64,000 nt of DNA from Bordetella sp. LUAb4. GTDB taxonomy: Bacteria > Pseudomonadota > Gammaproteobacteria > Burkholderiales > Burkholderiaceae_B. Of this stretch, positions 1-64,000 are shown piece by piece. Position numbers and translations under genes: made by a program. How positions within the stretch are numbered: position 1 is the stretch's first letter; each line of letters begins with the position of its first letter. The notes beneath the pieces were generated by a model. The model made no database searches. It had not been told where the DNA came from and was given only the letters and a program-made list of their open reading frames with translations. The DNA lies in NCBI RefSeq assembly GCF_021325795.1, contig NZ_JAHPZX010000002.1, positions 186,001 to 250,000 on the forward strand, given 5' to 3'.

Positions 1-3000
1 GTCTTCAGCAGGTTGAGCAGCGCATCCTGGACGATTTCGAGACGGCTGTCACCGTTCCACGTGCCGTCGGCGCTATCGCCCATGCTGCCCGAATGGTCGA
101 TCACCAACGCGACGTTATAGCTCTTGCCCGCGACGATGACGGTGTTGGTGCCACCCAGGTCGCCGACGATGATGTCGTTGCCGCCACCACCGTTGAGCGT
201 GTTGTCGGCATTGTTGGTGCCGGTCACCAGGTGATCGCCGGCCGTCAGGTTGAAGTTGTACGTCGACGAGGTGTCGTGACCGCCGTTGGCCGTACCGCCG
301 TTATCCTGCACCTGGAAGCCGAAGGACGTGTCGCCACCACCGGCTGCCGGGGTGTAGACCAGTTTGCCGGCGGCGATGTCGCTGGCCGAGATGGCCTGGC
401 CGTCGGTGACGGCATGACCGTCCAGGGTCAGCGTGCCGCTGGTGGGCAGACGGGTGATGATCACGCTCTGCAGGCTGTCGTGCTCGCCTGCGCTGTCGGA
501 GAAGGAGAAGTCGCCCGTGTGGAATACGACCGGGGTGGTGCCGCTGAACTGCGCGGCGCCGTCGGCAGCGGTCGGCGCGTCATTGGTGCCCTGCACTGTC
601 ACGTCCACGACCTGCGTGGTCGTGCCGCCGTGGCCGTCACTGACTTGTACCGTGAACTTCTCATGTACCTGGTCGGCACCGCTGAGCGCCTGCACCTTGG
701 CGTTGTCGATGGTGTAGGTCCACTTGCCGTCGGCGGCGATGGAGAACGTGCCGTACTTGCCGCCGCCATTGCTGTCGGCGATTTGGGCGTAGGTGAGATT
801 GTCGCCGTCGACGTCGTTGGCCGACACCTGGCCCGTCACCTTGCTATGCGCGTTGTCGTCCTCGATTACCGTACCGGTGGTCACGCTGGTGTTGCTGATC
901 GTCGGTGCGTCGTTGGTGCCTTGCACCGTGACGGTGACATCCTGCGGCTTCACACCGCCGTGGCCGTCGCTGACCTGCACGCTGAAGGTTTCGGTCTTCG
1001 ACACGCCTTCGGCCAACGATTGCGTCTTGGTGTTGTCGATGGTGTAGGTCCACTTGCCATCGCTGCCGATGGTGAAGGAACCGTAGGCGCCGGTGCCGTT
1101 CTTGCCGGCCACGAAGCCCCACGACAGCGTATCGCCGGTATCCACGTCGTTGGCGACCAGCTGGCCCGACGCCTTGTTATGGGCGTTGTCGTCCTCGATC
1201 ACCGTGCCGGTGGTCACGCTGGTGTTGCTGATCGTCGGCGCATCGTTGCTGCCTTGCACGGTGACGGTGACGTTCTGCGTCACCACACCGCCGTGGCCGT
1301 CGCTGACCTGGACGTTGAACGTCTCGGTCTTCGACACGCCTTCGCCCAGCGACTGCGTCTTCGTATTGTCGATCGTGTAGGTCCACTTGCCATCGCTGCC
1401 GATGGTCAGGTTGCCGTAGGCACCGGTGCCGTTCTTGCCGGCCACGAAGCCCCACGACAGCGTATCGCCGGTATCCACGTCGTTGGCGACCAGCTGACCC
1501 GACGCCTTGTTATGGGCGTTGTCGTCCTCGATCACCGTACCGGTGGTCACGCTGGTGTTGCTGATCGTCGGCGCATCGTTGCTGCCTTGCACGGTGACGG
1601 TGACGTTCTGCGTCACCACACCGCCGTGGCCATCGCTGACCTGGACGTTGAACGTCTCGGTCTTCGACACGCCTTCACCCAACGACTGCGTCTTGGCGTT
1701 GTCGATCGTGTAGGTCCACTTGCCATCGCTGCCGATGGTGAAGGAACCGTAGGCGCCGGTGCCGTTCTTGCCGGCCACGAAGCCCCACGACAGCGTATCG
1801 CCGGTATCCACGTCGTTGGCGACCAGTTGGCCCGACGCCTTGTTATGGGCGTTGTCGTCCTCGATTACCGTACCGGTGGTCACGCTGGTGTTGCTGATCG
1901 TCGGTGCGTCGTTGGTGCCTTGCACGGTGACGGTGACGTTCTGCGTCACCACACCGCCGTGGCCGTCGCTGACCTGGACGTTGAACGTCTCGGTCTTCGA
2001 CACGCCTTCACCCAACGACTGCGTCTTCGTATTGTCGATCGTGTAGGTCCACTTGCCATCGCTGCCGATGGTGAAGGAACCGTAGGCGCCGGTGCCGTTC
2101 TTGCCGGCCACGAAGCCCCACGACAGCGTATCGCCGGTATCCACGTCGTTGGCAACCAGCTGGCCCGACGCCTTGTTATGGGCGTTGTCGTCCTCGATCA
2201 CCGTACCGGTGGTCACGCTGGTGTTGCTGATCGTCGGCGCATCGTTGCTGCCTTGCACGGTGACGGTGACGTTCTGCGTCACCACACCGCCGTGGCCATC
2301 GCTGACCTGGACGTTGAACGTCTCGGTCTTCGACACGCCTTCACCCAACGACTGCGTCTTGGCGTTGTCGATCGTGTAGGTCCACTTGCCATCGCTGCCC
2401 AGGGTGAGGTTACCGTAGGCGCCATTACCGTTCTTGCCGGCAACGAACGACCACGACAGCGTATCACCCGTGTCGATGTCGCTGGCAACCAGTTGGCCGG
2501 ACGCCTTGTTATGGGCGTTGTCGTCCTCGGTCACCGTACCCGTGGTCACGCTGGTGTTGCTGATCGTCGGAACATCATTGGTGCCGTTGATCGTGATGGT
2601 GATCTGGCTTTCCGTGCCATCAGCGGACTGGACCGTGACGATATCCGTCATCGACTTGCCAACGCCCAGCGCCTGCACATCCTTGTCGCTGTTGTTCAGG
2701 ACGTAGTTCCAGTTGCCCGACGCGTCGATGGAGAACGTGCCGTGATCGGTGCTGACGTTGGTCTGCTTCTGGAAAACGGACTCGCCCGCGTCCGCATCCT
2801 TGACATCCAGCTCGCCCGACGCCCGTTGCGCCGAATAGCTGCCGTCCTCGGTGACCGAACCCTTGTCGTCGCCGGAGAGATGCGGCTTGATCACGGCGGC
2901 GTCGTTCTTGCCCTCGATGGTGATCGTCACCTTCTCGATGTCAAAACCACCGTGGCCGTCGCTGACCTGGACGTTGTAGGTTTCGGTCGCCGTCTTGCCC

Positions 3001-6000
3001 TCGCCCAGTGCCTGCGAAGCCTTGTCGTCGATGGTGTAGGTCCACTTGCCGTTGGCATCCACGGTGAGGGAACCATACGTGCCCTTGCCGCCGCCGACCA
3101 CCGCCCACGTGTGGGTGTCATTCGTATCGACGTCGGTCACCGACAACTGGCCCGTGGCCGTCTTGGTCGTGTCTTCGACCACCTTGCCGGCAGCGGTGCC
3201 GCTGATCACCGGCGCGTCGTTCACGCCGGTAATGGTGATGACGACCTGGCTGGTGGTGCCATCCGCCGACTTGACCGTGATGGTATCGGTCATCTTCTCG
3301 CCAGCGCCCAGGGCCTGTACGTCCTTGTCGCTGTTGTTCAGGACGTAGTTCCAGTTGCCCGACGTATCGATGGAGAACGTGCCGTGGTCGGTCGCGGCAT
3401 TGGTTTGCTTCTGGAAGCTGGATTCACCCGCATCCGCATCCTTGACATCCAGGTCGCCCGAAGCGCGTACGCCGAAGTAGCCGCCGTCTTCCGTCACCGA
3501 ACCCTTGTCATCGCCGGGGCGATTCGGGCTGATCACGGCCGCGTCATTGGTACCTTGGATGGTAATCGTCACCTTCTCGGTGTCGAAGCCGCCATGACCG
3601 TCGCTGACCTGGACGTAGTAGTACTCGGTCGCCGTCTTGCCTTCGCCCAGCGACTGCGATGCCTTGTCATCGAGGGTGTAAGTCCACTTGCCGGTGGCAT
3701 CCACCGCGATGGAGCCATACGTGCCCTTGCTGCCGCCCACCACCGACCAGGTATGGGTGTCGGTGGTATCGACGTCGGCGACCGACAACTGGCCGGACAC
3801 CGTCTTGACGGAGTCCTCGACCGTCTTGCCGGTGACCACGCCGCTGATGGCCGGTTCGTCGTTGGTGCCAATGATGGTGATGGCCACCTGGCTTTGCGTG
3901 CCGTCGGCGGACTTGACCGTGATGGTGTCGGTCATCTTCTGGCCCGAGGCCAGCGCCTGCACCGTGGGATCGCTGCTGTCCAGGACATAGGTCCAGACAC
4001 CCGTCGCGCCGATCGTGAACGTACCGTGCTCGGTCTTGACGTTGTTCTGGACCTGGAAGCTCGATTCGCCGGAATCGACATCCTTGACGTCCAGATTGCC
4101 GGCCGTCCAACCGGCCAGGAAGCCACCGTCTTCATAGACGGTGCCCTTGTCGTCGCCCGCGTTGTGCGGCGTGATCACAGCGGCGTCGTTGGTGCCTTCG
4201 ACGGTGATGGCCACCTTCTGCGTGTCGACGCCGCCCTGGCCATCGCTGACCTGGACGTAGTAGTACTCGACAGCCGTCTTGCCGGCGCCCAGCGACTGCG
4301 CCGCCGCGTTGTCCAGCGTGTACGTCCACTTGCCCGTGGCCGCGTCCACCGCGAAGCTGCCGTAGGCGCCCTTGCCGTCGCCGTTGACCGACCACGTATG
4401 GGTATCGAGCACGTCCACATCGCTCACGGTCAGTTGACCGGTGGCGCTGTACGTCTTGTCTTCCACCACCGTGCCGGCGGCCACGCCACCGATCACCGGG
4501 GCGTCATTGGTGCCCGTGATGTACACCGTCACCTGCGAAGGCGTGCCGTCCGCGGAGTACACCGTGAACTGGTCCTTCACCAGCTGACCTTCGCTGAGCC
4601 CTTGCACGGCGTCGCCGGCATTGTTCAGGGCGTAGTGCCAGTTGCCGTTGGCATCGAGGGTGAACGTGCCGTAGGTGCCGGCCGTGCCGCCTTGCACCTG
4701 GAATACCGCCTGACCGGCGTCCGGATCGACCACGTCCAGCTTGCCGCCGGCCTGCTGGTACTTGCCGTCTTCGGCCACGACACCCACGTCACCCACCGAA
4801 CCATGGGGCGTGATGATGGCGGCGTCGTCCGTGCCCTGGATGGTGACGGTGACTTCCTGCACGCTCTTGCCGCCGCTGCTGTCCTCGACCTCGACCTTGT
4901 AGGTTTCCTGGATGGAATCCTTGTTGGTCAGGGCCTGCGCCGCAGCGTTGTCCAGCGTGTAGGTCCACTTGCCCGTGGCGGGATCCACCGTGAAGGTGCC
5001 GTAGGTGCCCGTGCCGGCACCCACCACGCTCCAGGAATGCGTATCGCTGGTGTCGACATCGCTGACGTTCAGCTGGCCGGTCACCGACTTGATGTCGTCT
5101 TCCTTGACGGTACCGACGGCTTCGCCGCTGATCTCCGGCAGGTCATTGGTGCCCTGGATGGTCACGACGATCTGGCTTTCGGTGCCGTCGAAGGACTTGA
5201 CGGTAATGGTTTCCGTCAGGTGTTCGGTCGCGCCCAGCGCCTGCACGTCGCCGTTGGCGTTGTTCAGCGTGAAGGTCCAGTTGCCCTTGGCATCGATGGA
5301 GAACGTGCCATGCTCGGTGGCGACATTGGTCTGCGCCTGGAAGGACGCCTGGCCTTGATCCGCGTCGGTGACGTTGAGCTTGCCGCCGGTTCCCAGGGTG
5401 CCATCTTCCACCACGGCGCCGATCTTGGTGCCGGTGATGATGGCCGCGTCATTGGTGCCCTGGACCGTGATGGTCACGGTCTGGGTATCCAGGCCACCGT
5501 GGCCGTCGCTGACCAGGACGGTGAATTTCTCGGTGGCGGTATCGGCGGCGCCCAGCTTCTGCGCGGCGGCATTGTCCAGGGTGTAGGTCCACTGGCCGTT
5601 CTGGTCGATGGCGAGCGAGCCGTAGGCGCCCTTGCTGCCCAGCACGCTCCAGCTGGCGCTGTCATGCGCGTCGGGGTCGGCGGCAAGCAGTTGGCCGGTA
5701 GCCGACTTCACCACGTCTTCCTGTACCGCACCCGCGGCCTGGCCGCTGATGACCGGCGCGTCGTTGGTGCCGACCACATACACCGTTACCTGGAACGTGG
5801 TGCCGTCGGCGGAGGCGACCGTGAACTTCTCGGTCTTGGTCTCGCCCAGGCCCAACGCCTGCACATTGGCGGCGTCATTGTTCAGGGCATACGTCCACTT
5901 GCCGCTGGCGTCGATGGAGAACGCGCCATACGTGCCGGCCGTGTCCTTCTGCACCTGGAACACCGCCTGGCCCGCATCCGGATCGGTCACGTCCAGCTTG

Positions 6001-8825
6001 CCGCCGGTGGACTTGATCAGGTCTTCGGTGGTCAGGCCCACGCCGTCGAACAGGCCGTGCGGCTTGATGATGGCGGCGTCGTCCGTGCCCTGGATGGTGA
6101 CGGTGACGGTCTGGCTGGTGGTGCCGCCATGGTTGTCGGCGACCTGGACCGTGTAGGTTTCCTGGATCGAGTCCTTGGACGTCAGGGCCTGCGCGGCCTT
6201 GTTGTCCAGCGTGTACGTCCACTTGCCGTTGGCATCGACACTGAAGCTGCCGTAGGTGCCCTTGGTGGCGCCCACCGTGCTCCAGGTGTGCGTATCGCCC
6301 GCGTCGACGTCGCTGACGGTCAATTGGCCGGTAGCGGTCTTGATGCCATCTTCCTTCACCGTGCCGGCAGCGGGACCGGCGATTTCGGGCAGGTCATTGG
6401 TACCGACCACGGTAACCGTGATGTCGGCGGTGGTGCCGTCGATGGTCGTGACGTGGAAGACTTCGGTCTCGGTCTGACCGGCGGCCAGCGCCTGCACGTT
6501 GGTGGCGTCGTTGCTCAGCTTGTAGGACCAGTTGCCGTCGGCGTCGACACTGAACGTGCCGTACTTGCCGGCCGCATCGGTTTGCGCCACGAAGTGGGCC
6601 TGGCCGGCGTCCGGATCGACGACGTCCAGCTTGCCGCCGGCTGCCAGCGTGGTGTCTTCCTTGACCGCACCCGCGTCGGCGCCATCTTCATGCGGCGTGA
6701 CGACCGCGCCATCATCCGTGCCCTGCACGGTGACGGTGACTTCCTGGGTGGTCACGCCACCGTGGCCGTCATCGACCTCAACGGTAAACGTCTCCTTGAT
6801 GGCATCCTTGGACGTCAGGGCCTGAGCCGCGTCATTGTCGATGACATACGTCCACTGGCCGGTCGCGGGATCGACGGTGAGCGAGCCGTAGGCGCCCTTG
6901 CCGTCGCCCTGCACGGCCCACGTGTGGGTGTCGGTGGTGTCGACATCAGCCACCGTCAGTTGGCCGGTGGCGGTCTGGGCGCCGTCTTCCGTCACGCCGC
7001 CGGCAGCCTCGCCGCTGATGGTCGGCTTGTCGTTGGTACCGTCGATGGTCACGGTCACCGTGCTGGTGGTGCCGTCGATGGAGGTGACCGTGAAGGTCTC
7101 GGTCAGCTGCTCGCCGGCCGCCAGGGCCTGCACCTTGGCGTCGGTATTGTCCAGCGTATAGTGCCAGTTGCCGTTGGCGTCGAGGCTGAACGCGCCATGC
7201 TGGCCGGCCACGTTGGTCTGCACCACGAAGGCGGCCTGGCCGGCATCCGGGTCGACGATGTTCAGCTTGCCGGAAGTCTCCAGCAGGCCGTCTTCCTTGA
7301 CGGCACCACGGTCGCCGCTGTCGCCGTCGGGCGTGATGACGGCAACATCATCGGCACCGTTGACCGTCACCGTCAGGGTGGCGGTGGAGGTGCCGCCTTC
7401 GCCGTCGGTCACCGTGTAGGTGATGGAGGTGGTGGCGCTTTCGCCGCCGACCAGGCCCTTGAAGTCTTCGCCCGGATTGAAGGTGTAGCTGCCGTCGGCG
7501 TTCAGCGTGAAGCTGCCGCCATGGTCGCCGGCCACGGCCTGGCCGACCAGGCTGGTGTTGCCGTTGACGGCACCCACCGACAGCGGATCGCCGTCGGGGT
7601 CGGTGTCATTGCGCAGCACGCCGTTGGCGGCCGATACTTCGACGCCGCTGTCTTGCGTGGCGACAGCACTGTCGCCCTGGGCGGTGGGCGCGGGATTGCT
7701 GACGTCCCAGCTGAAGGTCTGGCTGGACGTGGCGCCGCTCAAGTCGGTAGCGGTCACGATGACCGTGTACACGCCATTGTTGCCGCCTTGCGAAGCGGAA
7801 TGATCGACGTTGCCGGAGATGACGCCGGTGACGGGATCGATGGTCAGTCCGGGCGGCAGACCGGTGGCCGAGAACGTCAGGCGATCGCCGTTGTCGACAT
7901 CGGCGAAGTTGCCGGACACGTTCAGGTTGACGTTGTTCTGCGCATCCACCGCGTTCTGGGTCTGCACGGCGGTCGAGGTCGGCGCATCGTTCAGGCCATT
8001 GACGGTGACCGTCAGGTTGGCGGTCGACGTGGCGCCGAACGGATCGGTCACGGTGTAGCTGACCGACGACGTGGCGCTCTGGCCGGCGGCCAATTGATGG
8101 AAGGCATCGCCCGGATTGAAGACGTAGCTGCCGTCGGCGAACACCGTGAAGGTGCCGCCGTTGCTGCCGGCCACGGTCACGCCGCCGGTCACCATGGTGG
8201 CGGTGCCCACCGACACGATGGCCAAGGCGTCGCCGTTGGGATCCGTGTCGTTGGTCAGGATGTTGCCGCTGACGGTGGCGCGCTCGGTGGTGGTCTGGAC
8301 GTCATTGGCCGCATTGGGCGTGTCGTTCAGCGCGGTGGTCGACGAAGCGGCATCGGCGATACCGACGTTCACGCCGGGGGCCGCGGAAACACCGTTCACC
8401 AGATCCAGCGGGGTGGTCGATTCAACGACGCGGGCCAGGCGCACGAAGCTGCTGCCGCCGCCGTCGCCGCCACCGGAAATCAGGGCAGCCGTCGGTTCGA
8501 GGTTATCGAACGGATCCTGGCCGGAATTCAGGGCGGCCAGCAGGCGGTCCGAATCGGTGCCTTGCGGGGGCGCCACGCTGGCTTCCTTGGCATCGACCGG
8601 TTGGCCGGCCATGTCGGCGTTGAACGAGACGTCGCGGTTCTCGCCGATCAACAGGGGCAACCCATCATTCACCTGCAGGGCGACGGTCGCGCCACTGGCG
8701 GTGACCACATCGCTGTCGGCCGGCACACGGCTGCCGACGTGCAGCTCGGTCAAGGAACCATCGGCATTACGGATCCAAGCACGACCGGTGACTTGGGTGA
8801 CGACTGCGGGTTGGGTATTGGCCAT
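1..8825 (-). CDS. Giant LapA/BrtA-like RTX repeat adhesin, C-terminus beyond window
   Basis: At least 2941 codons are visible with no stop; the gene leaves the left edge. The start is the ATG at 8825, preceded by GGAG eight bases upstream. Residues 1-110 match the retention module of LapA-type adhesins (MANTQPAVVTQVTGRAW, VGSRVPADSDVV, LLIGENRDVSF). A TAAL motif at residues 112-115, just before a Gly/Ser linker, sits where LapG-family proteases cut LapA. Cadherin/VCBS-like Ig domains follow to about residue 500, then many ~100-residue VCBS-type repeats. Five copies at about 870-2580 are nearly identical with an exact 333-bp period. At the left edge come an RTX-like stretch (NTLNGGGGNDIIVGD) and the start of a von Willebrand A domain with MIDAS motif DHSGS. 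Expected role: surface-held, c-di-GMP-controlled biofilm adhesin secreted by the type I system next door. Confidence 0.93.
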   Translation of the reverse strand, partial: MANTQPAVVTQVTGRAWIRNADGSLTELHVGSRVPADSDVVTASGATVALQVNDGLPLLIGENRDVSFNADMAGQPVDAKEASVAPPQGTDSDRLLAALNSGQDPFDNLEPTAALISGGGDGGGSSFVRLARVVESTTPLDLVNGVSAAPGVNVGIADAASSTTALNDTPNAANDVQTTTERATVSGNILTNDTDPNGDALAIVSVGTATMVTGGVTVAGSNGGTFTVFADGSYVFNPGDAFHQLAAGQSATSSVSYTVTDPFGATSTANLTVTVNGLNDAPTSTAVQTQNAVDAQNNVNLNVSGNFADVDNGDRLTFSATGLPPGLTIDPVTGVISGNVDHSASQGGNNGVYTVIVTATDLSGATSSQTFSWDVSNPAPTAQGDSAVATQDSGVEVSAANGVLRNDTDPDGDPLSVGAVNGNTSLVGQAVAGDHGGSFTLNADGSYTFNPGEDFKGLVGGESATTSITYTVTDGEGGTSTATLTVTVNGADDVAVITPDGDSGDRGAVKEDGLLETSGKLNIVDPDAGQAAFVVQTNVAGQHGAFSLDANGNWHYTLDNTDAKVQALAAGEQLTETFTVTSIDGTTSTVTVTIDGTNDKPTISGEAAGGVTEDGAQTATGQLTVADVDTTDTHTWAVQGDGKGAYGSLTVDPATGQWTYVIDNDAAQALTSKDAIKETFTVEVDDGHGGVTTQEVTVTVQGTDDGAVVTPHEDGADAGAVKEDTTLAAGGKLDVVDPDAGQAHFVAQTDAAGKYGTFSVDADGNWSYKLSNDATNVQALAAGQTETEVFHVTTIDGTTADITVTVVGTNDLPEIAGPAAGTVKEDGIKTATGQLTVSDVDAGDTHTWSTVGATKGTYGSFSVDANGKWTYTLDNKAAQALTSKDSIQETYTVQVADNHGGTTSQTVTVTIQGTDDAAIIKPHGLFDGVGLTTEDLIKSTGGKLDVTDPDAGQAVFQVQKDTAGTYGAFSIDASGKWTYALNNDAANVQALGLGETKTEKFTVASADGTTFQVTVYVVGTNDAPVISGQAAGAVQEDVVKSATGQLLAADPDAHDSASWSVLGSKGAYGSLAIDQNGQWTYTLDNAAAQKLGAADTATEKFTVLVSDGHGGLDTQTVTITVQGTNDAAIITGTKIGAVVEDGTLGTGGKLNVTDADQGQASFQAQTNVATEHGTFSIDAKGNWTFTLNNANGDVQALGATEHLTETITVKSFDGTESQIVVTIQGTNDLPEISGEAVGTVKEDDIKSVTGQLNVSDVDTSDTHSWSVVGAGTGTYGTFTVDPATGKWTYTLDNAAAQALTNKDSIQETYKVEVEDSSGGKSVQEVTVTIQGTDDAAIITPHGSVGDVGVVAEDGKYQQAGGKLDVVDPDAGQAVFQVQGGTAGTYGTFTLDANGNWHYALNNAGDAVQGLSEGQLVKDQFTVYSADGTPSQVTVYITGTNDAPVIGGVAAGTVVEDKTYSATGQLTVSDVDVLDTHTWSVNGDGKGAYGSFAVDAATGKWTYTLDNAAAQSLGAGKTAVEYYYVQVSDGQGGVDTQKVAITVEGTNDAAVITPHNAGDDKGTVYEDGGFLAGWTAGNLDVKDVDSGESSFQVQNNVKTEHGTFTIGATGVWTYVLDSSDPTVQALASGQKMTDTITVKSADGTQSQVAITIIGTNDEPAISGVVTGKTVEDSVKTVSGQLSVADVDTTDTHTWSVVGGSKGTYGSIAVDATGKWTYTLDDKASQSLGEGKTATEYYYVQVSDGHGGFDTEKVTITIQGTNDAAVISPNRPGDDKGSVTEDGGYFGVRASGDLDVKDADAGESSFQKQTNAATDHGTFSIDTSGNWNYVLNNSDKDVQALGAGEKMTDTITVKSADGTTSQVVITITGVNDAPVISGTAAGKVVEDTTKTATGQLSVTDVDTNDTHTWAVVGGGKGTYGSLTVDANGKWTYTIDDKASQALGEGKTATETYNVQVSDGHGGFDIEKVTITIEGKNDAAVIKPHLSGDDKGSVTEDGSYSAQRASGELDVKDADAGESVFQKQTNVSTDHGTFSIDASGNWNYVLNNSDKDVQALGVGKSMTDIVTVQSADGTESQITITINGTNDVPTISNTSVTTGTVTEDDNAHNKASGQLVASDIDTGDTLSWSFVAGKNGNGAYGNLTLGSDGKWTYTIDNAKTQSLGEGVSKTETFNVQVSDGHGGVVTQNVTVTVQGSNDAPTISNTSVTTGTVIEDDNAHNKASGQLVANDVDTGDTLSWGFVAGKNGTGAYGSFTIGSDGKWTYTIDNTKTQSLGEGVSKTETFNVQVSDGHGGVVTQNVTVTVQGTNDAPTISNTSVTTGTVIEDDNAHNKASGQLVANDVDTGDTLSWGFVAGKNGTGAYGSFTIGSDGKWTYTIDNAKTQSLGEGVSKTETFNVQVSDGHGGVVTQNVTVTVQGSNDAPTISNTSVTTGTVIEDDNAHNKASGQLVANDVDTGDTLSWGFVAGKNGTGAYGNLTIGSDGKWTYTIDNTKTQSLGEGVSKTETFNVQVSDGHGGVVTQNVTVTVQGSNDAPTISNTSVTTGTVIEDDNAHNKASGQLVANDVDTGDTLSWGFVAGKNGTGAYGSFTIGSDGKWTYTIDNTKTQSLAEGVSKTETFSVQVSDGHGGVKPQDVTVTVQGTNDAPTISNTSVTTGTVIEDDNAHSKVTGQVSANDVDGDNLTYAQIADSNGGGKYGTFSIAADGKWTYTIDNAKVQALSGADQVHEKFTVQVSDGHGGTTTQVVDVTVQGTNDAPTAADGAAQFSGTTPVVFHTGDFSFSDSAGEHDSLQSVIITRLPTSGTLTLDGHAVTDGQAISASDIAAGKLVYTPAAGGGDTSFGFQVQDNGGTANGGHDTSSTYNFNLTAGDHLVTGTNNADNTLNGGGGNDIIVGDLGGTNTVIVAGKSYNVALVIDHSGSMGDSADGTWNGDSRLEIVQDALLNLLK

Positions 8826-8944
8826 TTGGATTGCTCCGGTTTTAGTTGTCGCAATACTAAAGATGGGCCGCCAAAGGCGGTATTGTCCTCAAGGACAGGT
8901 TTTCGAAATTTCTTGCGCAAGACCGGCGAGGCAGCGCCCGCGCC

Positions 8945-8979
8945 AAAGAAAAACGCGCCGGCGGCATACGCCCGGCGCG
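8945..8979 (-). terminator. Intrinsic terminator after the LuxR-type gene
   Basis: On the minus strand CGCGCCGG (8979-8972) pairs with CCGGCGCG (8961-8954) across a ten-base loop and is followed by TTTTTCTTT. It lies between the regulator stop at 9044 and the adhesin start at 8825, so it would end or attenuate exporter-operon transcripts. The adhesin probably also has its own promoter in 8830-8940. Confidence 0.65.
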
Positions 8980-9043
8980 AGAGCTCGGCAGCCGGCGCGG
9001 GATGCCGGCGGAGGAATCAGAAAAGGGGCGGGTCGGCAAAGGC

Positions 9044-9673
9044 TCAGACGCGCGAGATGCCGTGCACGCGTAGCGCCAGCTGCAGCCGGTCGCTCACGCC
9101 CAGCTTCTCGAAGACCGCCGACAGGTGCGCCTTGACCGTGCGCTCGGTGATACCCAGCGTGGCGGCGATTTCCTGGTTGCTGTCGCCCACCGCTGCCTGG
9201 CGCGCCACCATGTTCTCGCGTTCGGTCAGTACGTCGTTGTGCCAGGCCTCCTGCGTGCCGGCACGGCTGTCGACCAGGCGCAGCAGACGCTGCACCAGCG
9301 ACCGCCCCATCCAGATCTCGCCGGCACCGACCACGCTCAGCACTTGGGACAGGGCTGTCACGGGTGCATAGGTATGGCAATAGCCCACCGCGCCGGCAGC
9401 CAGCGCCTTGGTGCCCTGCTCGTCATGCGGCCGCGCGCTGGCCACCACCACCTTCAAGCCGGTGATGGCGCCGTTCCACTGCTCGCTACCCATGGCGGGC
9501 ATGCGTGGCAGGTCCGTATCCACGATGGCCAGCCCGCGGCGCTGTTCACGCCAGCGGCCCAGGTCGGCCAGGGTACGCCCACGGGCGGGCAGCCAGCCCT
9601 GCGTGTCCAGGCCCGACCAATGTTTCCAGAGCAAATCATCGTGCGTGACGCACAGAATCGGGGTGACTTGCAT
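9044..9673 (-). CDS. LuxR-family response-regulator-like transcription factor in the adhesin operon
   Basis: The protein has 209 aa. The N-terminal half has the fold signature of a receiver: acidic pair in VTHDD, possible phospho-acceptor in IVDTDLP, and a Ser in VVVASA. The conserved Lys expected near GAVGYCHTYAP is missing, so phosphotransfer may be altered. The C-terminal half (about residues 140-205) is a GerE/LuxR helix-turn-helix with LTERENMVARQAAVGDSNQE and TERTVKAHLSAVFEKL. It sits 22 bases after the HlyD-like gene and upstream of the adhesin gene, where related type I adhesin loci often carry such a regulator. It probably controls adhesin expression; no cognate kinase is in the window. 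Confidence 0.87.
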   Translation of the reverse strand: MQVTPILCVTHDDLLWKHWSGLDTQGWLPARGRTLADLGRWREQRRGLAIVDTDLPRMPAMGSEQWNGAITGLKVVVASARPHDEQGTKALAAGAVGYCHTYAPVTALSQVLSVVGAGEIWMGRSLVQRLLRLVDSRAGTQEAWHNDVLTERENMVARQAAVGDSNQEIAATLGITERTVKAHLSAVFEKLGVSDRLQLALRVHGISRV

Positions 9674-9695
9674 GGCGAGCAGCCTTTGAGAGCCT

Positions 9696-11117
9696 TTAAC
9701 GTTCCGTGAATGCGTTCGACTTCGCGCGCAGGATGGGCTTGAGCAGGTACTGCAGGACGGTCCGCTTGCCAGTCAGGATATGCACCTCAGCCACCATCCC
9801 GGGGATGATGGGCATGGTGCCGTTGCCCAGACTGGACTGCGCCGTGCGCACGCGGACGATGTAGAAAGAGTTGCCGCGTTCGTCCGTGATGGTGTCGGCG
9901 CCGATGGACTCGACCTGCCCTTCCAGGCCACCATAGATCGAATAGTCGTAGGCGGTGAACTTGACCTCGGCCTTCTGCTGGGCGTGCAGGAAACCCACGT
10001 CGCGTGGATTGATGCGCACTTCCAGCAGCAGCGTGTCGTCGGTCGGCACGACTTCCAGGATGTCCTTGCCCGGTTGCACCACGCCGCCGACGGTGTTGTT
10101 CAACAGCGTCTTCACCGTACCGCGCACCGGCGACCGGATTTCCGACAGTTTGACCTTGTCGGCCAGCGCGCTTTGCCCCGCCTGCAGGGTCGCCAGCTTG
10201 GTATTGGTGTCCGACAGTTCGCTACGAGCCTGGTTGCGGATGTTCAGTTCCGCTTCCTGGACCTTGCTCTGGGCTTCCTTGATGGAGGCCTGGATACGGT
10301 CGATCGATGCTTCCGCGCCCTTGGCGTCGCCGCAGCTCTTGGTGACGTCACGCTGCAGGCGCAGCAGATCCACCTCGGACACCGCGCCGCTCTTGAGCAG
10401 CGGCCGGGTCACCGCCATTTCGCGCGAGGTCAGCGAACACGTGGTGGCCGCCTGGTCGCGCCTGGCTTCCGTTTCGCGCAGTTCTTCCTGGCGCTGCTTG
10501 ACCTGTTCCTTGGCCACGCCGACGGTGGCGTTCAGTTCGTTGGTGCGCTGGATCCAGGCATTGCGTTCGCTTTCGGCGGCGGCCGGCAGCTTGGCGACCA
10601 CCTCGGCCGGCGCCTGGAAGACATCCCCCGTGGCCAGGGCATGCAGACGCGCCGCTTTGGCCAGCAGGGACAGATACTCAGCATTGTTCTCGCCCAGGGA
10701 GGAATTGAAGCGGGTCGGGTCGATGCGCAGCAAGACCTGGCCGGCTTCGACCTGCTGGCCGGGCCGCACCAGGATTTCCTTGACGCTGCCGCCATCCAGG
10801 CTCTGCACCACCTGCACCTGGCGCGACGGCACCACCTTGCCGTCGCCGCGCACCACTTCGTCGATGAAGCCGAAGTAGGCCCAGATCAGCAGGCCACCGA
10901 TCACCAGCAGCGAAGTCCACAGCAACACGCGGGCGCCGCGCGCCTCGGCCTGGTGGATGGCCCATTCGGCATTGCCGGCGTAGCCGGTGGTGACCTTGGG
11001 GTGCTTGCGTTCGCTGCCGTGGATCAGCAGATCGAACACCCAGATGAAAGGCAGGGTTGGCAGGCGCAGCAGCGTGGCCAGGAAGGAACGTTGCGGTTTG
11101 ACGGCGTCGGTGTTCAT
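9696..11117 (-). CDS. Type I secretion membrane-fusion protein, HlyD/LapC family
   Basis: The protein has 473 aa, normal for HlyD/LapC adaptors. A short cytoplasmic N-terminus is followed by one membrane helix (about residues 58-80, VLLWTSLLVIGGLLIWAYFG), a lipoyl/biotinyl half (DGKVVPSRQVQVVQSLDGG, IRPG-like VRPGQQVEAGQVLLRID), a long coiled coil (about 150-310), and a C-terminal beta domain (IRSPVRGTVKTLLNNTVGG, VQPGKDILEVVP). It would bridge the inner-membrane ABC exporter and the TolC-like protein. It begins two bases after the ABC exporter stop, so the two genes are co-transcribed and likely translationally coupled. Substrate: the giant adhesin encoded two genes downstream. Confidence 0.94.
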   Translation of the reverse strand: MNTDAVKPQRSFLATLLRLPTLPFIWVFDLLIHGSERKHPKVTTGYAGNAEWAIHQAEARGARVLLWTSLLVIGGLLIWAYFGFIDEVVRGDGKVVPSRQVQVVQSLDGGSVKEILVRPGQQVEAGQVLLRIDPTRFNSSLGENNAEYLSLLAKAARLHALATGDVFQAPAEVVAKLPAAAESERNAWIQRTNELNATVGVAKEQVKQRQEELRETEARRDQAATTCSLTSREMAVTRPLLKSGAVSEVDLLRLQRDVTKSCGDAKGAEASIDRIQASIKEAQSKVQEAELNIRNQARSELSDTNTKLATLQAGQSALADKVKLSEIRSPVRGTVKTLLNNTVGGVVQPGKDILEVVPTDDTLLLEVRINPRDVGFLHAQQKAEVKFTAYDYSIYGGLEGQVESIGADTITDERGNSFYIVRVRTAQSSLGNGTMPIIPGMVAEVHILTGKRTVLQYLLKPILRAKSNAFTER

Positions 11118-11119
11118 GC

Positions 11120-13291
11120 TCAGCTCCCCCGTCCCACGCGGCCCGCACGCAAGGCCTCGACGACCTGGTCCTTGGGACCGTCAGCCACGATACGGCCGTT
11201 GTCGATCACCAGCAGACGGCTGACCAGTTCCAGCAGCGCCGTGCGGTGCGTCACCAGCAACAAGGTCTTCTGCGCGCTGGCCATGGCCAGTTGGGTGCGC
11301 AGGCGCGACTCGCTCTGGTGGTCCATATTGCTGCTGGGCTCATCGAGCAGCAGCACCGGGGGATCATTGATCAGCGCGCGCGCCACGGCCACGGCCTGGC
11401 GCTGGCCGCCGGACAGCGATTCGCCGCGCTCGCCGATCACCATGTCGAAACCGTTGGGATGGACATCGGCGAATTCGTGCACCCCCGCCACCTGGGCGGC
11501 CGCCAGAATACTGGCGTCATCGGCGAAAGGCGCGCCCATGGCAAGGTTGTGCTTGAGGCTGCCGTAGAACAGCACCGGGTCCTGCGGCACATAGCCGATG
11601 GCGCGGCGCAGGTCGGCCGGGTCGATCTGGCGCACGTCCACGCCGTCGAGCAGGACGATGCCATCCTGCGGCTGGTACAAGCCCAGGATCAGCTTCTCCA
11701 GCGTCGTCTTGCCCGAGCCGATGCGGCCGATGATGCCGATGCGCTCACCCGCCGCCAGCTTGAAGGACACATCCTTCAAGGCGGGCTGTGCCGCGCCGGG
11801 ATAGGTGAAGCTGACGTTACGGAATTCCAGCGTGCCCTTGAACACGGGGCGATGCAGGAACTCGGCCGACTCGGGGCGCTCCACCGGCAGCTGCATATAG
11901 CTGTCGATCGATCCCAGCGAGGTGCGGGCGTTCTGGTATTGCATCAGCAGGCCGGCCACCTGGCCCAGCGGCACCAGACAGCGGCCGCTGATCATGGAAG
12001 CGGCGATGATGCCGCCCATGGAGATGTTCGAATCATGGGCCAGGTAAACGCCGATCACCACGACCGAGATCGACACCAGTTGCTGCATGGCCGACACGAA
12101 ACCCACCGTCGTCGACGAAATCAGCTTGAGCTTGCCGCTGGCCTGCGCGATGAACTCGGTGGACCGCTCCCAGTTGCGCTGCATGGCGCCCTGGGCATTG
12201 AGCGTCTTGACGGTTTCGAAGCCGGCCAGCGCTTCGACCAGCGTGGCATTGCGCTGCGAGGATGCCTGGTACGTCGACATCGTCAACGCTTCCATGCGAG
12301 CCTGCGCGGCCAGCGATACCAGCAGGATCAGCACGATGGCGACCAGCGGCGGCAGGATCATCCACGGCGAGATCCAGGACAGCACCAGCAGGAACAGCAC
12401 GATGAATGGCAGGTCGACCAGGGTGGTGATGGTGGCCGAGGCGATGAAATCGCGCACCGATTCGAAGGAACGCAGATTGGCCGCGAAAGAACCGACCGAC
12501 ACCGGCCGCCCTTCCATGCGCAAGTCCAGCACCCGCTCCATGATCTGCGAAGACAAGCGCACGTCCACCCTCTTACTGGCGCTGTCGACGACGTGAGCGC
12601 GCGCGGTAGTCAGGATGGCGTTGAAGATCACCACCAGCGTGATCCCTACCACCAGCACCCACAGCGTCTCGATGGCATTGTTCGGCACGACGCGGTCATA
12701 CACGTTCATGGTGAACAGCGGCATGGCCATGGCGAAGATGTTGATCAGCAGCGCGGCCAGCAAGGCGTCGCGGTACAGCCGCCGGTTCTCGAAGATCGCC
12801 GCCCAGAACCAGTGCTTGCTGCGCACCTTGTTCACTTCAGGCGAGCGAGCATCGAAGCGGAACTGCGGGCGCACGAAGCACGCCATGCCGATATAGTCTT
12901 CGGCCAGTTGCCCGTCGTCGATTTCGATGGCGCCGGCCCCCAGCTCCGGGTGGCTGATCAGGTATTTGCCGTCGCGCACTTCCAGCAGCAGACAGGCGCG
13001 ATCGCCCTTGAGCAGCAGGATGGCGGGCAGGATGTCAGTGGGGATGTCTCGCAGGGCGCGCTTGACCACCCGCGCCGCCAACTGGGCGCGTGCCGCCGCA
13101 CGCGGCAGCAGCGCCGGCGTCAGGCGTTGGTCCACCAGCGGCAAACCGGACGACAGCGCTTGCGCCGTGGACGGCACGCCATGGACACGGGTCAGCTCGA
13201 CCAGACAACTCAACAGAGGATCGTCATGGGTACTACGGGGATCGACACGCCAGGAATCCAGCGAGCGGTCAAATAACTTGTCCGTCTTCAT
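11120..13291 (-). CDS. Type I secretion ABC exporter, LapB/HlyB family
   Basis: The protein has 723 aa from the ATG at 13291 (TTG at 13297 is an alternative). Residues 1-140 form a C39-like domain without a convincing catalytic Cys-His pair, as in exporters of uncleaved RTX proteins. A six-helix membrane domain follows (about 160-440) and then an ATPase with Walker A GRIGSGKTT, signature LSGGQRQ and Walker B PVLLLDEPS; the D-loop and switch His (LLVTHRTAL) are present. The start overlaps the upstream 70-aa gene by 23 bases. With the HlyD-like and TolC-like products it forms a complete type I secretion channel for the LapA-like adhesin. Confidence 0.95.
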   Translation of the reverse strand: MKTDKLFDRSLDSWRVDPRSTHDDPLLSCLVELTRVHGVPSTAQALSSGLPLVDQRLTPALLPRAAARAQLAARVVKRALRDIPTDILPAILLLKGDRACLLLEVRDGKYLISHPELGAGAIEIDDGQLAEDYIGMACFVRPQFRFDARSPEVNKVRSKHWFWAAIFENRRLYRDALLAALLINIFAMAMPLFTMNVYDRVVPNNAIETLWVLVVGITLVVIFNAILTTARAHVVDSASKRVDVRLSSQIMERVLDLRMEGRPVSVGSFAANLRSFESVRDFIASATITTLVDLPFIVLFLLVLSWISPWMILPPLVAIVLILLVSLAAQARMEALTMSTYQASSQRNATLVEALAGFETVKTLNAQGAMQRNWERSTEFIAQASGKLKLISSTTVGFVSAMQQLVSISVVVIGVYLAHDSNISMGGIIAASMISGRCLVPLGQVAGLLMQYQNARTSLGSIDSYMQLPVERPESAEFLHRPVFKGTLEFRNVSFTYPGAAQPALKDVSFKLAAGERIGIIGRIGSGKTTLEKLILGLYQPQDGIVLLDGVDVRQIDPADLRRAIGYVPQDPVLFYGSLKHNLAMGAPFADDASILAAAQVAGVHEFADVHPNGFDMVIGERGESLSGGQRQAVAVARALINDPPVLLLDEPSSNMDHQSESRLRTQLAMASAQKTLLLVTHRTALLELVSRLLVIDNGRIVADGPKDQVVEALRAGRVGRGS

Positions 13292-13481
13292 CACCAAGCA
13301 AATCCAGATGTTCGGATAAGCGCGCCCGCTGCTGTTTGCGACGCGTCAATTTCTGCTGCGCCTGAACCGGAAGGTCCGTCAGGCGCAGCGTCCCATTGGC
13401 GATCAGGGCGTCGATAAGGTCTTCCAGAACGCGAACGAAGTCCGCGTCCAACCTTGAAAAATCATCGTCGTCGATCGCCAC
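13269..13481 (-). CDS. Small conserved-looking protein inside the type I secretion operon
   Basis: A 70-aa frame opens with GTG at 13481, seven bases after the TolC-like stop, and runs 23 bases into the ABC exporter. The tight packing and typical codon use argue that it is real. The product is hydrophilic, with an acidic start (MAIDDDDFSRLDADF), a helical middle (VRVLEDLIDALIANGTLRLTDLP) and a basic patch (KLTRRKQQRARL). I recognise no domain; the middle resembles short helical proteins found in tryptophan-synthase-like or LapA-type operons only in general character. No function is assigned. Confidence 0.7.
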   Translation of the reverse strand: MAIDDDDFSRLDADFVRVLEDLIDALIANGTLRLTDLPVQAQQKLTRRKQQRARLSEHLDLLGDEDGQVI

Positions 13482-13487
13482 GATGAA

Positions 13488-15266
13488 TTACCACTTGCCG
13501 CCGGCGGGGGCGTTTTGGGGCGCATTGGCCGGGACGAACTGCGGCGGCGTGTTGCCCGAACCGTATTCCACCTTGACCGGCTCCAGACGTGCCTCGTCGG
13601 CCACCGTGGAGTTGCAGGTCTTGATGATGTCGTCGGTCATGGCCAGCTTGCCGTTCTCTTCCGGCGTTTCATCCTTGGCCGCGCGGATGCCGAGCGCGGG
13701 CAGCAGCTTGTGCGACAGCGCCAGCCAGCGGAACTGCGCGGTCTGCAGGTCGTACAGCGCATTGGTCAGCGAACGGCGCGATTCGAACAGTTCGTTTTCC
13801 GTGTCCAGCAGGTCGAGCAGCGTGCGCTGGCCGATCTGGAACTGCTGACGGTAAGCGTCACGCACCTTGGTGGTGGCCACTTCGTGGTCACGCAGGTAAG
13901 GCAGCGATTGGCGCAGGTGGATGATGTTGTTCCAGGCCACGGCCAGGTCCTGCTGCACATTGCGGCAGGTGTAGTCGCGCACGTCGCGCGCGGCGTAACC
14001 CTGTTCGGCGGTCTGGCGCACACGCGCGGAGTCGCCGCCGCCACGGTACAGGTTGTAGCTCATCACGACCTGCACGTTGGAGCTGCGCACATTGCGATAG
14101 TCGCTGCCGGGCTGCGAGGTATCGGTGCCGGAGGAAGCGACGAATTCGAACTTGGGCGAGAACGCGCCCTTGGCCGATTGGTTGCCGGCCTCGGCGGCCT
14201 GCAGCAGGGCCTGCTTGGACAGCACGCTGGGATTGCTGCGCAGCGAATCGTCGAAGTTCGACGGCTTGGTTGGCAGCTTGTCCTCCACCTTCGGGGTGGC
14301 GGCCAGCGTGGTCGGCGCGCTCATGCCGGTGATGCGGCGGAAACGCGACGTCACGTCATTGAGGTTGGCGCTTTCCGTCATCAGGTTGGTTTGCGCCAGC
14401 GACAGACGGCCGCCGGCCTGTTCCATATCCACGCGGCGGCCCACGCCGGAATCCGCGCGTTCGCGGATCTGCTTGAGCGTCTCTTCGTGCAGGCGGTAGT
14501 TGGTGCGAGCCAGCAGTTCCAGGTCGCGATAGCGTTGCAGATCGACGTAGGACTGCACGGCGTTCAGGGCCATGTCGTCGCTGGTGGACAGCAGATCGTA
14601 GAAGCGCGACAGCTTTTCGAAGCCGGCCTGCTTGACGTCGCTGGACGTCTTGAAGCCGTCGAACAGCAACTGACGAAGTTCCACGTTGTAGCCCGGGCGC
14701 TTCCAGTTCTGCGACGACTCGTCGCCGGGCAGATGGTTCTGCCATTCATGGCCGTAGTAGCCCTGGGCGTTGACCTGCGGCAGGAACCCGGCGCGGGCCA
14801 CGTTCTGCCCTTCCAGCGTGGCGCGGAAGTCGTGGTAACGCGCCTGGATTTCCGGGTTGCTGAGCAGCGTTTGCTCGACGACCTGATAAATCGTGGTGCC
14901 GCCGTTGGCCGCGTTTGCCGAGGCAGGTGCCGGGGCGGGTGCCGGTGCTGCTGCCGCTGGCGCTTTCGCGGGAACAGCGGGCGCGACGGGCGCTGACGGC
15001 CTGGCCTGCGCGACGGCAGGCGTCGCCGGCTTGGCCGGGGCGGCGGCGGGTGTGGTGACGGGCTGGGCGGTTACGGGCGCGGCTTGCGCCACGGCCGGTG
15101 CCGGTTGCCCGACGGCCGGCGCGGCCGACTTGCCGAAGGTGTTCCAGGTTGCCGGTTTAGCGGCGCCAGGTTGGCCCGCCGGTATGGGAGCTTTCTGCGC
15201 GGCAGCCGCGCCGGAAAGCGCCACGACGGCCAACGCCACCGAGGATTTCAGACGAAAAGAAGACAT
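13488..15266 (-). CDS. TolC-family outer-membrane protein of the type I adhesin exporter
   Basis: The start is the ATG at 15266 (592 aa), with AGGGAA seven bases upstream; a longer in-frame start at 15293 lacks such a site. A signal peptide ends near SGAAAAQ. An unusual Ala/Pro-rich stretch of about 100 residues comes next (repeats such as PAVAQAAPVTAQPV and AAPAPAPAPAS). The TolC/LapE-type efflux domain follows, with paired OEP halves (YQVVEQTLLSNPEIQARYHDF, LRQLLFDGFKTSSDVKQAGF, LYRGGGDSARVRQTAEQG, QFQIGQRTLLDLLDTENELF). It is the first gene of the leftward operon, so expression of the exporter probably starts in the AT-rich region upstream of it. Confidence 0.93.
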   Translation of the reverse strand: MSSFRLKSSVALAVVALSGAAAAQKAPIPAGQPGAAKPATWNTFGKSAAPAVGQPAPAVAQAAPVTAQPVTTPAAAPAKPATPAVAQARPSAPVAPAVPAKAPAAAAPAPAPAPASANAANGGTTIYQVVEQTLLSNPEIQARYHDFRATLEGQNVARAGFLPQVNAQGYYGHEWQNHLPGDESSQNWKRPGYNVELRQLLFDGFKTSSDVKQAGFEKLSRFYDLLSTSDDMALNAVQSYVDLQRYRDLELLARTNYRLHEETLKQIRERADSGVGRRVDMEQAGGRLSLAQTNLMTESANLNDVTSRFRRITGMSAPTTLAATPKVEDKLPTKPSNFDDSLRSNPSVLSKQALLQAAEAGNQSAKGAFSPKFEFVASSGTDTSQPGSDYRNVRSSNVQVVMSYNLYRGGGDSARVRQTAEQGYAARDVRDYTCRNVQQDLAVAWNNIIHLRQSLPYLRDHEVATTKVRDAYRQQFQIGQRTLLDLLDTENELFESRRSLTNALYDLQTAQFRWLALSHKLLPALGIRAAKDETPEENGKLAMTDDIIKTCNSTVADEARLEPVKVEYGSGNTPPQFVPANAPQNAPAGGKW

Positions 15267-15299
15267 GACATTCCCTGAATAGCCAAAAAACAAAACGTG

Positions 15300-15840
15300 A
15301 CTTATGTAACGACTGAATTCCCTCGGGGAACGGTCAAGCGTGTGTCCTTATCGTCTGGAAGGCGTAATTTTTCTTAGTCCAAACGAATGATGGGAACCCG
15401 GGCGAGCAGTGGGGCGGGATTGTGGGGCCAAGGTGGGGACGCATCAACTGCGAAGAAATGCACTTTATTGCGCTGCATTTCTTCATATTCATCTCAACCT
15501 TGGCTGACTTTTATCTGAATCTGGAACGATTCTTGCCCGGCGTGCGCGGACGCGACTCAGCTTTTCTAGCAACATTTAGCTGGTAATTTCCGTAAATTGC
15601 ATGAACTTGTTGATTTATCTCATAGTTGCCATGCTATTACCAAAATAAACACAAACTATTTCCTTCACAATTGCATTGATTTACAACCAACACGACTTGC
15701 AAAATGTTCCACTGCCTTTCGATATTGCATACCAGTTGGTACCGTTACGTCCTGTTGCGACGATTTGGCTTCAACTATTTTTATTGAAGAGTAGGTAACA
15801 GTTGGAGGGGAGTTACAAATTCATAACCCCAGAATGCGGA
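15300..15840. promoter_or_regulatory. AT-rich control region upstream of the type I secretion operon
   Basis: This stretch lies between the TolC-like start and the tRNA terminator and codes for nothing I can support. From about 15440 to 15830 it is far richer in A and T than its surroundings. A 65-codon frame at 15597-15794 (+) has no ribosome site and non-native codon use, so I leave it out. The position and composition suit a silencer-bound promoter region for the leftward operon; no -35/-10 pair is assigned. Confidence 0.5.
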
Positions 15841-15982
15841 AGATGGCTTTCAAACGACGGCGAGTGGCGGTCGTCTGCCCTTGAAGTTTTTATTGTCAGG
15901 GTCACCGCCGTCACGAACCCGACAGGTCGTCAGAGGACCTGCCAGGCAACTAGCTAGGAAGGAAAAGCCCAGCGCGGGACGC

Positions 15983-16015
15983 AAAAAAAAGCCCTGGAGC
16001 GAGTCCAAGGCTTTT
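15983..16015 (-). terminator. Intrinsic terminator of the tRNA-Ala gene
   Basis: On the minus strand a twelve-base arm beginning AAAAGCCTTGGA pairs with TCCAGGGCTTTT around a CTCG loop, with one G-T pair, and is followed by a run of eight T. It begins about 14 bases after the CCA end of the tRNA. Confidence 0.85.
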
Positions 16016-16028
16016 GATCTGGGCTTGA

Positions 16029-16104
<76 letters not shown>

Positions 16105-16578
16105 ACGAACAAGTCCGGCACTATACCAGAAAATTGGCTTGAAGGTCCGCAAGACATGGCCACAGGCCCTCGGCCATCCGCGTACCTGCTCCCCCCTCCT
16201 CTCTCCAAGTGCTGGCGCCGCGCCCGGCCGACCGGCCAGCCTTGTCGCCGCTGCTGGCATTGCCGCCAGCACAGTCCGCCGGCCGGTACCGCATTTAAGT
16301 TACCGCCCGTAACTCGACACCAAAGGCTAACCAAACCTTAGCCCGTCTACCACCGAGCCCGAGTAATAAAACCCGGCTGAATCGCTGTCGTTAATCGTTA
16401 CTCAATGCCCTGTCCCGATTTACAGAATGCAAATAGAACGTGCAATTGATGAGCTACATTCATGCCCGATTCAGCTGGCATGTGCAGCGCCCTCGAAGCC
16501 GCAAATCTCTCTGCCACCGCCATCGCGGCGTTGCACGCCACGCACACTCAGCATCGATCCACGGACGGAGAGCAAGAA

Positions 16579-17175
16579 ATGAAGCAAGCGCCATTGATGG
16601 AAGACCTGGTATTCGTCGAATCCAAGCGCATCGTTTATTGGTTGGGATTTATCGGCATCTGCACGACCCTTCTCGGCATCTACGCCCTGACGAAAATGGC
16701 GGGTAATACCTGGTTCGCGGTTTTCCTGCTGGTATGCGGCCTGTGGACCCTTACCTCCGCCGCGCTGAACGCCACCAGCCCCAAGGGCCCCATCTTCATC
16801 CTGAAGAAGGACGGCATCTGGTTCGTCAACAGCGAGGGCCTGCTGCCCTACGACATCATCGGCGATATGCAGGTCGAGCGTTACTCCTCGCTGATGCAGC
16901 CCCAACGCAATATGTCTTTCACGATTGCCCCGGAAGACAAGGACCGCGTGCCGGAATTTCGCGGCATGAGCGGCTTGGGCTTGCGCCTGAGCCTGCTGCT
17001 GTGGCGCACCGGGGCCCACAAGGGCCGAGCATTCAAGCGCACGATGGTGGTGTTCCGCTATAGCGGCTTGAAACTCGACAACGGTGAAAGCGTCGATGCC
17101 GAAATGATCGAAGAAGAAATCGCGCGCCGTATCAATGTGGTGGAACCGCAGGTCGTCGCGGCGCCTGGCTATTGA
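16579..17175 (+). CDS. Small membrane protein of unknown function
   Basis: The product has 198 aa from the ATG at 16579, with GGAG ten bases upstream. Two hydrophobic helices (about residues 17-35 and 43-62) form a hairpin in the membrane. A soluble domain follows with beta-rich segments (GPIFILKKDGIWFVNSEG, YDIIGDMQVERYSSL) and a basic helix (LWRTGAHKGRAFKRTMVVF), and the tail is acidic. The layout resembles PH-like membrane-anchored proteins of the STM3941/YdbT kind, but I cannot name a family. The gene is monocistronic and converges on the phospholipase gene. Confidence 0.75.
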   Translation: MKQAPLMEDLVFVESKRIVYWLGFIGICTTLLGIYALTKMAGNTWFAVFLLVCGLWTLTSAALNATSPKGPIFILKKDGIWFVNSEGLLPYDIIGDMQVERYSSLMQPQRNMSFTIAPEDKDRVPEFRGMSGLGLRLSLLLWRTGAHKGRAFKRTMVVFRYSGLKLDNGESVDAEMIEEEIARRINVVEPQVVAAPGY

Positions 17176-17257
17176 TGGCATTGCCGCGTCCCTGCTGAAA
17201 CCCCGCCACCGGACGCGGCACAGCGCGACTCGGCGCAGCCGCAAGCGTTTCCCAGCA

Positions 17258-17303
17258 TGACAAAGCGCCCCGCCACCTCGCAAGAGGCAGCGGGGCGCTG
17301 TCA
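17258..17303. terminator. Large inverted repeat between convergent genes
   Basis: AGCGCCCCGC (17264-17273) pairs with GCGGGGCGCT (17290-17299), with TGACA/TGTCA flanks extending the stem. It lies between the ends of the membrane-protein gene (+) and the phospholipase gene (-). There is no T-run, so a bidirectional terminator is likely but not certain. Confidence 0.5.
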
Positions 17304-17328
17304 CGTCAGGCCCCGAACCTGTCGTCGC

Positions 17329-19605
17329 TTAGTTCGCCCCAGTACCCATCGCCGGATCGGACACCGAGTCCTTGCCGATTTCGATACGGCCGGCGAAGCG
17401 GCGCTGGAACGACGCGGCGCCCGTGCAGGTCACGACAAAGTCGTACCAGTTGCTGCTGTCGCCCAAGGCCCAGGTCAGTTCACCCACCTGGCCAGGCTGC
17501 ACCGTGGCCGTCCACGGGCCATCCTTGCGATAGGCCTTGGCCGTCGCGGTGAAGGTGCAGGCGGTGCTGCCGTTGTTATAGAGCTTCGCGACGACTTGGG
17601 CCGGATCGCACACTTCGTAGCAGACCTGGATCTCGGGCCCCCCCGCGGAGGTCTGTTCGTTCAGGTTGCCCACGAACTCGCGGTGATAACCGTTGGCGCC
17701 CAGCACCCACAGATCGTAGGCGCCGACATCGCCAACCGGCACGGTCCACACGCCGCTGAGCGTCTTGCCCGCTTCCACCACATAGCGCCGCGGCGCCACA
17801 TCCAGATGCTTCTTGTCGTAGACGTGGAACACCGCGCCCGCCGTGCCGTTGTTGGCGAACTCCAGCGTGACGGTGCTGGCACCAGCGGCAACATGCGCCG
17901 TGGTGTGCAGTTCATACGGCAGTGCGCGCGAGGGACGCGACCCGGCGGCTTGCACCGGCAGCGCGGTGGTGCTGGTCGCGGACGGAATCGCCACCGCCGT
18001 CTTGGCGGCCTGGGCCGCGGCCAGGCTGTCGGCGGACGCCTTCGTGGTGCGTCCGGACAGCGTTTCCAAGGCATCGACGTTGGGGCTGACGAAATTGAAG
18101 CAGGACGTCAGGTCGCCGCAGACCGCGCGGCGGTATTTGCTGATCTGCGGCTCGGCCACGCCGAAACGCTTCTCCAGGAACATCAGCGTGGACGTGTGAT
18201 CGAACACTTGCGAGTTCACGTAGCCGCCGCGGCTCCAGGGCGAAACGATCCACATCGGCACGCGCGGGCCAGGGCCGAACGGACGCCCATCGACGTGCGG
18301 CTGTGTGGTGTCGATGGGGGTGTAGTTGTGATACTCCACCGCCATGTCGGTATCGGACAGCGTGGAGCCCCCCGCCACGCTGCCGTCGGCAAAGTGCGAA
18401 GGCGCGGTCGGCGGCGGCAGGTGATCGAAGAATCCGTCGTTTTCGTCGTAGTTGATCAACAGGACGGTCTTGCTCCAGACCTCGGGATTGGCCGTCAACG
18501 CGTCCAGCACTTCCTGCACATACCAGGCGCCTTGCGTGGGGCTGGAAGGTCCGGGGTGCTCGCTGTAGATCGACGGCGGGATGATCCACGACACCGAGGG
18601 CAGCTTGCCGTTGGAGATGTCTTCGCGGAAGGTCTCCAGGAAGCCGTAAGGCATGGTGTTGTGGAAACCCTTGGCCAGCGGACTCAGCGCGTCATCGATG
18701 GCGGGATCATAGAATGCGCCCGCGGCATTGGGCGCCGTGTTGGCGATGGTGCCGTTAACATATACCGGGCGACGCGCGACCGGCATGTTCTCGATTTCCT
18801 TGCGCCAATGACGGAAACCCATCATCTCGTTGCAACCGTAGTTGTCGATCAGGCTTTGGTAGACCTTCCACTTCACCCCGGCCTTCTCCAGGCGGTCGGC
18901 ATAGGTGGTCCACGTCCAGCCGGCGGTCGATGCGCCGATGTCGTTGCCGCCGTTGAACTCGTTGTTCAAGCCCGCGGTGGGCGTGTAGGCGCCGCCAGCC
19001 GGATCCGTGCCGTTGGGGCCATTGGTGCCGGTCCAGTAGAACAGACGGTTGGCAATGGTGCCCGTGTGCATGCCGCAGTGATAGTGGTCGCACAGCGTGA
19101 AGGCGTCGGCCAGCGAGCGCTGGAAAGGCACTTCAGCGGTTTCGTAGTAACCCATGGCCAGCGGCTTCTTGGCATCGGGCCAATTGGCCATGCGGCCGTT
19201 GTCCCAAGCGGCCTGCGAGTCCACCCAGGTGTGCGGCGTACTGCCGGCCCGAATGGCGTTGCCCGCGGCTTCGTCAAGGTGGTAGGGAATGATGGTACCG
19301 GCACCGGGCGTCGCCGTGCCGGTATAGGTCTGGTAGAAGACGTTGGGCGTGACAGGCGTCGGAATGGGGAAGCGGTCGCCGAAGCCCCGCACACCCTTGA
19401 ACGTGCCGAAGTAACTGTCGAAGGAACGGTTCTCCAGCATCAGCATCACGACGTGCTCGACGTCGTTGATGGTGCCGGTGACGTTGTTGGCCTCGATGGC
19501 CAGGGCGCGGCGGATGGCCGGCGGGAAGGCGTTGAGCGCCATGGCCGCGGCACCGGTGCCGAGCGAATTTTGCAGAAACCTGCGTTTCGAAGGATTGAAG
19601 CTCAT
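17329..19605 (-). CDS. plcN: Phosphocholine-specific phospholipase C, Tat-exported
   Basis: The start is the ATG at 19605 (758 aa); a GTG at 19620 is possible. The N-terminus carries a twin-arginine-type signal (NPSKRRFLQNSLG followed by a hydrophobic, Ala-rich stretch). The phosphoesterase domain (about 45-430) has VVMLMLENRSFDSYFG, typical of bacterial phospholipase C and acid phosphatase AcpA relatives. Two DUF756-type beta domains lie near 500-590 and 600-690 (LPYELHTTAHVAAG and YEVCDPAQVVAKLYNNG). The enzyme would hydrolyse phosphatidylcholine or sphingomyelin outside the inner membrane. A small lipoprotein gene lies just upstream. The haemolytic and non-haemolytic types cannot be separated by eye. 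Confidence 0.9.
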   Translation of the reverse strand: MSFNPSKRRFLQNSLGTGAAAMALNAFPPAIRRALAIEANNVTGTINDVEHVVMLMLENRSFDSYFGTFKGVRGFGDRFPIPTPVTPNVFYQTYTGTATPGAGTIIPYHLDEAAGNAIRAGSTPHTWVDSQAAWDNGRMANWPDAKKPLAMGYYETAEVPFQRSLADAFTLCDHYHCGMHTGTIANRLFYWTGTNGPNGTDPAGGAYTPTAGLNNEFNGGNDIGASTAGWTWTTYADRLEKAGVKWKVYQSLIDNYGCNEMMGFRHWRKEIENMPVARRPVYVNGTIANTAPNAAGAFYDPAIDDALSPLAKGFHNTMPYGFLETFREDISNGKLPSVSWIIPPSIYSEHPGPSSPTQGAWYVQEVLDALTANPEVWSKTVLLINYDENDGFFDHLPPPTAPSHFADGSVAGGSTLSDTDMAVEYHNYTPIDTTQPHVDGRPFGPGPRVPMWIVSPWSRGGYVNSQVFDHTSTLMFLEKRFGVAEPQISKYRRAVCGDLTSCFNFVSPNVDALETLSGRTTKASADSLAAAQAAKTAVAIPSATSTTALPVQAAGSRPSRALPYELHTTAHVAAGASTVTLEFANNGTAGAVFHVYDKKHLDVAPRRYVVEAGKTLSGVWTVPVGDVGAYDLWVLGANGYHREFVGNLNEQTSAGGPEIQVCYEVCDPAQVVAKLYNNGSTACTFTATAKAYRKDGPWTATVQPGQVGELTWALGDSSNWYDFVVTCTGAASFQRRFAGRIEIGKDSVSDPAMGTGAN

Positions 19606-19699
19606 GCTGTCTCGTGTCACCTGAATCGTGCACGTGAGTCGTGCACTTGAGTCTGCGTCACCGCCCGGACGGGCGGAAGAGAAATCGAACGAACCGGTC

Positions 19700-19897
19700 T
19701 CAAGGCGCCGGCGCGCAATGCATGGTCGTGCACTGCGCTGGCGTCGAGGTGTCCGGGGGAGCCGGATCGGTCGGCGTCGTCGTCGCCGGCGGCGGCGTAT
19801 CCGAATCGTCGTCGTGCGAACTGCCGTCGAAACAGCCGCCTAGCATAACGACCAACGCAAGCCCGCACACGAGCCGCACTACTGTCATTGGTTTCAA
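19700..19897 (-). CDS. Small putative lipoprotein
   Basis: A 65-aa frame starts at TTG 19897, with GGGGTG four bases upstream; an ATG at 19888 gives 62 aa. It has a lipoprotein signal with lipobox LGGC near residue 22, then an acidic Asp/Ser stretch and a Pro/Thr-rich tail ending CTTMHCAPAP with two Cys. It is 94 bases upstream of the phospholipase start and on the same strand, so the two may be co-expressed. No function can be read from it. Confidence 0.6.
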   Translation of the reverse strand: MKPMTVVRLVCGLALVVMLGGCFDGSSHDDDSDTPPPATTTPTDPAPPDTSTPAQCTTMHCAPAP

Positions 19898-20109
19898 TTT
19901 GCACCCCAGTCATATGGCAAGCCGACGGCATGGTTCCGTCGGGCGTACACATTGTGGAGACCAGCCAAGACGTGGGCATGTCATGCAGCCCAAGCCTGCC
20001 TATGGGGCTATCAGTCGTTTGGGGGCGTGGTTCCGAAAGGCAACGGAGATGACGCGACGTTACGGACCGGGCGCGAGCAGAGGCCATGGACTTGCGAAGA
20101 CGCCGCGGA

Positions 20110-20979
20110 TCAGTGGATGGCCGCGTTGGGCAGGCTGGCGATGAAGGCTTCCGCCAAGGGCATGGAAGCGCGTTCGCGCATGCAGTAGAGATATACCCGC
20201 AAGACGGGCGGATCCGGTTCGATGGCCACGGTGCGCAGGTTCTCGTCCTGCGGCACGTCACGTACCGGCATCAGCGTACAGCCCAGATTGTGCTGGACGG
20301 CCCGGCAGATCATCTCCCGGCTGCCCATCTCCAGCACGGAGCGCGGGCGTACGGCGCGGGCATTCATGGCCTCTTCCATCAGGCTGCGGGTCCACGAGCC
20401 CTGCTCGCGCAGCAGCAAGGTGTGCGAGACCAGATCGTGCAGTGCAATCCGGCCCCGGCCGGCCAATGGATGCGCCCGGTGCGTGACGAGCACCAGCGGG
20501 TCGGTGGCGATCTCGCAACGTAGCAGGCGGGGATCGTTCAAGGGCTCGGAGGCCACCGCCAGATCGACCCGGGAATCGAACAGCGCTTCAAGCATGGAGC
20601 GCGAATTGCCCACTTCGATGCCGATGCTGGCATCCGGATACTGCTCGCGGAATTCGCAGATGATGGATGCGATGTAGTTCGGCCCGGTGGTGCCGATGTG
20701 CAGCGAGCCCGACAGCAGTTGCTTGCCATTGCGCAGCTTGAAATCGATGTCGTGCTGGATCTGCATCATCTGCCGGGCCAGCGGCATCAATTCCGTGCCG
20801 GTGCGGGTCAATTCAAGCCGGCCGCCACGCCGATGGAACAATTCCACGCCGTAACTGGACTCCAGCTGCTGGATGCGTGATGTCACCGTGGGCTGGCTGA
20901 CCTGCAACTGCTTTGCTGCCGCGGTCATGCTGCCCTGCCGCGCGGTTTCGTAGAACGCAGCCAACAGGAAAGGAAGCAT
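20110..20979 (-). CDS. LysR-family transcriptional regulator
   Basis: The product has 289 aa from the ATG at 20979, chosen because it places the first helix as in other LysR proteins; an ATG at 21009 is in frame. The helix-turn-helix is at residues 15-60 (QGSMTAAAKQLQVSQPTVTSR, QLESSYGVELFHRRG). The effector-binding domain starts near residue 90 (LSGSLHIGTTGPNYI) and is complete (VDLAVASEPLNDPRL). Target genes are not clear; it is followed downstream by the lipoprotein and phospholipase genes on the same strand. The LysR/CysB fold is certain, the ligand unknown. Confidence 0.88.
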   Translation of the reverse strand: MLPFLLAAFYETARQGSMTAAAKQLQVSQPTVTSRIQQLESSYGVELFHRRGGRLELTRTGTELMPLARQMMQIQHDIDFKLRNGKQLLSGSLHIGTTGPNYIASIICEFREQYPDASIGIEVGNSRSMLEALFDSRVDLAVASEPLNDPRLLRCEIATDPLVLVTHRAHPLAGRGRIALHDLVSHTLLLREQGSWTRSLMEEAMNARAVRPRSVLEMGSREMICRAVQHNLGCTLMPVRDVPQDENLRTVAIEPDPPVLRVYLYCMRERASMPLAEAFIASLPNAAIH

Positions 20980-21083
20980 GGAATGCACGGGACCGGCGCC
21001 CGCGGGCATGGCCCGCGGCAGGTAGACGAATGAGATGCACCGTTATACCGCCCGAAATTGACACTGAAATGAAACGCGGCTGT

Positions 21084-22082
21084 CTAGTTGCTGACAACCA
21101 CGGTGCTGACGACTTCAGTGTTGCCGGCTTCGGTGTTGCCAACTTCGGTATTTCCGACTTCTGTGTCGTCAACGCCGGTGCTGCCGACTCGGGCCGACTG
21201 ACTCCGGTCATCCGTCTCCGGACAAAGTATGGGACGGGTAGGACGAACGGGTATGGCGATGACTTCCAGCCTGGGGGATGGGCTGGCGCTCGCGACGCGC
21301 CCGATGCTGGGCTTGATCTTGCCGCCATCGATGCCCGCCTCGACCAGATACGCCGCGGCATCCCGGCCAATGCGCGTGCCCACCGAGACCGAGTCCGCAT
21401 AACCCGACAGATAGATCTCGGCGACATCCTTGGCGGCAAGCGCGGGTCGCATTTTGTCCAGGCCGGCATGCAGCGCCGGGGTGACCAGGGGCATCACTTC
21501 GTCGGGCTCGGGCGCGGTGGGCAACAGGCGCCCGGGCCTGAGCTTGAGTTCCCGCAAGTCGCGATGATCCAGCGGGACGGTATCGAAGAACGCATCCTGC
21601 TTTTCCGCGGCGGTCAACGCCAAGGCACATGCCTGAACGGCCGAAGGGCCTGCCGTATCGACCTGGACCACAGCGGTAGCGGCGGCCGTGGTGGCCGTGG
21701 TGGCAGTGGTGGCAGTGGTGGCAGGCGCCGTGACAGTGGCAGTGGCAGTGGCAAGGACAGACGATGGCTTCGTCGTGCCACTGCTGTCAGCAAGCCTGGC
21801 ATCCACGCGCGCATCGACCTCGATTTGCGTGTTCCTGTTCGCCCCTGCCCTGGTCCTGACGCTTACCTTCGCAGTGACCTCGGCCTGGCCGCCGCCATGC
21901 ACCGTCACCGTGGCCGACGCGCGGATCGTCGACGCCGCCCGGGGCGCCAGATCGCCCGACTCATGAGCTTGGCCTGCCGTGGCCGCCAGACGCTCGAAGG
22001 CAAAATCGGCATCGGGTTGGGATTGAACCTGCCGTGGCTCGACGTCGGGGGTGGAAACATAAGTCTGCGCGCTTATCTCCAT
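21084..22082 (-). CDS. Hypothetical protein with degenerate OmpA-like domain and repeat tracts
   Basis: The product has 332 aa from an ATG four bases after the stop of the gene at 22086. It has no signal peptide. Residues ~50-110 are Ala/Thr/Val-rich beta-like; then comes a Thr/Ala tract (TATVTAPATTATTATTATTA, ~115-135). A possible OmpA/MotB-like peptidoglycan-binding fold lies near 205-275 (MRPALAAKDVAEIYLSGYAD, RIGRDAAAYLVEAGIDGG, RLEVIAIPV). The last 35 residues are a pentapeptide run of the type NTEVG repeated. The gene upstream also ends in an OmpA-like segment, so the pair may be duplicated relatives. The function is unknown. Confidence 0.6.
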   Translation of the reverse strand: MEISAQTYVSTPDVEPRQVQSQPDADFAFERLAATAGQAHESGDLAPRAASTIRASATVTVHGGGQAEVTAKVSVRTRAGANRNTQIEVDARVDARLADSSGTTKPSSVLATATATVTAPATTATTATTATTAAATAVVQVDTAGPSAVQACALALTAAEKQDAFFDTVPLDHRDLRELKLRPGRLLPTAPEPDEVMPLVTPALHAGLDKMRPALAAKDVAEIYLSGYADSVSVGTRIGRDAAAYLVEAGIDGGKIKPSIGRVASASPSPRLEVIAIPVRPTRPILCPETDDRSQSARVGSTGVDDTEVGNTEVGNTEAGNTEVVSTVVVSN

Positions 22083-22085
22083 GAT

Positions 22086-22586
22086 CTACTTGGGCCTGCC
22101 GAACACAAACACCGTAAACCCCAGCGTCGAGACTTCGAGCGCGCCGGAAATACTCCTGACCGCGCAAGGCTTGAGACCCCGCTCCACGAGATATTGCTTC
22201 ACCATATCGGCGAGGCGATCCGCCACCACGCGGCTTCCCCTCACATGCCCCTGTATCTGGATTTCATCGACGCTCCACTTCTCCAGATCAAGAAACAGAT
22301 CGTCGATTCCACTGCGCACCCATGGCTTCAACTTGTTCAGCCGATTGGTCACCTCGGCGTTGAAGCGGTTGACGTGCGCCGCCGACATGCTGAGCAGAGA
22401 GCCACCCCGAACGTAGCTGCACACCAGACCCGGCCGCTCTTCAGGATTCACGCTGGACACCGCATTCAGTGTCGAGACTTCCGCACAGTTGACCCTGATG
22501 GGCCGTTCCAGCGAGCGCTCTGCCAGCTTCTTGATCACGGCCTCCGACGAAGGCGCCGGACATACGGCAAAAGCGCTGAAACTCAT
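22086..22586 (-). CDS. Hypothetical protein, weakly OmpA-like
   Basis: The product has 166 aa from the ATG at 22586; a TTG at 22640 would add 18 residues. Neither start has a good ribosome site. The C-terminal half looks like a decayed OmpA-type domain (KPWVRSGIDDLFLDLEKWS, VDEIQIQGHVRGSRVVADRL, LVERGLKPCAVRSI). Three Cys lie in the N-terminal half. It is packed directly against the next gene downstream, so the two are probably one transcript. No function is assigned. Confidence 0.55.
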   Translation of the reverse strand: MSFSAFAVCPAPSSEAVIKKLAERSLERPIRVNCAEVSTLNAVSSVNPEERPGLVCSYVRGGSLLSMSAAHVNRFNAEVTNRLNKLKPWVRSGIDDLFLDLEKWSVDEIQIQGHVRGSRVVADRLADMVKQYLVERGLKPCAVRSISGALEVSTLGFTVFVFGRPK

Positions 22587-22858
22587 GTTTGCAGCATTTG
22601 AGAAATGAGAGACCCGGTCCAGCGCCAAGAAATACTCCAAGTGAGCAAGAGGAATGAATGTCGAAAAGCACTTCGCGCCATGCTCGGCAATGCGAGCAGG
22701 CGCGAATGTGATTTTGCATGTCAGTTACGCAATCAGCTTGATTGTTCCATCGCATCTCAAAATACATACGCATGGCGCAAGGACACGCGCGATGGCAGCG
22801 CAACGACATCGATCAGCCGTGCAAGGCAGGCAATAGCTCGCCTGCGCAATGGAGCAGG

Positions 22859-23851
22859 CTAGCCGCGACCGTCGTCCAGCAGTGCGGACTCGAATGCGTG
22901 CTGTGCCTCGGCTTGCATGAGCACCGGCAGCAAGGCCGCGCCGTAAACGGCGGCGAGAGGTTCGGCCCCGGGCTCGGAGGATGCCGATGTCGTGGGTGAT
23001 GGCGTGGGCGTGTGCAGGCGCGCGGCCCTGGCCGTTGACCCGCCGCCTCCCACCGTCTGCAAGACCTGCAAGGCCTCTTCCATGCCCGCCGTGGCCGCAG
23101 CCGGCAACAGGGTCGTCAGGCTGATGCGCCTGACACCCAGCTCACGCAGCCGCGCCAGCGGCACGCGGCCCGCCGAAGGGGCCGCCGCCAGTCCGGTGCC
23201 GGCGCTGATCGTCACGGGAATCCGCAACGCGCGCACCAGGCTGTCGATCTCCGCCGCGCCGCGCGGCGCCATCGGCAGGATGAGATCGGCGCCCGCTTGC
23301 TCGTAGGCCAGCACCCGCGCAAGCACGTCATCGACGGACTCGACCGCGCAAGCATCGGTACGAACGATGACGAGGAAATTCGTGTCGCGGCGCGCGCGGC
23401 AGGCCGCCCGTATCTTCCCGCACATCTCCGCCACGCTGACCACTTCCTTGCCCGCGCCGGCGCCATGGCGACGCGGCACCACCTGGTCTTCCAGATTGAC
23501 GCCGGCCGCGCCCGCCTCTTCGAACAATTCGACGGTGTGGTAAGCGCCCCGCGCATTGCCATAGCCGGCATCGGCATCCGCGGTGATGGGGATGCCCGCC
23601 ACACGCACCAGGCGGCGGCAGTGCTCGACGCTTTCCGCCAGGCCCAGCAGGCCTATGTCGGGCTGGCCCAACAGGGCCATGGCCAGCATGGCCCCGCTGA
23701 TGCAGGCACTGCGATAGCCGGCACGCTCCACCAGCCTGAGGCTGAAGACATCATGAACGGCCGGGGCAATGATGAAGGACTCGTCCTGCAACTGGCGCCG
23801 CAGCGCGGCGCGTTTCGTAGCGGCATCGGGGATGGACATCACGGTCGTCAT
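22859..23851 (-). CDS. Isocitrate lyase/PEP-mutase superfamily protein
   Basis: The product has 330 aa. It carries the superfamily's metal-binding DADAGYGN and the EDQ loop. The lyase loop that normally reads K-R-C-G-H is here PRRHGAGAGK, lacking the catalytic Cys, which argues against isocitrate or methylisocitrate lyase activity and for an oxaloacetate-decarboxylase or C-P-hydrolase-type role. The last ~60 residues (HTPTPSPTTSASSEPG) are a low-complexity link to a short helical tail. Its ATG overlaps the stop of the upstream Bug gene by four bases, so the transported substrate is probably the carboxylate this enzyme acts on. Confidence 0.85.
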   Translation of the reverse strand: MTTVMSIPDAATKRAALRRQLQDESFIIAPAVHDVFSLRLVERAGYRSACISGAMLAMALLGQPDIGLLGLAESVEHCRRLVRVAGIPITADADAGYGNARGAYHTVELFEEAGAAGVNLEDQVVPRRHGAGAGKEVVSVAEMCGKIRAACRARRDTNFLVIVRTDACAVESVDDVLARVLAYEQAGADLILPMAPRGAAEIDSLVRALRIPVTISAGTGLAAAPSAGRVPLARLRELGVRRISLTTLLPAAATAGMEEALQVLQTVGGGGSTARAARLHTPTPSPTTSASSEPGAEPLAAVYGAALLPVLMQAEAQHAFESALLDDGRG

Positions 23852-24843
23852 TCCTTGGGCATGCTCTCGGCCAGACGGCGCATCGTGGCTTCACGGCTGT
23901 CGATCAGCCTGGTCCATTCATCGCCGCCCAGGTAGGCAAGCACCGGCGCGTCATTGCCGGCTTTGCGCAGGTAGTCGGGGTCGGCCAGCGTCGCCTTGAT
24001 CGCCGCATCCAGCTTGGCCACGATGGGTGCCGGCACGCCGGCGGGAACCGCGAAGCCACGCTCCGCCGGCATCACGTCGTCGAAGCCCTGCTCGCGGGCA
24101 GTGGGCACGTCGGGAAACGAATGCGCGCGCGCATCACTCATCTGGGCAATGACTTTCAAGGGCACTGCTTCCTTGCCGGGGTCGGGCATTTCACCCGTGG
24201 TCACCGCGGCGAAATCGATGTAACCGCCCAGCAGCGCCGTCTTCGACTGTGACGTGCCGTTGTACGGGATGTCATTGAGCTTCACCCCCGCCACGTTCTG
24301 TAGTTGCAGCAGAGCGAGATGCCCATTGGTGCCCACGCCGTTATGGCCGATGGACAGCGAGCCGGGCTTCGCCCTCAGGGCCGCCACGACGTCGCCGAGC
24401 GAGTTATAAGGGCTGTCCTTGCGCGTGACCAGAATGGTCGGATCGGACAGCACGCGCGCCACCAGTTGCAGCTTGCGCGGGTCGTACTGCGTTTTCTTGT
24501 ACAAGGGCACGAAGGCCATGGCCGGCAAGTTGACCACGCCCAGCGTGTAGCCGTCGGGGTTGGCGCGGGCCACCGAGGTATTGGAGATCTCGCTGGCGGC
24601 GCCGGGCCGGTTGACGATCACGAAGTTGGCCTTGCCGCCCAGATGCTTCTGGATGAACGGCATCATCGTGCGCGCCATGATGTCCGTTCCGCCGCCCGCC
24701 GCGAATCCCACGTAGACCTGGATCGGATGGTCCTCCGGCCATTCGGCCAGCGCCGGCGCGGCATTCACCGCCAGCAGCAGCGCCGCCGCGGCACGCAAGC
24801 GCCGGATTGCCGGCACGGAACGTCGGGTCAGGATGGGTTGCAT
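23848..24843 (-). CDS. Bug/TctC-family periplasmic tricarboxylate-type binding protein
   Basis: The product has 331 aa from the ATG at 24843, behind a strong GAGGGGAG site. The signal peptide ends near APALAEWPEDHPI. The family pattern is clear: IQVYVGFAAGGGTDIMARTM, IVNRPGAASEISNTSVARANPDGYTLG and a C-terminal VPAGVPAPIVAKLDAAI. Family length is normal. No TctA/TctB membrane partners are present, as usual for Bug proteins of Bordetella and relatives. It is co-transcribed with the PEP-mutase-family gene and divergent from a LysR gene 153 bases away, which probably regulates it. Confidence 0.92.
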   Translation of the reverse strand: MQPILTRRSVPAIRRLRAAAALLLAVNAAPALAEWPEDHPIQVYVGFAAGGGTDIMARTMMPFIQKHLGGKANFVIVNRPGAASEISNTSVARANPDGYTLGVVNLPAMAFVPLYKKTQYDPRKLQLVARVLSDPTILVTRKDSPYNSLGDVVAALRAKPGSLSIGHNGVGTNGHLALLQLQNVAGVKLNDIPYNGTSQSKTALLGGYIDFAAVTTGEMPDPGKEAVPLKVIAQMSDARAHSFPDVPTAREQGFDDVMPAERGFAVPAGVPAPIVAKLDAAIKATLADPDYLRKAGNDAPVLAYLGGDEWTRLIDSREATMRRLAESMPKE

Positions 24844-24996
24844 GGTTCTCCCCTCGTTGGAATGGATGCAGGCGCGGCCCGGGCCCACCGCGCGTGGTAT
24901 TGATTGCCCGTGGCACTACGATACGCAGCGCCCCGCCATGCAAAAAGCGACTTATTTTCACCACCGGGCAGTCGCAAAACGACTATCATCTCGTCC

Positions 24997-25902
24997 ATGA
25001 CACTCAAGCAGCTGGAAGCGTTCTACTGGGCCGCGACATTGGGAAGTTTTTCCCTGGCAGCCACGCGCCTGCACGTCACGCAGTCCTCTCTTTCCAAGCG
25101 GATCGCCGAACTGGAGGATGACCTGGGCAGCGCGTTGTTCGATCGCACAGGCCAGCGCGCCATTCCTACCGATGCCGGCCTGCGCCTGCTCGACCATGCG
25201 GCGCACATGCTGGAGGTGGAAAGCCGTATCCGCAGCGACCTGGGCGGCGGTCCGGTGCGCGGGTCCAGCCGTTTCGGCATCAGCGAGCTGATCGCCACCA
25301 CCTGGTTTCCCAACTTCGTCGCGCGGGTTCAACGGGAGCATCCCCATCTTGCGCTGGAACCCCAGGTCGATCTGACCAACGGACTGCTGCGCAAGCTGGA
25401 GCGCGGCGAGCTGGATTTCGCCATCATCCCCGGCCCGGCCACGTCGGCCGCGCTGGCGAGCGAAAAGATCGGTGAACTGGAGTACTGCTGGATGGCCGCC
25501 CCCCAGCGCCTGGCGAAGGGAACGATGCTCAGGGCACAGCATTTCCAAGAGCATCCCGTGATCACGCTCAGCCCCGAGGCCGGCCTTGCGCAGGCGTTCG
25601 AACGGTGGCTGGCGGCGCAACAGCTGCAAATACCACGGGCCCTGACTTGCAACAGCCTGACGGCCCTCATCGCGTTGGTCACGGCGGGCCTGGGCATCAG
25701 CTTTTTTCCGCGTCGCTACGTCGAACCGTACGTGCGGGCCGGCAAGCTGGTCGAACTTGCGAGCGACCCGCCGCTGCCCCGCCTCACCTACTGCTTCCAC
25801 TGGCGCGCCGCGGATACGCGCAGGGCGGTGGCATCGCTGCGCGGGATCAGCCGGGAGACTGCCGACTTCACGCTTACCGCGCCGCTCGTTCCCGCGCTGT
25901 AA
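24997..25902 (+). CDS. LysR-family regulator divergent from the Bug/PEP-mutase operon
   Basis: The product has 301 aa; the ATG at 24997 gives the standard LysR start MTLKQLEAFYWAATLGSFS. The helix-turn-helix is AATRLHVTQSSLSKRIAEL and the substrate domain runs from about residue 85 to 290 (RFGISELIATTWFPNF, GLGISFFPRRYVEPY). The divergent arrangement with the Bug gene suggests local control of that operon. The ligand is not known. Confidence 0.9.
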   Translation: MTLKQLEAFYWAATLGSFSLAATRLHVTQSSLSKRIAELEDDLGSALFDRTGQRAIPTDAGLRLLDHAAHMLEVESRIRSDLGGGPVRGSSRFGISELIATTWFPNFVARVQREHPHLALEPQVDLTNGLLRKLERGELDFAIIPGPATSAALASEKIGELEYCWMAAPQRLAKGTMLRAQHFQEHPVITLSPEAGLAQAFERWLAAQQLQIPRALTCNSLTALIALVTAGLGISFFPRRYVEPYVRAGKLVELASDPPLPRLTYCFHWRAADTRRAVASLRGISRETADFTLTAPLVPAL

Positions 25903-26103
25903 CGTGGCGAGAGCCACCGGCTGTCGCGGCCGCGGCAACAACGCGCGCTGCGCGCCATTTTGTCTCGCCGCGACCGCTTGCGTCTCATGCCGGCAACAGG
26001 CATCTGGTATGGTTGCGGAAAGCGCCGCGCTGTCGCGGTAGCGGTGCTTTACCTCCCGGTTTACCGCCCCATTTTTTTGCCTTATCAGACACGAGGTGTC
26101 CTC

Positions 26104-26415
26104 ATGCAACGCGATTTTGATCTAGTAGTCACCATTCTCGGCACGTTCCGCGACGCCGCCGCGGCGACGCTCACCGGCCAGGAAGTTACCAAGGCCGTGC
26201 AGGAACTGGCTGAAGACGACCTGTCCGCGGCAACGGTCGAGCACCACCTGGAAATTCTGGCCGACGCCGGCCTGGCCAAGAAGCTGACCGAAGGCCCCAC
26301 CGGCCAGGACGCCGTATGGCGCATCACCTGGAAGGGCTATGACGCCCTGGAACAGGATGATGAGGACGAAGAGGAAGAAGAGGAAGACGACGATCTCGAG
26401 TACGACGAGGAATAA
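26104..26415 (+). CDS. DUF2513-like winged-helix protein with acidic tail
   Basis: The product has 103 aa. Residues 1-80 fit the DUF2513 pattern: MQRDFDLVVTILGTFRD, then VEHHLEILADAGLAKKL and a WRITWKGYDAL ending. The last ~23 residues are almost only Asp and Glu (codons mostly GAG/GAA/GAC). The family is a winged helix often encoded in phages and islands. The gene stands alone and has a strong terminator. The acidic tail may mimic nucleic acid or help solubility; that is inference. Confidence 0.75.
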   Translation: MQRDFDLVVTILGTFRDAAAATLTGQEVTKAVQELAEDDLSAATVEHHLEILADAGLAKKLTEGPTGQDAVWRITWKGYDALEQDDEDEEEEEEDDDLEYDEE

Positions 26416-26465
26416 GTCGAGGGCATCTGCCCCGCGCCCTCTTCCGCGTAGCGGTACGTAGCGCC

Positions 26466-26493
26466 AGCCGGCCACTCATGGGCCGGCTTTTTT
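26466..26493 (+). terminator. Intrinsic terminator after the DUF2513-like gene
   Basis: AGCCGGCC (26466-26473) pairs perfectly with GGCCGGCT (26481-26488) across ACTCATG, followed by TTTTTT. Confidence 0.85.
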
Positions 26494-26582
26494 CATGCCG
26501 CGTCTCGACGCTGCGTGCGCGAGCGTGACTTGTTTCACGCCGCTACTCGTGCAAGCGGCGCAAGGACATGGCCGCAAGCGCA

Positions 26583-27878
26583 TCAGTTCGCCGGCGTGCA
26601 GACCGCGGGATCCTTGACGTAGTCGACCGCGACATGGCCATTGTCCAGCAAGGTGATGTACGGGCAGTGCATCGGCTTGCCTTTGACGTCGACGGTATCC
26701 ATGGTCGCCTTCTCCGAATACTCATGGGAGATGCTGCCCGTCCTGGTGTCGCGCAGATAGATTTCCATGCTGACCCGCTCCAGCGGCGACGGCAGCGTCG
26801 TTTCGCAGTCCGCGGTATCGCGCAGCAGCAGCTTGTCGCCGGCATTCCACGTCACGTCCGGATATTCGACATGGCCATTGCGGTAGGCCGGCATCACGTA
26901 GCAATAACGGATCTTGCCCTTGACCTTCACCGGCATGAAGAAGCTCTCGCCCTGCTCGACCTGGACCAGTTTCTTGCCTTGCCACTTGGCGGTGGTAACG
27001 AAGTGGTCGCAGCAGCCGTTGCGCTGGAAATCCCACACCAGCTTGTTGGCGGCGTCGAAGTTGGGCGAGGTCATGTCTTCCATGGACGCCGTGACGTCGT
27101 CGAACCTGCCCGTGCCAGGATCGTAGAGCCAAGCGCTGGTGGGAATATTGGGACCCGCGGGCAGGAATTGGGCCAGCGTCAGGTCTGGCCAACCATCGAA
27201 ATTGATGTCGCTGGTCTCCGGCACGAAGATGCGGCATGTGCCGCGCGAATCGGCGGGCAGCGCCTGCACCAGCTTACCGTCCTTGTACAGCCGGACCTCG
27301 GTCACCGACGGCACGTCCGTCGCGCAAGTGTCCGAGGGATCGGGCATGCGGTCCGCGACCAGGCGGACTTCATAAGGGAAGGCATGCGTGCCCGGCGCGA
27401 CGCTCAAGGCCAGGGGGAAACTGCGCTTGCCATCCGGGCTGGTCCACGTTCCTGTCCAGCCGGAGGCCGTGGGCCGCAACGCCCAGCGACCGGTCACCGG
27501 TTTGTCTTTACCGGCGGCGGTCTGGTCGTATTCCTGTATCGCCAAGTCGCCGCCCTCGGCCTGCACGGAGCCGTCCAGCCGCAGCTTGAGTATCTTGTCG
27601 CCACTGCAAGGCTCGTAGCAATAGTTGCCGGATATCTTGTCGGCCACCCGTTGCAGGCTGACTTGAACGTTGCGGTTGGCGATCTTGCCGCTATACGAGG
27701 CAGTCCAGGCCGGGAACTCGACGGTGGCGGCACTGGACGTCGCGGCATGGGCAACCGGCCCCGCCAGCAAGACAGTGACGGGAACGGTGGTCAACAGCAT
27801 CGACTTGAAGTAACGAAGGACGCGGCGGATGGGGTCCAAGCCACGCCAGGCATGGCGAAGAAAGATCGGGTTGCTCAT
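26583..27878 (-). CDS. Secreted protein of XAC2610-like type
   Basis: The product has 431 aa from the ATG at 27878. A membrane-type signal with cleavage near GPVAHAATSS lies around residues 27-48. The mature part holds a beta domain (ASYSGKIANRNVQVSLQRVA, ISGNYCYEPCSGD) followed by an FG-GAP/EF-like calcium loop (DINFDGWPDL) and YDPGTGRFD, which resembles XAC2610-related proteins. Eight or more Cys suggest disulfides. It is flanked by convergent and tandem genes without obvious partnership. The function is unknown; the family label rests on motif memory only. Confidence 0.68.
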   Translation of the reverse strand: MSNPIFLRHAWRGLDPIRRVLRYFKSMLLTTVPVTVLLAGPVAHAATSSAATVEFPAWTASYSGKIANRNVQVSLQRVADKISGNYCYEPCSGDKILKLRLDGSVQAEGGDLAIQEYDQTAAGKDKPVTGRWALRPTASGWTGTWTSPDGKRSFPLALSVAPGTHAFPYEVRLVADRMPDPSDTCATDVPSVTEVRLYKDGKLVQALPADSRGTCRIFVPETSDINFDGWPDLTLAQFLPAGPNIPTSAWLYDPGTGRFDDVTASMEDMTSPNFDAANKLVWDFQRNGCCDHFVTTAKWQGKKLVQVEQGESFFMPVKVKGKIRYCYVMPAYRNGHVEYPDVTWNAGDKLLLRDTADCETTLPSPLERVSMEIYLRDTRTGSISHEYSEKATMDTVDVKGKPMHCPYITLLDNGHVAVDYVKDPAVCTPAN

Positions 27879-28017
27879 GGTGATTCTTGTCGTTGTGGTT
27901 GAGCATGGGGATATATCACGCCGCGATGACGGAGAGTCCGACAAATTGTCAGCGACGCCAGGGATGGGCGCATTATGTCGGGCGCGGCCTGCCCACGACA
28001 GGATCAGAGGCCAGGAA

Positions 28018-28048
28018 TGCAAACGGGCGCCCGGGTCTGGCGCCCGTT
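28018..28048 (-). terminator. Probable terminator after a Bug gene
   Basis: On the minus strand ACGGGCGCC (28047-28039) pairs with GGCGCCCGT (28031-28023), followed by a short T-rich stretch. It lies 13 bases after the stop of the Bug gene at 28061. Confidence 0.55.
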
Positions 28049-28060
28049 GCAGCTCACTGC

Positions 28061-29041
28061 TTACTTCTTCGCGTCGGGCTTCAGGATGTCATGCCATTTC
28101 TGCGTCTGGTCGGCGATGAACACCTTGAAATCGGCCGGGCTGTTGCCGCCCGCATCCGCGCCGATCGTCTCCAGGATCTTCTTCATCTTCGGATCCTGCA
28201 GGATTTGCAGAACGTCCTGGTACAGCGTCTTCTGCACGTCGGCGGGTGTGCCGGCCGGCACCATCAAGCCATACCAGGTGGCGAAGGTATAGCCCGGCAG
28301 GCCCGCCTGGTCGATGGCCGGGATGCCCGGGAAGAAGCTGCTGGGCTTCTCGCTGCTGACACCCAAAGCACGCACGGTGCCGGCGCGGATCTGCGCGATG
28401 GCGGAGCCACTGGTTTCCAGCGCCATCTGGATCTGGCCGGACATCAGATCCGCCATCATCGGCGCGCCACCCTTGTAGGGCACGTGCGAAATGTCGATCT
28501 TGGCCATGGAACGAAACAGCTCGCCCGCCAGGTGCTCGGTGCTGCCGATGCCGGCCGAACCGAAATTCAGTTTGCCCGGGTTCTTCTTGGCGTAGTCGAT
28601 CAACTCCGGCACGGTCTTCACCGGCAGATTGTTGTTGACGATCAGCAGATTGGGCGAGGACGCGACGATGGTGATCGGCGCGAAGTCTTTCTGGAAATCG
28701 TAGGTGAGCTTGTCGTAGGTCGACGGTGCGATGGTATGCGCGATGGTCGCCAGGAACAGCGTGTAGCCGTCGGGCTGGGCACGCGCGACGTAGGCGGCGC
28801 CGATGGTGCCGCCGGCCCCCGCGCGGTTATCCACGATGACCGGCTGCTTGAGCTTTTCACTGAGCATCTGCGCCAGCGGACGGCCCACCATGTCGGTGGT
28901 GCCACCGGGGGGAAAGGGAATGACCAGGGTGATGGGTTTGTCGGGCCAGGCGGCCTGGGCACTGGCCGCGGCGGCACAAAGCAGACCCGTGGCCAACAGC
29001 TTCGTCAGCGGCGAGGCTGCGGGCGATATGCCGAATTTCAT
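28061..29041 (-). CDS. Bug/TctC-family periplasmic binding protein
   Basis: The product has 326 aa from the ATG at 29041, with AGAGGAGT eight bases upstream. The signal peptide ends near ASAQAAWPDKPI. The family motifs are present: ITLVIPFPPGGTTDMVGRPL, VDNRAGAGGTIGAAYVARAQ, PDGYTLFLATIAH, VPYKGGAPMMADLMSGQ. It is monocistronic with its own terminator. Nothing adjacent indicates the ligand; Bug proteins bind small carboxylates or amides. Confidence 0.93.
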   Translation of the reverse strand: MKFGISPAASPLTKLLATGLLCAAAASAQAAWPDKPITLVIPFPPGGTTDMVGRPLAQMLSEKLKQPVIVDNRAGAGGTIGAAYVARAQPDGYTLFLATIAHTIAPSTYDKLTYDFQKDFAPITIVASSPNLLIVNNNLPVKTVPELIDYAKKNPGKLNFGSAGIGSTEHLAGELFRSMAKIDISHVPYKGGAPMMADLMSGQIQMALETSGSAIAQIRAGTVRALGVSSEKPSSFFPGIPAIDQAGLPGYTFATWYGLMVPAGTPADVQKTLYQDVLQILQDPKMKKILETIGADAGGNSPADFKVFIADQTQKWHDILKPDAKK

Positions 29042-29246
29042 TTTTTGACTCCTCTAGCGGGGTACGCGATCGTCGATCGTTATTAGGACTTCCAACGGCT
29101 GTCCCGCCATTCAGGAAATCAAGTAGTACGCGAACCTGCGGGCGGATTGTATACCGTGGTGTGCGGATGGCATATCGCTCGGGAGGGCATGCCGCGCGCG
29201 GCTGGAGGTGGGGCAATGAATGGCCGGAGACACGAATGGCCGGAGA

Positions 29247-29279
29247 CAAAAAAAACGGACCGCATAGATATGCGGCCCG
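29247..29279 (-). terminator. Intrinsic terminator of pckG
   Basis: On the minus strand CGGGCCGCATA pairs with TATGCGGTCCG (one mismatch) and is followed by TTTTTTTT. It is about 70 bases after the pckG stop. Confidence 0.85.
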
Positions 29280-29349
29280 CTCTGCCCTGCCTTTCATCGC
29301 CGCGGCGCTAGCGCCACGACGGGATCAAAGATCAACGCCCCCCATCGGC

Positions 29350-31206
29350 TCACGCCGACAGACGTTCCTCGATCTTCTTCTTGGTGCGCGGCAACTCAGC
29401 CGGCAGGCCTTGCTTGAGCTGCTCGAACAGCTCGGCGTGCAGTTCCAGTTCCTTCTGCCAGGCTTGCTTCTCCACCGAGCTCACCAGATCGAACTGTGCG
29501 CGGCTGAAATCCAGGCCCTTCCAGTCCAGGTCTTCATAACGCGGCGACACACCGAACACGTGTTCCTGACCCTCGGCCTTGCCTTCGATACGGCCCAGCA
29601 TCCACTTCAGCACGCGCATGTTCTCGCCGAAACCCGGCCACACGAACTTGCCGTCCGGACCCTTGCGGAACCAGTTGACGCAGTAGAAGCGCGGCAGCGT
29701 GGCGCCGGTCTTCTCCAGCTTCTGGCCCAGCTCCAGCCAGTGCTGGAAGTAGTCGCTCATGTTGTAGCCGCAGAACGGCAGCATGGCGAAGGGATCGCGG
29801 CGCACCACGCCTTGCTGGCCAGCGGCCGCGGCGGTGGTTTCCGAACCCATGGTGGCCGCCATGTAGACGCCCTCTTCCCAATTGCGCGCTTCGGTCACCA
29901 GCGGCACGGTGGTGGAGCGGCGGCCGCCGAAGATGAAGGCATCGATGATCACGCCTTCGGGGTTTTCCCATTCACCGTCGATGGACGGGCATTGCGAAGC
30001 CGGTGCGGTGAAGCGCGCGTTCGGATGCGCGGCCTTGCGGCCCGTTTCCTTGGCGATGGCCGGCGTCCAGTCCTGGCCTTGCCAGTCGATCAGGTGCGCG
30101 GGCACCTGCTCGGTCATGCCTTCCCACCAGACGTCGCCGTCATCGGTCAGCGCCACGTTGGTGAAGATGCAATTGGCGTTCAGGGTGGCCATGGCGTTGG
30201 GGTTGGTCTTCTCCCCCGTGCCCGGCGCAACGCCGAAATAGCCGGCTTCCGGATTGATCGCGTGCAGGCGGCCATCGGCGCTGGGCTTGATCCAGGCGAT
30301 GTCGTCACCAATGGTGGTGACCTTCCAGCCGTTCAGCCCTTCGGGCGGAATCAGCATGGCGAAGTTGGTCTTGCCGCACGCCGACGGGAACGCCGCCGCC
30401 ACGTGATGCTTGCGTCCTTCCGGCGTGGTCACGCCCAGAATCAGCATGTGTTCGGCCATCCAGCCTTCCTCGCGGCCCATGGTCGAAGCGATGCGCAGCG
30501 CAAAGCACTTCTTGCCGAGCAGGGCGTTGCCGCCGTAGCCGGAACCATAGCTCCAGATTTCGCGGGTGGCGGGGTAATGGACGATGTACTTGGTGGGGTT
30601 GCACGGCCAGGCCACGTCGGCTTCACCGGCGCCCAGCGGCTTGCCCACCGTGTGCACGCAAGGCACGAACTCGCCGTCCGCGCCCAGCACGTCGTAAACC
30701 TTCTTGCCCATGCGCGTCATGATGCGCATGCTGACCACCACATAGGGGCTGTCGGTCAGTTCGACGCCGATGTGGGCGATATTCGAACCCAGCGGGCCCA
30801 TCGAGAACGGCACCACATACAGTGTGCGGCCACGCATGCAGCCGTCGAACAGGCCGTTGAGCGTTGCGCGCATTTCAGCGGGGGCGGCCCAATTGTTGGT
30901 GGGACCGGCGTCCTCGGCCTTCTCGGTGCAGATGAAGGTGCGGTCTTCGACACGCGCGACATCGCCCGGATCGGACAGGGCCAGATAAGAATTGGGACGC
31001 TTTTGTTCGTTCAGCTTGCGCATCGTGCCCGCTTCAACCATCTGCGCACACAAGCGGTCGTTCTCTTCTTGAGAACCATCGCACCACACGACGCTGTCAG
31101 GTTTGGCGAGCGCCACGAACTCCGCCACCCAGTCGACCAGACGCTGATGCTTCACATAAGTTGGCACATTCAGCGCGGCCTGGGGGCCATCGAAGGGTCG
31201 GTTCAT
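29350..31206 (-). CDS. pckG: Phosphoenolpyruvate carboxykinase (GTP)
   Basis: The product has 618 aa from the ATG at 31206, with GGAG ten bases upstream; normal family length. It converts oxaloacetate and GTP to phosphoenolpyruvate, GDP and CO2, the entry step of gluconeogenesis. The nucleotide loop [13 protein letters not shown] carries the Cys in the P-loop that marks the GTP-type enzyme. Other family marks are [31 protein letters not shown] and [15 protein letters not shown] 14-bp perfect palindrome 44 bases upstream is a candidate regulatory site. Divergent from zntB. Confidence 0.97.
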
Positions 31207-31250
31207 AGGTCTCATCTCCAGTAGATTTGTTAATAGGCTGAAAACAGGGA

Positions 31251-31264
31251 CAGGCTTAAGCCTG
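31251..31264. promoter_or_regulatory. Perfect 14-bp palindrome upstream of pckG
   Basis: CAGGCTTAAGCCTG reads the same on both strands and starts 44 bases before the pckG ATG. The size and placement suit a dimeric repressor or catabolite-control site. The remaining ~300 bases to zntB show no further element that I can support. Confidence 0.45.
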
Positions 31265-31576
31265 AAATGAAAAATTGGGACCACCACGGCCGTTCGGGAC
31301 TTTCGGAGGCCGGTTCGACGTTTCGCCATGTGGATTAGACAGCCATCATACCCGCGCGACGCGCGGCGCCGTCAACCCGTCCTCATGGCCGAAACAGGGG
31401 AAACCCTGATACCCGGGCCGCCCGCCGAGCGGGCGTGCCCGCGAGGATAGACGTGATCAAGCAGGATCCAGGTGTCAATTTGGGGCAACTCGTCACGAAA
31501 TTGTCACCCGGCCAGGCTATTGGTGTCGGCGATGGACGCCACTCGGCGCACGAATTATTTCTGAAGATTGACCCGT

Positions 31577-32596
31577 ATGAATCTGCCCGCCGCCCAAAGC
31601 CGGCTGCTTTCCCTATCCGCCGGCCCGGGCGGATTGATATGCGCCTTCCGTTTCCAAGCCGATACGGCGCCGGCCCGGCTCAACTGGAATGAAGTCCAGA
31701 ACGCCCCGCCCGCGCAGTCCGGGGCTTTCCACTGGATACATGCCAAGACCGCGGACAGCCGCATCCAGGATTGGCTGGAACATGGCGCCGACGTGCCGCA
31801 GGAAGCCCGCGCATTCCTGGCCGGCCGCGATACCCGGCCCTGTCTGCACATGTCCGAGGATGGCGTGCACGGTCTGCTGGTGGACCTGAAGATGGACGCC
31901 GAGGCCGAGGACGCCGAAAAAGGCATCCTGCACTTCTTCATGAACGACGGCTTGCTGATCACCGTGCGCACGCGCGCGCTGCAATCCACCGACCGCCTGC
32001 GCCGGCGCGTCGAGGACGGGCGCGGCTACGGCTGCACCACGTCCCTGTTCGGCGACCTGCTGGAATGTCTGGCCGAAGGGTATGCGGCGCGCGTGGAAAT
32101 GCTGACCGACGAGGTCGACGACATCGAGGCATCGGTGTTGTCGGACCGGCGCGAGCGCGACCGTGGCGCGTTGAGCGCGGTGCGACGGCAGCTGGCCGAT
32201 CTGCGGCGCCAGATTCACCCGGAACGCCATATGTTGGGACGCCTGCCCGCCATGCGCCACGCCTGGGCCGAACCGGAGGCCCTGGATCATCTGGCCCAGG
32301 GTGTCGACACGCTCAGCCACCTGGCCGCCGCCATCGACGCGTTGTACGAACGCGCCAAGCTGTTGCAGGAAGAAATCGCGGCGCAGATGTCCGAAGAGAT
32401 GAACCGCAATCTGCTGGTGCTGTCCGTGCTGACCGCCATGCTGATGCCGGCCACCTTGCTGTCCGGGATATTCGGCATGAACGTGGCCGACCTGCCGGGC
32501 TTGCAGACGCCCGGCGCTTTCTGGTGGATCCTGGGCGGCATGGTGGCCTTGGGCGTGGGCACCTTGATGTTCCTGAAGCGGCTGCGCCTGTGGTGA
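31577..32596 (+). CDS. zntB: CorA-family zinc transporter ZntB
   Basis: The product has 339 aa from the ATG at 31577. A large cytoplasmic funnel domain with long helices (SERREL-like region VDTLSHLAAAIDALYERAK) is followed by two C-terminal membrane helices (LLVLSVLTAMLMPATLLSG and FWWILGGMVALGVGTLMFL) joined by GMNVADLPG. The GMN motif defines the CorA/ZntB superfamily, and the general shape and length fit ZntB, a proton-coupled zinc importer. A Mg/Co CorA role cannot be excluded from sequence alone. Confidence 0.87.
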   Translation: MNLPAAQSRLLSLSAGPGGLICAFRFQADTAPARLNWNEVQNAPPAQSGAFHWIHAKTADSRIQDWLEHGADVPQEARAFLAGRDTRPCLHMSEDGVHGLLVDLKMDAEAEDAEKGILHFFMNDGLLITVRTRALQSTDRLRRRVEDGRGYGCTTSLFGDLLECLAEGYAARVEMLTDEVDDIEASVLSDRRERDRGALSAVRRQLADLRRQIHPERHMLGRLPAMRHAWAEPEALDHLAQGVDTLSHLAAAIDALYERAKLLQEEIAAQMSEEMNRNLLVLSVLTAMLMPATLLSGIFGMNVADLPGLQTPGAFWWILGGMVALGVGTLMFLKRLRLW

Positions 32597-32709
32597 AGAG
32601 GCGGGAAGCCGCGGCGCCGCGAAGCGCGAGTGCTGCCGCTGGCGCTCCAGCCGCCAGCCGCATTCCCGAAGCACGTCGCCGATACAACTGACGGTGCCAA
32701 AGCGACGGC

Positions 32710-33687
32710 TTACTCCATCCGGATGTCTTCTTCCTTGATCAGGCGCTTGTTGCTCTCGAATTCGTTTTGTACCTGCTGCTTGAAAACCGCCCCGGTGCCG
32801 GTACCCGGCTGCAGATAGTATTTCTTCAGCATCTCCTGGTATTGCGGCGTGACGATGGCCTTGTCGATCGCGGCTTGCAGCGCTTGCGCGGTGGCGGGCG
32901 GCATGCCCGCCGGCGCGAACAGGCCGAAGTTGGAGAAGTACTGGATCTTGGGCAGCTTCAGCTCGGCCATCGTCGGCACGGTGGGCCACGCTTCCAGGCG
33001 CGTCGGCGCCATCACCGCCAACGGCTTCAACGCGCCCGAGGCGACATGGGGCAACAGCACGTCGGTGTTGAGCACCAGCAGGTCCACCACGCCCGACAAG
33101 CCATCCGGCAGCGCCTGGCTGCCGCCACGGTACGGCACCTGCATCATCTTGATGCCGGCCTGCTTGTTCACGGCGGCCATCCCCAGATGGGCCACCGAAC
33201 CCAGCCCCGGCACGGCGTAGGTGACCTTGCCCGGATTGGCTTTGGCGTAGGCCACCAGGCCAGCGAAATCATCGACCTTCAAGGCCTTGCTCGCGACGAT
33301 GGCCACCGGTCCCACACCCACGCTGGCGATCGGCACCAAGCTCTTCAAGGGATCGTAGGGGGTGCTGGTCAGGTTGGGATAGATGGTGATGGGGCTGGTC
33401 GACGCCAGCAGCAGCGTGTTGCCGTCGGGCTTGGCACGCGCGACGAAATCCGTGCCCAGGCTGGCGCCCGCGCCGGGCTTGTTCTCGACGATGACCGTGG
33501 CACCCGTGGCGCGCAGCGCCTCGCCCAGGCCACGCGCCAACGTATCGGCGGTACCGCCCGCGGTGTACGGCACGACCAGTGTGACCACCTTGCCCGGCCA
33601 GGCCGCCTGGGCTTGCGCTTGCGCCGTCGAAGCGCTTGCTGCCAGGGCGAAGGCGCCCAAGACTTTTCCCCACGTCATTTTTTTCAT
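32710..33687 (-). CDS. Bug/TctC-family binding protein paired with an M20 amidohydrolase
   Basis: The product has 325 aa from the ATG at 33687. The signal peptide ends near STAQAQAQAAWPG. The family motifs are VTLVVPYTAGGTADTLARGL, VENKPGAGASLGTDFVARAK, PDGNTLLLAST and VPYRGGSQALPDGLSG. The gene begins 70 bases after the stop of the amidohydrolase and is on the same strand, so the pair likely takes up and deacylates an N-acyl amino acid or related amide. Confidence 0.92.
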   Translation of the reverse strand: MKKMTWGKVLGAFALAASASTAQAQAQAAWPGKVVTLVVPYTAGGTADTLARGLGEALRATGATVIVENKPGAGASLGTDFVARAKPDGNTLLLASTSPITIYPNLTSTPYDPLKSLVPIASVGVGPVAIVASKALKVDDFAGLVAYAKANPGKVTYAVPGLGSVAHLGMAAVNKQAGIKMMQVPYRGGSQALPDGLSGVVDLLVLNTDVLLPHVASGALKPLAVMAPTRLEAWPTVPTMAELKLPKIQYFSNFGLFAPAGMPPATAQALQAAIDKAIVTPQYQEMLKKYYLQPGTGTGAVFKQQVQNEFESNKRLIKEEDIRME

Positions 33688-33757
33688 GGCTATCTGCAAA
33701 TAGAAGGATGGCACCCCGTGACCGGCGGCCACGGGGGGAATGCTCAGCGCGTGGCGT

Positions 33758-34936
33758 TCACGCGAGGTACCGCTGCACCAGCCGGATCCAATACGAGGCA
33801 CCGACGGGAATCAGGTTGTCATTGAAGTCATAGCTGCCGTTATGCAGGGCACACGGGCCCAGCCCGTGGCCGGCATGACGGTGTTCCCCCTCGCCCGCGC
33901 CCAGGAACACGTAGCAGCCGGGCTTGTCCTGCAGGAAAAACGCGAAGTCTTCGGAAGCCATGACCGGATCGACCACATGCGTGTTCTTTTCGCCGACGAC
34001 GTCGCGCATGACATCCAGGCAGAACTCGGTTTCGGCGCGCGAATTGATGAGAGCGGGATAGCGCCGCTCGAAATGGACTTCCGCCGAGCAGTCGTGCGCG
34101 GCGGCGATAGGGGCGGCCAATTCGTTCAGGCGGCGCTCGATGAGATCGACCACGTCGGCGCTGTAAGCCCGGATGGATCCGCCCAGCCAGCAAGTGCCGG
34201 GGATGATGTTGGTCGCATTGCCGCCGGCCTGCACCTGGGTGATCGAGATCACCGCAGCGTCGAGCGGGCGCTTGTTGCGCGTGAGGATGGTCTGGATGGC
34301 CGTGCCAATGGCGAACAAGGCTGGCACGGGGTCGGCGCAGTCCTGCGGCGCGGCCGCGTGGCCGCCACGGCCTTTCACCGTGATCTTGAAGGCATTGGCG
34401 GAAGCCATCAGCGGGCCGGCGCAGACGTTGAAGCTGCCCGCCGGCATGCCGGGCCAGTTATGGATGCCGAAGATGGCTTCGGCGGGGAAGCGTTCGAACA
34501 GGCCTTCTTTCATCATGGCGCGCGCGCCGGCCCCGCCGTTTTCTTCGGCGGGCTGGAACACGAAATACACCGTGCCGTCGAAACCGCCCGCCAGTTTCAA
34601 ATGGCGGGCCGCGGCCAACAACATGGCGGTATGGCCGTCATGGCCGCAGCCATGCATTTTTCCCGCAACCTGGGATCGGTGTTCGAAATCGTTGTCTTCC
34701 GGCATGGGCAGCGCGTCCATGTCAGCGCGCAGCATGATGGCCTTGTCCGACGTCCCGCATTTGAGGACACCCACTACCCCGGTTTTGGCGATGCCCGTAT
34801 GCACCTCGATGCCGCATTCCGCCAGGTAGTCCGCCACCACCTTGGCCGTGCGGACTTCTTCGTACGCCGTTTCAGGATGGGCGTGCAGGTCGCGGCGCAG
34901 AGCGACGATGTCTTCCAGATTGCCAAGTTCGATCAC
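33758..34936 (-). CDS. M20-family amidohydrolase (hippurate hydrolase/N-acyl-amino-acid hydrolase type)
   Basis: The start is GTG at 34936, with AGGAA five bases upstream, giving 392 aa, the usual length; no ATG fits. It begins at IELGNLEDIVALRRDLHAHPE, the canonical opening of this family. Metal-site motifs MHGCGHDGHTAML and FQPAEENGGAGARAMM are intact; the lid domain contains KGRGGHAAAPQDCADPV. The enzyme would cleave an N-acyl or amide bond in the cytoplasm using two metals. The adjacent Bug protein probably delivers the substrate. Confidence 0.92.
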   Translation of the reverse strand: MIELGNLEDIVALRRDLHAHPETAYEEVRTAKVVADYLAECGIEVHTGIAKTGVVGVLKCGTSDKAIMLRADMDALPMPEDNDFEHRSQVAGKMHGCGHDGHTAMLLAAARHLKLAGGFDGTVYFVFQPAEENGGAGARAMMKEGLFERFPAEAIFGIHNWPGMPAGSFNVCAGPLMASANAFKITVKGRGGHAAAPQDCADPVPALFAIGTAIQTILTRNKRPLDAAVISITQVQAGGNATNIIPGTCWLGGSIRAYSADVVDLIERRLNELAAPIAAAHDCSAEVHFERRYPALINSRAETEFCLDVMRDVVGEKNTHVVDPVMASEDFAFFLQDKPGCYVFLGAGEGEHRHAGHGLGPCALHNGSYDFNDNLIPVGASYWIRLVQRYLA

Positions 34937-35170
34937 TTCGATTCCTGAAGGTTGGGATTTAAATGTCCCTATTAATCGCAAGGAATTATCACACGCGCTT
35001 GACGCTGAGTTGAACGCTGTGCCGTCGGGGTTATCCCCTGGTTTCACGCGTGTTTCGCCTCTTCTGGCGTTTGCTATTACCCCGCGTTTGCGCTCAGGCA
35101 AGTGCACATGCCTGGCCGTTATTTGGGATCCCATCCCAGTCCCGGCGCGCATGGACCAGTAAAAAATCCA

Positions 35171-35235
35171 AAACGAAACAAAACGATCAATAGAAATGTT
35201 CTTTCATTTTCGTTTTTGTTGCTTTATGATCGTTT
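35171..35235. promoter_or_regulatory. Candidate GlpR operator ahead of glpR-glpD
   Basis: Two nested inverted repeats lie in an AT-rich stretch just before glpR: AAACGATCA (35181-35189) with TGATCGTTT (35227-35235), and AAACGAAA (35171-35178) with TTTTCGTTT (35207-35215). The TCGTTT/AACGA core resembles known GlpR half-sites. The innermost copy ends three bases before the ATG at 35238, so binding would also block translation initiation. Autoregulation is inferred. Confidence 0.6.
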
Positions 35236-35237
35236 AC

Positions 35238-36056
35238 ATGACACTGAATCCCCGCCAAGCTGCCCTCATCGACGCCGTCCGCGAAAGCGGCGCCGCGACG
35301 ATCGAAGTGCTCGCCCAGCGCTTCGGCGTCACGCTGCAAACCGTGCGGCGCGACGTCAATCTGCTGGCTCAAGCCGGCCTGCTGGCGCGCTTTCACGGCG
35401 GCGTGCGGATCGAGGCGTCGACCACCGAGAACATCGCCTACCAGCAGCGCCAGGCGCTGCACGCCGACGCCAAGCGCCGTATCGGCCTGGCCGTGGCGCG
35501 CCACATCCCGGAAGGCTGCTCGCTGATCCTGAATCTTGGGACCACCACCGAGGCCGTGGCGCGCGCGCTGACCCAGCACCGTGGCCTGCGTGTCATCACC
35601 AACAATTTGAACGTGGCCGACATCCTGTCCCCCAACCCGGACTGCGAAGTCATCATTGCCGGCGGCACGATGCGGCCGGGCGACCGCGGCATCATCGGTG
35701 AGGCCACGATCGAATTCATCCGCCGCTTCAAGGTGGATATCGGCGTCATCGGCATTTCCGGCCTCGAAGCCGACGGCACCTTGCGCGACTATGACCTGCG
35801 TGAAGTCAGCGTGGCGCGCGCCATCATGGCGCAGTCGCGCGAAGTCTGGCTTACCGCCGACAACAGCAAGTACCAACGTCAGGCCCTGGTGGAGCTGGCC
35901 AATATCTCCCAGGTCCACCGTTTCTATACCGACCAGCCCCCGCAAGCGCCGCTCGCGCGCGTGCTGAAACAGGCCGGCGTGCGCTGCGAAATCGCCAGCG
36001 CCCCGGCTGACGACACTGCCGCGGTGGCGGCCAACCCGCTTCCCGTCCTGCCATGA
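35238..36056 (+). CDS. glpR: DeoR-family glycerol-3-phosphate regulon repressor
   Basis: The product has 272 aa. The ATG at 35238 is preferred because MTLNPRQAALIDAVRESGAA aligns with the start of DeoR-family proteins; ATG 35226 is an alternative. The N-terminal winged helix is TIEVLAQRFGVTLQTVRRDV. The sugar-phosphate sensing domain has the phosphate loop LNLGTTTEAVA and later IAGGTMRPGDRGIIG and LTADNSKYQRQALV. It overlaps glpD by four bases (ATGA), so the two are translated together. It should repress glpD until glycerol 3-phosphate binds. Confidence 0.92.
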   Translation: MTLNPRQAALIDAVRESGAATIEVLAQRFGVTLQTVRRDVNLLAQAGLLARFHGGVRIEASTTENIAYQQRQALHADAKRRIGLAVARHIPEGCSLILNLGTTTEAVARALTQHRGLRVITNNLNVADILSPNPDCEVIIAGGTMRPGDRGIIGEATIEFIRRFKVDIGVIGISGLEADGTLRDYDLREVSVARAIMAQSREVWLTADNSKYQRQALVELANISQVHRFYTDQPPQAPLARVLKQAGVRCEIASAPADDTAAVAANPLPVLP

Positions 36057-37651
36057 ACCTCGATCCCAAGCCCATCACTCCCCCGTCGCGCGACCGCATC
36101 CTGGCGCAGCTGGATTCCGTCGAACCTTGGGACGTCATCGTCATCGGCGGCGGCGCCACCGGACTGGGCACCGCCGTGGACGCGGCCGCGCGCGGCTATC
36201 GCACGCTGCTGGTCGAAGCCGAGGACTTCGCCAAGGGCACCTCCAGCAAGGCCACCAAGCTGGTGCATGGCGGCGTGCGCTATCTGGCGCAAGGCAATAT
36301 CAGCCTGGTGCGCGAGGCCCTGCACGAACGCGGCCTGCTCGCGCGCAACGCACCCCATGTGGTGTGGCCCTTGGGTTTCGTGGTGCCGGCCTACAACCTG
36401 CTGGACCGGCCCTTTTACGGCATCGGCCTGAAGATGTACGACATGCTGGCCGGCCGCCTGAATCTGCAATCCAGCCGCTTGCTGTCGCGCCGCGCCACCT
36501 TGGCCGAGGCGCCGACGCTGGCGCCCAGCGTCGGTGGCCATGCGCTGCGCGGCAGCGTGCGTTATTTCGACGGCCAGTTCGACGACGCGCGCCTGGCCGT
36601 CAGCCTGATGCGCACCCTGTTCGATCTGGGCGGCCTGGCGCTGAACTATCTGCGGGTGACCGGCCTGTCGCAAAGCAAAGGCCGCATCGACGGCGTCACC
36701 GTGCGCGACCGTTTAAATGCTGCGGAGCTGATGCTGCGTGCCCGCTGCGTCATCAATGCCACAGGCGTGTGGGTGGACGAAGTGCGCCATATGGAAGACC
36801 GCAAAGCACCCGTCATGGTGGCGCCCAGCCAGGGCGTGCACCTGACGCTGCCGCGCGATTTCCTGCCTGGCAACCGCGCCGTCCTGATTCCGAAAACCGA
36901 TGACGGCCGCGTGTTGTTCGTGGTGCCGTGGAACGGCCACACCATCGTCGGCACCACCGACACCGCGCGCACGGATCTGCCGCTGGAACCCGATGCGGCA
37001 CGCGAGGACATCGATTTCATCCTGGCCACGGCGGGCCGCTACCTGAACCGCCAGCCCACCCGCGCCGACGTCACCAGCGTGTGGTCCGGCCTGCGCCCCC
37101 TGGTCAAGGCGACCGGCGTGGGCAACACCAAATCGCTGTCGCGCGAGCACACCATCCTGGTTTCCAACGGTGGCCTGATCACCGTCACCGGCGGCAAGTG
37201 GACCACGTATCGCCGCATGGCGCAGGACGTCATGGAGACCGTGTTGCGCGAGCAGATGCTGCCCCATACGCCCTGCAAGACCCAGAATCTGCGCTTGCAC
37301 GGCGCCGGCGGCATGATGCCGGCGCGGGAAACCCCCACATCCACGGATGCGTACTACGGCGTCGACCTGCCGGCCCTGCGCGCCCTGCCCGGCGCCGATC
37401 GCATGCTGGTGGCCGCCAGCGGGTTGACCGAAGCGCACGTTCGCTATGCCGCGCGCTGCGAACTGGCGCGCAGCGTCGAAGACGTCCTGGCCCGCCGCAA
37501 CCGAGCCCTGTTCCTGGACAGCCGCGCCGCGCTGCAAGCCGCTCCCGAAGTCGCGCGTATCCTGGCCGAGGAACTACATCGCGACGAATCCTGGCAAACC
37601 AAGACCCTGCAGTCCTTCGCCATCACCGCGGCACAGTACCAATTGGATTAG
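36053..37651 (+). CDS. glpD: Aerobic glycerol-3-phosphate dehydrogenase
   Basis: The product has 532 aa, standard length. It oxidises glycerol 3-phosphate to dihydroxyacetone phosphate and passes electrons to quinone at the inner membrane. The FAD-binding loop is DVIVIGGGATGLGTAVDAAA; the family signature is GTSSKATKLVHGGVRYLAQG; the later motif GKWTTYRRMAQD is present. The start overlaps the glpR stop. No glpF or glpK is in the window. Confidence 0.97.
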   Translation: MNLDPKPITPPSRDRILAQLDSVEPWDVIVIGGGATGLGTAVDAAARGYRTLLVEAEDFAKGTSSKATKLVHGGVRYLAQGNISLVREALHERGLLARNAPHVVWPLGFVVPAYNLLDRPFYGIGLKMYDMLAGRLNLQSSRLLSRRATLAEAPTLAPSVGGHALRGSVRYFDGQFDDARLAVSLMRTLFDLGGLALNYLRVTGLSQSKGRIDGVTVRDRLNAAELMLRARCVINATGVWVDEVRHMEDRKAPVMVAPSQGVHLTLPRDFLPGNRAVLIPKTDDGRVLFVVPWNGHTIVGTTDTARTDLPLEPDAAREDIDFILATAGRYLNRQPTRADVTSVWSGLRPLVKATGVGNTKSLSREHTILVSNGGLITVTGGKWTTYRRMAQDVMETVLREQMLPHTPCKTQNLRLHGAGGMMPARETPTSTDAYYGVDLPALRALPGADRMLVAASGLTEAHVRYAARCELARSVEDVLARRNRALFLDSRAALQAAPEVARILAEELHRDESWQTKTLQSFAITAAQYQLD

Positions 37652-37733
37652 CGCGGCTTTCACGGACCGCGAATGCGGTCCGTTGGTCCCGGCGCGTTGC
37701 GAAACGGGCGAGCGTGGCAATGCAGCCGGTGAG

Positions 37734-38042
37734 TTAAAGAACTCCGCTCTCCACCGCATCGCGCAAGACTTTATTCACGCGAGTTTGCCATCCCTTCCCC
37801 GACGCTCGCAGATGCGCCATCACGTCGGCATCAACGCGCATATTCAACGTAGGTCGCTTTATCGCGACGGGAGGGCGTCCCATCTTTGTGACGGTAACGC
37901 GCCCTTCTGCCCAAGCCTCTTGAACCTGGGCATCGTCGTTGGGGTCATACAGGTCGACGTCGGGATCGTAGGGCACGGGCTTGCCCTCGTCAGCCCGACG
38001 GCGCAACGCCGCCCAATCAGTTTGCTGTTCTTGCTTCTTCAT
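37734..38042 (-). CDS. brnA: BrnA-type antitoxin
   Basis: The product has 102 aa from the ATG at 38042, with GGAGG six bases upstream. The N-terminal half is acidic and flexible (the toxin-binding part); the C-terminal half is the ribbon-helix-helix DNA-binding domain (RPTLNMRVDADVMAHLRASG, GWQTRVNKVLRDAV), as in BrnA and CopG-like antitoxins. It overlaps the toxin gene by 26 bases. It should neutralise BrnT and autorepress the operon. Confidence 0.88.
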   Translation of the reverse strand: MKKQEQQTDWAALRRRADEGKPVPYDPDVDLYDPNDDAQVQEAWAEGRVTVTKMGRPPVAIKRPTLNMRVDADVMAHLRASGKGWQTRVNKVLRDAVESGVL

Positions 38043-38307
38043 AAAACCTCCGCTCAGCCTTGGAGGCGACACGTAAGGAAATCGCCCGCACGCTGTTGCC
38101 ACGCATCACATATACCAACGCCAGGACGACGCGGTGCTCCTGAATCAGCGCGAGATCGAGGCAACGCTGTTCACCGTTTCGGCAGCGATGAAGCGTCAAC
38201 TTGAACGGTGCGTCGTAAACAGACAAGGCCATGGACAAAGAGATCCCATGCTTTTCCCTGTTCTTGATGCCCTTGGTCGGATCGAATTCAAGCTGCGTCA
38301 CAACCAT
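38017..38307 (-). CDS. brnT: BrnT-type RelE-fold ribonuclease toxin
   Basis: The product has 96 aa from the ATG at 38307, with a GGGAG site. It follows the BrnT pattern: LEFDPTKGIKNREKHGISL, a central VYDAPFK, LDLALIQEHRVVLALVYVMRG and the C-terminal VRAISLRVASKAERRFYEEA. The Arg/Lys/His residues of the nuclease face appear intact. It is the first gene of the two-gene operon, the usual toxin-first order for BrnTA. Confidence 0.9.
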   Translation of the reverse strand: MVVTQLEFDPTKGIKNREKHGISLSMALSVYDAPFKLTLHRCRNGEQRCLDLALIQEHRVVLALVYVMRGNSVRAISLRVASKAERRFYEEARTAN

Positions 38308-38719
38308 ACTCCCGCTCCCGACTTTTTGTCAATACATTTAGTCGATCGCGCGCAGCTTCATTCGGCGTATCTGCTGCCTTTTATCGTGGCTGCGGTAAAG
38401 ACTGCGGCTGCCGGTATCCAACTCATCAGCTTGCTCCGTTTACGACGTTGACCACCACAGCAGACGGACTGCACAAGGCATCGCATCTGAGGGTTCGGGC
38501 GTTTTGTTCTCTTGCCCGAGCACTCGGTTCCCGTCGTACCAATTGCAATCTTTGACTCCTATAGGCGTACAGCGATGCTCGTGGCGGCCGCATGAAGGCG
38601 AGCGTGTGCTGGCAGTGCTATCCAGGCCCATCTGAGCAAATAGCTAAACGTCAGTTAGCGGGGCGTAGAATCGGTCGCGTCCCGCGGCATTGGCCGCGTC
38701 TGCTCTGGAGATCTGCGCG
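38308..38719. other. Intergenic region, no gene seen
   Basis: About 410 bases separate brnT (leftward) and the aldo/keto reductase gene (rightward). Both promoters must lie here. No frame with a ribosome site or native codon use is present, and I see no repeat or terminator. Confidence 0.5.
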
Positions 38720-39718
38720 ATGGCTATACCCAAGATCCAATTCGGCCGCACCGGCCTGAAAGTCTCCCGCCTGGCGTTGGGCACCATGACCTTCGGTCTG
38801 CAGACCGAAGAGTCCGTTGCCAAACGGATACTCGACAAGGCCGCCGACGGTGGCATCAACTTTCTCGACACGGCCGACGTCTACCCGCTGGGTGGCACGC
38901 TGGACACCATCGGCCGCACCGAGGAAATCGTCGGCCGCTGGCTGCAAGGCCGCCGCCAGCATTACGTCGTCGCCACCAAGGCCGTCGGCGTGACGGGTCC
39001 CAACGATTGGGACAAGGGTGCTTCGCGCAAGCATCTGCTCGACGCCATCGATCTTTCGCTCAAGCGCCTGCAGACCGACTACGTCGACCTGTACCAACTG
39101 CACTCCGACGACGACGACACGCCGCTGGACGAAACCATCGAGGCGCTGGATGTCATCGTGAAGTCGGGCCGCGCGCGCTATGTCGGCGTGTCCAACTTCC
39201 TTGCCTGGCGCCTGGCCACCGCGCTGGGCCGCGCGGACTTCCTGCGGCTGACGCGCTTCGTCAGCGTGCAACCGCGCTACAGCCTGCTGTTCCGCGAAAT
39301 CGAACGCGAACTGCTGCCGCTGTGCGAAGCCGAGAACCTGGCCGTCATCCCCTATAACCCGCTGGCCGGCGGCATGCTGACCGGCAAGCACAAGGCCGGC
39401 GCCGCACCCACCGCCGGTACTCGCTTCACGCTGGGCACGGCCGGCGGACGCTACCAGGACCGCTACTGGAACGACCGCGCCTTCGAATCCGTCGCGCAAC
39501 TGGCCAAGCTGGCCGACCAGGCCGGCGTGCCACTGACGCGCCTGGCCCTGGCCTGGGTGCTGGCGAATCCCTTGATCACCGCGCCCCTGCTGGGCGCCAG
39601 CAAGCCCGAACAGCTCGACGAAACGCTGGCCGCGGTGGACTACAAGCTGGACGCGGATCTCAAGGCGGAGCTGGACAAGCTGACGCATGAGTATCGGTAT
39701 GGGGATTCCGTAAGGTAA
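38720..39718 (+). CDS. Aldo/keto reductase
   Basis: The product has 332 aa from the ATG at 38720 (GGAG 11 bases upstream; TTG 38690 is in frame). It is a TIM-barrel NADPH oxidoreductase with the family tetrad context: FLDTADVYPLGG (Asp and Tyr), VVATKAVG (Lys) and LYQLHSDDDDTP (His). The cofactor segment near the end is LLGASKPEQLDETLAAVDYK. Closest in style to YajO/YghZ-type general reductases. The substrate is unknown. Confidence 0.92.
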   Translation: MAIPKIQFGRTGLKVSRLALGTMTFGLQTEESVAKRILDKAADGGINFLDTADVYPLGGTLDTIGRTEEIVGRWLQGRRQHYVVATKAVGVTGPNDWDKGASRKHLLDAIDLSLKRLQTDYVDLYQLHSDDDDTPLDETIEALDVIVKSGRARYVGVSNFLAWRLATALGRADFLRLTRFVSVQPRYSLLFREIERELLPLCEAENLAVIPYNPLAGGMLTGKHKAGAAPTAGTRFTLGTAGGRYQDRYWNDRAFESVAQLAKLADQAGVPLTRLALAWVLANPLITAPLLGASKPEQLDETLAAVDYKLDADLKAELDKLTHEYRYGDSVR

Positions 39719-39858
39719 ACGTCGATGGCAGGCAGCCCCGGGGTCATCTTCCGGGCGGCCTCGCCATTGACGCGGATACATGGATGGCGAAGTTGCCGAT
39801 CTCCGCACACGACTGCGTCAGTGCGAGGAGACGGATGCCACGGCGGCGCGCGACAGCG

Positions 39859-40911
39859 TCAGTGCGACGAAACGAACTCCGAGGCAGCGTGCGCCGGCGG
39901 CACGGCAAAGCTGGCGCGCATGCGCCGCGTTTCCGCCGCGGGCGTACGGCCAAACAGGCGCTTGAATTCGCGATTGAATTGCGAAGGACTGGCATAGCCC
40001 ACCGCATTGCAAGCTGCTTCCACCGTCATATCCTGGCGCACCATCAACAGCCGCGCTTGATGCAGGCGTGTCGACTTCACATACTGCATGGGCGACGCCC
40101 GCGTGATGGCCTTGAAATGGGTGTGGAAGCTGGGCACGCTCATGCCTGCCTCACCCGCCAGCGCGGGCAGATCGAGATCTTCAGAGTAATGGGCGTGTAT
40201 ATGGCGCAGCGCCTTGCCTATCTTGCCGAAGCGGCCCTGCATGGCCAAGGCCGCGCGCAATGCATCGCCTTGCGCGCCGGTGAGTATGCGGAAATATAGT
40301 TCGCGCAGCAGCGCGGGTCCCAGCACCGCCGCATCCAGCGGGCGGTTCATCACCTCCAGGAAGCGCAGCACCGACCCACGCAAATCGGCATCCATGGGAC
40401 TGGAGAACATGCTTTGCGGCGTGTCATCCCGTAGTGGCCTGCCGTGGCGGTCGATCTGCATCATCAACTCCGTGGCCAACTGAAAATCCAGATGCAGATA
40501 GATGGCCAGCAGTGGCTGCGTTGGCGTCGCATCGGTCTCCATCGTGAACGGGACGGGTACCGCCACGGCCAGGTAATGTTGTTCGTCGTAGAGATAGACC
40601 TGGTCGCCGAAATAGCCACGCTTGCGGCCCTGGCAGACGATGACGATGCCGGGATCGTAGAGCACCGGAGTACGCGCCAATGCGCGATCGGAGCGCAGGA
40701 TGCGGACCGTCGGGAGCGGCGTCAGGTTGTAGCCCTCCTCCGGCGCCAGCGCAGTGAGCAGCGCCGCCATCCGCCGCTGTTCGGGCGCGGCGGACTCCCT
40801 CTGCTTGGCTTGCTTGGCTTGCTTGGCTTGCTTAGTTTGCTTGGCTTGCTTAGTTTGCTTGGCTTGCTTGGCTTGCTTGGCGCCCCGTTGGGCTTGATCC
40901 AGTTCAATCAT
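39859..40911 (-). CDS. AraC-family regulator with N-terminal AKQ repeat tract
   Basis: The product has 350 aa from the ATG at 40911. Residues 10-37 are a tract of (Ala/Thr)-Lys-Gln units encoded by a 9-bp minisatellite. The AraC_N effector domain follows (about 60-210; YDPGIVIVCQGRKRGYFGDQ) and then two helix-turn-helix motifs (DLPALAGEAGMSVPSFHTHF, EAACNAVGYASPSQFNREFK). The frame stays open upstream to 41055 through a second 9-bp minisatellite, so a longer N-terminus is possible. Divergent from an SDR gene, its likely target, as in many AraC_N/SDR pairs. Confidence 0.88.
   Translation of the reverse strand: MIELDQAQRGAKQAKQAKQTKQAKQTKQAKQAKQAKQRESAAPEQRRMAALLTALAPEEGYNLTPLPTVRILRSDRALARTPVLYDPGIVIVCQGRKRGYFGDQVYLYDEQHYLAVAVPVPFTMETDATPTQPLLAIYLHLDFQLATELMMQIDRHGRPLRDDTPQSMFSSPMDADLRGSVLRFLEVMNRPLDAAVLGPALLRELYFRILTGAQGDALRAALAMQGRFGKIGKALRHIHAHYSEDLDLPALAGEAGMSVPSFHTHFKAITRASPMQYVKSTRLHQARLLMVRQDMTVEAACNAVGYASPSQFNREFKRLFGRTPAAETRRMRASFAVPPAHAASEFVSSH
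40802..40882. repeat. 9-bp minisatellite inside the AraC-type gene
   Basis: Nine tandem copies of TGCTTGGCT, two of them TGCTTAGTT and the last ending GCG. Because the unit is three codons, copy-number change keeps the frame and lengthens or shortens the AKQ tract. Confidence 0.95.
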
Positions 40912-40949
40912 GGCCGGGCCTGTTTGGCGGCGCGTGGGTGGCGCGTAGC

Positions 40950-41013
40950 CGGAGAAGTGAAGAAGCGGAGAAGCGGAGAAGCGGAGAAGTGGAGAAGTGG
41001 AGAAGTGGAGAAG
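40950..41013. repeat. 9-bp minisatellite in the AraC/SDR intergenic region
   Basis: About seven copies of GGAGAAGCG/GGAGAAGTG lie 40-100 bases upstream of the AraC-type ATG at 40911. Copy number would change promoter spacing or, if translation starts at 41055, protein length. Confidence 0.92.
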
Positions 41014-41164
41014 CATAGAGCGGCGCCAGCATCGTCGATGAACATTAACCCCCACTGCTTCTCCAAATTTATAGAATTAGGCAGAGTAAATAGAAAAATA
41101 CGCCTTAAAGCCTACTCGCAATCTAAATATTATGCAATCTCTGATCCATTTTTGGGAGACTTGC

Positions 41165-41998
41165 ATGAATTCTGGCAAAACCATTCTCATCACCGGCGTC
41201 AGCAGCGGCTTCGGGCGCGCCCTGGCGCAACAGGCCGTGGCCGCCGGCCATCGCGTGATTGGCACCGTACGTAACGAACAAGCAAGGACGGAATTTGAAG
41301 CGCTGGCGCCGGGCGCGGCGTTTGGCCGCCTGCTAGACGTTACGGATGTCGATGCAGTGCCGGCCGTCGTCGCCGGCATCGAAGCCGATATCGGCCAGGT
41401 GGACGTCCTGGTCAACAACGCCGGCTACGGCCACGAGGGCGTGATGGAAGAATCCCCCTTGAGCGAAATGCGGCGACAGTTCGACGTCAATGTGTTCGGC
41501 GCCGTCGCCATGATGAAAGCCGTGCTGCCCTTCATGCGCCAGCGCCGACGCGGCCATATTCTGAACATCACCTCGATGGGTGGCTTCATCACCATGCCGG
41601 GCATTGCGTACTACTGCGGCAGCAAGTTCGCGCTGGAAGGCATCTCCGAAGTGTTGGGCAAGGAGGTCAAGCCCTTGGGCATCGCCGTGACCGCCGTGGC
41701 ACCCGGCTCGTTCCGCACCGATTGGGCCGGACGGTCCATGGTCCGAACACCACGCTCCATCCCCGACTACGACGCGCTGTTCGAACCCATCCGCAAAGCG
41801 CGTGAGGAGAAAAACGGCAAGCAGTTGGGCGATCCCATCAAAGCCGCCCAGGCGATGCTGGCCGTGATCGCCAGCGACAACCCGCCGGCGCACTTGCTAT
41901 TGGGCAGCGATGCACTGGCGCTCGTGCGCGGCAAGCTCACGGAAATATCTGAGGAAGCCAAAACGTGGGAAATGCTTAGCCGCTCAACGGATGGTTGA
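41165..41998 (+). CDS. Short-chain dehydrogenase/reductase
   Basis: The product has 277 aa from the ATG at 41165 behind GGGAG. It has the classical Rossmann start ILITGVSSGFGRALAQ, the NNAG motif (DVLVNNAGYGHEG), catalytic Ser region LNITSMGG and the YxxxK site in YYCGSK. It is read divergently from the AraC-type regulator. The substrate is not evident. Confidence 0.93.
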   Translation: MNSGKTILITGVSSGFGRALAQQAVAAGHRVIGTVRNEQARTEFEALAPGAAFGRLLDVTDVDAVPAVVAGIEADIGQVDVLVNNAGYGHEGVMEESPLSEMRRQFDVNVFGAVAMMKAVLPFMRQRRRGHILNITSMGGFITMPGIAYYCGSKFALEGISEVLGKEVKPLGIAVTAVAPGSFRTDWAGRSMVRTPRSIPDYDALFEPIRKAREEKNGKQLGDPIKAAQAMLAVIASDNPPAHLLLGSDALALVRGKLTEISEEAKTWEMLSRSTDG

Positions 41999-42003
41999 TC
42001 GGC

Positions 42004-43233
42004 ATGCCGCGGCAGGGCACGCTCGATCCGCACGGGGGACCCCAACCACTACCGCGAACAGTGCTGATTGGGTCCAGGCCGGCCGCCTTCCCCCTACGCG
42101 CGCAGCAAACGGCCCGGCCCTCGTCGCCATTGCAAAAACCCATCCCGGCGCCGCGCAAAATCCTCTCTTCGAATAACGCTGCGAGCAGCGTGGCGCCCCG
42201 AGCAAGCGTAAAACGCGAGACAGACCTGAACGCGTCAAGCGCCACCGAAAGCCTTGACGGAAATGTCAGTGCTGTCACCGCGGCCCCCAGCTCCCCAGAG
42301 GGGAAGGTGTCGCTGCTGAAAAAGTACTCGGCGGAATTTCACGCCAAATATCCGGAAATTGTCGGACATTGTGATGCGGGCATTTTTGTCGAAGGTCCAG
42401 ATGGAAAAATCCGGCGCTTTCCCCCCGATAAAGGGGACAGGCAGCTCTACCTACGACCTCCCGTGTACGTCGACGGGATGACCGTTGATGAGTTTAAAGC
42501 GATGCATGATGGGCTCGAAAAAATCGGTAAGACGTTTGTTGACCAGAGTGATGTTATCTATGACGCCCGCCAGGAGTGTATCCACGAAAAGATAGCCGGG
42601 TATGCAATCCACGAGGACGAGCAAGGGATGACCGTGCAATTCGAAGTAGGCGGCAAGCCTGTGTCCCCAATCTGTGAAGATCCGATTGCCTTTGCCCTAG
42701 GCAATGGCCAATATATGATCCAGCAACCGGAGTTTACGGCCTGCACTTACGCGGCCGAGGAAATGGTGCTTGCCGAGGGTCTTACCGAGCAAGAGGTGGT
42801 CGCGCGATTGCGTGATCCTCGCTGCAAATTGAACCAAATCAAGGGCATGGCGGCTCCGCGTCGACGTGATGATTACGTTCGCAGATCGATGGAGTTCAAT
42901 TCCGGGCGCAAGACCCGAGCCATCGAGGGAGATGATTTGAAATCCCAAGAGGTCATCCAGAATCTCAAGGCAGAGCTCGCCGAGCATGGCCCTTGTATCT
43001 TCTCAGTCAGCGGGCACGCCCGCGTGCTCGACGCGATCGAGGAGACCGCGGATGGCCCCCTGCTTACCTTACGCGATCCCTTTACCGCCAGTGTCCTCAA
43101 GAGCAAGCCTGACGAAACGTTCTGGACTTATTGGAACGAGAACACGCCGAACTATATCCCGGGCTGGCACACCAAAAGCTGGACCGCGACTTTTTTAACA
43201 AAAGAACCGGCTAAACAGGCCAAGTCGTCATAA
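42004..43233 (+). CDS. Putative papain-fold cysteine protease/transferase, exported-effector-like (copy 1)
   Basis: The frame opens with ATG 42004 (409 aa); a GTG at 42061 gives an N-terminus the same length as in copy 2 and may be the true start. Residues 1-110 are Ser/Pro/Ala/Gln-rich and look disordered. The core shares long blocks with copy 2. A Gln-x..-Cys block (MIQQPEFTACTYAAEEMVLA) fits the nucleophile helix of C39/C70 (AvrRpt2-like) peptidases. GHARVLDAIEE followed by LLTLRDPF fits the His and Asp strands; Cys-His and His-Asp spacings (about 90 and 20 residues) resemble AvrRpt2. Base composition is lower in GC than neighbours, suggesting acquisition. The enzyme class is inference; no signal peptide is present. 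Confidence 0.72.
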   Translation: MPRQGTLDPHGGPQPLPRTVLIGSRPAAFPLRAQQTARPSSPLQKPIPAPRKILSSNNAASSVAPRASVKRETDLNASSATESLDGNVSAVTAAPSSPEGKVSLLKKYSAEFHAKYPEIVGHCDAGIFVEGPDGKIRRFPPDKGDRQLYLRPPVYVDGMTVDEFKAMHDGLEKIGKTFVDQSDVIYDARQECIHEKIAGYAIHEDEQGMTVQFEVGGKPVSPICEDPIAFALGNGQYMIQQPEFTACTYAAEEMVLAEGLTEQEVVARLRDPRCKLNQIKGMAAPRRRDDYVRRSMEFNSGRKTRAIEGDDLKSQEVIQNLKAELAEHGPCIFSVSGHARVLDAIEETADGPLLTLRDPFTASVLKSKPDETFWTYWNENTPNYIPGWHTKSWTATFLTKEPAKQAKSS

Positions 43234-43321
43234 CGGGTCTGGCAAACTTGCCGGTGCATACGGGCATGAGATCGCGGGAGCTTTGGAACCTTAACGGGTC
43301 GGCGCTTACTTATCGGCGTCC

Positions 43322-43359
43322 CTTGCGCCAAAGGCGCAAGCCCCTGACGCTCGCGTCAG
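43322..43359. repeat. Two adjacent perfect hairpins before effector-like copy 2
   Basis: CTTGCGCC-AAA-GGCGCAAG (43322-43340) and CTGACG-CTCG-CGTCAG (43344-43359) stand four bases apart, 23 bases before the ATG at 43383. There is no T-run. They could end the copy 1 transcript or structure the copy 2 leader. Confidence 0.7.
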
Positions 43360-43382
43360 CTTTCGATCACCGGTAAGCCTCC

Positions 43383-44468
43383 ATGGGTTCTCGTATTTCC
43401 ACGGCCAAATCAGCTGCACCCCTCCCACCTCCTGATACCGGTGTGCCGCCGCAACGCATCCCCGATCAGCGCAACGCGTCCCAACAGGCATCGCAAGCAG
43501 CGCTGCTTCGGGTCCAGCAAGCCAGCGTCCCCGACCGTGCGCGGCAAACGGCACCGTCCTCGACGCCCAGAACAAGCGCAAGTTCCGAGACAAGGCTGTG
43601 CGCATCGGAAGCTAGCCGAGGGCAAGACACGAAAGCGTTGCCACTGAACCCCTCTGAGAAATTTCGTGCCGAATTCCCGAGCGTCTACGGACAATGTGAG
43701 GCAGGAATTTTCGTCGCCAGTCCGGATGGAACATATCGGCGCTTTCCCGTTGATGATGGGTCTTTAGTATTTATGACTCGTACAGAACGCATGGGTCGGA
43801 CGCTTGCCAAGCAGCTCGATCTTATGTATGACGCCCACTCGGACTCGATTCTAGAGAGGAAAGCCGGATATGTGATGGACGCACAATGCGCGACCGTATG
43901 GTTCGAAGTAGACGGCAAGCCTGTTTCGTCCATCTGCGAGTATCCGCTTGCCTATGCCCTGCCCGATGGTTCATGGATGATTCCGCAACCGGAGTTGCGG
44001 GCCTGCACTTACGCCTGCGAGGAAATGCTGCTGGCCGAGGGTAAGTCCAAGGCGGAGGTGCTCGAGCAATTCAGTGATCCTTGCTCCAAATTGCGCCCCG
44101 GGAGGGGGAGCGCGTTTTCGCGTCGGGAACCGGATGACGTGTGTGATTCGCTGGAGCAAAGGTCCGGGTGCAAGCCTGTTGTGATCGAGGGAGATGGTTT
44201 GACATCCCAAGATGTCATCCAAAATCTGAAGGCAGGTCTTGCCGCGCATGGTCCTTGTATCTTCGAGGTGAACGACCATGCCCGAATCCTCGACGCCATC
44301 GAGGAAACCGCGGACGGCCTGCTGCTCACCGTGCGCGATCCTTTTTCCGCCACTGTCCTGAAGATCAAGCCTCACGAAACCTTTTGGACGCGCAGGATGG
44401 AGGGAGATCCTACCGCGACCAAGTCCAGGAAGTGGGACGCGATCTTTCTGCCGAAAAAACAGCCGTAG
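43383..44468 (+). CDS. Putative papain-fold cysteine protease/transferase, exported-effector-like (copy 2)
   Basis: The product has 361 aa from the ATG at 43383; the ribosome site is weak. It is a tandem paralog of the gene at 42004. The first ~90 residues are Ser/Pro/Gln-rich and disordered. The predicted active site is MIPQPELRACTYACEEMLLA (Cys), NDHARILDAIEE (His) and LLTVRDPF (Asp). Identity to copy 1 is highest over the last ~110 residues, including DVIQNLKAGLAAHGPCIF. The region between the two genes and the region after copy 2 share a ~60-base segment, consistent with a tandem duplication. No chaperone gene is adjacent. Confidence 0.72.
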   Translation: MGSRISTAKSAAPLPPPDTGVPPQRIPDQRNASQQASQAALLRVQQASVPDRARQTAPSSTPRTSASSETRLCASEASRGQDTKALPLNPSEKFRAEFPSVYGQCEAGIFVASPDGTYRRFPVDDGSLVFMTRTERMGRTLAKQLDLMYDAHSDSILERKAGYVMDAQCATVWFEVDGKPVSSICEYPLAYALPDGSWMIPQPELRACTYACEEMLLAEGKSKAEVLEQFSDPCSKLRPGRGSAFSRREPDDVCDSLEQRSGCKPVVIEGDGLTSQDVIQNLKAGLAAHGPCIFEVNDHARILDAIEETADGLLLTVRDPFSATVLKIKPHETFWTRRMEGDPTATKSRKWDAIFLPKKQP

Positions 44469-44561
44469 CAGACTTCACGAGACGCCATGCGCACACTGGC
44501 CGGTGCATAAGGGCGCGAGCTGGGTTAAGGTAGCGCGTCCAGTTTCCGCTACTTATCCGCC

Positions 44562-45095
44562 ATGGAAGTCCACGATCAATTGCGCGCCCTGCTCGATGAA
44601 CAGGGCATCACTTACAAACTGCTGCATCATGCCGCCGAGGGGCGGTCCGAGGAGGTCGCCGCGATACGCGGAACGGCCGTCGGACAAGGCGCCAAGGCGC
44701 TGGTCTGCCGGGTCAAGATTTCTTCCACCAAGCGGGCGAATATCCTCGCCGTCTTCCCGGCTGACCGGCAGGCCGATCTCGATGCAATCGCCCAGGCCAT
44801 CGGCGGCAAGAAAGCCTCCCTGGCATCACGCGACCTGGCGCGCGAGTTGACCGGCTGCGAGATCGGCGCGATTCCTCCCTTTACGTTCAATCCCGATCTG
44901 GAATTGCTGGTCGACAGCACACTGGGCGAACGCCACCAGGAAATCGTCTTCAACGCCGGTCGGCTGGATGCATCCATCTTGATGGGGGCGGACGACTATC
45001 TGCGTCTGGTCACGCCGCGCACCGCCGCGTTCACGTCGGAACGCACGGCGGATGCATCCGCCGTGGCGGCAGTCGATGTGCAAGCGGCTCAGTAA
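44562..45095 (+). CDS. YbaK/ProX-type aminoacyl-tRNA deacylase family protein
   Basis: The product has 177 aa. It begins MEVHDQLRALLDEQGITYKL and shows the YbaK/EbsC fold: EGRSEEVAAIRG, KALVCRVKI, a conserved region LTGCEIGAIPPFTF and VFNAGRLDASILM. Members remove mischarged amino acids (for example Cys-tRNA-Pro or Ala-tRNA-Pro) in trans. The subfamily is not certain. It lies downstream of the effector-like pair but belongs to ordinary chromosome by base composition. Confidence 0.88.
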   Translation: MEVHDQLRALLDEQGITYKLLHHAAEGRSEEVAAIRGTAVGQGAKALVCRVKISSTKRANILAVFPADRQADLDAIAQAIGGKKASLASRDLARELTGCEIGAIPPFTFNPDLELLVDSTLGERHQEIVFNAGRLDASILMGADDYLRLVTPRTAAFTSERTADASAVAAVDVQAAQ

Positions 45096-45173
45096 GCCGG
45101 CGGTCGTGCGCCTGACTCACCCCGCGATATGAAGCAAGTGTAATTCGCCATTCCATCCGAGAAGCCCGACTTC

Positions 45174-45947
45174 ATGTGCCTCGCCGTCCTCGCCCTGCAT
45201 GAACTGCCCCACCTGCCGGTGCTGATTGCCGCCAATCGCGACGAATATCACGCTCGTCCGACCGCCCCGGCCGCGCCGTGGGATGACGGTTCGGACATCG
45301 TGGCCGGACGCGATCTGCAATCCGGTGGGACGTGGATGGGCATGACGCAGGGTGGCCGCTATGCCTTGGTCACCAACTTCCGCGATCCCATGCGCGTGCT
45401 GCCGGATGCGCCTTCGCGCGGCGATCTGGTCGGAGACTTTCTGCGTGGCGATGAAACGCCTGCCGCGTATGCCGCGCGCATCGACACGATAGGCGCGCGC
45501 TACAACGGCTACAACTTGATCGTCGGCGATCTCACCGGTGCCTGGTATTGCAGCAATCGGGGCGCGCCGGCGCGGGCTTTGGCGCCCGGCATCTACGCCC
45601 TCTCCAATCACCTGCTCGATACGCCGTGGCCCAAGCTGGCGCGTACCAAGGCGGCGTTCACGCGGCTGTTGCAGGAACATCCGCAGCCGGACATCGAAGG
45701 ATTGCTACTGGCACTCGCCGACCGTTCGGTAGCACCCGACGCGGAATTGCCCGACACGGGCATCAGCCTGGAGCGCGAACGCTTCCTCAGCAGCCCCTTC
45801 ATCGTCGACCCGGTCTACGGCACCCGCAGCTCCAGCGTCATGGCCATCGGGGAAAGCGAGTGCCTGCTGTATGAACGACGCTTTGCCCCGGACGGCAACG
45901 CACTGGACGAAGTCACCCTGCGCTACCCCTTGCGCACGGCGGTTTAA
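45174..45947 (+). CDS. NRDE/TANGO2-family protein
   Basis: The product has 257 aa. It starts MCLAVLALHE and carries the defining NRDE motif in LIAANRDEYHARPT, followed by GGTWMGMTQGGRYALVTNFR. The Cys at position 2 and the fold place it with the N-terminal-nucleophile-like TANGO2 family; the human relative is linked to haem or lipid handling. A bacterial role is not settled. Confidence 0.9.
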   Translation: MCLAVLALHELPHLPVLIAANRDEYHARPTAPAAPWDDGSDIVAGRDLQSGGTWMGMTQGGRYALVTNFRDPMRVLPDAPSRGDLVGDFLRGDETPAAYAARIDTIGARYNGYNLIVGDLTGAWYCSNRGAPARALAPGIYALSNHLLDTPWPKLARTKAAFTRLLQEHPQPDIEGLLLALADRSVAPDAELPDTGISLERERFLSSPFIVDPVYGTRSSSVMAIGESECLLYERRFAPDGNALDEVTLRYPLRTAV

Positions 45948-45969
45948 AGCGGCGCCCCAACAGCAAAGC

Positions 45970-46046
45970 AACGCGCTCGCTGACACCCCCACCAGCGGCG
46001 CACCGCGCCCGCTGATGCCCGACCAGCGGCGCCTCGCGCCCGCTGA
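45970..46046. repeat. Tandem hairpin-forming repeats (REP-like)
   Basis: Two near-identical 25-bp units (starting ACCAGCGGCGC and ending CGCCCGCTGA) occur at 45991-46015 and 46022-46046, a 31-bp period, with a partial third copy at about 45970-45984. Each unit can fold into a GC-rich hairpin. They lie just after the NRDE gene and before an AT-rich promoter stretch (46080-46140) of the next operon. Confidence 0.75.
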
Positions 46047-46196
46047 CGAGGCGTGCACGAGCGCCACCACACAATCACGACACATAAATAAATTGAATGC
46101 TTAAACATACAAAAATATTGATTGTTTGAATATATCCCTGCCCGTAGCCTACGCAAAAACCAGATCAAGCATCACCGGAGGCATTGCGCAGGGCAC

Positions 46197-47798
46197 ATGA
46201 ATGAATACGTAGACTACATAATCGTCGGCTCCGGCCCGGCAGGGTCCGTGATCGCGAAACGGCTCAGCGAACGCACCCACCGCAGCATCTGCGTCATCGA
46301 AGCAGGCTGTGAAGACAAGGATTTCTTCATCCGCGTACCAGCGGGTTTCGTGAAGACGCTCTACAGCGGCAAGATCACCTGGAATTACCACACCGAACCC
46401 GCCCCCGCCACGCACAACCGCAAGATCGCCATGCCGCAAGGCCGCGTGGTCGGCGGTTCCAGCTCCGTCAACGGCCTGGTCTATTCCCGCGGCCAGCGGG
46501 AAGACTTCGACGATTGGGAATCAATGGGCAACCCCGGCTGGGGTTATGCCGACGTCCTGCCCTACTTCAAACGTTCGGAACGCCGCCTCGGCCCTTGCGA
46601 CCTGGCATTTCGTGGCGTCGCCGGTGAATTGCCGATCACCAATCCGGACTGGACCTCGCCGCTGTGCGACGCCTTCATCAAAGGCTGCGAGGAATTCGGC
46701 ATCCCGTTCAACCCCGACTACAACGGCGCGGACCAGCTGGGCAGCGGGTATTTCCAGCGCTATATCTACAAGAACAGACGCGTCAACTGTTCCGACGCTT
46801 TCCTGCGTCCCGCGCTGCGAACCGGCCGCGTGCAACTCAAGCATGACGCCACGGTTGCCGAGATCCTCTTCGAAGGAAATCGGGCCGTCGGCGTGAAATA
46901 CCTCAAGAACGGCCAGACGCACGCGATCTACGCCAACCACGAAGTCATCATCAGCGCGGGCGCGGTCAACTCGCCGAAAATCCTGCAGCTCTCGGGCATC
47001 GGTCCGCAAGCCCTGCTGGCCCGGCACGGCATCGTCGTCAAGCAGGCCATGGCCGGCGTCGGCGCGAATTTCCGCGACCATTACACCGTGCGCAGCATTG
47101 CGCGCGCGAAGTCCGTCATTACCCTCAACGAACTGGCCAAAGGCTGGCGCCTGGGCAACGAGATCGTGAAGTGGTTCCTGGGCAAGCCCAGCATCCTCAG
47201 CTTGAGTCCATCGTTGGTGCACGTGTTCTGGAAAACCCGCTACAGCCCGGCGCGGGGCGATATCCAGATTCTCTTTACCCCGGCCAGCTACAAGCCCGGC
47301 AGCAATTATGTGCTCGACGACTTGCCCGGCATGAGCACCGGCGCCCGCCAACAGCGGCCCGAAAGTAGCGGCCATGTCCATATCCAGTCCCGCGACCCGC
47401 TGCAGGCCCCGCTGCTGCAGCCGAATTTCCTCGCCCACGAACTGGATCAACAAACCATCGTCGAGGCCTTGAAAATCGCCCGCCAATTGTTGGCGTCTTC
47501 GTCGATGGCGCCCTACCTGGAACAAGAGCTGCAACCCGGCAAGGACGTCGCCAGCGACGACGAATGGCTGGATTACGCCAGGCAGAAAGGCACCACCGGC
47601 TATCACATGGTGGGCACCTGCAAGATGGGCCGGCGCGACGACCCCATGGCCGTGGTCGACGCAACGCTGCGTGTGCATGGCCTGGAGAACCTGCGCGTCG
47701 CCGACGCCTCCATCATGCCCCAGGTCCCCTCGGCCAATACCCTCGCGGCCAGCCTGATGATAGGCGAGAAGGCCGCCGACATGATCCTGGCGAACTGA
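46197..47798 (+). CDS. GMC-family FAD-dependent alcohol oxidoreductase
   Basis: The product has 533 aa from the ATG at 46197. The FAD loop is YIIVGSGPAGSVIAKRL; GMC signatures are GRVVGGSSSVNGLVYSRG and a second near ISAGAVNSPKILQLSGIG. The active-site His lies in GYHMVGTCKMG, and the C-terminal cofactor segment is LRVADASIMPQVPSANT. It would oxidise a primary alcohol to an aldehyde, as in choline- or polyethylene-glycol-dehydrogenase-type enzymes. First gene of an operon with aldehyde dehydrogenase and a Bug protein. Confidence 0.94.
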   Translation: MNEYVDYIIVGSGPAGSVIAKRLSERTHRSICVIEAGCEDKDFFIRVPAGFVKTLYSGKITWNYHTEPAPATHNRKIAMPQGRVVGGSSSVNGLVYSRGQREDFDDWESMGNPGWGYADVLPYFKRSERRLGPCDLAFRGVAGELPITNPDWTSPLCDAFIKGCEEFGIPFNPDYNGADQLGSGYFQRYIYKNRRVNCSDAFLRPALRTGRVQLKHDATVAEILFEGNRAVGVKYLKNGQTHAIYANHEVIISAGAVNSPKILQLSGIGPQALLARHGIVVKQAMAGVGANFRDHYTVRSIARAKSVITLNELAKGWRLGNEIVKWFLGKPSILSLSPSLVHVFWKTRYSPARGDIQILFTPASYKPGSNYVLDDLPGMSTGARQQRPESSGHVHIQSRDPLQAPLLQPNFLAHELDQQTIVEALKIARQLLASSSMAPYLEQELQPGKDVASDDEWLDYARQKGTTGYHMVGTCKMGRRDDPMAVVDATLRVHGLENLRVADASIMPQVPSANTLAASLMIGEKAADMILAN

Positions 47799-47835
47799 GC
47801 CAAACCACACCCATTCAAATGACCGGAGACCAGCA

Positions 47836-49293
47836 ATGACTTCACCCGCCACCGAGATTCTCAAGTCCGTTTCCACGTTGAGCCTGATCGCCGGCGCACG
47901 TGTCAGCAGCGGCGCCACCTTCACGGTCCACGACCGCTATTCCGGCGCCGCGATCGCACAAGTGGACCAGACATCCCAGGCCCACATCCAGCAAGCGGTA
48001 GCCGCCGCCCGCCGCAACCTGAACAAGGTGCCCGACGGCTACGAGCGCTCGCGCATCCTGCGCAAGGCCGTCGACATCATCCAGTCCCGCAAGCAGCAGT
48101 TCATCGACATCATGGCGCTGGAGGCAGGCTTCACCGCCGCTGAAACGTCCAATGAGATCGCCCGCGGCCTGGACACGCTGGAAATCTCCGCCGAGGAAGC
48201 CAAGCGTATCTGCGGCGAAATGATTCCGATGGACGGCAATCCGGGGCAGAAGGACCGCATCGCGTTCACCCTGCGCACGCCGGTCGGCATCGTCTGCGCG
48301 ATTACGCCCTTCAACGCGCCGTTCAACGCCCTGCTGCACAAGATCGCGCCGGCCATCGCGGCCGGCAATGCCGTCATCCTGAAACCGTCGGGTTATACCC
48401 CGCTGACGGCCAGCCTGATCTGCGACGTGTTGATCGAAGCCGGCTGGCCCGGCGAACTCCTGTCGCTGATCCAGGGTGAAGGCGCCGAAGCGGGCGAATG
48501 GCTGCTGGACGAACAGGACATCAACTTCTACACCTTCACCGGCAGCACGCGAGTGGGCCGCATCATCCAGCAGAAAGCCGGACGCCGCCGCACCCAACTG
48601 GAACTGGGCAGCATCGCCTGCACGGTGATCTGCGCCGACGCCGATATCGAGCTGGCGCTGCCGCGCATCCTGCGCGCCACCTTCCGCAAGGCGGGCCAGG
48701 TCTGCACCTCGATCCAGCGCCTGTACGTGGCGCGCTCGCGCATCGAGGAAGTGACGAAGCGGCTGGAACAGGCCACCCGTGCGTTGAAGAGTGGCGATCC
48801 GCGCGCCGCCGGCATCGACGTCGGTCCCATGATCGCCGAAAAGGAAGCGATCCGCGCGGAATCCTGGGTGAACGAAGCAGTATCCATGGGCGCGCGCGTC
48901 GTCGTCGGCGGCAAGCGCGACAAGTCCGTGCTGCAACCGACCATCCTGGCGGATGTGCGGGAAGGCATGAAAGTGGTCGACCAGGAAATCTTCGCGCCGG
49001 TCATCACCCTGCTGCCCTTCGAGAAGATCGCCGAGGTCATCGACAGCATCAATGCCACACCCTACGGCCTGGCCGCCGGCGTATTCACCAATGACGTCAA
49101 CACTGCCTTCCATATGGCCCGCCAGCTGCGCGTCGGTGGCCTGCACGTCAACGAAACGTCCAGCTCGCGCAACGACGGCATGCCCTACGGCGGCGTCAAG
49201 GACAGCGGCTATGGCTTCGAAGGTCCGAAATACGCGATCCGTGACATGACCGACGAAAAGATCGTCACCTTCTCGCTGCACGATCCGGCCTGA
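47836..49293 (+). CDS. NAD(P)-dependent aldehyde dehydrogenase
   Basis: The product has 485 aa. Catalytic marks: Asn in CAITPFNAPFN, Glu in TQLELGSIACTV and nucleophile Cys in KAGQVCTSIQR. The cofactor segment is FTGSTRVGRIIQQKAG. It follows the GMC gene by 37 bases and should oxidise the aldehyde made by that enzyme to a carboxylate. The usual LELGG is LELGS here, a tolerated variant. Confidence 0.95.
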   Translation: MTSPATEILKSVSTLSLIAGARVSSGATFTVHDRYSGAAIAQVDQTSQAHIQQAVAAARRNLNKVPDGYERSRILRKAVDIIQSRKQQFIDIMALEAGFTAAETSNEIARGLDTLEISAEEAKRICGEMIPMDGNPGQKDRIAFTLRTPVGIVCAITPFNAPFNALLHKIAPAIAAGNAVILKPSGYTPLTASLICDVLIEAGWPGELLSLIQGEGAEAGEWLLDEQDINFYTFTGSTRVGRIIQQKAGRRRTQLELGSIACTVICADADIELALPRILRATFRKAGQVCTSIQRLYVARSRIEEVTKRLEQATRALKSGDPRAAGIDVGPMIAEKEAIRAESWVNEAVSMGARVVVGGKRDKSVLQPTILADVREGMKVVDQEIFAPVITLLPFEKIAEVIDSINATPYGLAAGVFTNDVNTAFHMARQLRVGGLHVNETSSSRNDGMPYGGVKDSGYGFEGPKYAIRDMTDEKIVTFSLHDPA

Positions 49294-49426
49294 TCGGCGC
49301 CGGCCCAGCCTGGACGCAAGTCCCGCACCATGGCCTTGTCCATCGTGCGGCATGAAAAAAAAACGAGCGGGAACGCCGCTCAAAGCGCCCGCTTTGCCGG
49401 GACATTCGTAAATCAAAGGAGACGAC

Positions 49427-50434
49427 ATGAGTTCAAGGGAGATTTTCAAACACCGTCCGGCCCGCGTTCTGCGCGCGAGTGCCGCCGCACTCGGCCTGGT
49501 CATCGGCGTGGCCGCGCAGGCCGCCGGCTATCCCGAACGGCCTATCAGCCTGGTCGTTCCCTATACCGCTGGCGGCGCGACGGATGTCCTGGCGCGCACC
49601 ATCGCCGACAATCTGTCCAAGGAATTGAAGCAGACCATCATCGTCGAAAACTACCCCGGCGCCGGCGGCACGGTAGGCCAGTCCCGCGTCGCCCGCGGCA
49701 CCACCGACGGCTATACCCTGCTGCTGGGCAACGTCGGCACGCTGGCCGCCAACGCCTCTGTCTATAAAACCCTGCCCTACGACATCCTCAAGGATTTCAC
49801 GCCGCTCGCGTCTGTCGGCGATGCACCGCAGGTCCTGTCGGTGCGCGCCAACTTCCCGGCGTCGAACTTCGACGAGTTCGCCGCCTATGCCAAGGCCAAT
49901 GCCGCGAAGATGAATTTCGGCGACGCGGGCATCGGCTCCGGTGCGTTCCTGGGCGGCATGCTGCTGAACGCGAAGCTGGGTATCAACGTTACGCCGGTGC
50001 ACTATCGCGGCGCCGCCCAAGCCACGTCCGACGTCATGGCGGGACAGATCGACTACACCGTGGAAAGCAGCAGCACCGCGGTCGGCTCGATCTCGACCGG
50101 CAAGATCAAGGGCTTGATGGTCTTGAGCGGCGAACGGGTCAGCGTGCTGCCCGACGTGCCCGCTGCCAGCGAAACCTCGCACAAGGATCTGAAGTACGTC
50201 ATCTGGAACATGATGCTCGTGCGCAAAGGCGTGCCGGCGGACGTGGTGGAAAAACTCAACGCCGCCATCAACAAGACGCTGGCGCGGCCCGAGCTGCTGC
50301 AGCGCTACAAGGAGATGGGCGTGACGGTTCCCGTCGCCGATCATCGGAGCCTGGACGGATCGCAGAAATTGCTGGCCGATGAAGTGGCGCGCTGGCATAC
50401 GCTGCTCAGCGAAGCCGGCGTGAAACCCGAGTAA
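49427..50434 (+). CDS. Bug/TctC-family binding protein of the alcohol-oxidation operon
   Basis: The product has 335 aa. The start follows AAAGGAGACGAC, a strong ribosome site. The signal peptide ends near AAQAAGYPERPI. Motifs: ISLVVPYTAGGATDVLARTI, VENYPGAGGTVGQSRVARG, TDGYTLLLGNVG and VHYRGAAQATSDVMAGQ. It probably captures the organic substrate or product handled by the GMC and aldehyde dehydrogenases. A short hairpin with an adjacent A-run lies at 49355-49380. Confidence 0.93.
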   Translation: MSSREIFKHRPARVLRASAAALGLVIGVAAQAAGYPERPISLVVPYTAGGATDVLARTIADNLSKELKQTIIVENYPGAGGTVGQSRVARGTTDGYTLLLGNVGTLAANASVYKTLPYDILKDFTPLASVGDAPQVLSVRANFPASNFDEFAAYAKANAAKMNFGDAGIGSGAFLGGMLLNAKLGINVTPVHYRGAAQATSDVMAGQIDYTVESSSTAVGSISTGKIKGLMVLSGERVSVLPDVPAASETSHKDLKYVIWNMMLVRKGVPADVVEKLNAAINKTLARPELLQRYKEMGVTVPVADHRSLDGSQKLLADEVARWHTLLSEAGVKPE

Positions 50435-50548
50435 TCCCGCATGGCTTGCGGACGCCGGGCACCCAGGCGTCCGCCGTCCACCTGCCTTGCCGTGCAATGG
50501 CAGGCCCAAGACCGCAGCCCGGCCCGCAAACCTGTCTTGCCCCCGTGC

Positions 50549-51451
50549 TTAGCCGAACGTGGATATCGTCTTGGCCAGATTCACCAACTTGCGTATCACC
50601 GTCTGGCTTTGGTCCACGCTCCACGCGGCATTGAATGGAATCCGCGGAAACGGAGGCGCGCTTTTCAAGATCATCAGCTCACCGCGTTTGAGTTCTGCTT
50701 CGACCAACGGGTACGTCATCAGGCCGACGCCGGTGCCGCTGCATATCAATTGTTTCAGGGTCAGGATATTGCTGCAGATGTCGACCTTGATTCTCAGGTT
50801 ATGGTCCCTGATGGTCTTCATCAGGATCGGATACAAAGGCGACTCCTTCGACAGGGACCACACCGGTTTACTGCTTAGCAGCTCCAGCCAGTTTTCCTGG
50901 CAGTAAGCGCCCTCTCGGCCCACGAGGGCCGGCGCCCCGACCAGCACCACGTCTACCGCGCCGATGGGCTCTACATGGAAACGGTCCGACTTCAGCGAGG
51001 GCGTGGCCATGAACACCAGATCCAGCTGTCCCGCTTCCAGTTTGCTCACGCTGAGCGAGGTCTGACCCACCTCCACGTCGAAACTCAACTGCGGCATGGC
51101 GGCACGAGCCGCGGTAATGAATTGGGAAAACCAGGTTTGTCCCACCAGACCGGCGATGCCCAGGCAGATCAGGCCGGATGCATGCGTGGCATCGTCGAGG
51201 GAATAAATGACGTCGTCGATGGCGGCCAGCAAGGGCTTGATCTGCTGGACCAGTTCGCGCCCTTGCGTGGTCAAGTCCATCTTGCGGCCACGCTTGTGGA
51301 ACACCGGAAACCCCAAGCGCCCTTCCAGCTCGCGCATACGCGCCGAGACAGTGGGCTGGGTCGTGTACATGTGGTCAGCGGCGGCCTGGAAGCTCCCCAA
51401 CTGTGCGATATGGCACAGCGTTTGGAGATGAACGATATTTAGTTTTGACAT
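50549..51451 (-). CDS. LysR-family regulator convergent with the GMC/ALDH/Bug operon
   Basis: The product has 300 aa from the ATG at 51451. The N-terminus is a standard winged helix: NIVHLQTLCHIAQLGSFQAA, HMYTTQPTVSARMRELEGR, LGFPVFHKRGRKMDL. The effector domain runs from about residue 92. It is convergent with the oxidation operon and divergent from the small secreted-protein gene, and may regulate either. Its closest style is the CbbR/GcvA-like group; no ligand is inferred. Confidence 0.9.
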   Translation of the reverse strand: MSKLNIVHLQTLCHIAQLGSFQAAADHMYTTQPTVSARMRELEGRLGFPVFHKRGRKMDLTTQGRELVQQIKPLLAAIDDVIYSLDDATHASGLICLGIAGLVGQTWFSQFITAARAAMPQLSFDVEVGQTSLSVSKLEAGQLDLVFMATPSLKSDRFHVEPIGAVDVVLVGAPALVGREGAYCQENWLELLSSKPVWSLSKESPLYPILMKTIRDHNLRIKVDICSNILTLKQLICSGTGVGLMTYPLVEAELKRGELMILKSAPPFPRIPFNAAWSVDQSQTVIRKLVNLAKTISTFG

Positions 51452-51579
51452 ATTTCCGAGTCGTCGCGAAAGACGAAGGCAAATTTTGCCTGAAATCCAC
51501 GCGGGTATGCCGCTTGCACATGAGCAGAACTTTTTTCGACGTCCCATATCGAAACGTAGTTCACCCAGTGGAGAGAACC

Positions 51580-52074
51580 ATGAAGCAAGAACCGACTCGT
51601 AGTCTGGCCCGCCCTCATACCGGCCGTTCCCAGGCGCATTTCCATCGTTCCCTCATGGTCACCGCCCTGGCTGGCGCCGTGCTTTGGGCCGCCAGCCTGT
51701 CCGGCGCCCACGCCGCACTGCCTGAAACCCAGAAGCAAGGAAATGTGGAATACGTCACCGGCGGCATCGGTCTGGATGAATCGCAATCCCTCAAGGCCGC
51801 CGAGAAGAGCTATCCGCTATCGCTACTGTTCGCCCGCAAGCTCGATGGCAAGAACGACTACACCGCGGACGTAAAGGTCGTGATTACCGACGCCAAGGGT
51901 GCCACGATATTGAACGCCACCAGCGGCGGCCCCTATATGCTGGTGAAATTGCCCGAAGGCGAATACAAGGTTTCCGCCACGCTGGACGGCAACGAGCAGA
52001 CCCGCCAGGTATCGGTAAAGGGTAATGGCTCGGCACACGCGGGGTTCGAGTGGAGCGCGAAGAGCACCAAGTAA
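51580..52074 (+). CDS. Small secreted beta-sandwich protein (carboxypeptidase-regulatory-like)
   Basis: The product has 164 aa from the ATG at 51580 behind GGAGAG. A long N-terminal region is followed by a signal peptide ending near SGAHAALPE. The mature part resembles a carboxypeptidase regulatory-like/PEGA domain (DVKVVITDAKGATILNATSG, LVKLPEGEYKVSATLDG, QTRQVSVKGNG). It should be periplasmic or exported. It ends at a bidirectional terminator shared with the EspA-like gene. Confidence 0.82.
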   Translation: MKQEPTRSLARPHTGRSQAHFHRSLMVTALAGAVLWAASLSGAHAALPETQKQGNVEYVTGGIGLDESQSLKAAEKSYPLSLLFARKLDGKNDYTADVKVVITDAKGATILNATSGGPYMLVKLPEGEYKVSATLDGNEQTRQVSVKGNGSAHAGFEWSAKSTK

Positions 52075-52087
52075 GCGTTGCGTCCGT

Positions 52088-52124
52088 AAAAAAAGCGCGG
52101 GCCATTACAGCCCGCGCTTTTTTT
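52088..52124. terminator. Bidirectional intrinsic terminator
   Basis: Seven A, then GCGCGGGC, a CATTACA loop, GCCCGCGC and seven T. It works on both strands and separates the small secreted-protein gene (+) from the EspA-like gene (-). Confidence 0.93.
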
Positions 52125-52140
52125 CAATGGCCGAGGGAGA

Positions 52141-52710
52141 TTATCGGCCCAGGGAACCGGAGATGCTGTTGAGCGCCTGGTTTTCCTTGGACAGAATGCC
52201 GTTCATACCGGTCAGGTACGCCTGCGCGGCCTGCGCTTCACGCGTCAGATCGTTGGTTTCCAAACTGTTCATGTTGTTGTAGGACGTCAAGCTCGAATCC
52301 ATGTTGGCGATCAGGTCATCCAACTGCTGTTTCGAGGTGTCCTTGGACAGTCCCTTGCCACCGCAATACGTCGCGGGGTCCCAGCCGATGTCATTCAGCG
52401 CATCCTGGGTGGCCTTGATCTGTTTGTCGAGATCGCTGTCCGAGGTACCGTCCTTCTTGTCCTTGAGCTTGGTGCCGCCATCGGCGCCCGGCTTGAAGCC
52501 TTGATCCAGGGCCCGCACCTGGTTCTGGGCACTGCGGATTCTTTCCTGGTCGGAATTCAGCTGCCTGACTCTCAGTGCCCTTTGGCGCGTGTTTTCCGTC
52601 GCACCCGCGAACATCACGGCCATGATCGCGTAGACGATCTCGAACACGTCACCCGTGGCAATCGCCGCCGCCAGTTTGGGGTCGGCCGACGACACATAAC
52701 CGTTGGGGTT
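52141..52710. repeat. Near-identical 3' end of EspA-like copy 1
   Basis: These ~570 bases, which encode the EspA-like domain, match 54361-54930 in the same orientation with only scattered differences, while the rest of the two genes has diverged. A directly repeated segment of this size can recombine or undergo gene conversion. Confidence 0.9.
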
Positions 52711-54174
52711 GGTGTCTGTTGAATCGGAAGGGGGAGCCGGATTCGAATTGGACGAATTCCCAAGTGTCTCGTGCGGAAATTCGTAAGCGCCAGAAGTCGT
52801 CGTATACGGATTGGTACGGCGCTCTTCCTTCTGATCCAGATATTTCTGCATCAGGTTCATCTGCTTTTTCAGATCCGGGGCACGGGAATCCTTGTCGGAT
52901 TCGGAGGGCATCGACTGCTTGAGCTGCCCCAGAAGCCCCTTCATCTTGGTATAGCTGTCGACCGTGCCGGACCCGCTGCCGGTGCTGCCTTTCAATGCCT
53001 GGGCAGCAAGACTGGTGAAGATCTTCTGCTCGGCGGGGCTGAGGGCGCTGTGGTCGGGGCCAGAGTAGTAGTTCCTGCTGGAGAACATCTGCCGCTTGCT
53101 CGGCCCCACCTCCGGGGCGCCAGTCGCCTCACGCTTGCGCCGCCCGCGAGCGTTGCCGCCCGCCGCCGCTGCACGATCATCGGCCGAGGGCTTGCCGTCC
53201 GTATCATCGCCATCCTCGTTGGTGTCCGAGTCCGATGTCTGCTTGCCTGTGATCGGCGCTTGCGCCATGCCGCGCCCGATGATGCTCGGGGCAAACATTC
53301 CATCCGCGCCATCTTCGAATTCATCCGCGCCACTTCCCGCGGCGGCACTACCGGTGCCGCTCGCCGCGGACCGCTTGGAAATGTTGCCGGGACGCTCGGA
53401 GGTGAACAGACGCCGCGGTGCCGCGGCAGACTGGTTCGCTGCCCCGGCCGTGACAGCGGCGGCGGCATGCGCGTGTGCCGTGGGCAGCGTGGCGCCCGCG
53501 GCTTGGGACAAGGTGGCGCCCGGCATGGGCGTGTTGCCGTTAGGGGCAGCGCCCGCCGCCTGGCCCATCAGTTGGGACGCAGGCTGACGGCTCCCGAAGG
53601 TTTGCGTGCCCGCCCCAGCTTGATTCGCGGCCGCGTTGCCGTTTCTGGTTGCGGCGTGACTCGCGTCGCTGCCGCGTGCCGAGGCCTGGGTATTGCCTTG
53701 CTTGGCCGAGGCCTGAGTATTGCCTTGCTTGGCCGAGGACGTAGGCGTGTCGTGCTTGTCCTTGCCGGAGCCATCGTGAGCCGAACTGTCCTTGCCGGCG
53801 CCTTTCTTGTTGGGCGCGGACCCCGTGTCGTGGCGATCAGCACCATGGCCTTCCTGCTTGCCTTGGAGGCTATCCGCGCCTTGATGACGCGAGCTTTGCT
53901 GTTCGCCTGATTTGTCATTCTTGCCGTTGTCCGACTCCTGCGCGGCCGCATCCGAGTCCTTGCTTGCATTGCGGATCAATCGCTTTACGAAACCCGCTGC
54001 TGGCGCGTCTTCGGACACCGCCAGATCCGGATGAGGCAGATCGTTGGATACATCATCAGGAAGGTCTGACTCACTCGTCAGTCCGGTGAAGTTGGACGAC
54101 TTGACGCCGTCCGGGATGAAAGCCGCCTGCCTGAAGGCACTGGCATTGAAATTGGAATTTTGGATTACTGCCAT
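52141..54174 (-). CDS. Very long EspA-like secreted protein, copy 1 (candidate type III substrate)
   Basis: The product has 677 aa from the ATG at 54174, with AGGTGGCGAG directly upstream. It has no signal peptide. Residues 1-60 are Asn/Ser-rich (MAVIQNSNFNASAF) and conserved in copy 2. Residues 60-335 are low complexity (Ala, Gly, Ser, Lys, Gln, Asp), with repeats such as SAKQGNTQA. A helical block (340-460) opens with a basic RGRRKRE motif. The last ~185 residues resemble EspA in length and order: a hydrophobic helix (DVFEIVYAIMAVMFAGATEN), a coiled coil, a ND..-ATYCGGKG middle and a C-terminal coiled coil ending SISGSLGR (EspA ends in a similar SISLGK). Role as filament or tip subunit is inference. 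Confidence 0.78.
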   Translation of the reverse strand: MAVIQNSNFNASAFRQAAFIPDGVKSSNFTGLTSESDLPDDVSNDLPHPDLAVSEDAPAAGFVKRLIRNASKDSDAAAQESDNGKNDKSGEQQSSRHQGADSLQGKQEGHGADRHDTGSAPNKKGAGKDSSAHDGSGKDKHDTPTSSAKQGNTQASAKQGNTQASARGSDASHAATRNGNAAANQAGAGTQTFGSRQPASQLMGQAAGAAPNGNTPMPGATLSQAAGATLPTAHAHAAAAVTAGAANQSAAAPRRLFTSERPGNISKRSAASGTGSAAAGSGADEFEDGADGMFAPSIIGRGMAQAPITGKQTSDSDTNEDGDDTDGKPSADDRAAAAGGNARGRRKREATGAPEVGPSKRQMFSSRNYYSGPDHSALSPAEQKIFTSLAAQALKGSTGSGSGTVDSYTKMKGLLGQLKQSMPSESDKDSRAPDLKKQMNLMQKYLDQKEERRTNPYTTTSGAYEFPHETLGNSSNSNPAPPSDSTDTNPNGYVSSADPKLAAAIATGDVFEIVYAIMAVMFAGATENTRQRALRVRQLNSDQERIRSAQNQVRALDQGFKPGADGGTKLKDKKDGTSDSDLDKQIKATQDALNDIGWDPATYCGGKGLSKDTSKQQLDDLIANMDSSLTSYNNMNSLETNDLTREAQAAQAYLTGMNGILSKENQALNSISGSLGR

Positions 54175-54360
54175 CTCGCCACCTATTTTGCGAAATTAAT
54201 TGAAAATAGAGCGCCCGCCGCAGCGATCGGGCGGGCACTCGGCCGGCCCGTCTGTTCATGGTGCTGACAGACTTGGGCTCGATTTGGATAAAAATGTCCT
54301 CCACGCCACCGCATTCGCGGTGGCATCGCGGCAATGACGCCGGACCCTCCGTTTGCTTGC

Positions 54361-54930
54361 TTATCGGCCCAGCGATCCCGCGATGCTGTTGAGCGCCTGG
54401 TTTTCCTTGGACAGAATGCCGTTCATACCGGTCAGGTACGCCTGCGCGGCCTGCGCTTCACGCGTCAGATCGTTGGTCTCCAAACTGTTCATGTTGTTGT
54501 AGGACGTCAAGCTCGAATCCATGTTGGCGATCAAGTCATCCAGCTGCTGTTTCGACGTGTCTGGGGAAAGGCCCTTGCCACCGCAATATGTCGCGGGGTC
54601 CCAGCCGATGTCATTAAGCGCATCCTGGGTTGCCTTGATCTGCTTGGCGAGATCGGCGTCCGAGGTACCGTCCTTCTTGTCCTTGAGCTTGGTGCTGCCA
54701 TCCGCGCCCGGCTTGAAGCCTTGGTCCAGGATCCGCACCTGGTTCTGCGCACTGCGGATTTGCTCCTGGTCGGAATTGAGCTGCCGCACTCTCAACGCCC
54801 TTTGGCGCGTGTTTTCCGTCGCACCGGCGAACATCACAGCCATGATCGCGTAGACGATCTCGAACACGTCACCCGTGGCAATCGCCGCCGCCAGTTTGGG
54901 GTCGGCCGACGACACATAACCGTTGGGGTC
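54361..54930. repeat. Near-identical 3' end of EspA-like copy 2
   Basis: Partner of the repeat at 52141-52710, same orientation, 2.2 kb apart. The encoded C-terminal domains differ at only a few residues. Confidence 0.9.
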
Positions 54931-56373
54931 GGTGTCGTCGAAGTCGGGCGTGGGATCGGACGACGGATAGGACCCCGTGTCCTCCGGATCGAGGGGACCA
55001 CCGCCATCACCGCCGCGCCCCGCGTTCGACGTTGTCTGGTGGGAATTGGTACGACGTTTTTCCTTCTGCTCCAGAAACTTCTCAAGCAGCTTGAGCTGGT
55101 TCTGCAAATCCGGGAAGCGAGAATCCTTGTCGGAATCAGAGGGCATGGACTGCTTGAGTTGCCCAAGAATCCCCTTCAACTTGCCATAGCTACCAACTGT
55201 CCCAGACTCGCTGTCGGTGCTGCCTTTCAATGCCTGGGCAGCCAGGCCAGTAAAGGTCTGCTGCTCGGCGGCGCTGACGGCGCTGTAGTCGGGGCCGGAG
55301 GAGTAGTTCCTGCTGGCGAACATCTGCCGCTTGCTCGGTCCCACGTCCGGAGCGCCAGTCGCCTCGCGCTTGCGCCGCCCGCGCATGTTGCCGGCGGCGC
55401 CGGCCGCGCGATCATCGCCCGACGGACTGCCGTCCGTATCACCGCCACTGTCGTTGGTATCCGAGTCCGATGTCTGCTTGCCGGTGACCGGCGCTTGGGT
55501 GCCGCACCCGCTGATGCTCGCGGCAAAAATTTCATCCGCGCCATCTTCCCCGCCTCCCGCGGCAGCACTGCCGGTGCCGCTCGCGCCGGACCGCTTGGAC
55601 GTGTTGCCCGGACGCTGGGACGTGAAGAGTCCCCGCGGTGCCGCTGCAGCCTGGTTCGCTGCCCCCGCCAAGGAAGCGGCAGCCGCGTGCGCGGACGCCG
55701 AGGGCAGCATGGCACCCGCGGCCTGGGGCAAGGTGGCGCCCGGCATGGGCGTGTTGCCGTTAGGCGCGGTTCCGCCCGCCATCCGGCCCATCATTTGGGA
55801 GGCAAACTGCCCGGTGCCGATGGTCTGCGTACCCCGCCCAGCGCCCCCTGGGTTCGCGGCCGCATTGCCGTTTCTGAGTGCGGCGTGACTCGGGTCGCTG
55901 CCGCGTGTCGAGGCCTGGGTATTGCCTTGTTTGGCCGAGGACGTAGGCGCATCGTGCTTGTCCTTGCTGGAACCACCGTGGGCTGCGCCGTCCTTGCCGG
56001 TGCCGTTCCTGTTCAAGGCCGGCCCCCCATCGTGCCGATCAGCAGCCTGGCCTTCCTGCTTACCCTTGGCGCCAGACGATGCTTGATCGCGACCCTGCTG
56101 TTCGCCCGATTTGGCCGTCTTGCCGTTGCCTGCGCCTTGCGCGGCCACATCCAGATCCTTGCTTGCGTTACGAACCAATCGCTTTACGAAAGCGGCGGCT
56201 GGAGCGTCTTCGGACGACGCCAGATCCGGATGAGGCAGATCGCCCAGTTCGTGATCGGGATGTGCTGACTCACTCGTCAGTCCGGTGAAGTTGGACGGCT
56301 TGCTGCCGTCCGAGATGAAGGTTGCCTGGCTCAGGGTGCCATTATTGAAATTGGAATTGCGAATCTCTGCCAT
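54361..56373 (-). CDS. Very long EspA-like secreted protein, copy 2 (candidate type III substrate)
   Basis: The product has 670 aa from the ATG at 56373, with the same AGGTGGCGAG leader as copy 1. Architecture matches copy 1: conserved N-terminal 60 residues (MAEIRNSNFNNGTLSQ, SNFTGLTSES), a long disordered Ala/Gly/Ser stretch, RGRRKRE near residue 330, a helical block, a variable linker rich in Gly/Asp/Pro, and the EspA-like C-terminal domain ending SIAGSLGR. It is the first gene of the pair; the leader carries no obvious terminator before copy 1, so both may be one transcript. No secretion apparatus or chaperone gene is nearby. Confidence 0.78.
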   Translation of the reverse strand: MAEIRNSNFNNGTLSQATFISDGSKPSNFTGLTSESAHPDHELGDLPHPDLASSEDAPAAAFVKRLVRNASKDLDVAAQGAGNGKTAKSGEQQGRDQASSGAKGKQEGQAADRHDGGPALNRNGTGKDGAAHGGSSKDKHDAPTSSAKQGNTQASTRGSDPSHAALRNGNAAANPGGAGRGTQTIGTGQFASQMMGRMAGGTAPNGNTPMPGATLPQAAGAMLPSASAHAAAASLAGAANQAAAAPRGLFTSQRPGNTSKRSGASGTGSAAAGGGEDGADEIFAASISGCGTQAPVTGKQTSDSDTNDSGGDTDGSPSGDDRAAGAAGNMRGRRKREATGAPDVGPSKRQMFASRNYSSGPDYSAVSAAEQQTFTGLAAQALKGSTDSESGTVGSYGKLKGILGQLKQSMPSDSDKDSRFPDLQNQLKLLEKFLEQKEKRRTNSHQTTSNAGRGGDGGGPLDPEDTGSYPSSDPTPDFDDTDPNGYVSSADPKLAAAIATGDVFEIVYAIMAVMFAGATENTRQRALRVRQLNSDQEQIRSAQNQVRILDQGFKPGADGSTKLKDKKDGTSDADLAKQIKATQDALNDIGWDPATYCGGKGLSPDTSKQQLDDLIANMDSSLTSYNNMNSLETNDLTREAQAAQAYLTGMNGILSKENQALNSIAGSLGR

Positions 56374-57081
56374 CTCGCCACCTATTTATGCGAAATTTAT
56401 TTAAAGGTTGAGTTTCCGCTGCAGGACCGCGTCCACATTTGGAAGAACTCGAAAGGGATACTGCAACTCCCTTAATCGGTTCCATATGAGAAAAACCTTG
56501 GTCCTACCCGCTGCGTAAATGGCACATCAAACGAGTCAGGATTCTTGTGGCAGCCCCCACGAACGCCTCTCGGAGGCACGGTTTTCATAGAGCGGATACT
56601 GCCTGTAATGACGCTGCTGACGAAGCGCAAAACGCGCGTCCCTGCGCTTGATTCAGTAATGCGGGAATTTTCTGAAATTGGTTTAGCGCAGCACGCGCAC
56701 AACATAATTGGGGGTCGGAGCCGAATATGCATCGCTTATTGAATGCGCGATTATTGCGGCAAGCGGCACATACGGGCACCCCTACCTTTAAGCGATTATT
56801 AAGTTTGAATTAAGCGAATATTAAGATGGCATTAAAAGAGCCGCTTGCAAGCATTAAGCGTCTATTAAGCAAGCATTAATCTTTCAGCATTCAAGCAAGC
56901 GCTTGGCGCGCGCGGCCGCATGCGTCTGTCCACTGGACAGACTTGGACAATTCGTTGGTGGAGGATTGCCGAATCGGCCTGCATGCGCATGCGTGCGCGT
57001 GCGCGCGGCGCCATGATGGTCCGATCACATGACCGCGGTCGTACCGGGGCTACGCTCGTGAAGGGATCACGGTCCTGAAGT
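56374..57081. other. Long intergenic region upstream of the EspA-like pair
   Basis: About 700 bases without a supportable gene. Two short frames (56472-56732 minus, 56545-56742 plus) have no ribosome site. The notable content is the 11-bp phased array at 56788-56880 and an alternating purine-pyrimidine tract (TGCATGCGCATGCGTGCGCG) at about 56981-57007. Confidence 0.6.
56788..56880. promoter_or_regulatory. Array of TTAAG half-sites at an exact 11-bp period
   Basis: TTAAG starts at 56788, 56799, 56810, 56821, 56854 and 56865; TTAAA starts at 56832 and TTAAT at 56876. All fall on one 11-bp lattice, with only position 56843 unoccupied. OmpR/PhoB-family regulators bind direct repeats at 11-bp spacing (the CtrA site TTAA-N7-TTAA is one example). 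The array lies 415-507 bases upstream of EspA-like copy 2. Confidence 0.7.
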
Positions 57082-57498
57082 TCAGTCTTCGCCGACCCGA
57101 CCGCGCAACTGTTTGACGCGTCCGTGTGTCACCTTGCGCTGCACGCGCCGCTGCTGCGACGCGCGCGTGGGCCGGGTGGCCTTGCGCGGCTTGACCGGCC
57201 GCGCCGCCTGCTGCAGCAAGGCGACCAGGCGCTCCACTGCCTCGGCCCGGTTCTTGTCCTGGCTACGGGAAGTCTGCGCCTTGATGACCACCACGCCATC
57301 CTTGCTGATGCGCCGATCGCCCAACGCCAGCAGGGTCGCCTTCAAATCGTCCGGCAGCGAAGAGGCACGCACGTCGAAGCGCATATGCACCGCGCTAGAC
57401 ACCTTATTGACGTTCTGTCCGCCCGCGCCTTGCGCCCGGATCATATCGAATTCGATCTCGCGCTCGTCCAGGGCGATGTGTTCATTGATGGGGATCAT
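57082..57498 (-). CDS. arfB: Alternative ribosome-rescue factor B (peptidyl-tRNA hydrolase)
   Basis: The product has 138 aa. It has the release-factor catalytic GGQ in AQGAGGQNVNKVSSAV, no stop-codon-recognition domain and the basic flexible C-terminal tail (RKATRPTRASQQRRVQRKVT) that enters the empty mRNA channel. It frees peptides from ribosomes stalled on truncated mRNA. Length is typical of YaeJ/ArfB. Confidence 0.95.
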   Translation of the reverse strand: MIPINEHIALDEREIEFDMIRAQGAGGQNVNKVSSAVHMRFDVRASSLPDDLKATLLALGDRRISKDGVVVIKAQTSRSQDKNRAEAVERLVALLQQAARPVKPRKATRPTRASQQRRVQRKVTHGRVKQLRGRVGED

Positions 57499-57621
57499 GG
57501 CGGCAGTCTACTCCAAGGCCCGTGCCACAACCCGGACGCCCATAAGGTTGCTGGCATGCGCACTTGAAATCGCCGATACACTGCCCCAGTTAGCTTGGAT
57601 AAAGCCTCACAAGGAATTCTC

Positions 57622-58671
57622 ATGACAGCCCTGTCGGACGTCCCCTTTTCCGTCCTCGACCTGGCCCCCATTGCGCAGAACCACACCGCCGCGGATGCTT
57701 TCCGCAATACGGTGGAGTTGGCGCAACACGTGGAGCGCTGGGGCTACAACCGGTTCTGGCTGGCCGAGCACCACAATATCAACGGCATCGCCAGCAGCGC
57801 GACCGCCGTCCTGATCGGGCACGTGGCCGCCCATACGAAGACCCTGCGCGTGGGCTCCGGCGGCGTGATGCTGCCCAATCACGCGCCACTGATCATCGCG
57901 GAACAGTTCGGCACGCTGGAAACCCTCTATCCAGGCCGCATCGACCTGGGCCTGGGCCGTGCGCCGGGCAGCGACGGCTTGACGCAGCGCGCCCTGCGCC
58001 GTGATCCTCGCAGCGGCCTGGAATTCCCCGCCCTGCTGGACGAGTTGCGCGGCTTTTTGCGGCCCACGCATCCCACCCAGGCCGTGCGGGCGATTCCTGG
58101 CGAAGGCTTGAATATTCCCATCTGGCTGTTGGGGTCGAGCGATTTCAGCGCGCGCCTGGCCGCTCATCTGGGATTGCCGTTTTCTTTCGCGGGCCACTTC
58201 TCGCCCGAGGGCATGCAAGCGATGCGTCTTTATCGCCAGTTGTTCCAACCCTCGGAAACGCTCAAGCGGCCGTACTCGATGATAGGCGTGCCGGTGATCG
58301 CCGCCGACACCGACGAAGAGGCGCGCCGTCAGTCCACCACGCAGCAGCAGAAATTCCTTTCGCTGGTGCGCGGCAACCGTTTGCAATTGCAGCCGCCGGT
58401 CGACGATATGGACCAGCGCTGGAATGAATGGGAACGCGTCGCCGTCGAGCAGAAGCTGGGCGCTTCCATCGTGGGTGGGCCCGAGACGGTCAAGCGCGAG
58501 CTGGAGGCCTTGATCGCGCGCACCGAAGCCGACGAGGTCATGATCGTGTCGGACTTCTACGAACTGAAAGATCGCTTGCGCTCGTATGAGATCCTCGCTT
58601 CGTTGAGGAATGCGCCGGCACAACGCGCGACAACCACTGTCACCGCGACGGGCGCGGCGGTTGCTGACTGA
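57622..58671 (+). CDS. LLM-class flavin-dependent oxidoreductase
   Basis: The product has 349 aa from the ATG at 57622, behind AAGGA. It is a bacterial luciferase-like TIM barrel: [50 protein letters not shown]. It falls in the YhbW-like MsnO8 subgroup by these motifs. Its substrate is unknown. A GC-rich hairpin at 58682-58704 follows the gene but lacks a T-run. Confidence 0.92.
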
Positions 58672-58972
58672 ACGAACCTTGCCTGGCCGGGACCCATGGC
58701 CAGGGCTGGCCAAGGATCGGTCAGGCCAAGATCGAGGACCGACGCAAGTGTAGACGGCGCTTTCGCCCTCTTCGCTTGATAAAGCCTCCCCTCGTCCCCA
58801 CCTTACTTTCCAAGCAGGCATCGCACGCGGCTTCTGCGATGACATCGCGGCGATTATCACCCCGTCGATGAACCTGGATGCCACCCGCGTACAGGTGCCT
58901 TTTTACCCAAGCCGTGGCCGTCGCAACCGGTCCCGGCTACCAGCCGCCGCTAACGCGGCAAGGATGTGTCAA

Positions 58973-59356
58973 ATGAGCGTAGTGGAAATGAACAAGGACT
59001 CGTTCCAGGATGCCGTCGCGGGTGACGGTACTGTGATCGTCGACTTCTGGGCCCCGTGGTGTGGCCCCTGCCGCGGCTTCGCGCCGGTGTTCGAAAAAGC
59101 CGCCGAAGGCCATCCCGATGTCACCTTCGCCAAGGTCAACACCGACGTCGAGCAGGAACTGGCGGGCGCGCTGAACATTCGCTCGATCCCTACGTTGATG
59201 GTGTTCCGCGAACAGGTATTGCTGTTCTCGCAACCGGGCGCTTTGTCGCCGGGCCAGTTGGAAGAGCTGCTGACCAAGGTCAAGTCCCTGGACATGGAAA
59301 AGGTCCACCAGGAAATCGCCACCGCGCAAGCGCAGGCCGGCGAACAGCAGCCTTAA
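58973..59356 (+). CDS. Thioredoxin
   Basis: The product has 127 aa from the ATG at 58973 behind AAGGA. The active site is FWAPWCGPC, followed by VNTDVEQELAGALNIRSIPT with the cis-Pro. It is about 20 residues longer than canonical TrxA, with an acidic/Gln-rich helical tail. It is a cytoplasmic disulfide reductase. It ends four bases into the convergent YigZ gene. Confidence 0.93.
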   Translation: MSVVEMNKDSFQDAVAGDGTVIVDFWAPWCGPCRGFAPVFEKAAEGHPDVTFAKVNTDVEQELAGALNIRSIPTLMVFREQVLLFSQPGALSPGQLEELLTKVKSLDMEKVHQEIATAQAQAGEQQP

Positions 59357-59937
59357 GCCAGTTCCAGGCTGCTGCGGCCCCGCGTCGCGTCGGTGATGGC
59401 CTGCGCCAGATCCGCCACCGCGACGCGGGGAATATCCAGCGTCAGTGTCGCACCCTCGCCGTCGAAGCTTTCGGCGACCACGGCTGCCCCAGCCGCCGCC
59501 AGGCGCGATTGCAGCCATTGCAGATCGCCGTAGGCGCAGTGGCAGCTGGCGCGCACCCGCTCGATGATTTCCAGCCGCGGCGTCAGCCGCAGGCAATTGG
59601 CGGCGCAACCGCCATACGCTCTCACCAATCCCCCCGTCCCCAGCTTGATGCCGCCATACCAGCGGATCACCAGCACGGCAACGCGATCGCACTGCTGGCC
59701 GTCGATGGCCTGCAGAATGGGACGTCCGGCGCTGCCGCCCGGCTCCCCATCATCATTGAAGCGGCATTGGTCGCCCACGCGATAGGCCCAGCAGTTATGC
59801 GTGGCATCGGGGTCACTGCGGCCCGCGATGAAATCCATGGCGGCCTGCGCGTCGGCAACCGGCGCCGCCAGCGCCAGGAAAAGACTCTTCTTGATCGTTT
59901 CCTGGTATTCGCCAGGCTGCGCCAGCGTCGTGGCCAT
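59353..59937 (-). CDS. YigZ/IMPACT-family protein (UPF0029)
   Basis: The product has 194 aa. The family signature is GEPGGSAGRPILQAI followed by VIRWYGGIKLGTGGLVRAYG; the C-terminal ferredoxin-like domain (DUF1949) is partial. The early segment SKS-type KKSLFLALAAP matches the usual opening. A translation-linked regulator in eukaryotes; the bacterial role is unclear. Confidence 0.93.
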   Translation of the reverse strand: MATTLAQPGEYQETIKKSLFLALAAPVADAQAAMDFIAGRSDPDATHNCWAYRVGDQCRFNDDGEPGGSAGRPILQAIDGQQCDRVAVLVIRWYGGIKLGTGGLVRAYGGCAANCLRLTPRLEIIERVRASCHCAYGDLQWLQSRLAAAGAAVVAESFDGEGATLTLDIPRVAVADLAQAITDATRGRSSLELA

Positions 59938-60002
59938 CGTCTTTCGTCCCTCAAGTACCGCTGCTGAGTACCGCTGCTACATACCGTTGCCGAGTACCGC
60001 GA

Positions 60003-61232
60003 TCAGGCACCACCCTCGTACCGCGCACGGGCACGCTGGGCAGCCTTGAGCAACAGCACGATGATGCCGATCGACAGCACCGAAGCCAGCGCCGCCAGCA
60101 GGAAAATCGAAGGGTAGCCATAGGCCGCCACCGCCAGCCCCACCACGGGGCCGGCAATGCCCAAGGACAGGTCCAGGAAGACCGAGTAAGCGCCCAGGGC
60201 CGCGCCGCGATTGCCGGCCGGCACGCGTGTCACCGCTTCCACGCCCAAGGACGGGAAGACCAGCGAGAATCCAAAGCCGGTCAGCGCCGCGCCCGCCAAC
60301 GCGAAACCGGGCAGCGGCGCCAGCCACAGGCACAGCAAGCCCAGCACTTCCACCGCGATCGAGCAGATGGCCACGCGGAAGCCGCCGAAACGCGGGATCA
60401 TGTTGGCGAGCAGCAGGCGCGCGCCAATGAAGGCACAGCCGAACACGCTCAAGGCCAGGGCCGCGCCCTCCCATTTGAAGGACGCGTAATACAGCGTGAT
60501 GAAGGTGGCGATGGAGCCGAAGCCCACGGACGCCAGGCCCAGCGCCAGGCCATGCGGCAATACCTGCGCCATCACGTGCTTGAACGCCATGCGGGCACCA
60601 CCCACCACCGCCACCGGCGCACGCGGCACGGCCAGCGCGATGCCGACCAGTCCCACGCCCAGCACGGCGGCGCCCACCGCGCCCATGCTCCAGTGCGACT
60701 GCAATACCACGCCTAGCGGCGCGCCTATCGCCAGGGCACCATAGGTGCAGATCCCGCTCCAGGAGATCACACGGCCGGTGTGGGCCGCGCCCACCTTGCC
60801 TATGCCCCAGGTCAGTCCACCCGTGCCCACCCAGCTTTCACCGAAACCCAGTATCAGACGACCCAGCAGCAGCGCAATCAGGCTGACGGTGGGTGACCGC
60901 TCAAAGGCGTAGGCCATCAAGAGGAATACCCCGCTGGCAGCGCAAGCCGCCAGGCCGATCAGCACCGTCTTCCTGGGTCCGACACTGTCGGACATGCGGC
61001 CGGCATGCGAACGGCTCAACAACGTGGCCAGATACTGGATGCTGATCACCAGCCCGGCCAGCACCGAGCCGTAGCCCAGTTCGTTGTGCACGTATCCTGG
61101 CAGCACCGCCATGGGCAAGCCCACGGTCAGGTAGCCGAGGAAATTGAACACGAGGATGGACAGGATCTGCCCGGTCACCTTCACGGAACCGGGCGCCGCG
61201 GCCGCGGCGCGGGGTGTATCGGAAGAGGACAT
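60003..61232 (-). CDS. MFS efflux transporter (YhhS-like)
   Basis: The product has 409 aa from the ATG at 61232; a TTG at 61253 overlaps the ABC-F stop. Twelve membrane helices are visible, with the MFS loop motif SHAGRMSDSVGPRKTV between helices 2 and 3. An N-terminal Ala/Ser/Pro stretch precedes helix 1. It resembles arabinose-efflux/YhhS permeases. The substrate is unknown. It is 17 bases downstream of the ybiT-like gene and likely co-transcribed. Confidence 0.9.
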   Translation of the reverse strand: MSSSDTPRAAAAAPGSVKVTGQILSILVFNFLGYLTVGLPMAVLPGYVHNELGYGSVLAGLVISIQYLATLLSRSHAGRMSDSVGPRKTVLIGLAACAASGVFLLMAYAFERSPTVSLIALLLGRLILGFGESWVGTGGLTWGIGKVGAAHTGRVISWSGICTYGALAIGAPLGVVLQSHWSMGAVGAAVLGVGLVGIALAVPRAPVAVVGGARMAFKHVMAQVLPHGLALGLASVGFGSIATFITLYYASFKWEGAALALSVFGCAFIGARLLLANMIPRFGGFRVAICSIAVEVLGLLCLWLAPLPGFALAGAALTGFGFSLVFPSLGVEAVTRVPAGNRGAALGAYSVFLDLSLGIAGPVVGLAVAAYGYPSIFLLAALASVLSIGIIVLLLKAAQRARARYEGGA

Positions 61233-61249
61233 GGCTGAAGCGACCGGCC

Positions 61250-62854
61250 TCAAACCTCCAGGCCGCGCGACGCCAGATAGTCCTCGTAGCCGCCGCGGTA
61301 ATCCATGATCTCGCCATTGGGCAGGATTTCAATCACGCGGGTGGCCAGACCGGAGACGAACTCGCGGTCATGCGAAACGAAGATCAGCGTGCCGGCGAAC
61401 TTTTCCAGCGCGAACTGCAGCGATTCGATCGATTCCATGTCCAAGTGATTGGTCGGCTCGTCCATCAGCAGGACGTTGTGCCGGCCCAGCATCAGACGGC
61501 CGAAGGTCATGCGGTTTTTCTCGCCGCCGGACAGTACCTTGGGCGCCTTGGGCAAGTCATCGGCGGAAAACAGCAGGCGGCCCAGCACCGAACGGATGGC
61601 CTGGTCATCGTCACCGGGCTGGCGGTGATTGGTCATCCAGTCGAACAGGTTGATATCGGTCTGTTGGAACTGGTCCGACACGTCCTGCGCCATATACCCC
61701 TTGTCGGCGTTATCCGACCACTTCACGCTGCCTTTGTCCGCCGCCAGATCGCCCGCCAGCAGGCGCAGCAGCGTGGTCTTGCCCACGCCGTTGGCGCCGA
61801 CGATGGCGATCTTCTCGCCCGCGTCGATCATGGCCGAGAAATCGCCGATGACCGGCGCGTCGTAGGCCTTGGAAAGATGTTCGACCGTCACCGCCAGTCG
61901 ATGCAGGACCTTGTTCTGCTCGAAGCGGATGTACGGGTTCTGGCGCGACGACGGCTTGACTTCTACCTGCTCGGACTTGATGCGGTCGATCTGCTTCAAG
62001 CGCGACGTGGCCTGGCGGGCCTTGGACTTGTTGGCGGAAAAGCGCCGCACGAAGTCCTGCAGCTCGGAGATGCGTTCCTTGGCCTTGGCATTGTCGGACG
62101 ACAGGCGTTCACGCGCCTGCGTGGACGCCAGCATGTAGTCGTCGTAGTTGCCGGGATAGATGCGGATTTCGCGGTAATCCAGGTCGGCCATGTGGGTGCA
62201 GACCTGGTTCAGGAAGTGACGATCGTGGCTGATGATGATCATCGTGCTCTGGTAGCCATTGAGCACGTTCTCCAGCCAGCGGATGGTGTTGATGTCCAGG
62301 TTGTTGGTCGGTTCGTCCAGCAACAGCACATCGGGATTGGAGAACAGCGCCTGTGCCAGCAGCACCCGCAGTTTCCAACCGGGAGCCACTTCGCGCATCG
62401 GCAGATTGTGCTGTTCGACCGGCAGTTCCAGGCCCAGCAGCAACTCGCCGGCACGCGCTTCGGCCGTGTAGCCGTCGTATTCGGCGAACTTGGCTTCGAG
62501 GTCGGCGGCGCGCATGTAGTCGTCGTCGGTGGCGTCGGCGTTGGCGTAGATGGCGTCGCGCTCGGACATCGCGTCCCACATCTCCGTGTGGCCCATCATG
62601 ACCACGTCCAGCACCCGCACGTCTTCATAGGCGAACTGGTCCTGGCGCAGCTTGCCCAGGCGCACGCCCGGCTCCAGCGAGACGTTGCCGGAAGTCGACT
62701 CGAGGTCGCCCCCGATGATTTTCATGAAGGTCGACTTGCCGGAACCGTTGGCGCCGATGAGGCCATAGCGGTTGCCTCCGCCGAACTTGACGCTGACGTT
62801 CTCGAACAGGGGTTTGGGGCCGAACTGGATGGTTAGATTGGCGGTGGAGATCAC
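61250..62854 (-). CDS. ybiT: ABC-F ATPase YbiT
   Basis: The product has 534 aa. Two ABC ATPase domains without membrane segments: Walker [10 protein letters not shown] and GANGVGKTT, Walker [12 protein letters not shown] and [11 protein letters not shown]. The first signature is the atypical [12 protein letters not shown], a YbiT mark; the second is LSGGEKNRM. The linker between domains (about 245-300) is the P-site tRNA interaction motif. It acts on ribosomes as a translation factor. Confidence 0.95.
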
Positions 62855-63087
62855 GGGCGTGTGGGGGAAATTTGCGGAAATGCTGAAGAAGGAACCGGAC
62901 AGTGTACCAACGCCTTACGCTGCACCGCAAAAACGGGGTATGCGCGGGCGCCGGAATCGACCCGGGATTCAACATGGCGGATTGCTACTTATGCCCTAAT
63001 CCATTTCTTCAGTCAATTGTCAACCCCGAACAAAGTGGATGTAATAGCAATCTGCCACTCAGCGTGTCGAAGAAAGGGAAGCACATC

Positions 63088-63984
63088 ATGCCGCAAACAC
63101 TGGAAATTGAATACAAGCCCCAAGCGGCCGTGGTGTGGCTTTCGCGGCCCGATGTCCGCAATGCCATGGATCCGCTGATGGTCCAGGAGCTGGACGAGAC
63201 TTTCCAGGCGCTGGGCCGCGACCCGCAAGTGCGCGCGATCGTGCTGGCCGGCCGTGGCATCGGCTTCTGCGCCGGTGCCGATATCGGCCAGGCCCGCTAC
63301 GGCACGCAGCCTGGTGAAGAGGATGCGCGCGCCGACGCACTGGCCTGCGCGGCCATGCTGCACACCATCTATTCCTGCCCCAAGGCCACCATCGCCCGCG
63401 TCCACGGCATCTGCATGTCGGTAGGCATGGGCCTGGCGGCCGCCTGCGACATCACCATCGCATCGTCCCAGGCCACCTTCGCCCTGCCGGAAACGCGGCT
63501 GGGCCTGGCGCCCGCGGTGATCGCGCCCTATGTGCTGCGCGCCATCGGCCCGCGCCACGCGACGCGCTGGTTCCTGACTGGGGAGACCTTCAGCGCAACG
63601 GAAGCGTGGCGCATCGGCTTCGTGCATGACTTGTGCGAGCCGGAGTCGCTGGACATGCGCATTTCGGCGCTGGTGGACACCTTCATGCTGACGGCGCCGG
63701 ATGCGGTTTCCGCCACCAAGCAGTTGGTGCACGACCTGCCTTTGCGTTCGCTCGATGCCGACGCGGCGGGGACGGACGGCCACCAGGGCAACGCTGCCGA
63801 AGGGCACGGCAATGGTGGAGGCGGCGGGTTGAGCACCAACGCCAATGCCGACGCCGACCCGGCGGCGGGAGCCGCGGCCGCGGCCGCTATCGGTGCGTTG
63901 GCCACTAGCGCCGCGGTGCAGGGCACGCGCCTGCCGGACTGGGTCGTCGTGGGAAATCTGCCGGCGGGGCCGGCGCCGGCCTAG
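63088..63984 (+). CDS. Enoyl-CoA hydratase/isomerase-family protein with atypical C-terminus
   Basis: The product has 298 aa from the ATG at 63088 behind AGGGAA. Residues 1-225 are a normal crotonase: SRPDVRNAMD, oxyanion-hole GFCAGADI, and IARVHGICMSVGMGLAAACD with PETRLGLAPAVIAPYV. Catalytic-Glu positions look to be replaced or shifted, so a hydratase role is not assured. After about residue 232 the usual helical trimer-forming end is replaced by a Gly/Ala/Asn-rich tail (GNGGGGGLSTNANADADPAA). Read toward the right edge; ends 16 bases before the window limit. Confidence 0.85.
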   Translation: MPQTLEIEYKPQAAVVWLSRPDVRNAMDPLMVQELDETFQALGRDPQVRAIVLAGRGIGFCAGADIGQARYGTQPGEEDARADALACAAMLHTIYSCPKATIARVHGICMSVGMGLAAACDITIASSQATFALPETRLGLAPAVIAPYVLRAIGPRHATRWFLTGETFSATEAWRIGFVHDLCEPESLDMRISALVDTFMLTAPDAVSATKQLVHDLPLRSLDADAAGTDGHQGNAAEGHGNGGGGGLSTNANADADPAAGAAAAAAIGALATSAAVQGTRLPDWVVVGNLPAGPAPA

Positions 63985-64000
63985 GCGGTTGGCGGTTGGC

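What the first reader, a model, noticed from the sequence alone, without database searches (positions are those of the whole stretch)
52141..56373. Tandem pair of giant EspA-like proteins with no type III apparatus nearby
Two 670-677 aa proteins carry a C-terminal ~185-residue domain that follows EspA in length, helix order and ending (SLGR versus EspA's SLGK), behind ~480 residues of mostly disordered sequence. EspA-type filament subunits are normally about 190 aa. A filament or tip domain with such an extension, in duplicate and away from a secretion cluster, would be new. The EspA match is from memory of the sequence, so the family link is inference.
Basis: partly seen in the sequence, partly recalled or inferred. 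Interest (0 to 1): 0.82.

Follow-up and report, generated by a model that had tools for sequence, protein, structure and literature searches.

The report
Giant type III secretion tip-filament proteins
A bacterium related to Achromobacter carries, far from its molecular syringe, two extra genes for an oversized version of the protein that appears to build the syringe's outer filament, with a third oversized copy inside the syringe cluster itself.

Summary
The two ORFs are real: 677 and 670 aa, minus strand, with identical ribosome-binding sites and purifying selection on the last ~180 residues. A third paralogue (666 aa, 76% identical in the domain) occupies the bsp22/sctA slot of an injectisome cluster elsewhere in the same genome, as do 684-, 600- and 354-aa relatives in three genomes; two more have ~200-aa proteins there. 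EspA is Foldseek's first PDB match (E only 0.05), and a profile of Achromobacter-type SctA proteins matches (hhalign 92%). So the genome does have a type III apparatus: the pair is a dispersed duplicate standing where relatives have an oxidoreductase gene, and W2 keeps part of the slot gene's upstream region. What is unusual is the ~490-residue N-terminal extension (mostly disordered, then a small helical module), seen in three genomes of one genus-level group, while SctA frames in 34 other genomes of the family stay at 474 aa or less. Most likely these are alternative filament subunits with the extension outside the tube; that part is inference. New variant of a known kind.

The parts
52141..54174 (-). 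giant SctA-like protein 1 (W1, 677 aa, 70 kDa)
54361..56373 (-). giant SctA-like protein 2 (W2, 670 aa), upstream gene of the pair
52144..52683 (-). W1 C-terminal tip-filament (SctA/Bsp22/EspA-type) domain, residues 498-677
54364..54903 (-). W2 C-terminal tip-filament domain, residues 491-670
52813..53052 (-). W1 middle helical module, residues 375-454 (helices predicted at 380-454)
   Evidence: alignment
53053..53979 (-). W1 disordered Ala/Gly/Ser-rich stretch, residues 66-374
53980..54174 (-). W1 N-terminal segment, residues 1-65; the start MAxIxNSxF is shared by W1, W2, the cluster copy and the HZ34 copy, with a similar start in the other two; inferred secretion signal
   Evidence: function inferred
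53131..53148 (-). basic RGRRKR in W1; an R-x-[KR]-R motif is at the aligned place in 5 of 5 giants
56477..56498 (-). upstream element AGGTTTTTCTCATATGGAACCG of W2, shared with the upstream regions of cluster copies in G000, G001, G002
56661..56677 (-). second upstream element (TTTCAGAAAATTCCCGC) of W2, shared with the cluster copies of G000 and G005
56368..56385 (-). W2 ribosome-binding site and start
54169..54186 (-). W1 ribosome-binding site and start

Best explanation
W1 and W2 are giant SctA proteins: extra subunits of the tip filament that caps the needle of the Bsc-like injectisome encoded elsewhere in this genome. Shown: the C-terminal ~180 residues are homologous to the protein in the bsp22/sctA slot of that cluster and are predicted as a two-long-helix tip-filament domain; the cluster has 15 T3SS components recognised by Pfam; the pair is intact and under purifying selection on the domain, and W2 keeps part of the slot gene's upstream region. 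Inferred: they are secreted by that T3SS, the C-terminal domain co-polymerises into the filament, and the ~490-residue N-terminal extensions, which cannot fit in the lumen, lie outside as a flexible coat or are cut off; the pair gives the cell alternative subunits with different coats. The 75-residue helical module just before the domain may act as a built-in chaperone, as the N-terminal hairpin of IpaD-type tip proteins does.
For: Slot: third copy, domain at G000:C1:72278-72835 (+), 76% identical, beside a SycD/LcrH-type chaperone (TIGR02552, E 3.6e-21, 75 bits, under its 104.8 cut-off), SctE (PF04888, 7.9e-12) and SctJ; SctC, D, E, F, J, L, N, O, P, Q, R, S, T, U, V all recognised. Same slot in 3 other genomes (684, 600, 354 aa), 1.9-3.0 kb from sctV in all four, and ~200-aa proteins in 2. 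Published bsc gene order puts Bsp22 there (PMC7498569, passages). Fold: helices 9-17, 20-67, 125-186, pLDDT 82; Foldseek rank 1 in the PDB = EspA filament 7khw, prob 1.00, TM by target 0.56; Bsp22 AlphaFold helices I26-A74 and Y144-M204 (PMC12607632, passages). Profiles: 60-row SctA profile against the 6-row giant profile 91.6%, E 8.2e-7 for the pair, reversed control 0.5%; the three-row SctA profile's only match in the 6.66 Mb genome is W1, E 5.6e-5; the W1 domain hits g2 (Achromobacter-type) proteins at 1.3e-6 to 1.8e-4. Selection: dN/dS 0.106 on the domain. Upstream element.
Confidence: 0.55

Rival explanations
1. T3SS-secreted effectors or adhesins that borrow a tip-type C-terminal domain as a carrier; the pair's N-terminal part is the working part and it never enters the filament.
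For: The pair lies away from the cluster; the disordered part holds basic R-x-[KR]-R motifs.
Against: The cluster copy with the same architecture stands in the tip slot, and profile searches found no other SctA-like protein in this genome, so the long form must serve as tip protein there; the domain, not the extension, is what is conserved.
Confidence: 0.17
2. A pentameric tip (IpaD/LcrV-like) rather than a filament: the middle helical module is a self-chaperone and the extension hangs off a short cap.
For: Helical module directly before the coiled-coil domain; IpaD-type tips have an N-terminal self-chaperone hairpin (PMC10333785, passages); one chance-level hit to SipD, E 1.6.
Against: Foldseek ranks EspA first; the protein of this slot in Bordetella, Bsp22, polymerises into filaments (PMC12607632, abstract).
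Confidence: 0.12
3. Relic duplicates: the pair is a drifting copy of the cluster gene with no role.
For: Only 1 of 6 genomes of the genus has the pair; W2's -10-like stretch differs and W1 lacks the element.
Against: Both ORFs intact; dN/dS 0.106 on the domain between the copies and 0.24-0.28 against the cluster copy; start regions identical.
Confidence: 0.1
4. Unrelated long-helix surface proteins; the EspA likeness is a generic coiled coil.
For: Fold scores within the range of unrelated helical chains; no curated family match.
Against: Position in the tip slot in four genomes, and the profile match with its reversed control.
Confidence: 0.06

Closest known systems
Bsp22 (SctA) of the Bordetella bsc injectisome
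   Same: Gene slot beside a SycD-type chaperone and translocators; long helices of 48 and 62 residues here against I26-A74 and Y144-M204 in Bsp22
   Different: Bsp22's last helix ends at M204; here about 490 extra residues stand in front; no Btc22/AxlG-like gene found (no positive control); two extra copies off the cluster
SctA proteins of Achromobacter-type T3SS (upstream of an axlG-like gene)
   Same: Weak but significant similarity, profile probability 92%; tandem SctA-like ORFs are common there too (24 of 30 loci)
   Different: Mostly about 180-310 aa (a few predicted starts give up to 416); no stop-to-stop frame over 474 aa in the 34 other matching genomes
EspA of enteropathogenic E. coli
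   Same: First PDB match; small kinked N-terminal helix followed by a long coiled coil (PMC10333785, passages)
   Different: No Pfam EspA (PF03433) match; the EspA chain is numbered only to 192
IpaD/SipD tip proteins
   Same: Helical module N-terminal to the coiled coil
   Different: Only a chance-level sequence hit (SipD, E 1.6); none among the 50 rows listed

Membership tests
SctA/Bsp22-type T3SS tip-filament protein | Gene in the tip slot, next to SycD-type chaperone and translocators | tested here: met
   Met for the third copy and 3 relatives; the window pair itself is not in the slot
SctA/Bsp22-type T3SS tip-filament protein | Two long helices around a small central region | tested here: met
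   (prediction) against the helix limits in PMC12607632
SctA/Bsp22-type T3SS tip-filament protein | Sequence relation to known SctA | tested here: met
   91.6%, reversed control 0.5%; 5.6e-5; against it, hmmsearch with the 60-row profile listed none of the giants at E<=1. That the g2 proteins are SctA rests on their place before a 98-aa and a TPR-chaperone gene and on PMC7614980
SctA/Bsp22-type T3SS tip-filament protein | Polymerises on the needle tip | not testable with these tools
   needs EM or fluorescence
SctA/Bsp22-type T3SS tip-filament protein | Secreted through the T3SS | not testable with these tools
   needs secretome of wild type and sctN deletion
EspA (Pfam PF03433) | Match to the family profile over its cut-off | tested here: not met
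   hmmscan found none; genome searches found none, but no control genome rang either
EspA (Pfam PF03433) | EspA fold | tested here: inconclusive
IpaD/SipD tip family | Fold match | tested here: inconclusive
   not among the 50 rows listed in each

The most novel reading that the evidence does not exclude
An injectisome whose tip filament is built from up to three giant subunit variants, each carrying ~490 mostly disordered residues outside the tube, so that the filament is a bristle-coated conduit whose surface can be changed by swapping subunits expressed from a second locus, with a self-chaperoning module replacing the usual tip chaperone.
Probability: 0.3. Interest if true: 0.78.

Novelty: new variant of a known kind. 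Interest (0 to 1): 0.55.

Why it matters
Bsp22 and EspA are about 200 residues, little more than the coiled-coil tube, and their permissive parts are internal loops (PMC12607632, passages). A natural family with a ~490-residue N-terminal extension, and a size series in the slot within one genus-level group (about 200, 354, 600, 666-684 aa), suggests that the tip protein tolerates a huge addition at its N-terminus. It lets one ask directly where the N-terminus of an SctA filament lies, whether large chains can be displayed on it, and why a cell would keep two more copies away from the secretion cluster.

Tried and rejected
Pfam/NCBIfam on the full proteins and on the domain: only chance-level rows. 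PDB sequence searches with the domain and with an eight-row profile: nothing convincing; a two-row profile of the G003/G004 slot proteins gave talin at 0.005, taken as a coiled-coil chance match. PF03433 over the own genome and a phylum sample of 398 genomes: no match, but no control genome rang, so uninformative. Foldseek with the full-length model (pTM 0.36) gave only unrelated helical proteins. The viral library gave phage proteins with scores like EspA's; I read these as generic coiled coils. IpaD/LcrV-type tips are not among the 50 rows listed, which does not exclude them; the translocator IpaB is. A first SctA profile held wrongly framed rows because some loci were not oriented as I assumed; its hits to the giants (0.007, 0.01) are not used. 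Rebuilt: 68 ORFs matched, 60 kept that cover more than 150 profile positions, 8 dropped. Middle module against the AxlG-like 98-aa proteins by hhalign: 0.2%, no relation. The domain in 72,556 plasmid records: no match. The class sample gave one other hit (G408, 6.2e-4, in a 127-aa frame), read as chance. A cleavage-site or nuclear-signal reading of the basic motif is kept only as a lead: shuffles of the same stretch hold such a motif 7-10% of the time and the five proteins are related.
Full report
What is there. The window holds two neighbouring minus-strand ORFs, W1 at 52141-54174 (677 aa) and W2 at 54361-56373 (670 aa); W2 is upstream of W1. Both carry the same ribosome-binding site and start, ATAGGTGGCGAGATGGCA, which occurs twice in the window against none in 100 shuffles. 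The proteins are 79% identical overall and 96% in the last 187 residues. By codon comparison the last 180 residues have dN/dS 0.106 (pS 0.206, pN 0.025), the disordered part 0.354. Synonymous divergence is lower in the last part (dS 0.24 against 0.38-1.2 elsewhere), so gene conversion may have helped to keep the ends alike; that is inference.

Domain plan. AlphaFold2 on the full protein (4 aligned rows) gives pLDDT under 50 for residues 1-374, 455-497 and 669-677, a helical module at 380-454, and a C-terminal domain from about 499. The domain alone has mean pLDDT 82 and pTM 0.61, with helices 9-17, 20-67, 89-105, 110-113 and 125-186. Bsp22 is described with helices I26-A74 and Y144-M204 joined by a mixed region, and its predicted structure is said to resemble EspA in spite of minimal sequence similarity (PMC12607632, abstract and passages). 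[quoted passage not shown]

The type III system. Searching the genus (6 genomes) with the domain finds it in 4 of 6: three copies in the window's genome and one each in three others. The FHIPEP family rings twice in 6 of 6, which fits one flagellar and one injectisome copy, and the four slot copies lie 1.9-3.0 kb from the second one. In the cluster of the window's genome (L015, L021) Pfam recognises SctF (PF09392), SctD (PF16697), SctV, SctE (PF04888), SctJ, SctL (PF06635), SctN (with PF18269), SctO (PF07321), SctP (HpaP), SctQ, SctR, SctS, SctT, SctU and the secretin SctC. The 666-aa giant stands between two small genes in the place of SctY and SctX (named by position only) and a TPR chaperone of SycD/LcrH type (TIGR02552 E 3.6e-21, 75 bits, under its cut-off of 104.8), followed by a 336-aa protein in the SctB place (no profile match that counts) and SctE. 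Published Bordetella order is BopN, Bsp22, Btc22, BcrH1, BopD, BopB, BcrH2, Bcr4, BscI, BscJ (PMC7498569, passages), so the giant is in the Bsp22 slot. The same review notes that in B. ansorpii three other genes stand at the bsp22 position (passages).

Family link by sequence. The domain matches 7 of 268 family genomes; 4 are those above and 3 belong to a neighbouring genus g2, at 1.3e-6, 6.4e-5 and 1.8e-4. The three g2 proteins are about 200 aa and are followed by a 98-aa gene and a TPR-chaperone gene; in Achromobacter the chaperone gene axlG is next to sctA in 98% of 208 genomes (PMC7614980, passages), so I take them as SctA. Searching back with their three-row profile, 35 of 268 family genomes match, and in the window's genome W1 is the only match (5.6e-5); the profile did not ring in G001-G005. 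A profile of 60 SctA ORFs against the six giant domains gives hhalign probability 91.6%, E 8.2e-7 for this one pair, over columns 44-144; the reversed giant alignment gives 0.5%; the two short slot proteins of G003/G004 together give 71.6% over 54 columns. Against this, hmmsearch with the same profile over 1,895 ORFs of the window and seven loci listed only the G004 slot protein (0.016) and one unrelated ORF (0.74), not the giants. hhalign of the giant domain with the short slot proteins is weak: 24.9% with G004, 0.9% with G003, 9.5% with both.

Where the pair came from. In G005 and G002 the genes on both sides of the pair (LysR, the 51403-52074 ORF, RF-1-domain protein, luciferase-like monooxygenase, thioredoxin; families) are in the same order with one gene of 352-380 aa in place of the pair; the G005 copy matches NADH:flavin oxidoreductase (PF00724, 9e-74). 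G001 has this gene at the same place between the 51403 ORF and the RF-1 protein. In G003 and G004 the matches of these two flanks end about 120 bp apart. The window has no copy of the oxidoreductase (best tblastn E 0.076); the best in the genome is 40% identical. In the single-contig genome G002 the T3SS giant (6.696 Mb) and this site (2.48 Mb) are megabases apart. The tree of five full proteins joins the cluster copy with the HZ34 copy (94/93, just short of the tool's mark) apart from W1+W2 (100/100); if G002 is the outgroup, the pair is older than the split of these two species or came from another lineage. In the domain-only tree this fork is unresolved.

Regulation. About 105-125 bp upstream of W2 lies AGGTTTTTCTCATATGGAACCG. 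A pattern written to fit both W2 and the cluster copies has this one match in the window, exact, against 0.01 expected with up to 3 mismatches. The cluster copies of G000, G001 and G002 carry it with CAACATA 15 bases after GGAACC; G005 has a variant. This recalls an ECF-sigma promoter (recalled, not tested); the ECF sigma factor BtrS activates bsp22 in Bordetella (PMC7498569, passages), and an ECF-type sigma gene lies beside the T3SS cluster here. W2 has CAGTATC at about that place, so activity is unproven. W1 has no such element and is probably co-transcribed with W2.

How it most likely works. The needle lumen is about 15 A wide and the EspA filament's is similar (PMC10333785, passages). With a rise of 4.6 A per subunit (recalled), lumen volume per subunit is about 800 cubic A, while 490 residues need about 64,000. 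So if the giants polymerise in bulk, the extension is outside the tube or is removed. Outside is the simplest reading: a coat of Ala/Gly/Ser-rich chain. An R-x-[KR]-R motif stands at the aligned place in 5 of 5 giants in a poorly conserved stretch; processing or surface binding are possible, neither shown. The middle module, traceable in all six proteins though reduced in G002, precedes the coiled coil as the self-chaperone hairpin does in IpaD-type tips (PMC10333785, passages). No relative of the AxlG-like protein was found in the 6 genus genomes (no positive control), but this includes the two with short slot proteins.

How rare. Domain matches: 4 of 6 genus genomes; no further giant among 268 family genomes; in a class sample of 369 only its own genome and one chance-like hit; two loci, both in genomes already counted, in a pattern-limited scan of 84,980 species genomes that may leave out the window's own; none in plasmids. 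Among the 34 other family genomes with SctA-profile matches the longest stop-to-stop frame listed is 474 aa. Of 30 loci fetched there, 24 hold two to four SctA-like ORFs within the few kb held, so duplication itself is ordinary.

In print. Searches of the open PMC library showed no title or abstract start that describes tip proteins of this size; I saw listings, and for the four papers named only abstracts or passages, so this is not proof of absence.

Noticed in passing
window 3-8888 (-), opposite the 3092-aa ORF 93-9371 (+): The huge plus-strand ORF is probably antisense (GC3 0.60); the minus strand is open for 2962 aa with GC3 0.86 and reads like a repeat-built adhesin, running off the window (reading by eye).
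   Followed up: partly
window 52075-57081: The pair stands where three relatives have one flavin oxidoreductase gene; the best copy left in this genome is only 40% identical.
   Followed up: yes
L053-L082, for example L061, L077, L078: SctA-like ORFs occur as two to four neighbours in 24 of 30 loci of this family.
   Followed up: partly
L021:10254-10850 (-): ECF-type sigma factor gene beside the T3SS cluster, a candidate reader of the GGAACC element.
   Followed up: no
window 53678-53738: 27-bp tandem repeat (2.3 copies) inside W1 giving a repeated AKQGNTQAS, present once in W2: slippage in the disordered part.
   Followed up: no
L015:12646, L016:13072, L017:12634, L018:12929: A second highly conserved upstream element (GCGGGCGTCGTNCGTAGTAACG) of the four cluster copies, not found in the window.
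   Followed up: no
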